Origin: Numida meleagris
Taxonomy: Eukaryota > Chordata > Aves > Galliformes > Numididae
Direction: 5' to 3'
DNA length: 64,000 bases
NCBI RefSeq assembly: GCF_002078875.1
Contig: NC_034409.1
Span: 18,792,877-18,856,876 of the forward strand
This document shows, piece by piece, positions 1 to 64,000 of the stretch; position 1 is the stretch's first letter; each line of letters begins with the position of its first letter. A program made the translations under genes and the position numbers. The notes beneath the pieces are model-generated. The model made no database searches. It saw only the letters and a list, made by a program, of their open reading frames with translations, and was not told the origin of the DNA.

Positions 1-8444
<8,444 letters not shown>

Positions 8445-9677
8445 TCACCTATCAAGACCAGAAGTTAAAAGAAGATACGTTAATAACATGGCACAAAGCA
8501 TAGGAACAGAAGAAAAAAAAAAGACTAGACAGGTTGATTCATACAGAAAGAAAAGGTACTACCAATACTAACCGAAGAATAATAAATTGAATAATCTACA
8601 GCTATGGAGTAGATAGCCAAAATCACATTCAAACTACATTTCAAGATTTGTGCCATCTCCTGCAAGTGCAAAGGCTTTCATTTTCAATCTATAAAACCTC
8701 AGTCAACATAGACCCTGCTTAAGAAGCTTCCCTTCGTGCCCCATACTGTCACCAGAGAGCACCATCTCAATTACGTCTAATGTTTTATGGTAGAGAGCTC
8801 TGTAATTTATTCTCACTTTAATCTCACACTGGATTTACACATGATCTTTAGAACATACTATCTCTTTTGTCTGGGACTCCGAAGCTCGTGGGAGAGGAAG
8901 CTAGAAGATGATTAATTGTTCAGAACAGTACTTTGAACTTTTCAGTTCGCTAGCTTGCCAGTGGCTAGGTATGATCTTGGCAAGCAAAAAAGGAATGCCC
9001 CTTGGCACTCACTCCACACATCACTACTGTATGAGCACTGTCAGAACCCAAACCTTTACACTCCTATATAGAAGGAAAGGCCATCTGTCCACAGTGTTTT
9101 GTTTCACAACACTGTGCTGACCCATGGCATTATCTGCAAAGTATTTCACGTGATAACAACAGGCAAAAAAAGCACAGGTATTGTAATGCTTAAATCTTTA
9201 GTAATTTAAAATCATAAACTAGTTAAAAAAAATTATTTTCCACTATCATTCCCAGCAAAAACATGGTGGTTTAATCCCTATTCTTTTAATTTAAGCTTCC
9301 CACTTTTTCTAGGTTAAGTCCAAAAAAAGTCAAGGTATTTTAACTATTGTTACTCTTGCTCTGTTCTAACAGACAAAACTTTAAAAATTGCACTTTTTAG
9401 GTACAATTGGGTTTCTGGTTGGAAATGTTTTCTCCTGTGTTTTGGTCTAAACCCGTCCATCAAACAGATGTAAGACAATTGGCAGATTTATTAGGATCAC
9501 TTAGCAACTGCACCCTAGAGTCACCTTTTCCTCAACTAATATGTCCTGCTTACTAGTAAAGAGATAAAGAATACTTATGTCACTATATCTGTTTATTTCC
9601 AAACTAACACCAATTAATCCAGAAAATTATGTAATTCCTGTAAATAGCATGCATCAACATATTGCACTATATACTTA

Positions 9678-10194
9678 GGTTGCTCTGAAAGTAAAGCTTC
9701 CTGTTTGTTTCCCTGGAAACTACAAGAGATACAAGGAACACAATAACACTATTTGTCAGAGCAAATTCTAAGCAACAAAACAATCTTTTTCAACATAGTC
9801 ACCACTATTAACTATGTATTTTTGACAGCTATGAACAAGAGTCTACATGCTACAGCGGAGGTGTCCCACTGCCACAGCTGCCACTGCTGAAATGCACCAC
9901 CCCACTGTGCTCACATCCACTGCTTGGTCTCCATAAACATTCAGCAAGCATCGATGAATGTCAGTGGGTGCCTTTTATGCACGTGGAGGAATTCAGTGAC
10001 ACACCTTTTCTGCATATGCACTACCATGTCAGACACCGTTCTGTCAGACTGCTCCTCTGCTGCCACCTTTCACATGGCAACAAATGTAATGGGATACTGG
10101 TGGGAAGGTTCAGCCTCTACTGCCATACCACCAACATCCCTGACATTGTGGGCCAGTACAATAAAATAGGAGGCAATATGTTCAGAACAGCCCT
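9678..10194 (-). mobile_element. Nonautonomous mariner-type element, Galluhop-like, copy 1
   Basis: About 517 bp. The left end reads GTTGCTCTGAAAGTAAAG and the right end is its inverted counterpart (GTTCAGAACAGCCCT). Antisense to the plus strand it keeps mariner transposase remnants: the helix-turn-helix with a degraded YGDQ-type motif. Three more copies with the same ends occur at 28365, 43949 and 51283. Its length matches copy 2, which lacks the catalytic middle of the transposase. Confidence 0.8.
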
Positions 10195-10198
10195 CATA

Positions 10199-10240
10199 TA
10201 TACACACACACCTATATATATACACACATATATATTCCTA
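10199..10240. repeat. TA/CA-type simple repeat
   Basis: Alternating TATA and CACA runs directly beside the right end of the mariner copy. Low-complexity purine-pyrimidine alternation. Confidence 0.8.
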
Positions 10241-11740
10241 CACATAATGGCAGAAATTACAAGAAATAGAAAAAGAGTACTAGAAATTTTTTGTTTTATG
10301 TAATTCCTACTATTACAGACTCTAACGAAAGCTTTGATCTGGGGCTCAAAGGAAGAGTTCTGTGGTACTTCTTTACAATTTTTGCCTTGTTCTGCAACGT
10401 AAAGAGCCTAAGTAAATATAACATCCCACGAAGCGGGAAGCGTTTTTAACCCATGCCTAATACTACTACTTTGTACAGATGGATAAAAATGTATTCTGTC
10501 ACAACATAACCCTTTTTCCAAAGCAGTAAAAACTGGACTACCATCAGCAGCACTTCAAGAGGTGCTGGGTAGGAATTAAGTATCTGTGCAGAACAGTTTA
10601 TCTTGTACAAGCCCTTGCCTCCAGAAAGCTCTCTTGCAGAATTCTTCCATTAAACACAAAGATATGTCATATTTCTGGCATATTTACCCACAGAAAAATG
10701 GACACTGAAGGATCAGGCCATACAGCAGCACAGATGTCTTTGACATGGAGCAACATGCATTACAGCAGCAAGCTGAGTTTTCCTCATTCACAAACCTCAG
10801 CTATTTTAGGACTCAATGAATCCTTGTAAAAGGACTCAAGTGCCAAGCAGCTTTATCAACCGCCAACTTCATAAATCTGAGTGACACTGGAGCTACACCT
10901 CCCATACACTGTTTATCACAAAGCTTTCTTTTTTCCTTCTTTTCTAAGATCTTCTAGACTCCAATCCTAGTGTATGCCTGAAGAAAGGAAGCTTTTGCCA
11001 GGGCACTCAGATTTTGAAGATAATTGTATGCATTATACACACTGAAAATTCCCCGAAGGGAAACAAGATAGGAGATTAAATATAAAACATGAACACTTAG
11101 TTTTCTGAGATAAAGTTTAATAACTTTAGTGATCTTGTCAAGTTTCAAGATAACCTGCTCTCTTGAAAATTAATGTTGACAAGCCTCAAAATTCAAGTGG
11201 CTTTATCAAGACAGGCAGGTAGCCACTGAATTTGACGTTTGAAGTGAATTCGCTATATAAATGCAAGAATACATGCAATTTAGTTTTTATTTTTAAATGC
11301 CCCAAACAGGCTTCAATTAAAAAAAAAAACCTACATTTTAATAATGAAGGTTAGAGGAATATAGTAAGCAAACACAGCCTTATTCATCACCAACATTCTA
11401 GCAACTTTTGAAGAATCTTCGTGAGAGCTATGCAACATAGCAACGTTTACTCCCTCACAGAAACTGAACTACAGAAAGGGAGAGACTTTCAACAAAGGGA
11501 GTTCATCCCTTCCTGGAATTTAAGAGGGTGAAAATAAATTGGTTTTTTTTCCACATTAAAGAAACAGAAATCTGAAACACTTCTTTCAAAAATACCTTAT
11601 TCTTTTCTTAATACTTCTACTGTGGAAGCATCATTAGTTTCAATAATTAAGTTTTTAGTCTTCCTATTTGGCTCAGTTGTGTTTTTCAGACACTCTTCAG
11701 GATAAATACATGAAGAGTTTTGCAGCCAATGTGCACGCTG

Positions 11741-12610
11741 AATCACAGAATCATTAAGGTTAGAAAAGACCACTAAGATCAACTAGCCTAACTATCAATC
11801 CATTATCACCATGCCCACTAAACCGTATCCCTAAGTACCACACCTACACGATTCTCAAACACCTCCAGGGACAGTGACTCCACCACATACCTGGGCAGCC
11901 TGCTCCAGCGCTTCACCACTCTTAAGAATTTTTTCCTTGTATTCAATCTAAACCTCCCCTTAGCAGTTTAAACCTCCTTAAACCCCCTTAGCAGCAACCT
12001 AAACCTCTTTTTAAGCACAGCTTAAGGCCATTGATTCTCATTCTATCACTAGTCACGCAGGAGAAGAGGCTGACCCCCAACTCACTGCAACCTCCTTTCA
12101 AGCACAAGAGGAGAGCAGCAAGGTCTCCCCTAAACCTCTTCTTCGCCAGCCTGAAAAATCCTAGTCCCCTCCTCTGCTGCTCCCCCTAAGACTTGTGCTC
12201 CAGACTCTTCACAGCTTCGTTGCTCTTCTCTGGACACACTCCCACGCCTCAATGTCTTTCTTGCAGTGAGGGGCCCAAACTGAACATAGCACTCAAGGTG
12301 CAGCCTCACCAGCACTGAGTACAGAGGAACTATCACCTCCCTGTTGCTGCTGACTGCACTATATTTGAAACAGGCCAGGATGCCACTGGCCTTCCTGGGC
12401 ACACTGCTGGCTCAAGTTCAGCCAGCTGTCAGCAACACCCCAGATCCATTTCTTCCCCGGAGCTTGCCAGCCACTCTGTCCCAAGCCTGCAGCGGTGCTT
12501 GGGGTTGTGACCAAATTTCTCTAGAAACAGCATTTCACCCCCTCGCACACAGTCTGGAAGCATCCAAGCAGAGCCATCAAGGGCATGCCAACATAGCGTC
12601 CTCCCTTGAT
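11741..12610 (-). mobile_element. CR1 LINE 3' fragment
   Basis: Begins on the plus strand with AATCACAGAATCATTAAGG, the reverse complement of a CR1 3' terminus. It continues through the diagnostic antisense 3' UTR phrases (CACCATGCCCACTAAACC, CTGGGCAGCCTGCTCCAG, a duplicated AAACCTCC block near 11950-12005) into the end of ORF2. Reading frames in it are broken. About 870 bp, 5'-truncated as usual for CR1. Confidence 0.92.
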
Positions 12611-13090
12611 GGCTTGATCTAGCTTATATAAAAGCTTTGTTGTATTATCTTCCATTTTTGTGTTATTGCTATTCTTTAATAGCCTGTCCAACCCTGTTCT
12701 AGAGACAACATCTGAGGTCAGATTTAAGCATTAGCAGGTGTTGGGATTTTTTTTTCGTTTTCTTTTATAAGAATAAACATGATAGTTGCTATTTTAAGAT
12801 ATACTTCCTTATTAGTTAGTGGACTTATGAAAGGAGAAAAAAAAACAACGAGGAAAAAAAAAGTTTGAGCCAGGAAACAAAGTCTGGGGCAGTACCAGCT
12901 ATGAACGGACTATAATGCTATATAGAAAATGTCTACTGGGGAGTGAAAAACGCACTTTCTTCCCTCGTAAAATGCACTTACAGAGGAGACACACGGGACG
13001 CTCCCGACCAACCAATTGCCCCCTTACAGACACACACCCCGAGCTGGGCACTCGGCCCTTCAGGACCAACGGACTCCGCTCTGCGCGAGC

Positions 13091-13111
13091 ACAGCGCCCT
13101 CTGGCGGCAGC
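13091..13111 (-). promoter_or_regulatory. CTCF-type binding motif
   Basis: On the minus strand this reads GCTGCCGCCAGAGGGCGCTG, a close match to the vertebrate CTCF core (CCASYAGRGGGCGC). It sits at the left edge of the CpG island. Confidence 0.6.
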
Positions 13112-13297
13112 TTCACGCGGGGCCGCCACCTACCTGGGCAGCGCCGCCAGCCGGGCACGGGTCGGGGACCCGCAGCCGCTCCGCTCCTCCGGGCGCTCCT
13201 CCGAGCTGCGAGCGTCAGCTAAAGGTACAACAGTGCCGCAGCGACCGAGTTCCACACCTGAGAAACGCCAAATGAGGGTCACTGCCAAATGAATCAA

Positions 13298-13454
13298 GTA
13301 CGTCACCGCATCTTATGTGCAGAACCCCACCGGGTATCGTAGGAGTTAAGGTGACGTTGCACCTCCACGGCTGAGGAACTGAGGAATTGCAAGGACTTAA
13401 CGCCACGTTATAGGGCCAGCTTTTAGGAGCCCACAGATCCGCGCACTGACGTAC
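13298..13454. promoter_or_regulatory. Cluster of CRE/ATF-like TGACGT sites
   Basis: TGACGTAC occurs at 13447-13454 on the plus strand and, as an exact inverted copy (GTACGTCA), at 13298-13305. A third TGACGTTG lies at 13352-13359. TGACGT is the core bound by CREB/ATF and related bZIP factors. Function here is inferred from sequence only. Confidence 0.4.
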
Positions 13455-13991
13455 ACGCACTTCCCTGACTGCTACAAAGGCATTTCGGGATAAAAAGACA
13501 TCGCTGCTGAGTCGAGCGGCTTCCTGCCCTGGTACCGAGCCTGATGGGGCAGGCGGAGCGAGGTGACCCCGACCCACCGACCCCAGAGCTCGCACCCCCG
13601 AGGCCATTCCTCCCCGTCCCACACCCCCACTGCCCCAGGGCACGGCAGCGCCCTGAGAAGCACCGAGGGGAAACAGAAAGTGGGCGCAGCGTCTGTGCTA
13701 GCGACAACGCTCACACAGAGCGGCCATCCCTCGCGGTGCTTTCAGCCGCACAGCGCCAGCCCCTGCCCGGCCGCCGCTCCCCACCGAAGGACCGATGGCC
13801 GCAGGGGCGGGATCTCTCGGGGACGCCGGGCAGCAGCTCCCCGCCCGCGTTCTCTCTGCCCTCGCTTGCCTCTCGCCTCTTCCCTCAAGGAGCCACCACC
13901 GCACCCCTCCGCCTCACCTCTGCCCCCGGCACCGCGCCCTGTCCTGTCCTGTCCCCCCCCGCACTCACCCCCCAGCTCTCCACGTGGCCAC

Positions 13992-14006
13992 CCCGCAGAG
14001 GGCGCC
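13992..14006 (+). promoter_or_regulatory. CTCF-like motif
   Basis: CCCGCAGAGGGCGCC matches the CTCF core and is preceded by GGCCA. Its orientation is opposite to the site at 13091-13111, so the pair is divergent. Confidence 0.45.
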
Positions 14007-14057
14007 GACGGGACGGGGCTAGCGACTGGAGGAGGGGTGGGGAGAAAAACGCCAAGC

Positions 14058-14065
14058 TCACGTGA
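14058..14065. promoter_or_regulatory. Palindromic E-box TCACGTGA
   Basis: TCACGTGA is the core bound by USF, MITF/TFEB and similar bHLH-Zip factors. It is one of several promoter-type motifs between the two genes. Confidence 0.45.
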
Positions 14066-14144
14066 CCGCCTCCCTGCCGGCCATGTTAGGTGAGGGCAGA
14101 GCGCGCCGCCAGCCTCCTAGAGCTCCGAGGCGGTGATCGAATAG

Positions 14145-14197
14145 AAATGGCGGCCAGCTCCGAGACGGACACAGCTGCCCGCACTCATGATGGCGGC
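14145..14197 (+). promoter_or_regulatory. Two YY1-type motifs
   Basis: AAATGGCGGC at 14145-14154 and ATGATGGCGGC at 14187-14197 both match the YY1 core (AANATGGCGGC). Such sites are common just downstream of starts in TATA-less CpG promoters. Confidence 0.45.
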
Positions 14198-14272
14198 GGG
14201 GCCCGGCGTTACTCTCACCGCAGCTCTCCGTCCCACCCCCCTCCCGGCTCTCTGTGCACGCGGGGGGCTCCG

Positions 14273-14277
14273 ATTGG
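14273..14277 (-). promoter_or_regulatory. Inverted CCAAT box (NF-Y)
   Basis: CGATTGGCCC. It is the first of three NF-Y-type boxes at 14273, 14299 and 14333, spaced 26 and 34 bp start to start. Confidence 0.5.
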
Positions 14278-14284
14278 CCCGGAG

Positions 14285-14303
14285 CGTGGCGGGCGCCGAT
14301 TGG
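14285..14303 (-). promoter_or_regulatory. ER stress response element (ERSE), perfect match
   Basis: Plus strand reads CGTGG, nine bases, ATTGG, which is the exact reverse complement of the ERSE consensus CCAAT-N9-CCACG. By established knowledge NF-Y binds CCAAT and ATF6 (or XBP1) binds CCACG during ER stress. CRELD2 is reported to be induced by ER stress through such an element in mammals. It lies about 220 bp before the CRELD2 start codon and can face both genes. Confidence 0.85.
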
Positions 14304-14309
14304 ACCACG
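14299..14309 (+). promoter_or_regulatory. ERSE-II, perfect match overlapping the ERSE
   Basis: ATTGGACCACG fits the ERSE-II consensus ATTGG-N-CCACG exactly. It uses the same ATTGG as the ERSE at 14285-14303. The NF-Y box is therefore flanked by one CCACG half site on each side, in opposite orientations. Confidence 0.8.
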
Positions 14310-14332
14310 TTCCTCCTCTCCCTCCGCCTCTA

Positions 14333-14337
14333 CCAAT
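14333..14337 (+). promoter_or_regulatory. CCAAT box (NF-Y)
   Basis: TACCAATGGC, direct orientation toward CRELD2 and about 185 bp before its start codon. Confidence 0.5.
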
Positions 14338-14426
14338 GGCCGCTGGCAGCCGGAGCGTGCGTGGGGCTGACGCGGAAATCTGAATGGGGCTCGCGGGCCG
14401 GTGTCTCTCTGGTTGCTACGGGGGCC

Positions 14427-14436
14427 GGGGCGGGGC
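14427..14436 (+). promoter_or_regulatory. GC box (Sp1 type)
   Basis: GGGGCGGGGC, about 90 bp before the CRELD2 start codon. Just upstream, GGTTGCTACG at 14411-14420 resembles an RFX half site. Confidence 0.45.
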
Positions 14437-14521
14437 GAGGCCGTGCCGCGGGGCCGCGCTGCGGCGGGCTGGGAGCGCGGCCGGGCCGCCCCGCGCCTTA
14501 TCCTCGCGCGCTGCACTCGCC

Positions 14522-14674
14522 ATGGGGCCCGGCCTCGCGCCTCGCTCGCCGTTGCCCCCGCTGTGCGCCGCGCTGCTCCTCCTGCTGCTGCCGCCTCCCC
14601 CTGCTATGGGCGCCGGCGAGCGGCGGCGCTTGGCGTGCTCCACCTGCCGGGGCATCGTGGACAGGTTCAACCAG
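14522..14674 (+). CDS. CRELD2: CRELD2 exon 1 (coding part)
   Basis: 51 codons. It encodes the signal peptide ([17 protein letters not shown] core) and [14 protein letters not shown] with the CXXC pair. It ends in phase 0 at CAG|GTGGGC inside the CpG island. Confidence 0.93.
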
Positions 14675-17600
14675 GTGGGCGACGGGGACGCGGGCGGGGA
14701 TGCAGGCCGCTGGCGAGACCGTCCGCCGAGCCCCGGGGCCTTCGTGCGGTGCGTGCCTCCGGCTGCGCGCCCCTCGCCAGCCCCCGCGGCGCGGCGGTCG
14801 GGTTGACGCGCGGCAGCGGCTCTTTCCGCGCTCAGGAGCTGCCGTAGGCGCCAGGTCGGGGCCTGGCTGGGCTCGGGCGCAGCTGCCGGTGCTCCGCCGG
14901 TGCTCCAGTGCCGGCGGGGCTCCGCAGGATCTGACAGGTGTGGGTGGGAAACCCCGCCCCTACAGCTCCGTGCTGTCACCTGCGGCCTCGCGCGGTGCCA
15001 TCGCCTGTGCTTCCTCGCTTACCATTGCTTGTCGTTTTTTTTTACGTATCGATTTGATCAGCAGCTTCAGAGCTTTGCTGAAGTTTCTGTGACATCGCTT
15101 AAGCGGTTACTGCTGCCCTTAACTTTTGCTCGAAACGAGAACTGCTGTTTAGATTCTGTCGGTCTGTTCGTTTGCCAGGGATTAGCAGATACGGCAAAGA
15201 AGAATTTTGGTGGTGGAAACACTGCTTGGGAAGAGAAAACGCTGTCGAAGTACGAGTCCAGGTGAGCTGCCTAGGCACTCCTTCCATTGGGTGTTGTATT
15301 CCCGTGTGTGACTTCTCAGAACCAGTGCTAATCTGGTTCTTAAATACCAAGTGTAAGAGCCGAAGCCTCATGTGTCCAAATCATGAATCCTTACTGACTA
15401 AAATACAGCAGGTTACATGGTGTCTGCACGTCACCATAAAGACAGACATCCCTTACTTGTGAGTGACTGACAGCACTTGTGTTTACCACTTCTGAAAACA
15501 AAAAGGGTAATACTTCATTTTGATCATGGTATTAATATTGTCTTTGCTTACTCACTGGAGTCCCAAAACAATAGGTTGAAGTAATGGTCAGTAGTTAATT
15601 GATTGTCCTAAACAGCGTGGACTTTATCTTGGTGTACTGCCAGTCTTGTTTTACAATTAAAGCAGTAACTGCTCCCTGGAATTCACTGTTCGCTATTTCA
15701 GTATCGAATAGCAAACTGGAAGACGGACAGGTTACTGCACTGCTTCGTATATGTGTCTGATTACTGAGTGAAACAATCTGGCATCTTTCTTCCAAATCTC
15801 AAATTTAGTTTTTAATCTTAATTGAAGCACTGATGTGCAAGGGTAGATTTTCTGAACTTTGTGACCTTGTGTCAGATATAAGCAATATCTGAAAGTTACT
15901 GTCAAATTTGTTAGAAAAATCTGGTAAACCTATGATCTGCAAACATAATAAATGCAATCTTCATAGTTACAGTGAATTAGTTCTTTATTGCAATATTTGC
16001 TCTGTCTTTGAGGTAGTTCAGAACACAGTCTCAACTGATAAAGTATTCTAGGCCGCAGTCTAGCTTCTGCATCTTGAGTGGTGCCGAATTAAACTGAAAT
16101 TAAACAGTAAATTAAACTTATGACTTTCCTTCTCTTCTTGTAGTGAAATTCGTCTTGTAGAGATCACTGAGAATCTGTGTGACAGCAGTAACTTCGAATG
16201 TAACAACATGGTAGAAGAACATGAGGAACATATAGAGAAATGGTGGTTCAAACTGTAAGTGCCTTTTGGGTGTGTATAGATCTTTGTGTTGATAAATATC
16301 TGAGTGGACAAAATATTAATGCTATATTTTATGCCTGATCAATAGGAGTATGTTAGTTGTAGCACAGGGGTAGAAAGTGTGTAAGTCCACTTAATTCTCC
16401 TGACAGTTGGGAAGTAAGCTATGGAGATTCCAAGAGTTACCATGAGGGGACTCTGAACTATATGTTCCAAATTAAAATTATCCAGTGCTGCTAATTGCAA
16501 CCACCTCTGAATGGAATTAGAGTTTAGCTGTACAGCAGCAAGAAGTGAAGACGACATCTAATTACAATTTGCATGAAAGGAAAACTTGATAGGATATTTT
16601 TTTACTCATTGATTAATATTAATTTCTCTAGTCAGTGATCATAAATTCATTACGTTAGTGTTGTTTTTTATTACCTTGAGTTGGCAAGATGCTAGACTAA
16701 GATTTTTCCAGTTCCTAGGTTGTTTTCATCCTTCCATTTGGTATAGAAATACATGTCTATCAGGAAGTGATATTGAATGGACTGTGCCAGGAATCACACT
16801 GCGTGGATTAAGGAGCTGGGCATTCATGTTAGGGAGTAGCTTATCTACTACTTCTGTGTCCCATGCACAGGCAGACTGGATCTGATCAGGTGGAATTCAG
16901 TAGGATGGACTAATGTTATACCACTTCATCATTGGATAAGAATTTTTGATAGTCTATTTTGTTCTTAATGATTCTTTTATTGCTTCATACTTCTATCTTA
17001 CTGTGCAGGACTGAGTACACATTAAACATGCAGACTGGAGGAAAGATTTTCAGGGTCTGGGCCTTGGAGTAAAAATGATCAGATGTAATAGTTTATAAGA
17101 AGAGGCTGTATGTGCTTCAGGAGTTGCTGAAGACATATCTCCAGGCACACTGCAGAATTTCTAAGCATTTTATAGGGCTTTCCTTTATTAAAGTTTCTGA
17201 AACTTCAATATCTGTACGATACTGAGGTCTCTGAATTGTCATTTGAGGTGGATTCAGAATTGGCTGAGTGGCAGAGCTCGGGGGGTTGTGATCAGCAGCA
17301 CAGTCTGGTTGGAGGCCTGTAGCTAGTGGTGTTCCCCAGGGGTTGGTACTATGTCCGGTCTCTTTCAACATCTTTATCAGTGACCTAGATGAAGGGATGG
17401 AGTGTACCCTCAGCTGATGATCCAGAGCTGGGAGAAGTGACTGATGCACCAGAAAGATGTGCTGCCATACAGTGAGATCTGGACAGGCAAGTTGGGTGGA
17501 AAGGAACCTGATGTGTTTCAACAAGGGCAAGTGTAGAGTCCTACGCGTGAGGCAGAATAACCACACACATCAGTAGGGTAGAGGTTGATCTGCTGAAAAG

Positions 17601-20600
17601 GAGCTCTGCACAGAAGGACCCAGGTGTCTTGGTGGACAGCAGGTTGACCATGAGCCTGCATTATGGCCTTGTGGCCAAGAAGGCCAGTGATATCCCGGGG
17701 TGCATTAAAAAGAGTGTGGCCAGCAGGTCAAGATAGGTGATCCATCCCCCTCTGCTCTGCTCTGGTGAGGCCACATCTGGAGTACGGTGTCCTGTTCTGG
17801 GCTCGCTAGTTCAGGAAAGATGGGGAACTACTGGATAGAGTCCAGTGAAGGACCATAGAGATGATGAGGAGCCTGGAGAAGAGAGGACTGAGAGGAGATC
17901 TTATCAATGCATATAAATATCTAAAGGGTAGGTGTCAATGCCTGGGGCCAAGTTCTTTTTGGTGATGCCTGGTGACAGGACAAGGGACAAAGGACACAGG
18001 AAGTTGAACACCAGAAAAAACTTATTTACTGTGAGCATGACAGAGGACTGGAACAAGCTGCCCAGATAGGTTGTGGAGTCATCTTCTTAGGGGATATTCA
18101 AGACCTGTCTGGACGCTTTTCTGTGCAACCCCCTGCAGGGAACCTGCTTTAGCGGAGGGGTTGAACTAGGTGGTCTCCAGAGGTCCCTTTCAACCCCTCC
18201 AGTATTATGAGTTGGGAGTGTAAGTGTAGCAGCTGTTGTGCATGCTTGTAATATAATAGTTAGTGTTTATATTGTTTATTGAGGGCATATTCTAGTGCTA
18301 GAGTAGCACATAACTATAACTTCTTAATATAAAAAAAGTCCTTACGAAATATTCCTTGATTCATGGCAAAAAAGAAGAGGAATTTTAACATGCATCTTAT
18401 AAGAAGTCAGGTTTGCAGTAATTTGAGCAAATGTTAATATCTGCTTGGGGTTCTCTTCTTTCTGAGGTAAATACAGTAGTTGTCTTTAAGGGAAATATGT
18501 AAATGCGACTGTCTAAATTTTATATAAACTTTCCCTAAAAAGAAAAAAAAATTGAAAAAGAATGTAGTGGAAGGAGGTGTCAAGACTATACTGAAGTAAT
18601 TTTGTTGGTCGCTCTTATTCCACTTTTTTTATAAATTAAAAAAAAAGTGTGGAATTGGGTAATACTATTGCAGTTTAGAAGGTTATTTTTTTTAACAGTG
18701 CCTGAGTTTGGAAGACTTCTAGGAATTGGTTCCTGAAATAAAGTAATTGTCATTTCAGAAGAGAAGTCTCTAATCTCGTGTCACGTGCAATAGATTTTGG
18801 TTGACAGCATGGACGTTCAGTTATGTGAATTAACTGTTAAAAATCCTTGTTCTTTTTATTGATAAATGAATGTCTTTCATATGCAGAAAGAAGAAATATC
18901 CAGATTTGTTTAAGTGGTTTTGCATAGAAACATTAGAAGTTTGTTGCCCACCTGGAACTTATGGACCAGATTGCCTTGGTAATTTTTCTTTTGAAGCATA
19001 TAGTCACAGATGTATTCTTTTTCACTTGCTTGTTGTAGTATTTGTAATATGGACTTAAGAAGTATGATATTTGGCTTGAGACAACAGCTTCTGAGTACTG
19101 AGCGTGTTGTTTAGATGGCCTTTCAGAAGGTATGTAGAGAACAGTCCTTGACTGAGTTCAAGAAAGACACATCAGTCAAAACACTACTGGGAATTAAATG
19201 AAAAAATTCACAAATAAGGAGGAGTTAAAAAGGGAGTGGCAGAAGTAGGTGGGACATGATTGGATAAAAGCAAGGTCTGTGATGCAAGAGAAAGAGGGTA
19301 TTTTGGCCACTGACATGTGTATTGTTTATAAATCTGTATAACTTTGCACCTTGTTGGAGGTTAGCTTTGTCCTCTTATTTGGCAGTTGCTAAAAATGTAG
19401 TGCTAATTCCTAATGTTGATCTAGGTGATCTTTAGCAGGTTCTTCCAACTGCAGTACAAGCATTCTTAGATATCTGGAATAAATAAAGACTCCAACTTTA
19501 TCCAGCAGGCTAGGAAAATAGATAACATTCTAAGTCATGAAATTTATAGCTGAACTTCCCTGGGGACTGTTTTGAGTTCCTCTTCGTACTTAAATATCTT
19601 AGTATTTCTTGTTTCATCCATTTTGATTGCTCTCAAGGCAAAAAGATTTGGAAATTGCATACTGTTATAGGTGTATATTTTTACATTGTACTGTGTATGC
19701 AGAGGGAGGCCCTTGGGGAGACTGTGGCTAAGAATAGGAAATTATTTCCTTTTTCATCTGATTTCAAAAATATTTTGATCCTTTTGAGCTTGTCGTGGCG
19801 GATCAGAAAGACCTTGTCATGGAAATGGCCACTGTGATGGTGATGGTACCCGAGGTGGAGATGGCACATGTAGCTGCAACAAGGAATACACAGGAGAATT
19901 TTGCTTGGACTGTTCTAATGGTTACTACAGTAGCTTGAAAAATGATACACATTCAGTTTGTACAGGTAACAAAATCTTTGGCACCTGCAAAGATCTTTGT
20001 CTTCCATCTTCACTTTTTCTGCAAACAAGGTAGAAACAATTTAAACAGATAAGTGTAATAACAAAAAGTAGTTCTGGGAAAATAGTCTTTGATTACTCAG
20101 CTTCAACTGTGAAGCACATGCCAGTCATTTTTATGGAATTCTAAGAATTTCGTAAGTCACCTTCCCCGATTGATTTCGGTTTTCCCCTGCATGCTATTCC
20201 TCCTTCCTCTCTTTCCTTTTTTTTTCCTCTTAAGAGGCAGAATTCATTTCTGTTGAGAGAGAAGAGGGAGGGAAGAGTTAGCTTCATGCTTTTGATTTTT
20301 TTCTCTTAAGGTACTGCACAAAAATCTTGAACTGAATTGACTGCATAGTGAACTATTTTAAAAGCTGGTTTCACCTCATGTCTCAAATACAATTACCTGG
20401 AGTAAACAGGCATGGAAACAGCACATCTGTACTGTAGACTATGTAGATTCCAGTTAAATATGTCTAAATTCAATTATGAAACAGTCCATCAGGCCGTACA
20501 AATAATACATTACCTTTTTTCAGCTGTTTTTATATTTTGAATAAGATTCTGTAGCAACTTAATCCTGATGGTGAAATTTAAGTATTTTTTTAATATTATT

Positions 20601-23600
20601 ATTTTTTTATCTGTCTAGTAATTCTTCCATATAATTTTATATTATGAGATAACATGCAGTCAGTCAGATGGATTTATGGTGTATTTTCTTGTTTTCTGAA
20701 GGCTAGTATCACTTCACACACCGGTTTAATAGACAGTTGCAAATGAAATAATCTGAAGATTCAGTATGAATGAATGCTGGGTTGTACTTCATTTCTCCTT
20801 CCCAAATGTTTCAGAAACTGAACGTACTTTTAGTCAGTAGAATTGCACAACACTCCATTAAGTGGTGCAGGCATCTGTAGTAGCCAGGTTTGGCTTCCTG
20901 TACTTTTGGTAGGACAAAGCTGCACTTCTGTAAATGATATCTCCATAAAGTCAAGTTTTAATCTTGCGAATCCAAGGCTCAGACTACTAAAATGGGAAGG
21001 TTTCTAGTGAATCCTAAATAAGTTTTTCTTTGAGAATGCATGAACATTAACTCGTATTGGAATCTCTCAACATAGCTCACACTGTGGTTCTTTATCATCT
21101 CAGCCTGCCATGCTGCTTGTAAAACTTGTACTGGTTCAAGTAACAAGGACTGCCAAGACTGTAAAGAAGGCTGGATCAAAAATGAAGAAGCAGCTTGCGT
21201 GGGTGAGTAATGCTTACTACACTTAAAGCAGGTTTTGCAGCAACACTGGCTAATAAAATTAGATTGCGTTAAGTTTTATAGTATTTTTATGAGCATGTTT
21301 TATGAAATCGGTTTGGATTTCTACAGCTTGTAGTTTCTCATTTCCAAACTTGTTTCACGTGGGAGGAAAGTGCTATTTCTTCCCCACTGATCACCAGTTT
21401 CTAGCTCAGTATTTGTAGTTTGGGAGATACATATGGAACACTTAAGGAAAAACTGCAGGGCTGCACTAATGTGAGAGTAATGCGTTCCACTCAAATTAAG
21501 TAAAAGTCATGAGTATATGAAATATGTCATAGCTAACTGGTCAAACCGAACTAGCAAAAGACATTTACAATAGTGTCTGGAAGCAGTGCCTTAGAAGTTA
21601 TGCAAATATGGTTTTTTTGCAAAGTGTTAATGTGAATTAAGATTTGAATTACTGCTGCTGCAACACCTGCCTAGACAATGGTAAAACACAGTAAGAGGTT
21701 TTTAAGGTGCTGTGGTGTTGTCTTCTGTACAGCTGTTTTTTTTCCAAATTGCAGCTGATCAAGTACAAGCTAATTAATGAGTTAGTAGGAATGATGCTGG
21801 CAGCAGCTATGACTGAAATAGCCTTTTTTAATCCAAATTTTTTCAGTAATGAATACCACTGTGCCCTTTCCTTGAATTTACAGGACTAGAATATTTTAAC
21901 TTTCTGGGTAAAACTGTTGCTTGGCTGCTTGGCTGGTTCTAACCATAACTTGGCTTTTTTCAGTCTGCTTTTTGTGGAAAGCTATGGGCTTTGTTTGTGT
22001 GAATTTGTTTGTTTGGTTTTTTTTGTAAATACTTGTAAAAGTTCCATGATTTGTTAATACAGGATAGAGTAATCAAAGCGTTCCAGAAGAGTAGTCTGTC
22101 TGTTTGTTTTGCATGCATTTATGCTTTTTATGCAAATAGCTTAACACTGACCTGAAAATGACAAGGATGGCAGGTATCCTGGAAGCTTTATTTAACTCCG
22201 TCTCTTGAATTTCTAATACGTCTGTTGTTGTCATCACAGGACAGCTTCTGCAGATCACAGTTTTTATTTGTTAATATAACCTTATGCTGAATAAAACAGT
22301 AACTAAATTATCATGTTACTTTATTTGCAACTTGCATATCTGAACAGAAACTCATTGTAGTGATTACTCTCAATTCTGTTCAAATTTATAGCTTTAGTGG
22401 GCCAGTTCTTATGTGATCTCTAAGTATAGCATTTGAATATTAATCTGTCTATTTAATCATGACTACTATTTCAGATAACTTATCGCTTTTTATATTTCAG
22501 ATTTAGATGAATGTGCCTCGTCTCCTTGCAAAGATGAGCAGTACTGTTTGAACACAGATGGATCTTTCTCATGCAAAGGTTTCTTTTTAATCTGCTTGTG
22601 TAGTGTACTGTCTAGAATCTTAATGGAATGCTAGAGAATGCATTTAGTACCATGTGGTCTGATTCTGGCTGGGTTTGGGGAGGATCAGGCTTTGGACCTA
22701 TCATATGAGTAAGGTGAGAGGTTTCTGGCTCTTTCTTCTGTAGGTAATCTGACTGACTTTAGGTGTTATTTTAAGACTAAGATAGTTGAATTTTTACGTT
22801 CAGGTATTTTATCTTAAGCATGGGTAAACTGATGTTAAGGAGGGGGTATTTTAAACCTAAAGTATACTAATTTTTATGCTTAAAATATTTTCTTTAGCAT
22901 GTGATGCTAGCTGTGTAGGTTGCACAGGGGAAGGTTCTGACAAGTGTAAGACCTGCGCATCTGGATACATGAAGGAAGATGAAAAGTGTACAGGTTGGTG
23001 GATTTAACAGGTTATGGCTGAACGCCAGTCAGCTCACTGCTAGTCACGCTGAGGAGCTGTTAAAGCACTTTCACTTCAGTCTGATTCAGTTTTCAAACCT
23101 GTCAGAATAATCCCAGTTGTTTGATATTAGCGGTAAAGACTTAACAAAATAATAAATCTTATAAAGCTAATATGCATTATAAAGTTTAAAGGTGCAACTT
23201 TCCAGCAAAAAGATGAAATTCTTTTATAGCTGATTCGGGAAACAAATACACAAGTATTGTCAGTTACATATCACTTCACTAGAAGTATGTGTTTATATTC
23301 ATCTTTTTAACAGAAAAGAAAGTATGCAGTACAGTCTGTCCTTTGGATGCAATAATGTCCAAATTCCAGTGATACTAGTTTGTAGTGAATTGTAACATAT
23401 GAAGAGTGAAATCAGAGTTTCTCAGTGTGGGAGAGAATAGGGTACACAATCTTAAATAGCTTTTGAATGTGACAGTTAAGTATTTACAAGCTCTCTTCCT
23501 TTACATTGCACTGTGGTGGCATGGACAGAAAGTGACAATGGGAAGCCTGCAGTAGGTTAAGATGAATGCTATAGTTTAATTAGTTTCCTGATGTAGGACC

Positions 23601-25209
23601 TGCAGAATATAAAAAAAGCTCCTGTCTGAATAAGTTTGAAACAGTCTGAAATGTGGCAAACTGTAACAGCTTGTTTTAGCAGAAGTCAAATCTGTTGCAG
23701 CAGCATTCTGCTCTTTAGTGTTTTTAATAAGCAGTTAATTGCTATGTTGGAAGTGGCCTGAGATGGAATTTTGTTTAAGCATAACTAAGTTATGTAATAA
23801 AAGAATAGCAATGGACTCTTTCTTTTTTTCCTTTCTTTTCCTCTCTCTATCCTGGCTCTAGATATAGATGAATGTAACCTTTCAGAAAAGGTATGCACAA
23901 AGGAGAATGAAGACTGTGTTAACACTTCAGGTAGTTACAAGTGTGTATGTTCGGAAGGGTTTGAAGATAAGGATGGAACATGTGTTCAAACTGTAAAAAC
24001 AGGCAAGTGACTTTTTAACGACAGATTTTTAAAGATATATATATATATATATACACAACTTGGAGATGTGTTTCTGTCTAAGGGTCTTGCCACTCGAGAA
24101 TTATTCTGTGTAACTTACTGTCTTTCTAAAGCTCTAGTCTATCTCAGGATGTTGCAATTGCCCACGTATTCTGGCATGCATGTTTTCTTGCTCAAAAGTG
24201 AGTGTTTTTTAAATGTCATGTTCCTGTGTTGTATTTTGTGATTAAATCAAGGTTATGTTTGTAAGTCACTAGGTTTCATTACATCTTTCAAGTGAACTAG
24301 CAGATCACTGCTGTCACAAAAAGGAGGTTGTCTTCCTCGTTGCTTTTTTTCTTTATTATTAATTATGACTTGGAGGTTTATCTGATTGTACACAGATCAC
24401 ACAAGAGCCAGAACTGGTAAATCTTGCATTTATGAAGTTGTAAGGATCTGTGCAGTACTATGCAGTATTGCTCGTTAAGGTCACTCAGTTAATTACACTC
24501 AGTACTTAGTGTTATTAGTCCTTTTTTAAAAACAATCAAAAAACCCACAAATGCATGGTAACTGATCTCCTGAGTATTTGCACACACAAAAGCTGCATAA
24601 CTATGATTTTAATGTGGCCTGACGCTTTATGAAAGTAAAGACAAAATGAACAATTTACAATGTGACCTAGCTTTTTCTTATAGTGATGCTGTGAACCACA
24701 TGATAAAACTGCTCTGCTTTTTAAAGGATGTTTTAACATCTGAACTGGGCAGTCTGCAGTATAGAATGTAATTCTGAGTAATTCTTGATTTTTATGTTCA
24801 AACGTCTGAATGTCTTATGAGAGGTCATGTGGAAAGGAGAAAATTCCTTGTGAATAGATGAAAACAAAAGTTTAAAATGGAAATAGCTGTGCTGCTTTTA
24901 TCTTTCACTACCACTATGAAACCAGTATATCTGAATCTTTTGTTTGCATCTGGTACAAATTTCATGAGCTTGGACTGGAAGGCTGGTGCAGATAGCCCTT
25001 CTATATGACTTTGTACCTTGTTTGGTCTTGTAAAATATCTCGATTTGGGGTTTCTCTTCTAAAAAATTTTTCATTTAAAAAACTATGATGTAGTTAATAA
25101 TACATACTTTTTTCATTTTTGCATTCTAACAATGATACTTAATTTCACAGGAGAGGAAATGGAGACTGAAACAACTGAGCCTTCACGTACAGGACATGAG
25201 GACTTATGA
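14522..25209 (+). CDS. CRELD2: CRELD2, cysteine-rich with EGF-like domains protein 2
   Basis: ER-resident, stress-inducible folding factor with isomerase-like features by family knowledge. Ten exons join in frame: 14522-14674, 15179-15261, 16144-16254, 18887-18978, 19789-19965, 21104-21202, 22501-22578, 22898-22993, 23862-24002, 25151-25209. They total 1089 nt, 362 residues plus stop (human about 353). Order: signal peptide about 1-31 with an L-rich core; CSTC (CXXC) at 39-42; WE domain about 52-140 ([17 protein letters not shown], then [10 protein letters not shown]); EGF-like segment in exon 5; two Cys-rich furin-like modules (exons 6, 8), each followed by a calcium-binding EGF module opening DLDEC (239) and DIDEC (297); an acidic tail ending HEDL, a KDEL-type retrieval signal. 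The start at 14522 has a good Kozak context (GCCATGG); an in-frame ATG at 14384 would add 46 residues before the signal peptide and is less likely. The last intron is GC-AG. Confidence 0.97.
15179..15261 (+). CDS. CRELD2: CRELD2 exon 2
   Basis: 83 bp, acceptor TTTGCCAG, donor CAG|GTGAGC, phase 0 in and phase 2 out. It encodes [20 protein letters not shown] and TLSKYES, the most conserved stretch of the WE domain. Confidence 0.97.
16144..16254 (+). CDS. CRELD2: CRELD2 exon 3
   Basis: 111 bp, acceptor CTTCTTGTAG, donor ACT|GTAAGT, phase 2 in and out. It encodes [20 protein letters not shown] and [13 protein letters not shown]. The CDSSNFEC cysteines are family-conserved. Confidence 0.96.
17245..18212 (+). 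mobile_element. CR1 LINE 3' fragment in CRELD2 intron 3
   Basis: Sense orientation. It starts in the ORF2 end (GGTGGATTCAGAATTGGCTG), runs through GACCTAGATGAAGGGATGG and GGTGAGGCCACATCTGGAG and ends at the 3' phrase GGTGGTCTCCAGAGGTCCC with a TATTATGA remnant of the terminal repeat. Frames are broken. Confidence 0.93.
18887..18978 (+). CDS. CRELD2: CRELD2 exon 4
   Basis: 92 bp, acceptor CATATGCAG, donor TTG|GTAATT, phase 2 in and phase 1 out. It encodes [20 protein letters not shown] and [10 protein letters not shown]. The intron before it carries a CR1 copy. Confidence 0.96.
19789..19965 (+). CDS. CRELD2: CRELD2 exon 5 (EGF-like)
   Basis: 177 bp, phase 1 in and out, donor CAG|GTAACA. The acceptor CTTTTGAG is short on pyrimidines next to the AG. 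It encodes [20 protein letters not shown], a GDGTCSC segment and [15 protein letters not shown]. The cysteine spacing is EGF-like, and NDT is a potential N-glycosylation sequon. Confidence 0.95.
21104..21202 (+). CDS. CRELD2: CRELD2 exon 6 (Cys-rich module 1)
   Basis: 99 bp, phase 1 in and out, acceptor TTATCATCTCAG, donor TGG|GTGAGT. It encodes [20 protein letters not shown] and KEGW. The pattern parallels exon 8, consistent with an internal duplication. Confidence 0.96.
22501..22578 (+). CDS. CRELD2: CRELD2 exon 7 (calcium-binding EGF 1)
   Basis: 78 bp, phase 1 in and out, acceptor TTATATTTCAG, donor AAG|GTTTCT. It opens DLDEC, the calcium-binding EGF signature, and continues with [16 protein letters not shown], including the N-x-x-G-S-F-x-C pattern. 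Confidence 0.96.
22898..22993 (+). CDS. CRELD2: CRELD2 exon 8 (Cys-rich module 2)
   Basis: 96 bp, phase 1 in and out, acceptor TTTTCTTTAG, donor CAG|GTTGGT. It encodes [20 protein letters not shown] and ASGYMKED, with the same cysteine order as exon 6. Confidence 0.96.
23862..24002 (+). CDS. CRELD2: CRELD2 exon 9 (calcium-binding EGF 2)
   Basis: 141 bp, phase 1 in and out, acceptor CCTGGCTCTAG. It opens DIDEC and ends at CVQTVKT. The donor reads ACAG|GCAAGT, a GC donor: there is no GT at the boundary, and joining at this G keeps the frame into the HEDL exon. Confidence 0.95.
24035..24053. repeat. (AT)n microsatellite
   Basis: Nine and a half uninterrupted AT units, about 30 bp inside the GC-AG intron of CRELD2. 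Confidence 0.9.
25151..25209 (+). CDS. CRELD2: CRELD2 exon 10, acidic tail and HEDL
   Basis: 59 bp to the stop TGA at 25207-25209, acceptor AATTTCACAG, entered in phase 1. It encodes the acidic Thr/Glu-rich tail ending GHEDL. HEDL is a KDEL-type ER retrieval signal; I recall the mammalian form as REDL. Confidence 0.96.
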
Positions 25210-25725
25210 TCTGCATTCAGAACCAAAAGACATTCCTATTCTCAAGTTCTAAATTATTGGACTAAGCCTGTGCTAGCTGACATACTGTGGGAATGGTATT
25301 AAACATGCAGGCTACCATTAAGATTTTTTTTAAATGGTGGTAAACTGCTCTTTAAGCTGCATTTCTTTATTCTTAAATGCCACTTTTTATATAGTTCTTT
25401 AAGAACAGCAGTCTAGATGGGTAAGTATAAAATTTGAATTAACATAAATTGTACCCAACAATAGTAAACAAATTGAAGAAGATTCCTCATTGTAGTGCCT
25501 CCTGGTAATTATCATCTTCTTTTGGAAGGACTTAGTTGCACTTCATAATTCAAGAAAAAATCTAAACTGAATCTTGTTTTTTGACATGAGAAATATTTCT
25601 GTAACTGAAAGACAGCATTTAGAAATTGTGAAAGGGGGAATCTCTTTGAGGGCGGGAAAAACACTGTTCCCTTAAACAAAATAGAATGCCTACTACTGCA
25701 TTCAATAAAAGTTTATTTTGTTGGA
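25210..25725 (+). other. CRELD2: CRELD2 3' untranslated region
   Basis: From the stop codon to the expected cleavage site just after the AATAAA at 25704. AT-rich with TTTTTTTAAATGG and TTTTTATATAG runs. The cleavage position is inferred. Confidence 0.7.
25704..25709 (+). terminator. CRELD2: CRELD2 polyadenylation signal AATAAA
   Basis: AATAAA about 495 bp after the stop, followed by the GT-rich stretch GTTTATTTTGTTGG, a typical downstream element. Confidence 0.8.
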
Positions 25726-26464
25726 ACGTGCCTTAAATTTTTTAAAATGTTAATATATTGCTGTGTGGTCATGTCTGCTTTCCATTTGAACAGTGTAAGG
25801 GGTTAAAAAAAATATAGAACCTAATAAGCACTGTATTTCAGTTCAGCACTGGACATCTTTTTAATGTGGAATGTAGATTGCTGGGGGGAAAATATAACTC
25901 TTTAGAGGAAAGTAATGTCAAACAGCTTTCCAAAGGCAGGCAGACGTATCTTTCTTCCAGATACTTGCATTAAGTGTGTAAAATTATACAGGGATGAGAA
26001 GTAAGCTTGGCTAATACTTGCACTCAGTATCTCAGAGCTGTTATATGAGTGGTCTCTGAAAGTGATGAAATCTTAATTTCCGCTACCATCTAATGCTGCA
26101 GATAATAGTTTCCTGTCTTTTTCAGAGCAAGCATATTAAAATTAATTTATCTTGTTATCTCTTTTGCCATTTTGAAAATAAAGCTAATAAGTATAGCATA
26201 AAATCCATTCCCACGTTGTCCGTAGGCTTAGAGGCAAGTATTGGAACTAAATTACACTGTTCTGCAGGACCATCAAAGCTGTAAATAAGGCAAGGACCAG
26301 CTTGATGCAGCATTTAAGTTTAGATGGAAGTGAGTAAAGTCTGGAGGTGGTAGATACTGGGAGCATGAAGAGGTCGTATAGAATACAGGTAAAAAGAACA
26401 TAGTATAGGCTCGACAAAGAAGAAGTTATAGTCTGGAAACCATCAACAGTACCCTCAGGTAAGT
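25726..26464. other. Intergenic sequence, nothing recognised
   Basis: AT-rich stretch between the CRELD2 3' end and the next CR1 fragment. No splice-bounded coding frame stands out. Confidence 0.5.
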
Positions 26465-26705
26465 GGAAGTACAAAGGTCCTGCCATACAGTGAGACCTGA
26501 GCAGGCTGGAGATTTGGGCGGGGAGGAACCAGATGAGGTTTAACAAGAGCAAATGAAGAGTCTCACACCTGAGGAGGAATAACTGCATGCATCAGTACAG
26601 GTTAGGGGATGATCTGCTGGAGAGGAGCTTTGTGGAGAAGGAGCCAGTGTTCCAGTGGACAGCAGGTTGGCCGTGAGCCAGCAGTGTGCTTTTGTGGCCA
26701 TGTTA
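26465..26705 (+). mobile_element. CR1 LINE fragment
   Basis: Parallels the CR1 at 17245-18212: CTGCCATACAGTGAGACCTG, GGAGGAACCAGATGAGGTTT, CACACCTGAGGAGGAATAAC and GTGGACAGCAGGTTGGCCGT occur in the same order. It lacks the 3' terminus. Confidence 0.85.
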
Positions 26706-27356
26706 CTGAACTGTGTATTCGACAGACATTTTGCGATAAGTATGCTGCTGCCTCATACCATTCTCACTGCTGAGTTTCTGAAGGCAGTCCTTGTTTTGTT
26801 CTGTGTCCTTGCTTTACTACTTCAGACCATAAGTACACTTCATTTTAAAAGTCAGAACTAAAAATTGTTTTGACTAAATTTATTGGGGTTTTTTGGCCCT
26901 CTGATGTGAGTATAATGGGAAGTGGGCTTTTAATTTTTTTTTTATTTTTTTTTTCACCATAATCCTCAGAATGAGCACTGAAGATGGGAGGGAGGACAGG
27001 ATTTAGACTGACTGTTTGTTTAGCAGGAAGTGGCAATGAAGGTCAAGTTGTTTGTGTTAACCAAGCTAGTCCTACCAGGTAGCCAAACTAGCTTCCTGCT
27101 GTGTATTTTTAGCAAAAAGCTGTTAAAATGTAACAGGAACAGCTCCCTTTGTTCCTTACATTGCAAGGAGATAAGGTTAGGTAGTATGAAGCTTTAGTCT
27201 TATGGTTGCCTGGAATTTAAGGTCTCATGCCAAACTACATGAGCATGTTGATAAATACTCCAAAAGTGGTCTTGAGATCCAGCAAACAAGATGTGCCTTA
27301 GTGAAGTTCTGTCATAAATACTGCAGGCTAAAATTGTTGGTGAACCCCCAGTTTGA

Positions 27357-27860
27357 AGAATCACAGAATGTCTTGTGTTGGACAAGACCTAAAAAATCCA
27401 TCTTGTTTCAACCCCCCTGCCTTGGACGGAGTTGCCACCCACCTGCTCAGGCTGCCCAAGGCCCCATCCAACCTGGCCTTGAATGCCTCCAGGGATGAGG
27501 CATACAGTTTCCCTGTGCAACTTGTTCCAGTGCCTCATTTCCCATAAACATCAAATCCAAATCTCCCCTCTTAGTTTAAAACTGTTTCCCCTTGTCCTGT
27601 TGCAATCAGACTGTGTAAAAAGATTGTCTCCCTCCTGATTATAAGCTTTTTTTAAGTACTAGAAGGCTGCAATGAGGTCTCATCAGAACTTAAGCTTCCA
27701 GATTCCTGCTTATTATCTTATAAACATCATGCTATGGTATGAAACTAAAAACTCTATCCCTTTTGCTAGTTTGTCTTGCTACTTCTCTGGGGTTTCTTGA
27801 CCTAAAACTAAGCACTTTTTGCAGTGGGAAGTACAGTACTCAGTAGTATCCAAACGCTAC
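27357..27860 (-). mobile_element. CR1 LINE 3' fragment
   Basis: Starts with AGAATCACAGAATGTCTTG and GGACAAGACC, the antisense CR1 3' end, and continues CTCAGGCTGCCCAAGGCC and CCTTGAATGCCTCCAGGGAT. The right part is strongly decayed, so the end is approximate. Confidence 0.88.
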
Positions 27861-28364
27861 ACGAAAAGATTCTCTGTTAGGTTATAATTGAACCCTACAG
27901 AAGATTCAGCTTGAACTCGGAGGCACTTTCCAGGAGCAAGAAAACCTAACAACCTATTGTATTTCTTCTATTTCAATTAAAGCTCTAAACAGAGGGTTGG
28001 GGAAGTCCTCCACGCAGCAAGTAAACCACAGTGCTTATGCAGTGTCTAAACTTAGACATCTAAGCATGTGCTGAAATGTTTTCATCTGAGCATTTGGGAA
28101 TAATCTCACTATTGATTTTTTTTTTCTCTGACGTGAATTCCCAGCGTGTATATCATTGCCACTGAGTTCTCTGCAAAGTATAATGCCATCCATTCATAAA
28201 TACAATAAAAGTCTGTTTTGGTGAATAAAGTGCCAGTTTTGGTAATTCATTCATGAAGGCAGAGATCACATGAAAGGATTCAAATCACTATCTTATTTCT
28301 CAGTAGAGATGCCAAAGCCCATAGGTTATAGACAAGGTCAAGATGCAGGTCGCAGTAAAATAAG

Positions 28365-29627
28365 GGGGCTGCTCTGAAACTAATGCCTCCTATTTTATTG
28401 TGTTGGATCACAACATCAGAGGTGGATGTTGGTGATATGGCAGTAGAGGTTGAACCTTCCCACCAACATTCTGTTATGTTTTGTTGCTGTGCAACAGATG
28501 GCAGCAGAGGCAGCCTGACTGAACATGGAAGTACATCTGAAGCAAAAGTGCATCATTGAATTCCTCCGTGCAGAAACAGTAATGTACCACAAAAATACTG
28601 CACATATTACTCAAATTTTTGGTCTGTAAACTTATTTCATGTCCACATATGAGATTTTTTGTGTCAAGCTGCATGCCATTCTTAAGAGAAACATTTAACT
28701 GGCCATGAAGTAATATCATGATTATGAAAGTAATAAAGGCCAAACTGTAAATCATTGCACAAGGCAGTGTACCCAACTGTTTTACCTATTTTTTTTTTTA
28801 TGAACTGCTAGTCTTAATGCTTGAAAGATCTTCTCACTCCTCCTTTTTTGTCTGTCATTTTAGCTATAATAACAAGTAATGAAACAGATTCTCTTAGTTA
28901 TATTTTTTAGTATAGCATCTAAAATTGACATTTTAGCTTAGTTTTTGAGATCTGGAAATTCAGGGAGAGAATTATTAGTATGTTGAGAAATCCAAGTGCT
29001 GTGTAGGCCTTAACACTGTTCACAGAATCATGGAATGGGTGCATTAAAAAGAACATGGCCAGCAGGTCAAGGGAGGTGATTTTCCTCCTCTACTCTGCAC
29101 TGGTGAGGCCACATCTGAACTATTGAGTCCAATTCTGGGCTCCTCAGTTCAAGAGGGACAGGAACCTTTAGAAGGAGTCCAGTAGAAGACCACAAAGATG
29201 ATGAGGTACCTGGATCATCTCCCTTGTGAGGAAAGGCTGAGAGACCTGGGACTGTTCAGCATGGACAAGACTGAGAAGGAATCTTACAATGCTTATAAAT
29301 ATCAAAAGGGCAGGCATGTAGTGGATGGAGGCAGGCTTTTTTCAGTGGTGCCCAGCCACTTTGGTGCCCAGGACAAGGGGCAATGGGTGGAACATAGGAA
29401 CATAGGAAATTCCATACAAACATGAGGAAAAAATTATTTGAGGGTGACAGAGCACTGGAACAGGCTGCCCAGAAAGGCTGTGGGGTCACCTTCTCTGGAA
29501 GTACTCAAAACCTGCCTGGATGCTTTCTTGTGTAACCTACTGTAGGGAACCTACTTTAGTAGGGAGATTGGATTCTGTAGTTGCTTCCATGGAAATAAAT
29601 AGGAGGCATTACTTTGAGAGCAGTCTA
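28365..29627 (+). mobile_element. Mariner-type element, Galluhop-like, copy 4, interrupted by a CR1
   Basis: The left end is GGGCTGCTCTGAAACTAATG. The right end, at 29588-29627, is TCCATGGAAATAAATAGGAG followed by GCATTACTTTGAGAGCAG. Both match the other copies, and the left 230 bp align with copy 2 (for example CACCAACATTCTGTTATG). Between them lies about 445 bp I cannot place plus a CR1 (29038-29566). Either the element is a longer family member or it holds a further insertion. Confidence 0.65.
29038..29566 (+). mobile_element. CR1 LINE 3' fragment nested in mariner copy 4
   Basis: GGTGCATTAAAAAGAACATG, GGCCAGCAGGTCAAGGGAGG, GGTGAGGCCACATCTGAACT and CTGGAACAGGCTGCCCAG are the standard CR1 3' phrases in sense order. 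It ends just before the mariner right end. Confidence 0.9.
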
Positions 29628-30280
29628 TGTACATGGGACATATATATTGTACAAACCCAACACTGCTTTTCCATTTACAGTTGACAAAGACTGATCGTAC
29701 ATTATCCTACTGAGTGGGAGAGAGTCAGACAGGCAGTTGTCTTTGCTAGCCTTTCAATTGATATTTGCCAGTTAAAAAAGGACCAAAACTTTCTTCTTGC
29801 CTTCCATTAGTCTGCCATGGATTATTTTCTGCAATTACATTGTATGTATTCCGAAAGAAAGCTCCTAGCATTATTCAGAGCAGCCACCTGTCCTTTGTTC
29901 CTTCTTCAGATCAAAATGGAATTCTCCCCACACTATGACTAGCTTTCTTGTGTCAGTTATAATGTTAATCTATAATATGTCTGCAGATATACTGGTTTTG
30001 CTTTTTTAAAATTTTCTTTCTGATTTTTAGTAGCTAGATTTTAATAGATGCTAGTGTAGTAGCACTGGTGTATCAGATTTTCTTTCTTATTAGAAAGTAC
30101 CTTTGAAGTTGTATTTCCATTGTATTAGATCTTTTTTTTTCCTAGTTTGTTTGATTAGTCTTGACTTTTTAGTCTTCTACGCTTATCCTAGCTACAGCCA
30201 GAATTAGTTCTGTCACTTGAACAGAATTGAGCTTTTCCACTGCCAAGAGTGGAAGCCAAATGAATTTCTGAGATGACAAA

Positions 30281-32133
30281 ATCACAGAATGGTTGAAGGT
30301 AGAATATGCCTGTAGAGGATGTCTAGTCCAACAGCCCTGCTCAAAACAAGATCAGACTATAGTGGGTTCATCAGGGCCTTGATTGCTTGGATTTTGAATA
30401 TGTTCAAGGATGGAGACTCAACAACCTGTTGAAGGAAAACTATGCCAATTGTGTAATTACCCTCATAGTGAAAAAAAAAAGTTTCTTGGGATTAAGGGGA
30501 CTTCTATATTTCTGTTTGTCCTCATTGGCTTTCATCCTGTCACTGGGTACCACTGAGAAGAGCTTGGCTTTATTTTCTTTACCCTGTTTACTTATGCACA
30601 GTGCTAAAATCTACCCCGAAGCTTCTCCAGGCTAAACAGTTCTGGCTCTTAGCTGCTTGTACAACAGGTATTCCTGTCCCTTACTCATCTTCATGGACTG
30701 TTGTTGGTCTTGCTGCAGTTCATCCATGTTTCTTTTCTCCTGGGGAATTAAGCACTGAGTTTTTAGGAAGTGTTACCTCTGACAGTCTGCAGGCAACACT
30801 TCTAATGCAGCCCAAGTGGCTTTTGGCCTTTTTTGCCTCAAAGGAACTCAGCTGGCTCATGGTCAACTTAGTATCCATCAGGACCCTCCGTTTGTTGGAA
30901 AAACTGTTCTCCAGTCTCAGCCTGTTCTGGGTTATTCCTCTTCAGGTGCAGGACTTGACATTTCTTTTTTTTGAACATCAGGATGTTCACATTGGCCTGT
31001 TTCTTCGTTTTGTCAGGATCCCTCTGGAGGGCAGCACAACCAGCTGGTCAATCAGCTAATACTCCTGGTTTTGTATTGTGTGTAAATTTGCCGGGGGTGG
31101 ATCCTGTTCCATCTTCCAGGTCCTTAATGAAGGTATTAAACCATATGGGCCTCAGGATCAACCCCTGGGAAATGCTACCTTTACAGTCCCATGGCTATGT
31201 GTTGTGCCTTTGATCACAACCCTCTAAGCCAGGCAGTTCAGCCATTTTCAGACCACATCATTGTCTGTTTATCTAGCTTAGATTTGAGTTTATCAGTGAA
31301 GATGTCAAGGGACAATGTCAAAGGCCTTGCTTAAAGTCAAGGTAAACAACATCCAGTGCTCTACTCACATCCATCAAGCTTGTTTTGTTGTAGAATACTG
31401 TCAGCTTTTTCAAGCATTGTGTAAATTTGTGCTGACCCGAGATCGGACAACTTCATGTTGCTGATGTATCTGGAAAAGGCTTCCTGGAGTATTTTCTCCA
31501 TCATTTTCTTACAGACTGAAGTGAGGCTGACTGGCCTATAGTTCCTCAGACAATCCTTCTCAAAGATAGTGTAACATTTGCTTTCTACAAGTCTTTAGGA
31601 ACCATTTCCAATTATGACTTTAAAGATCATCAAGAATGGCTTTGCAGTAACATTTGCTAGCCTCCACAGCTCATGTGTGCATCCCATCAGACCCAATGGA
31701 TTAGTGTATGACCAGTTTGTTTAAATGTTTCCTAATCTGATCCTCCTTCCTTATTCCAGACATCGAGACAGACTTGGGAATCTTGAAAACAAATCTTACC
31801 AGTGAAGACTGAAATGAAGAAGTCATTGAGTACCTTGGCCTTTTCTGTGTCCTATCACCCAATACCCAGTTGTTCAGCAATGGGCCATTTTCTATCACCT
31901 TTCATTTTCTGCATACATATTTGCTGCAGATATGCCTGTAAAGCCCTTGTTCTTCAAATTTCTTACCTGGTTCTACTTTCAAGTAGTCTTTGGCTTTCTT
32001 GACCCCATCTCTTCATGCTAAGACAGTATCTCTGCATTCCTCCCGGGTCACCTGCTCCTATTTCCACATCTTATGTGCTTCTATATATGTTTCATCTTTT
32101 CTTGAAGAGATGTTTCATCTTTGCTTGAAGAGA
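30281..32133 (-). mobile_element. CR1 LINE, longest copy, with reverse-transcriptase region remnants
   Basis: About 1.85 kb, antisense. It starts with AATCACAGAATGGTTGAAGG and runs through the 3' UTR into ORF2. Diagnostic antisense phrases follow in order: CTGGCTCATGGTCAACTTAG, CAACCCCTGGGAAATGCT, AAGTCAAGGTAAACAACATC, GAGGCTGACTGGCCTATAG and GTGCATCCCATCAGACCC. The reverse-transcriptase frame is broken, so the copy is dead. Confidence 0.9.
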
Positions 32134-32155
32134 AAAAAAAAAAAAAAAAAAAAAA
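32088..32155 (+). repeat. 23-bp tandem duplication followed by (A)23
   Basis: TGTTTCATCTTTTCTTGAAG AGA (32088-32110) is repeated with one change at 32111-32133 and runs straight into 23 A residues (32133-32155). It marks the right edge of the long CR1. Confidence 0.85.
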
Positions 32156-32159
32156 GGAA

Positions 32160-34139
32160 CTTTAAACTAAATTGCTTCACATTACTTTTTAGGTATCTTC
32201 TAAGACTCCAGTTTGGTCCTGTTATTTTTGCCTGTTGTGCACGCCTGTAAGAAAGAAGTTATTTTAAGTTCTATTTTTTTATGTTGTTTTTTTCTTTAAC
32301 ATTTCTAAATTAAAAAGAAAAAAAAGTACTGAAAGTTTGTGGTGAGATCAGGAGGAAGAACATATACCCAAACCCAAAAAAATAAGGTGGCTTGCATGTA
32401 TTTTTTCTAGAATAAGAAAGACTGCTCAAATGAGGATGTGTGAATAAACAATTTGGTCTTCTAACAGGAGAGACCTCGTGGGTCATCTTATTTTTGCTCA
32501 AGACAAAGCCAAGTGACATTTGAAAACGTATCTAATTACAAAATTGATGAGGCAGTGCCTTTTCAATCATTCCCTGCAATTTTATGTATCAAAACATATT
32601 GTTAAGTACTTGCTTTATTAAAAAAAGCAAAAAAAAATAGTTATTTTTAATGACTAACAAAATAAAAACCATCCTGCATGCAGCTGCGATTATAGCCTCA
32701 TTTGTTTAAGGTAACATGCAAACATAGAAGATGGTCCTCTGCAAGATCTTTGCCTTGCAAAAGGTGGAGGAGGAAGTGTTTCAAAGAACTGAGACTCATC
32801 TATAATATCTAACATAGATAAATTCTCATGTTTTTGAACACTGAAGCAAAGAAGGCTAGAAACTACCATTTAGAAAAGAATAACTGAAATTTTAACATAA
32901 AATGTTTCCTAAAGGAAATGGGAACCATGAACCTTGACAGTAATGAAGCATGTAGTTTCCACTTCAGTTTGTGCTTGGGAAATTCATTCAGGATTCCTTC
33001 TATACAAATGTACTTCCCAGTCTTTGTGATAGAAAGCTTAGCTCTGGCTGTCCAGCTTTGGTAAATTGATCTCACATCACTGTGGAAAGTGAGAAGTCAT
33101 CAAGTGTTCAAAGCCACTCCCAGACTAGTGGCTTAGTATCCACATCAACTGCAATATTTTGGCACTCTTTAATGCTTCAGTCCAGGAGTATTAAGTCTCA
33201 ATTCCATTTATGTATCTATTTTTTGACTATAAATCTAAATGGTTATGTATTTAAAGGAGTACTGTCGTAGATAGATATATACAGATGTGCTTCTTGAGCC
33301 ATATTATGGATTAATAATCACCTTTCTATTGCAGTACATCATAGCTTTCTTTTGTTGTCTTTGTACATTATAATATGTACAGTTCTCAATTTTTCATCAG
33401 CAACTAACATAAATTCTTCCTACCTGATGTCAAAGAAATTCAGTTGCTGTGTGAGCTGGAGAAGGTGGAAAAACTTCCTGTTAGCTCACAAGAGAGACAG
33501 ATGAGTCATTAGGGCACAAGCTGTTCTGTCTTTTAGGACATAATTCTCTTATCAATTCATTACACATTGTTCATACAAAACAAACAGTGTCCCCAGAATA
33601 AGTCTTATTTTATGTTAAAGCTCTTCGCGCAGATGGTGTTTGACAGGCTATCTGACGAGACAGCCATACTAATGGGATGCCAGCTCTGGAATTCCTGTTG
33701 CTTGGGAAAGAGAACTCTGTAACAATCAGAGTTCGATGTTGCTCCGGGCGTTCTCTTTGTAGATGATAAATGCTACTACACAACTGTTTGCCCCATGCGG
33801 AGATGCACAGCTGTGCTACACCAGAAAAGCAGCATATTTCTACAGTGCTATTTCAGTAGATTGTGCTGCACACTTTCGCAACTTCCATGTCAAACCAGCA
33901 GAGGGTACTCTTAAGCTTCCAAGAAGATGTTAAATTGCTTCATGAGGCCAAAACGTCAAACTGGGTACCGAGGGAAGGGGACAGAAATGTCCCCTCTTTA
34001 ATGACAATATATGAGCCTGATCACAGGTAAGTAAAACTGATTAATAGTTCATATACTTAATAAATTTTCTATACCATGGTCTTTCCAAAACCACAATCAA
34101 CTGAGATCTTCTCAATCATATTAAAATAATGTGATCTTA
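32160..34139. other. Intergenic sequence with no recognised gene
   Basis: No splice-bounded conserved frame. Bases 33600-33960 are less AT-rich than their surroundings and include ACCAGCAGAGGGTACTC at 33894-33910, a weak CTCF-like match. Confidence 0.45.
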
Positions 34140-34600
34140 AAAATGGGAAATTTGAGCTTGGAAGGACCTCAGGATGCCTCCGGTCCAATCAGCCATGAGG
34201 TGTGACCAACTGTCTCACCTGCTCTTGAAAAATCTCTAAGGATGGAGGTTACCCAATATTTTTGACAACTGTCTTCATGATCAGAATGTTTTTCTACATC
34301 CTTAGTCTCAACCAGTATTGTTCTAGTTTATGTCTGTTGTTTCTTGCACTGATGCCATACACTGTTGTGAATCCTTGACCTCCTGGCTCTGTTCCTGTTA
34401 ATACAGGCCAGGAGATTGGTGGCCATGTCTGCTGCCAAGACACTGCTGGCTTGTGGTCATCCTGCTGCCCACCAGCACCCTCAGGGCCTTTCCACAGAGA
34501 TTCTTACCAGTTTGCAGTCCCCAGCCTAACTGCAAGGAGTTCTTCCTTACTAAGTGCACGAATGTACAGTAGAGATTTATACATAAATTTACTGCACACA
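34140..34600 (-). mobile_element. Old CR1 LINE fragment
   Basis: Starts GAGCTTGGAAGGACCTCAGG and continues TCTCACCTGCTCTTGAAAAA and AGGATGGAGGTTACCCAATA, a heavily diverged antisense CR1 3' UTR. Boundaries approximate. Confidence 0.65.
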
Positions 34601-37556
34601 ACACTGCAAAATTAGATTACAGCATTTTATCTTTTCTTTTCTTAAAGAAAAATTTTATCTTTATCTTTTCTTTAAAAAAATGTCTTTATCTTGCATAGCT
34701 TACATATGTCTAACGTGATTTGATAGTCAAAAAGATGTAGCATAAATGCACTGTTTGCTACACCTGACAAAATGATACAGACTGCATAATAAGTACAATC
34801 TTCATTTTTAAAAGCTCATAATCTTTCTCTATAAAACATGTATGCATGTCATTACTCACCTGTACAAATTCAGTTTAGTCAAACAAGAGAACAATTTGTT
34901 CTCACTGCTTTTCAGTCTTTCCTTCTGTCTGTCAGTTATGTCACCATGTCACCAGTTGTCTCCAGTTGAATTTTTTCTGCAGACTAGAGGCAGAGCAATG
35001 GGGTAGTCAGAAACACCTGGAAAGGCTTCAGGATTTTTTGCTGCCACATCTGAAGCTTCCAGAGTCATTAGAACACTAACACTTTTTGATCAATTTGCAA
35101 CCTGGTCCCACCTGAAACAGATGTGCTTTAATGGAAGCTGATTACTTAATAAAAACAGAATAGCATTGTTTTATAGACTCTTGACTTGACATTATAGCCA
35201 ATTAAATTCTACATCTTTCCTCTAAAAAATCATATGGAAATATACTGGAACAGTAAATGTATGGGTTGGTGAACGTCGTTGTTTAGTGTACCACTTCTTG
35301 TATTTCATTTTTTATGAGCAGATTGTTAAGGGAAAGAAAGAGATAGCAAGGAGGGAATTAGGTATCGGAATGTGTATAGACCAGACAGTTAACATTCTTA
35401 TTCCTGAAGGAAGGTGAGGCCAGTCCTTTGCACCTCAGAGTTGGTTTAGTTTTCCAACCATCACCACTTTAAATATGCAATGTTAAAATTTTAACTCTTA
35501 TTTGTCACTGCCATGATGACCAAACAGTATGATAAAAATGCTAAACATAACAATTACCAACATTATTTCAGGTTGGCATGAGTGATATGCATTGCTTCAA
35601 ACAAAAATTCCTTGTATATGCATTTCACATATGTATACATGCATATGCCATCTTATCTCACCTGGTTTAGGCACTCTTCAGAAAAAAAGTAAATCCATAT
35701 AAACATGTACATCCATCCTTATTCAGGAATGTGTAAAGCACAAACAGAAATTATTAAATTCCAAACTTATACACAGCTCTTCCAATAAAACCTGTAGTAT
35801 TTAAGCATAAGTTTAACCAATTTGCTGAATCATGGATGTGTGCTTGAGGCTCTGCAAGCAATAAAACCCATCATTTTAAGGCTGTGGATAACCACCAGTG
35901 TGACTAATGCAATTAGAATTTAATAAATGTGTAAGAGGATTCAGCACTGGATCGTAGAGTTCAAGTAGTACATTGCAATACTGAAGAGAGAGAGATCTAC
36001 ATGGTGGTTGAAATGCTTCAGTCTGTAGCAAAGATCAACAACATGGCATAAGTGCCAAGAGTGGGAAAGAGATCACTTGAGCAGTACTCGGTTGTAAAGG
36101 GTAGGAGCTACTGAGGGCTGCCAAGATTTGGTGGCTCCCCTGACTTTTTGACTTCAGAGCTTGGAGGTTTCACATAGAGCTGAAAATGATGGGTTCATCA
36201 TTCTTTCCACAGCCATACTTCCTAGCTCCCACAGAGCTTCTTCCAGTGCACTTATCTTCTTGTTAGTGAAAAAAATATTCTGGCACAATGCACTTGAAAA
36301 GGTGCTGACCCCTGGTCTACATCTCACACTTCCATGGGAAACATCCATGGCTGTTGAATTTAGCAATATCAGAGCATGTGTTCCAAATCCTGTGAACTTA
36401 TGTGTCTGTTAACAGCAATTTAAAAACCTGCCAGTTTTCACAGTATTCAATAAACAAGAAAATGTAGTACTTCTGAACAGTTTTCTATATGAAAATAGTA
36501 TAATATTTACCAGGGAAGCCATCACCAGCTGCAGTACAAATCCCTGTTGGCTTGCATTCTTTATTGTAATAATGTTTGAGCTTCCCATAATATGAAGTAA
36601 GAACACAGCGTTTTCATGAGTAAGAATCACAGTACTGGAAAGAAGCAACTACATGAGTTAATGTTCTCTGAATAGCAGTTGAATAAACTTCAATGGGAAA
36701 TCTGTTTATTTCAGAACTTTAAAATGGTTCCAAGAAATATTCATGCTGTGACAAAATTTCACTATTCTCTGGGATAGAAGAGGGATTTTATCATGGGATC
36801 ATGGCATTCTGAGTCTGTCAGTAAAGGAATAGAAACACTATCCTTTTTATCCAAAGTCCTTTTGTTTACAAATAAAAATAAAAAGAAAAAAAATATTAGT
36901 TCTGCAGACTAAGCTTGGCAGTTGTACTTAAGGTCTCTAGAAAGTCTTAAAAACCTTACAATTCCTAGTAGCAGAATGAAGGAGGAGGTGATTGGGATTC
37001 ATAAAAATAAGCAGTTTTGTAAAGTGTTGAGCCTTGCAATCTTCTAATGCTATTGTCCTCTAAATACACAGTAAATGTAGGACTTTTACCAAAGCATCCA
37101 AACTTCAGGTAAATTACACTCCAACATTATTATTTTTAAACCAGTAGGAGGACAATAGGAAAAGGTAGATGTGATAATATGTAGAGCACACCATAGAATC
37201 TTACGAAAACTAGAAAAATTCTAAATTTACATGGAAGACAATGTCAGTGAAATGGAATGAGCATACCCTTGCCACAGAAATTGTTTCAATGGCACGCTAA
37301 CATTTTGCTTTGGTTCTTCTGCCAGAGGATCTCTGGAACATATCTCCAAAGCTTTTTTTGTTTGTGCCTATTTAACAGTCAGCAAGGTCACATGACTAAT
37401 GAATTAAGATGGTGCAATGGTAGCACACCAAGGCATAAGTCAGCTGCATTCTGCAAGAAAACAAAGATGGCTGTGAATTTTTCCAGGCTCTCCCTTGAGG
37501 TACCTACTTGGAAGTGCAGGATGTTCAGATAGTATGCCCACAGACAAATTATCATA
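34601..37556. other. Intergenic sequence with no recognised gene
   Basis: AT-rich. A pyrimidine-rich stretch at 34623-34700 repeats TTTATCTTTTCTTT-like units. No conserved coding frame seen. Confidence 0.45.
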
Positions 37557-37670
37557 AAATCATAGAATGGCTTGGGTTGGAAAGGATCTTAAAGCCACAC
37601 CAGTTCTAACCCCTTGCCATGGACAAGTTGTCACCCACCAGATCAGGCTTCCCAGGGCCTGGGGTCTCTG
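37557..37670 (-). mobile_element. CR1 LINE 3' terminal fragment
   Basis: AAATCATAGAATGGCTTGGG followed by TTGGAAAGGATCTTAAAG and CCTTGCCATGGACAAGTTG is the antisense 3' end of CR1. Only about 110 bp remain. Confidence 0.88.
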
Positions 37671-40600
37671 AGTAAAAAAATCCTTGGGAAAGGACAGTCT
37701 TGCGAAGTGCTATCAGAGAGGAGATTTCAATGTCCAGTATTGCTGTAAATTACACTTGTGATTCTGGGATCATTTATTTCATTACTATGTGCTTTATTCT
37801 TGGGGCAGTCTTATACTTGATAGGCTCAGTAGCCTGGCAGGCCTGGGGAGTGCTATCCTCATGTGAGGGAGGAAGGTATCTCTGTTAACATATATGGAAT
37901 ATACAGTGCCTTCCATTGAAATTGGAAGCCAGACATCAAAATGGAAAGCTTTAACCTTGACCTCATATGATGACAAAACTAAGATGGCATAATGGCCACC
38001 CATAGCCAGTGTTGTTCGGCATCCTCATAGTTTCCTGACTTTCTGTGGAGAAACTGAAAGGCCAGTGGAAACCTGGGCCTTAGACAAACACAGGGGTATC
38101 TGGTGCAAACCAAACACCTCTAGACAAGGCAGGGATCAATACATGTTTGTGCCTTGTAGTGGTTCTGTGGAATTCATGTCACCGTCAAAGTGCAAGAAAC
38201 ACTCAATGCTTCGAGAATTGGTTTTTGTTCTACAGAAGAGAAACTCAGTGCTTCGAGATGATGAAATAACTACAGGCTTTGAACTGTATTTCACAGCAAT
38301 TCAAACAAAACTGAGGATTAATGTAGATTTTGTGAGAACAAGCTGTTGCAATTTTTGGCAAAAACTCAATCAGAATTAGAAGCATGGAGAAGAAGGTGCT
38401 TTTGATTACATGAGGTTTGGTTGTGTGTTAAGAACTGGAATGGTCTCATTTAAGGAATCTGCACTTCTCTGTGTTCCCACAGCAGTAATTAAATAGATGT
38501 ACAGCAAAAATGACAAAATGTGACATGACAATTGCATACTGTCCCCGATCCTTTTCAAAACGGAGAGTTCTGATTCTGCCAACCCTCCCCCCAACCCCAT
38601 TTTTTTTCCTTATAAAGGACCAGTTCTAACAAAAAAGCTTGTTAGAAGATGGCATTAGCAGCAGGACAAATTGTTCTTTCTTCTTATCAAAACCAACTTT
38701 CCCTTAAGAGGAAATGTGTCAAGAAATGCTAAACTTCATGAAACTTCCTTAGCCGCTCATACTTTCATAGCAAGTGATGGATGTCTTGGTGACAAATGAT
38801 GAATGATTTTGTTGAATACTTGTTTCTGCTAGCAGGAGTCTGAGCATATCAGAACAAGGTTCTTAGATACAATTATTCATGTTTAAAGTGAAAAATGATT
38901 TTGAGAATCTGCTGTAGTGGAAGTTACTGAAACTGGACAAAAGCAGTTCTTACTATTTTCCAGCTGCAAATGCATGTTGAGCTATTTTACTTGGATGACC
39001 CTCTCCAGCTTCAAAGTAAGCACAAACATTTAACTAATTTGTAAAGTCAAGCATGCACAGAGGCAGGAGAGAAGCTCAAGAATGCTTTCCAGCTCCAAAT
39101 TGACTTTCAAAATGACTGCTGGTAGTGATTAAGCAATGCTGGAGCTCATTTTTCTGACTAACTCTTCAGCTTTCCCTACCCCTCCCGTCCCCACCTGCTG
39201 CATTCCTCCCCACTCTATCCTTGCTTTTATCTCAGCCTCTCTCCTTCCTCTCAGACCACAGCTGTCCTCTACTTGCTGCTTACATTTTTTCCATTCCTGG
39301 TCTCATCTTACCTCACTTCTGTCGGCATCTAAAGAGATATATCAGCTGCTTTTCTCCAGTAAAACCCTTGATGATTCCCAGGGATTCAATACTGCAGCAG
39401 GGATGGGACTAATCAGCACATAACTTGCCTGAATTGTGCAGCCACTCCTGTCATGTTAAGATAGAACTGTAATGTCTGACCGTCCTTTGATCAGAGGGAG
39501 TTTTGCCCAGAGCTTCTAACATGTCTGAGACCACAGAACATCAAAAATGAATGTGAAAAAAAAACAGTAGAGTTTCTGCCAATGTTTTGAAGAGAATACT
39601 CAGTCACTGGGGATTGCTCTGTGTTGGAGTGGCTTTCAGAAGTGAAAAAATAAAAAAAAATAAAAAGAAAGGAGAGAAGAAAAGCAGATTTTATCTGAAT
39701 ACTCTATTTAGAGCATTACAAAATGATTGTGACTGTTTTATTTAGTCTGATTGTCTCACAAAAATCTCAAGCTCTAAAGAAATGCAAGAAACAAAGGAAC
39801 AGACATTAGCTATGAAATGACGAAAGGTTTTACTTGCTCGCATGTAAGAAAAATCCTAATATCTTTATATACCAAACTTTCACAGGGGAGTCCTTGCAAA
39901 TGAGAAGGACCAAATGTTAACGATGCCAGGAATTTGGATAATGCTGGTAAATGCATCTCAGGACCTGCAGGTGCCAAATGCCTTTGAGAAGCGCTCTTCT
40001 CCCAAAGGGCAGGGCTGGGGGAGCTGGAGATCCCTTGGTATGGAGGTAGTCTGCAGGCGGTGCCTCACAGAGGTATGACGAGCTGTTTATTATGACTGCA
40101 GACTCTCCATGAGGGCTCACTGGCAATGAGGAGGGTTGGCAGTGTGTTTATGTCTTAACCAAAGTCTGATAGTCTGTTACGTAAAATTGCAAATAAAAAT
40201 ATTTATGAAACTCTTCTCCAAGTAAAACATAGATAATCATTTTGAACACAATGACTATTACACATCAATGAATAAAATGTTGCTATCTTGATGATGAATT
40301 GCTTATTTTGGATGTGTCGGTGGCTTAATATGAAACCCAACTGTTATATCCTGATGAAGCTGAGAAAACAGAGTAAGTAGTGCTTAGCAAACAAAATCAG
40401 CCCCTCCCTTTTTAGAAATGTATTGTCTTTTGCCTTGCAGGGAAGCTTAATTTGGCCTGAATTAGCAGAAATGTCATTGTAATGGGTATATAGTGATGGA
40501 AATCAAGCCTGGCTGTGCAGTGCTGCAGACTTCAGAATCAGCATTATTTTTCCAGGTAGATCTGCATTGCAGTCTCATCAAGGAAAAGAACAGAAAAATA

Positions 40601-41032
40601 TGTCTTTTTTATTGGCAGCCAGAACACTCGCAGTCAACAGTCATATATTTTATAAACTGTATTTTTTCAAATTGGTAAGAAGTTATGCCCGTGGAAGTGT
40701 CATGGGACAGAACTATGATAATTAATCCTAAATCCTATCAGCTGGATAGCAGCTTAAGTGCTACTGTAAGTTACCATTAAATAGAATGCTGTTTTGCTGA
40801 GGGTGAGGCTTACCATGCAAGGAGTATATTTTCAATGTAAGATTTTACTGTTGTGCTGTTTAAGTACGTCTATCAATTCAGTAAATTATATTTCCCACAT
40901 AATTATCCATTATCATTCATGAAACAATTTGCTATTCAGTTGTGTAATTCAGTTGATAATAATTGTCCATAAAATTCTGTTTTTTGTACTAATTTTAGAA
41001 TTTCTTCAAAATTGATGAAATATTTAATTACA
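37671..41032. other. Intergenic sequence with one unexplained open frame
   Basis: The only frame with some protein-like composition is 38065-38379 on the plus strand (104 codons). It contains the same AATGCTTCGAGA/AGTGCTTCGAGA phrase twice, 45 bp apart. I do not recognise it and see no splice or promoter support. The rest shows nothing assignable. Confidence 0.4.
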
Positions 41033-41087
41033 TCAGATGGTTTGTGGTAAGTCAGATGGTTTAGCTAAGTTAGATGGTTTACCTAAG
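41033..41087 (+). repeat. Three tandem copies of an 18-19 bp unit
   Basis: TCAGATGGTTTGTGGTAAG, TCAGATGGTTTAGCTAAG and TTAGATGGTTTACCTAAG follow one another directly (41033-41051, 41052-41069, 41070-41087). Confidence 0.85.
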
Positions 41088-41175
41088 TCAGGCACTGTTT
41101 ACAACCAGACCTGGATGCCACAATTAAATTATTTTATATTTGTGATAACACCTGCTTACTATCGTCCAAATCGTC

Positions 41176-41202
41176 AAAAAAAAAAAAAAAAAAAAAAAAA
41201 AA
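41176..41202 (+). repeat. Poly(A) tract, 27 A
   Basis: Uninterrupted run of 27 A. No retroposed gene is recognisable immediately upstream. Confidence 0.95.
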
Positions 41203-41336
41203 TTTATGTTTCCATCTTTGTAAAAATAAAAGCCATCGTGACCAATAGTGGCAGATTTTAGGACTGCTGAAGGAATTCTTTGATCCTCCATCAAACCTCT
41301 CAATTTTTTTCTCTCAGCTATTCATGTCATATATTT

Positions 41337-41433
41337 TATTCTATAAACTTTTCTATAATACTTAGTTCATTCTATAGTTTATTCTACTATTCTTATAGCT
41401 TATTCTATAAACTAATTCTGTAATACTTAGAGT
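41337..41433 (+). repeat. Degenerate AT-rich tandem repeat
   Basis: The phrase ATTCTATAAACT...TAATACTTAG occurs at about 41337-41367 and again at about 41402-41431, with TTATTCTA variants between. Confidence 0.7.
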
Positions 41434-41974
41434 ACACTGTGCCATAGTTTGCCCACATGGAGCTATCTGTACTGCCAGGGATGCTTAAAAGAGTCAACAG
41501 ATGCTGAACATAAGGTGCTCAGGGATCCTCAGTGTAAATGTGTCCGTTCTGTGTCCATGCTCATGCCTAGCACTGACCCATGCATTCTGGCTGTGAGCTC
41601 CCTTAGGAGCAGGAGCACAGGGACCCCAAGCCAGCTTTGTCTGTGGGTAGCAGCTGAGTTTGAGAAATCTTCCAGATGTTCAAGAACAAAACAAATTCAG
41701 AATCTGTAGACAGAGGACTGTGCACACTCAGCTCTAACCTCCTCTCGCATGCTCTTGTGTTGCACAATGATTTGCCCAGTGGCCAGCCAATGATTTTCTT
41801 GGCGCAGGGCCGCCAGAATGGATTTAAAACAAAGTAGCTGCAGGAGAAATTTGTTTCTTAATTAGAAACATAGCTCTCGGTAGCAGATTTTAGTCTGCTA
41901 AATTTGAAGTAACGTTCGTGGTATTATAAAGCCATGTAGAGTTGACTTTGGCCTTTGGTTGAAGCTTATCAGAT

Positions 41975-42060
41975 CAGAAAAGCATATCCCTATTTCCCAG
42001 GAATTGGGCTCAATGATGCTTATGGGTCCTTCCCAGCTTGGGTTACTCTATGATTCTATG
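41975..42060 (+). mobile_element. CR1 LINE 3' terminal fragment
   Basis: GGAATTGGGCTCAATGATGC, GGTCCTTCCCAGCTTGGG and a terminal ACTCTATGATTCTATG, the typical CR1 3' octamer repeat. Sense orientation. Confidence 0.85.
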
Positions 42061-42389
42061 TGCTCCCTCCCCACTGTTGGGAGGTTGACCTACTCCTTAA
42101 CTCGTGGCAAGCTTGACTTCTCATTGTGAGGCTCCTGATGATAAATGTGTCAGTCAACATCCATAAATAGCCCCTGCACACAACTCGCATGAGCATCTTC
42201 AATCAGAAATCTGTATTAGAAAATTGTTTTATTGGTTAAGGTTAGGAATAGTTAAAGTAATGAAAACCACCTGTGAAATACTAGACACTCATTGCTTATA
42301 CCCAATCAGAACAGGAAATTACTTTCTTCTTAAGAGATATTCTTCCCTTGAACTTACAACTAAGCAAAGCTATGATCTAAACATCAGGC

Positions 42390-42583
42390 AGCACTTCTGT
42401 GCTGCACAGGTGACAGAGCACTGGCACAAGTTGCCCAGAGGCTGTGAAGTCTCCTCCATAGAGATCTTCAGAACACTCCTGGATGTGGTCTTGAGCGCCC
42501 TGCTCTGGGTGTCCCTGCCTGGACAGGGGTTGGGCCAGGTGGTCCCTGCCAACCTCAGCCATTCTGTGGTTCTCTGATACAAG
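42390..42583 (+). mobile_element. CR1 LINE 3' fragment
   Basis: GACAGAGCACTGGCACAAGT, TGCCCAGAGGCTGTGAAGTC and a 3' end TTCTGTGGTTCTCTGAT. Sense orientation; overlapping short frames are derived from it. Confidence 0.88.
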
Positions 42584-43948
42584 GTGCCCTCTCGGAGAGA
42601 TGAGAACTTGATGAAACCTGGAAACAGAAAAAGAGATACTCAATTATCTCAGACTTTAGAGTTATTAAGTTATGCTCAGAAAGAGCTGTCCATATTCATA
42701 TACCTCTGTACTTGACAAGCATTCATTAAAAATTAAAATTAAAAAAGACAATAAATTTCTTACAGAATATAGCAGTTGATCAAACATAGCCCACATAACT
42801 GAAGCCACCTGCTTCCACTTCCTCACTGTAAAACAGATTAACACAGTACATAAAGCACAAAGCAGTGAATGCAACATGTCCTGAAGATGAATCATAGCTA
42901 AAAGATCTGCACAGAACCTGTTTAACAGTGACATGGCATATCCCCCTCTTTGCCACTTTAGATTCAAGCATTTGTTTTTGCTGTCTTTTGTATGGTTTCA
43001 GCTTACTAGACCATACCTCACCTACCAGAAATTGGGTCTCAGATTATCTGTGCTGTTGAAGTCGTGTATGATCTAGGGTACTTTCCAGGCTTTATATTAA
43101 TTGAGTTGCATTTTGTTTGGAATCTAATGATGAAAAACATCACACATTCTCACCGCAGTGCACAAAATACACTTTTTTTTCTCACTCCTGCTGAGGAATG
43201 GTGAAAGCTACCATAAAAATGACTTCCATTTCTCACAGTCTCCTGCTTAGGTACAAATGTAACACCGATGTTAAGTGTTGTCTTACCCTCTGAGTCCCCT
43301 TCCAGTTCATGTTGACTTCATCTGTATGCTTGCTGAGTAATTGGTAACTCTGGCCAGCAGATGTTGCATCCTTCTGTGTGGCCTCTTCTGTTGCTAACAC
43401 TGAGGAAATGTTTTGGAACTCTAATTTCCTTGCATCCTTCAAACACTATAAAGAACATTTTTTGTTATGAAATAGGTAGTTCTCACTAACACCATGGCCT
43501 CTATCAAGACAGCCCAAACACTTGTTTTCAGAAACACCAGGTGCTGTTGTTTCACATCATATACAACCCTTGCTTTATGTACTTTTTAATAGCATGCTCC
43601 TAACTGCAGCTAATTGTTGCACTAATATTTGAAGCCTCTGTCTCTCTAATTTTAAGACCTCGCTCCTTAGACTCATTGTCTTTTATTTTAGTTACTGTAA
43701 TTTAATGAAACAAGTAAAAGAAAAAGAGAAAACTGTCATTGTATTTGGCCATTATCCTCAGCTGGCAAAACTGCAAAATTGCATCAGTTTATAAGATGAA
43801 GCATTCAGACGCTTGAGAAATTACCTCTGAGATGGTGCTGTGCTGTATGTACAATAGCTACTAACTGATCAATAAAAAAACACTGTTAGCAATGAAGATA
43901 ACATTAAGTACATTACACATTTGCACTTTCTTTTAGCAACACTTAAGA
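42584..43948. other. Intergenic sequence, nothing recognised
   Basis: Only short unsupported frames on either strand. Confidence 0.4.
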
Positions 43949-44467
43949 GGGCTGCTCCGCTTCCTATTTTATTATGCTGGCCCACGACATCAGAGGCGGA
44001 TGTTGGTGCTATGGCAGTAGCAGTTGAACCTTCCCACCAATATTCTGTTACATGTTGTTGCTGTGCGACAGATGACAGCAGAGGGGCAGTCTGACAGAAT
44101 GGCATCTGATATGGATGTGCATATAAAGCAAAGGTGCGTCACTGAATTCCTCCATGTGGAAAAAACGGCACCCACTGACATTTATAGAGACTTGCTGAAT
44201 GTTTATGGAGACCAAATAGTGGATGTGAGCACAGTGAGGCAGTGGGTGGTGAAACACTGTGAAGCAGTGGGTGATCTCTGCTTGTGCAGATTTCTACAAG
44301 CATGACATTCAGGCTCTTGTTCAACACTTGAAAAAATGCATAGCTAATGTTGAAAAAGAGTGTTTTGTAGCTAAGAATTTTTCCTATCAAATAGTGTTAT
44401 TGTATTCTTTGTAACTAATGTAGTTTCCATGGAAACAAACAGGAGGCATTACTTTCAGAGCAATCCT
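43949..44467 (+). mobile_element. Nonautonomous mariner-type element, Galluhop-like, copy 2
   Basis: About 519 bp, and the clearest of the four copies. The sense frame at 44102-44290 keeps the N-terminal mariner transposase helix-turn-helix (VTEFLHVEKTAPTDIYRDLL, NVYGDQIVDVSTVRQWV). After a junction near 44290 a second frame gives the transposase C-terminus (FYKHDIQALVQHLKKCIANV). The catalytic D,D(34)D middle is absent, so it is an internal-deletion derivative. The right end is TCCATGGAAACAAACAGGAG and then GCATTACTTTCAGAGCA. Confidence 0.85.
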
Positions 44468-45619
44468 CATAGGACATTCCTGTGATTAACGTTTATATTG
44501 CCAATATTCACTCTGCAGGTTTAAATAAGTATTAGTGTTGCATATTCTAGTTTTGGTATCTAGATGAAAGCCACAATTATCCAGCCTGCTTCACTGCTGC
44601 AGCACTGGCCTGGTGTGAAGATGCAGGAGATTGTTGTGCTAGATGATGGAATCACCACATGATTTGATTCTGCAGAGCTGGTTTCCCCTTGCTTCTTCAG
44701 TAAAATAAAGGTGGCACTTCCATGCAGGCAGTCAGTGCAGATATGAAAATCATATTTGGTGTCTCTTCACAGTTCTCTTCATGTTTCTTGCTGAGGAGCA
44801 ATAGTGGCTTGAACTAAGAACACATGGTATCTGTAAAACTTCTATCCTTAATGGCTTGGCAGTGGACCATTTGGGAATTAGGGATGAAAGAACAGATGTT
44901 TTGCATTCAAGCACCTGGATAAAGAAATGAAACCCCCAAAATACATATATTATTTTGTCAAAGCAAAACGATGAAACTTGTATTTGTCTGTGAAGTCCTA
45001 TCCTATTCAGATAAGGGGCTGTTTGTTTTTAAATGGAAATATGGCTTGGCATAACTTGACAAAACCGTAAAGGCTCTTGTGGCCACGTTACATCTGGGTC
45101 AGATGTATTTGATGTTCTTACTTTGATCTCCTGTGTAATCACAGTGTTTTCAGCTTAGATCTTGAATCTACAACTCTTGTAAACAAGAACAATTCCCAGA
45201 CCTTTTGATCTGCAAAATGACTCATCCTTCCACAACTCTACACCCGGACATAGCAGACAGTGATTCCGTTCCTAGGGCTTTCTTTGGCATGCCCCTCCAA
45301 GACATATAAATCTCACTCCTAAAACTTTCAGGGGACAAAACAAGGTCCCCACTGGATTTCTTGGCGCTTTTTCTTTGACATTCCTCCCATAACTTTTCTT
45401 GGGACTTTAAATGCTTGGGTAAATTTCTCTATGACAACTGAATTTCTTGACAGCAGAGGCTTGTTAGGGAAGGAAACTGGGACTGTGAAGTAAGAAAGGA
45501 AATAGTGGATGGTATAAAAACTGATGCATTGTGAAGGAAGGAAAGAAACTGGAGAAAAAGTCTGGAAAAGTGTGAGATAATACTGGAAAGAGAGAGAGAC
45601 CAGAGATGGCAGAGCCAGC
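44468..45619. other. Intergenic sequence, nothing recognised
   Basis: No supported gene or repeat seen. Confidence 0.4.
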
Positions 45620-45745
45620 AAGGATTCAAACACCATCTGGACATGGTCTTTTGTACCCTGCTCTGGGTGTACCTGCTTGAGCAGTGGTTGGTCCAGATGG
45701 ACACGGGTCCCTACCAGCCTCAGCCATCCTGTGATTCTGTGGTGA
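45620..45745 (+). mobile_element. CR1 LINE 3' terminal fragment
   Basis: ATCTGGACATGGTCTTTTG, CCTGCTCTGGGTGTACCTG, CTGCTTGAGCAGTGGTTGG and a 3' end CCTGTGATTCTGTGG. It accounts for part of the 187-codon open frame seen on the opposite strand. Confidence 0.85.
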
Positions 45746-48700
45746 GAGATGGAGTTTTGAGGACAAAGAACTGAGATGTCCAGGAAAAGAGCATTGCACT
45801 GGCTGAGGAGTTTGAAGGAGAAATTAAAAATCTGAATACCTGCAACCAAGACCTCGAGGTAGAGATGAGGGAGATGGGATCCAGGCTGCATGAGTGGTCC
45901 AAGGCATGGGGAATGGGCCTGGCACAGGGAGGAAAATAACAGTGGGCTTCAAAGGTGTGGAAAAGATTGAAGCCAGCCTGAAGGGAGAGGGAATCCTGGA
46001 AAATGGGTGTGAAGTAATGATGTGTATAAAAATACTCTTCACCATATGACCACACTCCTGACCTTCGGTGTTCATCTACGCTTACTACTTTTTATGGAAC
46101 AAACTGACAGCTGAGATAATGGAAATCTCTCTCTGTCTTCTATGAATTTAAGTGATTAGGATTTGTATTTAAAATGAACAAGTAAACAAATAAAACAATA
46201 TGAAACCAATTAACCTTAATAATATTTTAGGATTCAATTCAGTCCAGAAACAGATATTTTTCTTTGAAAGCTTTCAACCATTTTGGAAAACACACTTTTC
46301 TCCACCTGTCTCTATCCCATTCAACCTGAGAGCACTAAATGAAATATGCATCTTGCTAAAAATAGGGTGAGATTATGTAAGGAAAGACAATGCCAACACT
46401 TTTACAGAAGTCTTAATAAGAATAATCCTTTACACTGTTGCATTATGATGTTTCAAATCACTCTTAATTGTACTCTTTTAAAACACACTTTTCCATGACT
46501 AAATAGAAACATTTCTACTTAATATCCTAAGACAATACCTATGATTTCTATTTCTGTCTGCCTCCTCTATTGTTCCTCTTTTGTGTGATTTACTCAGAAT
46601 GTGGGTAGTAGCTGTGAAACATATCTTTGGTTTGTAATGCAATAGATGTGAGCAATGGATCCTATTATAGAAATGGAGAAGAATTCTGCAGAACATATCT
46701 CATTTGGTGGTATTGTAAGTATATATCTCGTAAATGTGAAATGGAGCAGCTTCCTAGGTTTTACACAACAAGGCACAAAGCGCATTTAAGTGTAAGGAAA
46801 CACAAACAGAAAACATTGGCACATTTTTCTACTTGATGGGAGACGTCCACCTTCTAAACCTGTTATTTTGGTGCAAAGTTTAAAAGTTATTTTGGTGCGA
46901 TGGCACAGGCACAAATCATATTTTTGACTTCTCAGTTTTCCAGTTTAATTTCCTGCTACTTCATTTCTTTACTCAGCTATGAGGACAGTGTCTGTGTGCC
47001 CACTCCTCATTCCTTTAAATTGATGTGGTTTTGACCTGTAAACCACTTATTGGGAGCAGTACTGGAAAACCTGCAGTGATGTATTGTCCTTGAGCATCTC
47101 AGCAGCTGCGTATCGGGGACTGGCGGCGTCCAGGAAAGGTGCAGATTCCAGGCCAATGAGTTTCCCTGGCATTGCACCATGAATAAACACATGCTTAAAA
47201 TACCTACTGTGGGCCATGTCCTGCCATCCTAGCGCCCTTTTCCTTGCTAAATGTACCACTGGCTCAGCAGGTCATTTTTAGCTTTTGGCTGGAAAACTGC
47301 TCAGCTTTGCTGAGAGAAGCTGGGAGTTTCCCTGGAATTTCCCGTTGGAAGAAAACTATATCCTGTTATTGGAGTGCTTTTCCTTTCATGTCACAAAAAA
47401 TGTTAGGGAATATGATGTTTATCTTTTCCAAACTCTTTCTGGCTCCCGCTTGTCTATGAGCAGCAAGTGCCTAAATTAAAAGGGAAAAGCTATCTAGCAG
47501 TGTGTTAAAGTCCAAAACAAAGCAAACAACACTAAGAAATGGGATTGATCATATATGTACGCTTAAGTATCCACCTATGCATAAAGGTATAAAACATGGT
47601 GGATTTTGTCCTAAAAAGTCTGAACTTCTGGCCTGAAATGCTTACATTCACAGCTGAGTTTTCTTGTATATATGTATTTTAATCTTTTTCTGTACAATGT
47701 ACACTTTAGTGTTACATATCTGTTGATTTTCTGAGTTGCAGATACCTGCATGGATTTTCCCTTTGGTCCTGTTGAAATGCTGGCGCCGTTTCCATGATGT
47801 CATACAGCCGCTAGAGGGGACTACAACTCTGTGCTGGAGAAGCTGGGTTTAGGGGCTTTTGAGCACGGACTTTCTGTTCCTAGTACTCATTTGTTTAGTG
47901 CTTTGTTGCCAGGTCTGGCCTGTGTCTGGAGAAATCTAACACAGCAGTGAGCCGATTGTGCCTGCGCTTTCTCTTTCACCCAGTTAGAATCTGTAGGAGG
48001 GGGGAAGGATGGTGTTGCTGGTGACCTCACTGTCTGCGAAAGGCCGACAGAGAAAAATGCCATGGTCATGCCAACATCTGACCAAAACTTCATCAGGGCA
48101 ACAGTAGCCCCAAGACTCCCACCAGCCTTTGTGAATCTTATTCTAGATATTCACAATTGCTTGAGTGATGTGCTTGGTATGAGACAACTGGTTTCACCAG
48201 GAACCCTGATAGGTATTCACATAAGAAAAAGAAATCTATTCAGAGAAAAAATTTAATCCATACATATCTCCAACCCCCAGTTCAGTAAAACCAAAAGAGA
48301 TGCATATACATGCTTGGCTGTGCCAGAAGCCCATTCAGTGGCACTTCTTTAGATCATAAAAATGTTATTGTTTAGGTTTTTAATGAAAAAAAAAAAGCTT
48401 AAAATGTGTATATATTATCTAGGCATTTTTGGGATATAGAAATCCTTGGTAATGATAAGTAACTTCTGATATTTATTCACAAACAATTGTTGATAAATTA
48501 TGAACAATAGGTATTCCAATAGATTTGAGACACCTGGCTGAAGCTACCCAAAGCTCTAAAATACCTTAAAAACTTCTCGAGTAGTCCACTTTGTAGAGTC
48601 AGTAGAGTCACTTAGGAATGTTTCACTGATCAGTTAATTTGAATAAAACTCCCTCTTGCTCTAAAAATTGTAATCTTTTTTGTGTTTCAAGTATAAGTGA

Positions 48701-51282
48701 TATGGAGAAACATGCTGATTAACTTGGAATAAGCTTCCAGCTCTGTGAACCATCATGTGTCTTCACTAGAATGTCTTTAATTTATATAACAGCCGGAGCT
48801 TGCGGCAGTTGGCTCTCCAAGTCTCAGCAAAGAGCTAGGCTCCTAAAGCATCCTCCATGCTCCCAGAGTGTACTGGAGATTTGTTTACTCATAGGAATCA
48901 ACCTGAAGTTTTCTTCATCTGAGCTTCTGTTGAGTTTGGTCCTCAGTGTCAGACTCTGAAGCTTTCAAAGTGTCTGATATGACCGTGGAAACATGCAGTA
49001 TAATGCAGTAGCGAGTCAGGAGTTGGCCTGGCGCTGGCCTGGAGAAATCATCAAGATGATTTTGTGGTTTCTCAGAAACCAGATGATATAAGAAAATGAG
49101 CTGGAAATCCCTTTTCTCAAAAGAAAAAAAAAATCATAGGAAAACAAAACAAAACAAAACATCATAGAGTCATTACAGATAGCACCAAGTCCAGGAAGGG
49201 GAAAATGAGGACAGCCTGGAAACAGTTCTTTCAGAAGCAATGGGAGAGGGAATCCCTTGAGCTCCAGTTTATAAGGATTTGTCAGGAGAAAGGAAGTAAG
49301 TGCTGTAGTTCAACCGCAGTAAGAAATAGGGCTTTTGTGGCTACCTGTACTAACCCTGTGTTTCTGAGAGGTGGCTTGACATCTTAAATACTATTTGTGA
49401 TTTAGGTCAGTCACCCCAGGTAGGAGGAAAGTGAAAACTCCAGTTGTGTATATCATGTCTGGGGCTCTTGAAGCCAGCTGGAAATGCATTACTCGTTTCG
49501 GTTTTAGAGAGTCCCAGATATTGCCCTTTTCTCTAACAGTGGAAAGCATCAAGTGTGGTGGTTGCTTTCAGCTTGTGACAACCTACACTACATACTTCTG
49601 AGTAACCAGGATATGGTAAAAATAGCTTCAGCCACAGGCCTTGAAGAGGTGATTAAGTGCTTTATGGCCTGTGCTATACACACCCCATCCAAGTCATATC
49701 AACACGAAGCAACATGTACCACTTCTCATTTTTCAGTTATTTGTATTTTTAAGTTTTTATTGGTGTGTCTTGTCTGCTGTGTTTTGCTGCGGATTTGTTT
49801 TGGGCTGTGAATAATTGCTGTGGATGGTTTCTTGCTTGTTGGGCCTGACTGATCTCATTGATTTAAAATAAAAATTAAAAATAAAATAACCAAATAAATC
49901 TAAGAAGGAACCAAAGTGACTGCAGAGCAGGTTGGTTTCAATATCCTCATTTTCACTGTTGGACTTCGGTCTGCCACGAAAGGCCAGCTGTCAGTGTTTG
50001 TATCTGCACAGACACACATCTGCACACATACACATAGAGCAGACTCTTTCACAGTCAAATTCTACCAGTTAATGGAGAATGACGTTGAGTGCCTGCTGCT
50101 CTCCTGCTCATAGGATTAGTTTGGATTTGACTGTACTTGTTTTTGGTTGCCACCTGTAAGGTGCTTTGTGACCTTGGGTCTCACACAAAACTCCTCCCCC
50201 ATCCATCAGTGAAGTACCAAGCTGCTAAAGCATGTCTGGATGAAGCGGATTTCAGAGACATTAGAAAGGACTCTTTGAGTTCAAACATTTTTCATAAGTA
50301 TGCTCTAGTAAGTGTGCCCTTTGGTTTAGGCAAAGGTATGAAAGCCTCCACAGCATTACTGAGGCCCCGGAAAAAGGAAAAACGTGGGAACCTAAGAATT
50401 TATTTACAACAGGGCTTTTAACAGGTTGAAAGTCAAAAGTATAAAGAATATCAGAGTATTGATATATTCCCATATACACATTTTATAGTGCAATAGTTCA
50501 AGAGAGATCAACACAAATTTTCTGTTTAGGTATAAATGTCATTTTGTGAGTAATATTGCAGTGTTGCAGTCAGATCAGATCACTGTTGAAAGATATCACT
50601 TGGTTCCCATGTCTCTCTAAATTACCTGTGATGAGTTGTGCAGATATAGATAGCCAAAGCACATATTAGTAATTTGCTAGGTACACTTCAAAGGCCAATT
50701 GCTATAGCTGGTAATTGTGAAGGGCTGGGCTGGGGGGTAAGGGCTGAACCAAATACAGACTCAGGTGAGAAAATAAATGTCAGACACAATATCATGTTAA
50801 CAAAATGTGTGTATAAAATAGAATGATTTGAATTTGCATATCTGGCACTGTTTATTTTTTAGTTCCCTAAAACATCAAGGATAGCTATATCAGCCAAATC
50901 TGATAAAACTGGCATGCTGTAAAACATGTATTTTAAATCCGAGCAGCAGTCTCCCTTCTGCTCCACAAATACAATGCCAGGTGCCACTGGTCAGCTTCAT
51001 CCTGCACATTCATGGAGTGGTCACTGAGTAGGAGGAAGGCCATAATGCTGAAGAGCAGCTGGGATGAGTCCAGAGCCACAATAGCGTTGCTGTCCATTTT
51101 TCAAAGCACAGTGGCTGATGTGAATAAAGCAATCTGGGGCCTTGGACATGCACCTCCTATTAATGCTGAAGTCACAAATGGGGTGTGTGCATTTAATGGT
51201 GGTGAATCTAATGGCTGTGATCAGTACTCTGCCTGAACATTTGGGTAAAGGGGATCACTGATAGTTAAAAACAGATACATGC
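45746..51282. other. Intergenic sequence with scattered short frames
   Basis: No gene recognised. Bases about 47750-48110 are richer in G+C and contain CCGCTAGAGGGGAC at 47808-47821, a weak CTCF-like match, with a TGATGTCA site just upstream (47796-47803). An (AAAAC)n run lies at about 49139-49160. Confidence 0.4.
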
Positions 51283-52327
51283 ATTGCTCCAAAAGTAATG
51301 CCTCTTATTTATTTCCATGGAAACTACAACAGATACTGTCATGGTTTTATGATTTTCAGTTATTGGTATTCCACATCATAACATCATGTAGTGAATGTAC
51401 CTGGTTCTCAGAAGAGAAGGACTACTACATTCCCCAGGATACTTTGCTCCTCTGTTACCATTTCCGGCCAGAGGGAAAAGATAAAAACTTGCAGATCACG
51501 AGACCTCGTCCCTTTTTTCCGCCCGTCTCTCGTCCTGGCAGCACCTCGCTCTCCAGCCGTCTTATCGTCGGTAGTAGAGTAAGGCCTACCTTGATTTTGG
51601 GACATTCTCTCTCTCTGTATTGGATTTATCAGCTTAAATTGTAATTATATTGTATTATAGTGTGTTGTTTTGCATTCCGATATCTTATTTAGTAAATTAG
51701 TTTGTTTCTCCTCAGATTGTTGCCGCTGTTCTTTGCTCTCAGGGCCATCTCCTTACCCTTTTTTTCCTTTTCCCTTTTCCCAGGGCCTGCGCCCATGGGT
51801 CCCCCATCCCCTTTGTCACGGAACCAGGCCGAATGCCCGTAAACTGGGCACAATAGCATGATTAGATAGAGCAAATTCTAAGCTACAAAATACTCTTTTC
51901 CAACACAATTACCACTATTTACTATGCATTTTTAGCAGCAATGAACAAGAGCCTTCATGCTGCACTTGTAAATATCTGTACTAATAGGGATGATCTACTG
52001 TCACTGACACCATGGCTGAAATGCACTACCCACTGCCTCACTGTGCTCGCATCCACTATTTGGTCTGTTCAGCAAGCATCAGTGAATGTCAACAGGTGCA
52101 ATTTTTTCCACACAGACGTATTCAGTGACACACTTTTCTTCATATGCATTTCCATATCAGACACCATTTTATCAGACTGTCCCTCTGCTGCCATCTGTCA
52201 CATGACAACAAAATGTAACAGAATATTGGTGGGATGATTCAGGCTCTCCTGCCATATCACCAGCATCCACCTCTGATATCATGGCCAACATTATAAAATA
52301 GGAGGCATTACTTTCAGAGCAGCCCTT
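51283..52327 (-). mobile_element. Mariner-type element, Galluhop-like, copy 3, split by a solo LTR
   Basis: The left end is TTGCTCCAAAAGTAATGCC and the right end is AGGAGGCATTACTTTCAGAG followed by CAGCCCT. Without the insert it is about 530 bp, the same as copies 1 and 2. The antisense transposase helix-turn-helix region is recognisable around 52030-52130 by alignment with copy 1. The insert starts 54 bp from the left end. Confidence 0.82.
51337..51851. mobile_element. Solo LTR of an endogenous retrovirus, inserted in mariner copy 3
   Basis: About 515 bp beginning TGTCATGG and ending CA (near 51850-51852), the TG...CA ends of a retroviral LTR, exactly where mariner copy 3 departs from copy 1. 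It contains a TATA-like GATAAAAA (about 51480), a GC-rich pyrimidine segment and a second GC-rich block before the end. No internal viral genes are present. The target-site duplication is not clean. Family not assigned. Confidence 0.65.
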
Positions 52328-55300
52328 CTATGTGTAGTGAGTGCAAAATGGTAAGAAAATGTGGAAAAAACACACTTTCAAAAGTGGTAGAAATGAAGTT
52401 CATCTTACAGAAATTGTTAAAAAAGGCTAGTTACTTAAAAAGTTTAATTTTACATTGTCCCACATTAGACTCAGATGGATTCTGCTATCTAAAAGTAGAT
52501 GTCTAAGTGTCATTTTATAGGCTGTGGGACACTACATCTGGTCTCTAACTGCTGTTCCAAAAACATTCCAAGTCCAGCTGCTGATGTTCACTTCATTAGT
52601 TTTTGATGACTTTGTGATAGTTATTTTGAGCCTGAGACAAATATGATCTAACTAAGTTAAATTCTCAGTAAATGCTGTACTCCTTCTCACCTCTGTATCA
52701 GTGCTGACTGTCATAGTGTCTGTTTTGGGCAGTGTTCATGAATCTGCTTCAAGGTATCACTTAAGCCATAATTTTTTCTTCTACTGCATCATTTGGACAT
52801 TATTACAAGCCTTTGACATGAGAACAGTTTTCTCTCTCTATCACTCATCCCTTCTGCTGCGTTGGGTTTCATCTGGATAGTGTGAGGTAACTAATTACAG
52901 TTTTGGTAGTGATTGGTTTCTGGGGATGGGCCTCACTTATATACCAGTTATATGGAATATAACTTATATGGAATTTAACTCTTTAACTTAAAGACTGTGT
53001 TCACATGCGCAAAGTAGAAGTAGCTATGAAGGATAGGGTATGTGTTTTTATTTTTTGTGACTTTTGTAAGAGACAGTCTGTCTCTTCTTCTCAAATGTTT
53101 CTGATTCATTTTTCATGAATATATTACACCTCTAATTTTGAAAAATAGAGAAATAAAATACTTTTTGACCTTGACAGAACTTAGGGGTAAATTGAGCAAT
53201 TTACTGAAGCGTCTTCAAAAATAATTCACCTTGGGACAGAAAGAAAAAGAAAAGATGCTAGAGATGGCATAGGACAAATAGTAGATGAAAGCCAAGAAAG
53301 AAAAGATCTAGCCTACTGCAACATGCAGGGGCTTTAACTCCAATATAATTTAGAGATATATAGACATAGCAATCAGAAAGCAAATCCTAACAAATCACAA
53401 GGGCATGACATGATTTCTATTAATGCATCAAAGACAGGTGCATGGCCCAATTATCCAAATGTCTGTGAACTTCACAGCATTTCATATTTTCTCTCATAAT
53501 ATCCCTACTAAGGTGAGAATATTTCTGTCCTCATTTTGCAGAGAGAAAACTGGGAGAGAGTTCAAAGCATTGCTTTACAAAGGCCACTTGACCATCTGAA
53601 TTTGTTCCTGAATTTGTTCCAGCACAAAAATGGCTGTGGCTCAGACCCGTGTGCTATGCTCTTTAGCCCTCCCTGAAGAGGGGGCAAGAAAATGTCCAGG
53701 AGACAATACATTTATATAACACTGTTAAGATATAGCTATGTAGCAGGTATCAGTCCTGGCTAATGAGGAGCAATGTGAGTTGGTCCAGACCAACTGCATG
53801 GACTGCTGAACCTGAGACAAGTTGTTTGGAATGTGTTTGGATGCCTCTGGGTGACACTGCTGTGTTTGACACCACCTTGCATATGCAAAGGTAGTCAAGG
53901 ATCTGTGGCTTGTTCCTTAGGCACTGGAGTCATAAATAGCAGAGCTTTCTGTTACACTGTCTGGATCTGTCTTCAATCTAGGTCAATGTGGGTGCAAATT
54001 AGGCCTGCCTAATACAGACTGCAGGTATTGCATTCACTGCAGAGTAAAGTAGCCATTTACAAACTACAGCTAATGAAGAAAGTAGTACATACTGCACAAC
54101 ATTTCTATTAAGATTAGAAATTTTAATAAAACAGACAAGCCTGTGGTGTTAGCCTTCTACTCTACGCACAATATGCAAGACTGATGGGAGCACAGCAAGC
54201 ATAAAAGAGTTTTATTCTATGGGCTACTATTTAGCTCCTTGGCGAGGAGAAAATCTTGATTCTGTTTCCTGCTTCTATGCATTTGATATATGAGGTAAAT
54301 TCAATATAACATGGCAATGGTTTTATATTATATGATGTAGTCATGGCAAGGTGTAGACCAGAGTAGTGTTAATCAATACTCATCATGACTGGTAAATTGT
54401 ATCTCACAATCAGTGGAGGAGAATGCTGCTAAAATATAGCTACTAGTCCCTTTTCACAGGGAAAGTGACAAGAGTGGTAATTTGAAGGTATATGAATGGG
54501 ATGAGGGCAATAGGTTGGCAAATTGCTTGGCATGAAAGCAGGTGCTGGGAGTGCAGGAAAACAGATGTATTGTTGCTAGAGATGGCACAGGACAATTAGG
54601 AGATGAAAGCCAAGAAGGAGTTGTGTCATGAAGGGTGTTTGCAGTGAGAGTAAGATGACAGCATGAGGAACAGCATAATGAGAAACTGATGTCATCTTTC
54701 CTTGTTTTATTGCAGATGTCTCAACAACTTCTTTCTTTTGGTAAGTATATATGTAATTTTAAATGAGACTTTAACTGGCATAAACAGGCATATAGTGGTA
54801 GGACTTCTGCTCTCATCTCCTAATGTTGGGTCAGATAAAAAGGGAAGGATCTGGCCATGATGCTGCTTCCCCAGCTTTGGAATATTCTAGTGGTTTCTTG
54901 GCTCTCACTACCAAGGCTGCTGCCACAGCTTCTGTTTGGCTCTGGGGCCCCATGGCAAGTACAGCCACTTGAATTTCCAGTGTGAGAGAAGATTTGTACT
55001 AGTTCCAAGGACTTGTAGGTGGAATAACCCTATAGCATGCGCGGGCAGATGGATGAGCACCACTCGAGTGATTTGCAGTAAATAAAGCCTGATACCTTGT
55101 AGGGCTGCATGAACTCAAAGGAGGTTTCATTTTCAGATAGGAGGATTTTCCTTGGACCTGTCTACATCCTAGCTTTTCTAAAGGTTCTCTAAACAATTAT
55201 TAATCTTCAAAGGATTTGAAGAGCAATTAAGACAGGCAGTGTTTAAGATGAGTTCTTTTCATAAAAATTCATTCATAGTCATGCTGCTAATCACCACCAA

Positions 55301-58300
55301 CTCCAGCTGAGGAAGAGTGGTGCACTGTGAACTCATTGAGTTTTCTATTCTTTCTTCTTCAGGTTTATTTCTCTTCTTCCCTGGGACAGGAGAGGTATTC
55401 TTGAGCTTTAAAAATTATTTATTTTAAATTAGATTTCAAAACTGTAGAAATCCAGATCATGTTTTACAGCTCCAAGCTAGCAGAGAACAGAATGTTTGAG
55501 ATACAAAACCAAGCAAACCAGTCAGTCAGTCAAGCAAATAGCTCAGGTCCTTCTCTTCTGATAGTAAAATAACCCATAAAACATTATGCCAGATATTTTA
55601 AAGAAATGGTCTGCCCTTACTTCAGGGAACAGTGCAGAGTGAACTGGTGTTTCTGTTTGTACAGGAAAATATTGGTTGCTAGAATAGGAGACTTCAATAA
55701 AGAATTTTGGCAATGTCTTGAGTTATAATCAGCTGTCATTTTAGTATCTACTATCGTAGTGGCATGACAAACTTTCTTAGCATTCTAGACATTTTCAGAG
55801 GACTTTAGAAAGATGTTTAAGTTGAATGAGAGGTACTACAGCAAATGGGGGCAGGATTTTGAAAACCAGGTATTAAGGGATGTGCATGGTGACTAAATTG
55901 CTCCTATCTATCTCCAATCTGCAAGTAATTGGGTAAATAAAATTTAAACCATTTTCTTCCTGGCTGGTTAGAACTGAAGCCTTTCTTTTGGTTCCTGATC
56001 CAGCAAAACACTAATGGTTCTTTCTACCAATTATTCAAAACTGCTAAATAACAAATGTAAGTCTGAAATGTAACAAAGCACTGGGACTTGTCATTGGACA
56101 GCATTTATGTAAAGAGTAAAGGAGGTTGTTGTTTAAGAAGGCTATACAAATAAGACTTTCCCTTACCACTGCATTCAAAACTAGTTACTGTACCCCTGTT
56201 AAAATGTGAGATCAATCATCCTGAATTGATGACTTATAGAATGGTCTTGATTGGTGTGCATTGTCCCAGGTAGCATACTTTGACTGTTTCTTTATACATT
56301 CTTTCTTAAGTAGGTAATTGTCAAAAGTAATTACAGCTCACAATTTGCAAATGCCTCAGTGCGAAGAAGCATTAAATTTCCTTCTAGAATGTTACCTTGG
56401 TTTTCAAAGCTTACAAGCAAATTGAACTTCAATATCTTCTTTTATTTCTCTGTATTTTAAAAATTGTCTAAGCACAGAAATAATAATGTAGAACTTAAAA
56501 AAAATACTGTGATAATAGCAAAGCAAGTAGCTGTACAGTAAATCTGGTAGGGAACAGCAAATAGATGAAGCAGTAAGTTAAACATCAATAGCCAGCATTT
56601 CATTTCTGATTCTTGGGTATTAGTCTACCACCACTGAAGTAAGGGCTCATTTTGCAGTGGTATTTGTTCAAGAGAGCCCTAAGGTGTCTTTGAGTGAAAG
56701 CAAAATGCAATACTAATAACAGATGTTGACTTGGTCATACAAACAGTATATTTGTGTGAGCACTGCTTTTATTCCAAAGGAATTCTGCTTCTCACTTGGG
56801 TCCAGAGCTATACAACCATCACTGCACAGCTTGGGCACTCCTAGCTACTCAGGTTGGCTACATGGGAGCTCTGCTCTGAGTGCCTCAATGAACTGCCAGT
56901 GTATCCTGGTTGCTCTGCTGCACTCAGGTCTTGCTGCTGCAGGCCAGTACGGCTCCTCTTAGTTCTTGGTTGTGTGCCACAGAATGGACAAGAAGGAGAG
57001 ATTTGTTGTGCTGCCAATGTTATTTGATGGTTTTATAGTCAATTCAGTCTCAGCTTATAGTGAACAATGGTGAAGGACATCTTCATGTCTCACTGGATGT
57101 ATGTTGATATACTCCTCTATAATTATGCAGTGGTCACTCATTAGCTCTTCTCCCTTGCTTTACAATTTGACTAATCAGAGATTTTTAGAAATAGATCATC
57201 TTCATAACCGCCATGCATTAGAGAATAGCTGCCTTCCTTATTTCACCTTTGAATGAATCATGGAGATATTCATGGACACTTACAAAGTTGTATTTCCAAA
57301 TACCAGGCAGCTATTTAAAACCTGTGATCAGCTGTCATTGTGTCCTGATGGAGGTTGGATAGCTCTGAAATGTTGACAAATGCACTATTTGAAAATAAAA
57401 GCAAGTTATAACACACCAGACTGCAAGCATCTGTACTGTGAAGGCTGGAGTAGAATTGCATACTGACAGTTCTCAGGCATTTTTATTCAAATGTCTCATT
57501 TAGGATAATTTAAGACCTCCATGAGCAATGTTAACATAATAAATAAATAAATACAGACAGGCTACAAGCATGCAGTATTCATGGGAGTATTACAGATGCC
57601 CACGTAGCATGCTTTATGGAGTCCCAGCTTGTCATAGCCTTGGCGCAACAGGCTGTGTGCATTTGTGAAGGGATATCAAAGCCACACACTGACTCCTGAT
57701 GGTGTACAGATGTTACATCCCTAAACACAAGCATGCACCTGCGTTCTCACATGCAAATGTGTGCATTCCTATGACTCTGATTCTGTTTGTGAAGACAACA
57801 CATTGCAAGGAGAATAAACAACGTGGGAAACTACCTGGAGTGCTGAGGTGTCAGAGAAGAGGTAAAGCAGAAGACACAGACATTGTGTGATGCCTTCTAC
57901 CCTGTCTCCTGCTCCAGAAACCCCCCTTTGGTACAGCTTTCTGTGTCCAGTTCCCTTCCAGTGAGATCACATTTAGCTTTGCAGCAGCTAAGAGAGCTCT
58001 GGAGTCTCTAATCTCTCCCTCCTTCACAGCATAGCTCAAATTCCTGAATGATTTTCAGCTGGTGATCTGAAGATGATACCTGTTCTCTTTGACAGAGACT
58101 GTTGGAGGATCCGACAGACCATTAAGCTGATTGGCAGTCTCACTAATCCTGATGTTAGAACACTTGAAGGTCTTCATCTCGCCTTAACAGCATTCCTTCA
58201 TCCCAGCAGCATCACAGAAATGTCTGAGGAAAGGCACTGGAACAAGATAAATATCTGGTGATAAATTTTAAGATACTCTACCAGTCAGCCAGAGGCATCT

Positions 58301-59328
58301 AGAGGTGAACATACTGTCTTTGTAATAACCTTTTATGGATTATTGTTCCATAAATTTGTCTAAATAATTTTGATCCCACGACAGCATTTAGGAACCATTG
58401 TAACCTGAGACAAAGCAAAAACAACAACAAAAAAAAAACCATCCACAAAACAACTTGAGCAACCAAGGTGGTTTAATTCTGCACTGGCTGGAGGCATAGC
58501 TTCTTGTATTTGTTTTAGGCTGATTTGGCTAACACTGTGCTCTACAATCATGGATCTCCATCATTACAGCCTTTCTACCTGAGAGCATGACCAGCATTCT
58601 TTGTTCCTAGTGATGTAGTTTTGTGTACATCTCTGTTAATAAATGTTTTCTGATAAAGGACACTTTCTACAGCGTCTGACAGTGGTACTACAACTGCTTT
58701 GAAGGTTCCTAAGCCAAGGTTGTGGTCAGTACTGTACATGTACTTACACTGTATACATAAATACATATTTGGTACAGAGGCCCTTTGGGAGGGATACTTT
58801 TCAAGGACAGGCAAACCCAAAGAGGTTCTGAAGCTAAGAGGACTTTATATTTCTGTATAAATATTTATTTGTATTTACATGTAAAAGTGAGACTGAAATC
58901 TTTGGAAAGGCAAAAAAAAAAGTAGAAAAGAAGAAAGAATTATTAATATTTATGTCTTACAGGTGGAGAAACAAAGCACTGATGAGTCCATGAATTTCCC
59001 GGAATCACCCAGGAAATGTTTGTGCTTCTGTTGATCTGTGTCTCTTGACAGGATGAATGCTTGTTGGAGTGTTTTCAGCCTGGCCAGCTCCTGTATAGGT
59101 GTGTCAGGACACCTGAGGACATAGAGAGTGGGCAGTCACCACAAGGAGCTGCTGTCCTTGTCTGGCCCAGCAGGGCTCACCTGCCAGCACACAACATGAG
59201 GGAGATATCTTTCAGGTCTATGCAAGGCTAGAGACAAAGACTGAAGCCTGACAAAATCAAGAGAGAGCGAGCAGATGAGTACATCAACAGAAGATGCTTT
59301 AAGAGGGTCATGACACATGCCTTTTTTT
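52328..59328. other. Intergenic sequence with scattered exon-like signals
   Basis: No recognised gene. Notable items are a 40-bp phrase shared by 53257-53300 and 54574-54617, a 16-bp tandem duplication at 52948-52979, a perfect 8-bp-arm hairpin at 53778-53795, small exon-like segments at 54716-54740 and 55363-55394, and an open frame at 58073-58258. Confidence 0.4.
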
Positions 59329-59530
59329 CATAGAATTGTAGAACCACTAGGGTTGGAAAAAACTTCTAAAACCATCAGGTTCCACCAACAGCCCATCACC
59401 ACCATGCCCACGGTACCACGTCCCTAAGTGCCACATCTACTCTGTTCTTGAACACTGCCAGGGTCGGTGATGCCACCGCTTCCCTGGGCAGCCTGTTCCT
59501 AGGCCTTCTCCCATTTTAAGCCAAATTTCT
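59329..59530 (-). mobile_element. CR1 LINE 3' fragment
   Basis: TCATAGAATTGTAGAACCAC, GGGTTGGAAAAAACTTCTAA, CACCATGCCCACGGTACC and CCTGGGCAGCCTGTTCC are the antisense CR1 3' end. Confidence 0.9.
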
Positions 59531-61073
59531 GTTCCCACGATGTTGAACAGTTACCATATTTCCTTTCTCTGAGGAGTTTTTAAATACACTATACCACAAA
59601 AGTGATTAAAAGAGGCCTGTGCCTTTTGCGCTTAAGGAAAATCCTTCTGGATGCTGGGGATTTAAATGCCAAGAACAGACTTGAACATGTCATGTCCTAT
59701 GGGTGTCCCAGTTGAATACCAGCTTTTAGCTTAACCAAACCCACAATCATCTTTATATTCCTCTCTCCTTTATTTTTTTTGGAGCTGAAAGTAATAATTT
59801 AACACAATCTGTGGCCAGATAAGCTACAGCCATAGGATGCCACGCAGCACCAGTGTGAAGAGAACATCAGCCAATTCACAACTGCAAAGGACAGGCCTTC
59901 AAGATTTGTATTTCTTTAAGTTTTCTTCCTTACCATTATAATATCCATTTAATTGGTAATGTACACAATTTATGCCTTTCTGAAATAAAATACATGAAAG
60001 CAGAAAAGTAAGAGCTGTAACTGAGCTTATTAACCCATCTGATTCTACGGATGAGTTAAAAACTCCAACATTTTACATTGTTGGTTCTAATCTTTGATTA
60101 TTATTATTTTGTTGTTGTTGTTAAGCTGGAATGTGTCTGTATGATGCATTTGTCTAGAATTTTATCCTCTCTATTTTGGCTTCTTATTATGTGTTCTCAC
60201 TGGTCGAAAACCTAAAATCAGACTGAAACTTGCTGGGACAGGGAGCACATCTTCCTTTTGGTGTGCAGCATGGTGACACCTATGAGACATACATTACAAA
60301 GTATAATCATCATAACAGTTGAAATGCCAGAAAAGAGTCAACCAGATTTATTTTCCAGACATTTCCCTCTTCTCCCTGTTTTTGCCTTTTGAACTGTTTG
60401 AGACAACCCCTGACATGATGCATAAATAATATTCTCACTTGATAAGGAAAACAATTTCTTGATTTATGAGAAAGTTGTCCAGTAATTTGTAGGAAAATTT
60501 TTAGTGAAGTCCTCACCATAGTACTTTTTCTTGGGACTGTGAACATAGAAGCTGTTTGATTTATCTACAGTAATCAGGGCTGTGTGACTGCAGCCATTTC
60601 AGTCAATGCAGCTATACAAGAAAAATGCAACATTTGTTGTTCTCAGTTCCAGTGTGAAAATAGAAAGATTTTCAATCAACTTGTAAATTGATTTATATAA
60701 AGTGGGACTTGCTCCCATTTGTAAGAACTCATCAATCTGTCCCAGTGCCTAAAATTAATATACATCCAATCTAATACATTTATTTCTTAAAGAAGCATAA
60801 GAAATTGTAATTGTGGTGATTTTAACTGAATCAGTTCAAAAAGTTTTGGTTACCTCTGCGCTTAGCTGGCGTTTGGACACGGAGCTAATCTAGATGATCT
60901 TTATGGGAACTTTGTTTCATCTTTTGTCTTTCTATCGAGAGAGTAGGAATTAGTGGTTGCATTGGGATATGCAACTCAACAAAAATAAAACAGCATTAAT
61001 CAGTGGGCTATCTTCACTTGCATAACCGTAAATATGTTTCCTGTAATAGTAACGCAAAACTAGCTTGTTGCTC
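59531..61073. other. Intergenic sequence, possible 3' UTR of the minus-strand exons
   Basis: No coding frame supported. On the minus strand AATAAA (60784-60779) lies about 290 bases past the stop codon of the exon pair at 61074-61689, which would make part of this stretch a 3' UTR. Confidence 0.35.
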
Positions 61074-61689
61074 TCACATCAACAGGTTGTAGACCCAGGC
61101 GTTTCCCCGATGTGACAGCCTTCCTGGTGACTTTCTGTAACTCCTCATCTCCTCATCAGAGTTTTCTTCAGGAAACCTGCATAACAAGGCAAAAAGAAGA
61201 AAGCATTAGCACCTAGCCATAAGCAAACTTGCAAGTATCTGGGTCCCTGATTCATGTATGGCAGACCAGTACTTTATTAGATGGTGATTGTCCATGTCAC
61301 CATGTGTGCTGTAGCTGTACAGCTGAGTACTAACTCAGGCACCTCATGACATTACACAGATACTCTCTGGTGTACTAGAGGGTGGTATCAGATCTTTTGA
61401 TTTCAGGATGTCTGATCCCAGTGTTTAGTTACAGCAGGATTTTTTTATGGGTATTTGTGGAAGAAAAGTTTCCATGGGAAATGAGAAAAAACAGAGATCT
61501 ACCCTGAAATGTTACCTCCCATTTGACACATTTCAGATCCTAATTTCCAGAATATTACCTTTTGAAAGCCACGCAGCTGAAGGAGGACAGGGCTAAAGCA
61601 GTTGCAGAAAGGTATGCAAAAATGGAGAAGATTCCGCAGCCAGTCAGCAGCCCTTCATGGCCACTTTCTTCTGAAGATGATTCAGTACC
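61074..61689 (-). CDS. Two candidate C-terminal exons of an unrecognised single-pass membrane protein
   Basis: Minus strand. The exon at 61559-61689 (131 bp) follows a CTCTAGAGTAG acceptor and ends AAAAG|GTAATA. It reads GTESSSEESGHEG, then a hydrophobic stretch LLTGCGIFSIFAYLSATALA plus LSSFSCVAF, then KR. The exon at 61074-61176 (103 bp) follows TTGTTATGCAG and reads FPEENSDEEMRSYRKSPGRL, SHRGNAWVYNLLM, stop. The phases match (AG|G gives Arg). The order acidic outer segment, membrane helix, basic stop-transfer and charged tail is coherent. A minus-strand AATAAA lies about 290 bp past the stop. I do not recognise the protein and found no upstream exons. In human synteny the next minus-strand gene on this side is IL17REL, but nothing seen proves that link. 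The larger exon is also open on the plus strand (see findings). Confidence 0.4.
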
Positions 61690-64000
61690 CTACTCTAGAG
61701 AAAGGTAAACATGTTTTAGATGACAGAGACAATAGGAAGACCAAATAAAATTCTTAGTGGGTTTTCTTCTGTTGACTTCGGTGGTGTCTTGTGAAAATGC
61801 CCTGATCCTTGGGCCAAAGGGGTCTTCTATGTATATTTGAATATGTATTTGAAGTCACTATTATATGCACAGAAAATGTAGAAAATAGCAGCAAGGTTAG
61901 CAACCGAGACCATTTATGCATTATCATCATAAAGGGTCTTGCACACTGGTGAGACTTTGATCTTCCTTGTTGTAAACAAAATAAATGACGGAGGTTCAGA
62001 ATATTTCAGTCTAAACACTTCAGAGATGGTCTCAGGTTGAGCTCAGGCTTGGATTTAGCTACTGTGTTTGAAAGTGGTATTACATCCAGCTGTGCTTTCC
62101 CATCTCCTTCCTTGCCTAAAGGTGAAGCACCAGGGTGCAGGTTGTGACAGTTATCCATTGCCTGGCTACAGGAGCAGTGATTTTTGGGGGAAGGAAGGAG
62201 TGGAAATCTTCTTGTGATAAACAGCCTAACTCAACTCAGGACATTCGAACGCTTATTTCAGAGTCCTAAAATTAGATATTTAAGCTTTTAAAAAGGTATA
62301 TGGAAAAAGTGTAATGATCTGTAATGTATGAGAGTACAGATCTGGCCTTTTCTATAGAATCACCGAAGTTAAAAATTCTGCATATTTAGTAACCACTACC
62401 GTTATTGTTTTGAGTGAATAGTTTAGATTTGTTCCACTCACTGCTTCTGATTCCCAAAAATGGATGTATCCTTGGTAGTGTGTGGTAGAGTTTAGATTGT
62501 GTGCAGCTGGAAAGTAGACCCTATGCTTCCAAAGTACAGGTGGGATGAAGAATTTTCATATATTTCATACAAGAGTTGACCAGATAGAAATAAAAAATCA
62601 TCTGGAATAAAGTGTCGTTGTTTTCCTCAAGAATCTGTTAGAGCTAACATTTTTTTCCTAAACACTAAAATTTCATGCATTTTAAACTTTGATTTGTAAA
62701 ATACCATTTGTTAGAAATGAACATGACTTCCTAGCTATCATTTCCTCCCACCTGAAGCCAATTCTGGGCAGAGCTCCTCTTTTGTGCATGGAGCCAATCC
62801 AGTGCCAGGCTGTGCTGGTGGGTTTGGCACGGTGGGCTGTGCATCCCATGGGCACTGCTCATCTGCCTAGTTTTCTGACTTAACATCGAGAAGACAAAAT
62901 TGTCATGGTGAGTTGTATTCCATAAAGCCACTGATGAAAGGCTTACCCAGTCCTCGTTGAGGAAGGCATGCAACTGCATGTTGAGACTGATATTTAACTG
63001 GATGAGATTTAAACACTAGCTGAATGCTAAATGGATGCTTTCCTCAGGTGGCCCTAAAGTGGAAGTAATAGTATGGCTTCATACACATTAGTTCTATCAT
63101 GTCTAAAATGTGGCATATCTTGAAAAGTGGTGAATTATGTCAAATAAATTAGAAAAAAAAATCCTTCCCATAATTAGAGACAGAATGCAAAAAAATCCAT
63201 CTCACAAACAAAACAAATGCTGAGTAAAACAATTTTGTCAGGTTTAACATTGTATTATCTATTATTTTACATATAACCTGTAAAATCAAGACCACTGCAC
63301 ATATTTAAAAACAATAGAAGAAAACACAAAAATATTGGTGAATAAATTGCATAGATGCAGTGATACCAAATCACACAGATTCCCTTGTGATAGTTTGCCT
63401 GTCTGGATTTCATCCCTATCTGTTTTTGTTTTTACAGGTATCCTTGTATTTCAGATCCAGCCTGGCAAAAGACAGACCTCAGTGTCGCTGCAGACACAGA
63501 GAAGGGTTGTCTTGTTTAGCAAGATTTAGATAATATATTTCATTCCAGTTTAATCCTTTTGAATCTTACGCTTGATTTACTGTTTTACATTCTTTTCAAC
63601 ATTTACATAAACCTTTGTTTTATTTATCCTTATTACACAAACTTTCCCTTGATGAAAACAAATTTTTCTATGTGCAAGCTGCCAGGCACAAAATTGTAGC
63701 TCTTCTGAAATTAATTTTTATTCAAAATTTAAGTGAAAAATGTTATTGCTGAAACTCTTGGATGGTGATCTTGTCTTGCAAGGAACTGAGATCATTTAAC
63801 TCCTGACAGAGAATGCAGCCTCGTGCTGCCTGCAAAGCAGTTTGATGCTCTTCTGCTATTAATGTTTACTATTAAAAATATAAATTCTATCACTTCTTAC
63901 AGTGTGAAGCCACAACGAAGCAGGCCAGACTCATTTATACTTTCTCACACAGCTGTTTTGAACTTTTGGCTTGCTATGCTGAAATAAAAATCCATGGTTT
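61690..64000. other. Right end of window, no recognised gene
   Basis: If the exons at 61074-61689 are real, their upstream exons should lie here or beyond 64000. I could not identify any. A plus-strand frame at 63431-63529 follows a strong pyrimidine-rich acceptor (TGTTTTTGTTTTTACAG) but has no recognised homology. Confidence 0.35.

Follow-up and report, generated by a model that had tools for sequence, protein, structure and literature searches.

The closest described system is the mouse CRELD2-ALG12 bidirectional promoter, dissected by Oh-hashi et al. 2010 (PMC3091781). Thapsigargin raised both transcripts at 4 and 8 h (Creld2, 2.9- and 4.3-fold; Alg12, 3.6- and 3.7-fold), and a fragment spanning −343 to −212, in which one ERSE is described, gave a similar thapsigargin and ATF6 response in either orientation when combined with the SV40 promoter (PMC3091781). 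In the same work, an NF-Y site 8 bp downstream of the ERSE added to basal activity, a stretch with Ets-type TTCC sites near the ALG12 start damped the ERSE, and activity toward ALG12 was weak in the native context, with an ALG12 reporter (−361/+11) unchanged by ERSE mutations; ALG12 constructs were stress-responsive only once three suppressive sites had been deleted, and the NF-Y box of the ERSE was then required (PMC3091781). The accessible text of a second source writes the mouse Creld2 ERSE as CGTGG-N9-ATTGG and reports that mutating it considerably lowered both the baseline output of the CRELD2 promoter and its response to stress (PMC10018036), while excerpts of a further study describe Alg12 as an XBP1s-dependent 12-hour gene in mouse liver and bidirectional promoters as enriched for XBP1s binding (PMC6959563). 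UPR control of the CRELD2-ALG12 pair, and the ERSE of that pair, are prior knowledge.

The related ERSE-II was first found in the Herp gene, according to the available portion of PMC5890977. At both ERSE and ERSE-II, ATF6 depends on NF-Y, XBP1s binds independently, and XBP1 prefers an ACGT core, as stated in the accessible sections of two reviews (PMC8910952, PMC8301375). In open literature available in part and searched with a limited set of wordings, no description of a fused ERSE/ERSE-II was found, nor any bird promoter test of the ATF6/XBP1 response through ERSE-II, and no paper in the open literature was found to name CRELD2, ALG12, XBP1 and ATF6 together. Neither CRELD2 nor ALG12 is named in the accessible main text of a human in silico screen that included the ERSE (PMC5890977) or in the accessible text of PMC10164557.

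The stretch analysed here (the window) is 64 kb of Numida meleagris DNA. It holds two genes in divergent order, on the plus and the minus strand, which we take to be CRELD2 and ALG12, respectively, from peptide words of the known proteins. The joined CRELD2 exons 1–3 contain a PF11938 domain (E = 2.3e-9). The joined ALG12 coding exons 1–2 match the solved chain 9s6t over all 99 residues from the initial Met (E = 1.9e-60), a chain titled just ‘Mannosyltransferase’, and gave no family match in Pfam or NCBIfam; further along the gene, 7298–7681 matches Glyco_transf_22, the Alg9-like Pfam family, one bit below the curated cut-off (E = 6.4e-5). The position of the window (C1:18.79–18.86 Mb) is in agreement with the interval of chicken chromosome 1 (18.07–20.85 Mb) that includes CRELD2 and ALG12 in the available part of PMC9026094. 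The sequence-only reading had placed its element between two divergent ER genes, and the gene models bear this out.

Between the two genes, a direct pattern match identified a 25-bp block at 14285–14309 of the form CGTGG-N9-ATTGG-A-CCACG in which every element is exact: CGTGG (14285–14289), the spacer CGGGCGCCG, ATTGG (14299–14303), the single A, and CCACG (14305–14309). The earlier claim of a perfect inverted ERSE and a perfect ERSE-II on a single ATTGG is therefore exact, and the distance to the CRELD2 start, given as about 220 bp, is 219 bp from the end of the ATTGG to the ATG at 14522. Measured to this ATG, the ERSE is a short way upstream of a gene with an ER-stress-induced orthologue in mouse. 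The two halves differ in their letters, with the ERSE half reading CCACGC, without an ACGT core, and the ERSE-II half reading CCACGT and extending to CCACGTTCC, with an ACGT core at 14307 and TTCC from 14310. Three NF-Y boxes fall within 65 bp (14273, 14299 and 14333; Table 1), and since the first of these, 7 bp beyond the ERSE, has its own CGCGG half, two inverted ERSE units stand here in tandem, of which the second is perfect.

Table 1. Features of the CRELD2-ALG12 interval in the window, and the HSPA5 promoter boxes used for comparison.
Feature	Position	Strand	Basis
CRELD2 coding exon 1 (ATG 14522)	14522..14674	+	exon model
CRELD2 coding exon 2	15179..15261	+	exon model
CRELD2 coding exon 3	16144..16254	+	exon model
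ERSE, perfect (CCAAT-N9-CCACG = CCAATCGGCGCCCGCCACG)	14285..14303	-	consensus match, exact 9-bp spacing
ERSE-II, perfect (ATTGG-N-CCACG = ATTGGACCACG)	14299..14309	+	consensus match, exact 1-bp spacing
NF-Y box common to ERSE and ERSE-II (CCAAT on minus)	14299..14303	-	putative; NF-Y binding predicted from consensus
Second inverted ERSE-like unit (CGCGG-N9-ATTGG, one mismatch)	14259..14277	-	NF-Y box 14273-14277
Third NF-Y box (CCAAT)	14333..14337	+	ERSE and ERSE-II half positions with 3 mismatches each
UPRE-like TGACGCGG, one mismatch vs TGACGTGG, weak	14368..14375	+	UPRE consensus from accessible review text
ALG12 first coding exon (ATG at 8420)	8256..8420	-	acceptor-like site upstream
Stretch with candidate splice donors for putative non-coding ALG12 exon 1	13133..14218	-	donor matrix
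HSPA5 promoter boxes	L042 reverse complement, 0-based: CCAAT 3613, 3646, 3678; ATTGG 3527		motif scan

The bird locus resembles the mouse promoter in having the same gene pair in divergent order with, as far as the mouse texts are accessible, the same orientation of the ERSE relative to CRELD2, and in having a further NF-Y box beyond the ERSE in the same direction, at a gap of 7 bp in the bird and 8 bp in the mouse. This shared orientation and the nearly equal offset of the NF-Y box make it likely that the bird ERSE is orthologous to that of mouse Creld2. The two descriptions differ in that the available text of PMC3091781 mentions no ERSE-II half sharing the NF-Y box with the mouse ERSE, and in that the mouse transcription start sites are 362 bp apart (PMC3091781), whereas the ALG12 start codon of the bird lies 5.9 kb from the element. 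ERSE control of CRELD2 in mammals, cited by the sequence-only reading as known, is supported by the mouse promoter work (PMC3091781; accessible text of PMC10018036). The novelty that it proposed for the composite has to be narrowed, as the ERSE part is known, in the same orientation in mouse (accessible text of PMC10018036), and the extra ERSE-II half is what may remain new. Its suggestion that symmetry would let ATF6/XBP1 act on both genes is not supported, since the mouse fragment with one ERSE works similarly either way (PMC3091781) and two-way action needs no mirrored composite. Taken together, the earlier interpretation is partly supported: it is correct about UPR control, invokes a symmetry that is not needed, and claims too much for ALG12. 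In the accessible text of a study of laying-hen liver, CRELD2 was up 2.35-fold (PMC6839265), a rise that fits a secretory-load response and is not a direct test of the element.

We favour, as somewhat probable, the reading that the block represents, in the bird, the conserved ATF6/NF-Y ERSE of CRELD2, with an extra ERSE-II half acting as a second dock for ATF6/XBP1s. Its basis is the sequence match, the gene order, the uniqueness in the genome and the near-copy at HERPUD1, with the function of the ERSE taken from the mouse literature; the orthology of the ERSE, factor binding, what the second half adds, and any effect on ALG12 in the bird are its predicted parts. NF-Y would occupy the ATTGG at 14299–14303 constitutively, aided by the adjacent NF-Y boxes, and under ER stress cleaved ATF6 would dock beside it on the 9-bp side (ERSE, CCACGC), while the 1-bp side (ERSE-II, CCACGT) would provide the second dock, to be taken by ATF6 or else by XBP1s, a factor that prefers an ACGT core and can do without NF-Y. 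Induction of CRELD2 would be the chief output, and any effect on ALG12 would come about through the known orientation independence of the ERSE rather than through symmetry. The presence of the ACGT core in the ERSE-II half alone, together with the review data on ATF6 and XBP1s, suggests that the two halves may differ in factor preference and not in direction. Were the second half to work, one NF-Y box would serve two UPR factors at different distances, and the locus would be a compact natural construct with which to ask whether ATF6 and XBP1 share NF-Y, each from its own side at the same time, or compete; were it idle, the bird would simply have the orthologue of an ERSE already well studied in mouse.

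That last case, in which the inverted ERSE alone is functional and the downstream CCACG is a chance match within a CpG island, is the alternative that survives best, and we regard it as a tentative but real possibility. The accessible mouse and review texts report an ERSE alone, and within the local CpG island 2 of 996 positions have an exact CCACG (4 of 996 a CGTGG, the composite's own sites counted in both). Genome-wide, perfect ERSEs number 407 (198 + 209), fewer than matches to the reversed control pattern (726; 374 + 352), so a plain ERSE consensus match carries little weight; given 407 perfect ERSEs and the frequency of CCACG in the island, a single chance composite somewhere in the genome is thinkable. 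Against a chance origin, the second half is perfect in both letters and spacing at a known UPR promoter, and in dinucleotide shuffles of the GC-rich stretch 14020–14520 (n = 20,000) an ERSE-II arose in only 11, an ERSE in 12, and both together, or the composite, in none. Within the window, the perfect ERSE and the perfect ERSE-II each occur as a single copy (whole-window shuffle means, 0.01 and 0.00), and the composite still has 1 match when up to three mismatches are allowed, with at least one match in 28 of 100 shuffles (mean, 0.31).

The perfect composite occurs once in the 1.043 Gb Numida meleagris genome (1 forward, 0 reverse), and the reversed-pattern control is absent from both strands (0 + 0). 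The composite was chosen for scrutiny post hoc, and its uniqueness by itself is weak evidence for function; what argues for function is location, the sole perfect copy being at a promoter known in mouse to use an ERSE. Genome-wide enrichment of the degenerate composite was not seen, with 290 places (155 + 135) at up to two mismatches vs 1,013 (486 + 527) for the reversed pattern; being poorer in CpG, the latter is an imperfect control for the composite. A tally of NF-Y boxes across the window and the fetched loci (n = 220, the duplicate L001 excluded; 12 with up to one mismatch per half) was dropped as a background, since most of the loci had been retrieved via the composite pattern itself.

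Among the matches listed, which comprise about the first hundred of the 290 places with up to two mismatches, the composite was found with at most one mismatch at 6 places genome-wide. Of these listed places, ATTGG is intact in three (CRELD2, HERPUD1 on L003, and the CpG-poor site L002) and broken in the other three (L004, L005 and L006). That two of the three listed places with an intact ATTGG are UPR promoters is suggestive. In the HERPUD1 promoter (L003:1501–1525) the ERSE-II is perfect, and its NF-Y box is also flanked by an inverted ERSE half that departs from the consensus at one position (CGAGG). Joining the first two exon pieces at this locus gave a match to PF00240 (ubiquitin, E = 2.1e-6). 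Among solved chains, the Herp domain 1wgd had the best alignment over a single stretch (E = 1.1e-16 vs 2.5e-7 for HERPUD2); the summed scores of several polyubiquitin chains were comparable or better (down to 9.3e-34), none of them having a single stretch that passed. HERPUD1 thus shares with CRELD2 a perfect ATTGG-N-CCACG in a CpG-island UPR promoter, with an ERSE half on the same NF-Y box, but this ERSE half is imperfect, whereas both halves are perfect at CRELD2. The near-copy speaks against a chance CCACG at CRELD2. One-mismatch halves, however, turn up at 38 of 996 CpG-island positions, which gives the HERPUD1 near-match a chance of about 4% per site. A second box in this promoter (CCAAT 1550, L003) forms a one-mismatch ERSE.

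The human HSPA5 ERSE-II has its box in common with an ERSE. In the accessible part of Table 1 of PMC6111088, from a scan tolerating one mismatch, human HSPA5 has three ERSEs at −68 and an ERSE-II at −107. The bird HSPA5 gene was recognised from an exon piece whose best match is BiP (E = 1.6e-45), and its promoter resembles that of CRELD2 in carrying NF-Y and CCACG units upstream of the start codon, here arranged at even intervals in three ERSE-type boxes, of which one has a perfect CCACG and two have 2 mismatches. Unlike at CRELD2, the ERSE-II half is absent from these three boxes (5, 3 and 3 mismatches), which manage without it, a point in favour of the second CCACG at CRELD2 being a chance match. 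A separate upstream box has a one-mismatch ERSE-II half (CCGCG) without an ERSE half. With CRELD2, HERPUD1 and HSPA5 as the promoters compared, the composite was rejected as a general UPR-promoter feature on account of the three negative boxes of HSPA5. A candidate for HSPA5 on C28 (L041) was also rejected, being HSPA8. At L024 (C1:75680909–75680933), a CpG island contains GGTGG-N9-ATTGG-T-CCCCG, with an intact ATTGG and one mismatch per half.

A stronger form of the favoured reading would treat the hybrid of ERSE and ERSE-II on one NF-Y box as a distinct, selected dual-input element in birds, with ATF6 on the CCACGC face and the XBP1-preferred CCACGT opposite, recurring in perfect form at CRELD2 and with one mismatch at HERPUD1, and joining the ATF6 and IRE1 arms at a single site; we consider this unlikely. 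More doubtful still, and to our minds very improbable, is that a different factor (CREB/ATF, bHLH, or Ets on TTCC) recognises the CCACGTTCC half and tunes basal activity, not stress induction. The ACGT at 14307 and the TTCC at 14310 would suit such factors, and an Ets-type TTCC stretch does damp the mouse ERSE, though elsewhere, near the ALG12 start (PMC3091781), but the exact ERSE-II spacing beside an NF-Y box at a UPR gene points away from them. Least credible is directional control, with one of the opposed half-sites acting toward CRELD2 and the other toward ALG12: the gene order is divergent and both genes are induced by ER stress in mouse (PMC3091781), but the ERSE fragment of mouse gives similar responses in either orientation, the mouse asymmetry stems from three suppressive sites (PMC3091781), and the ALG12 ATG is 5.9 kb off, with its first exon not located.

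The designation of the block as an ALG12/CRELD2 promoter stands as regards gene order and divergence and falls short as regards ALG12, whose ATG at 8420 lies 5,865 bp from the composite and whose exon 1 was not located. From this distance of about 5.9 kb between the ATG and the CRELD2 promoter block, we infer a non-coding ALG12 exon 1 followed by a long intron in the 5′UTR. Candidate donors on the minus strand (first base of the intron at 14218, 13968, 13917 and 13133, among others; all possible) were scored with a simple donor matrix. For a bidirectional promoter, divergent transcription start sites would be expected within a few hundred bp, one on either side of the element; the divergent order is seen, with the ALG12 ATG at 8420 and the candidate donors at 13133–14218. 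Of the nine CRE-like hexamers (TGACGT/ACGTCA) in the 64-kb window, three (13300, 13352 and 13447) lie within 13300–13452, a stretch that is upstream, on the minus strand, of the strong donor at 13133; it also has CCACG at 13365 and 13403, and could be a separate ALG12 promoter. Also between the CRELD2 and ALG12 coding exons, CCACGTGG is found at 13980–13987 and a second CACGTG E-box at 14059–14064.
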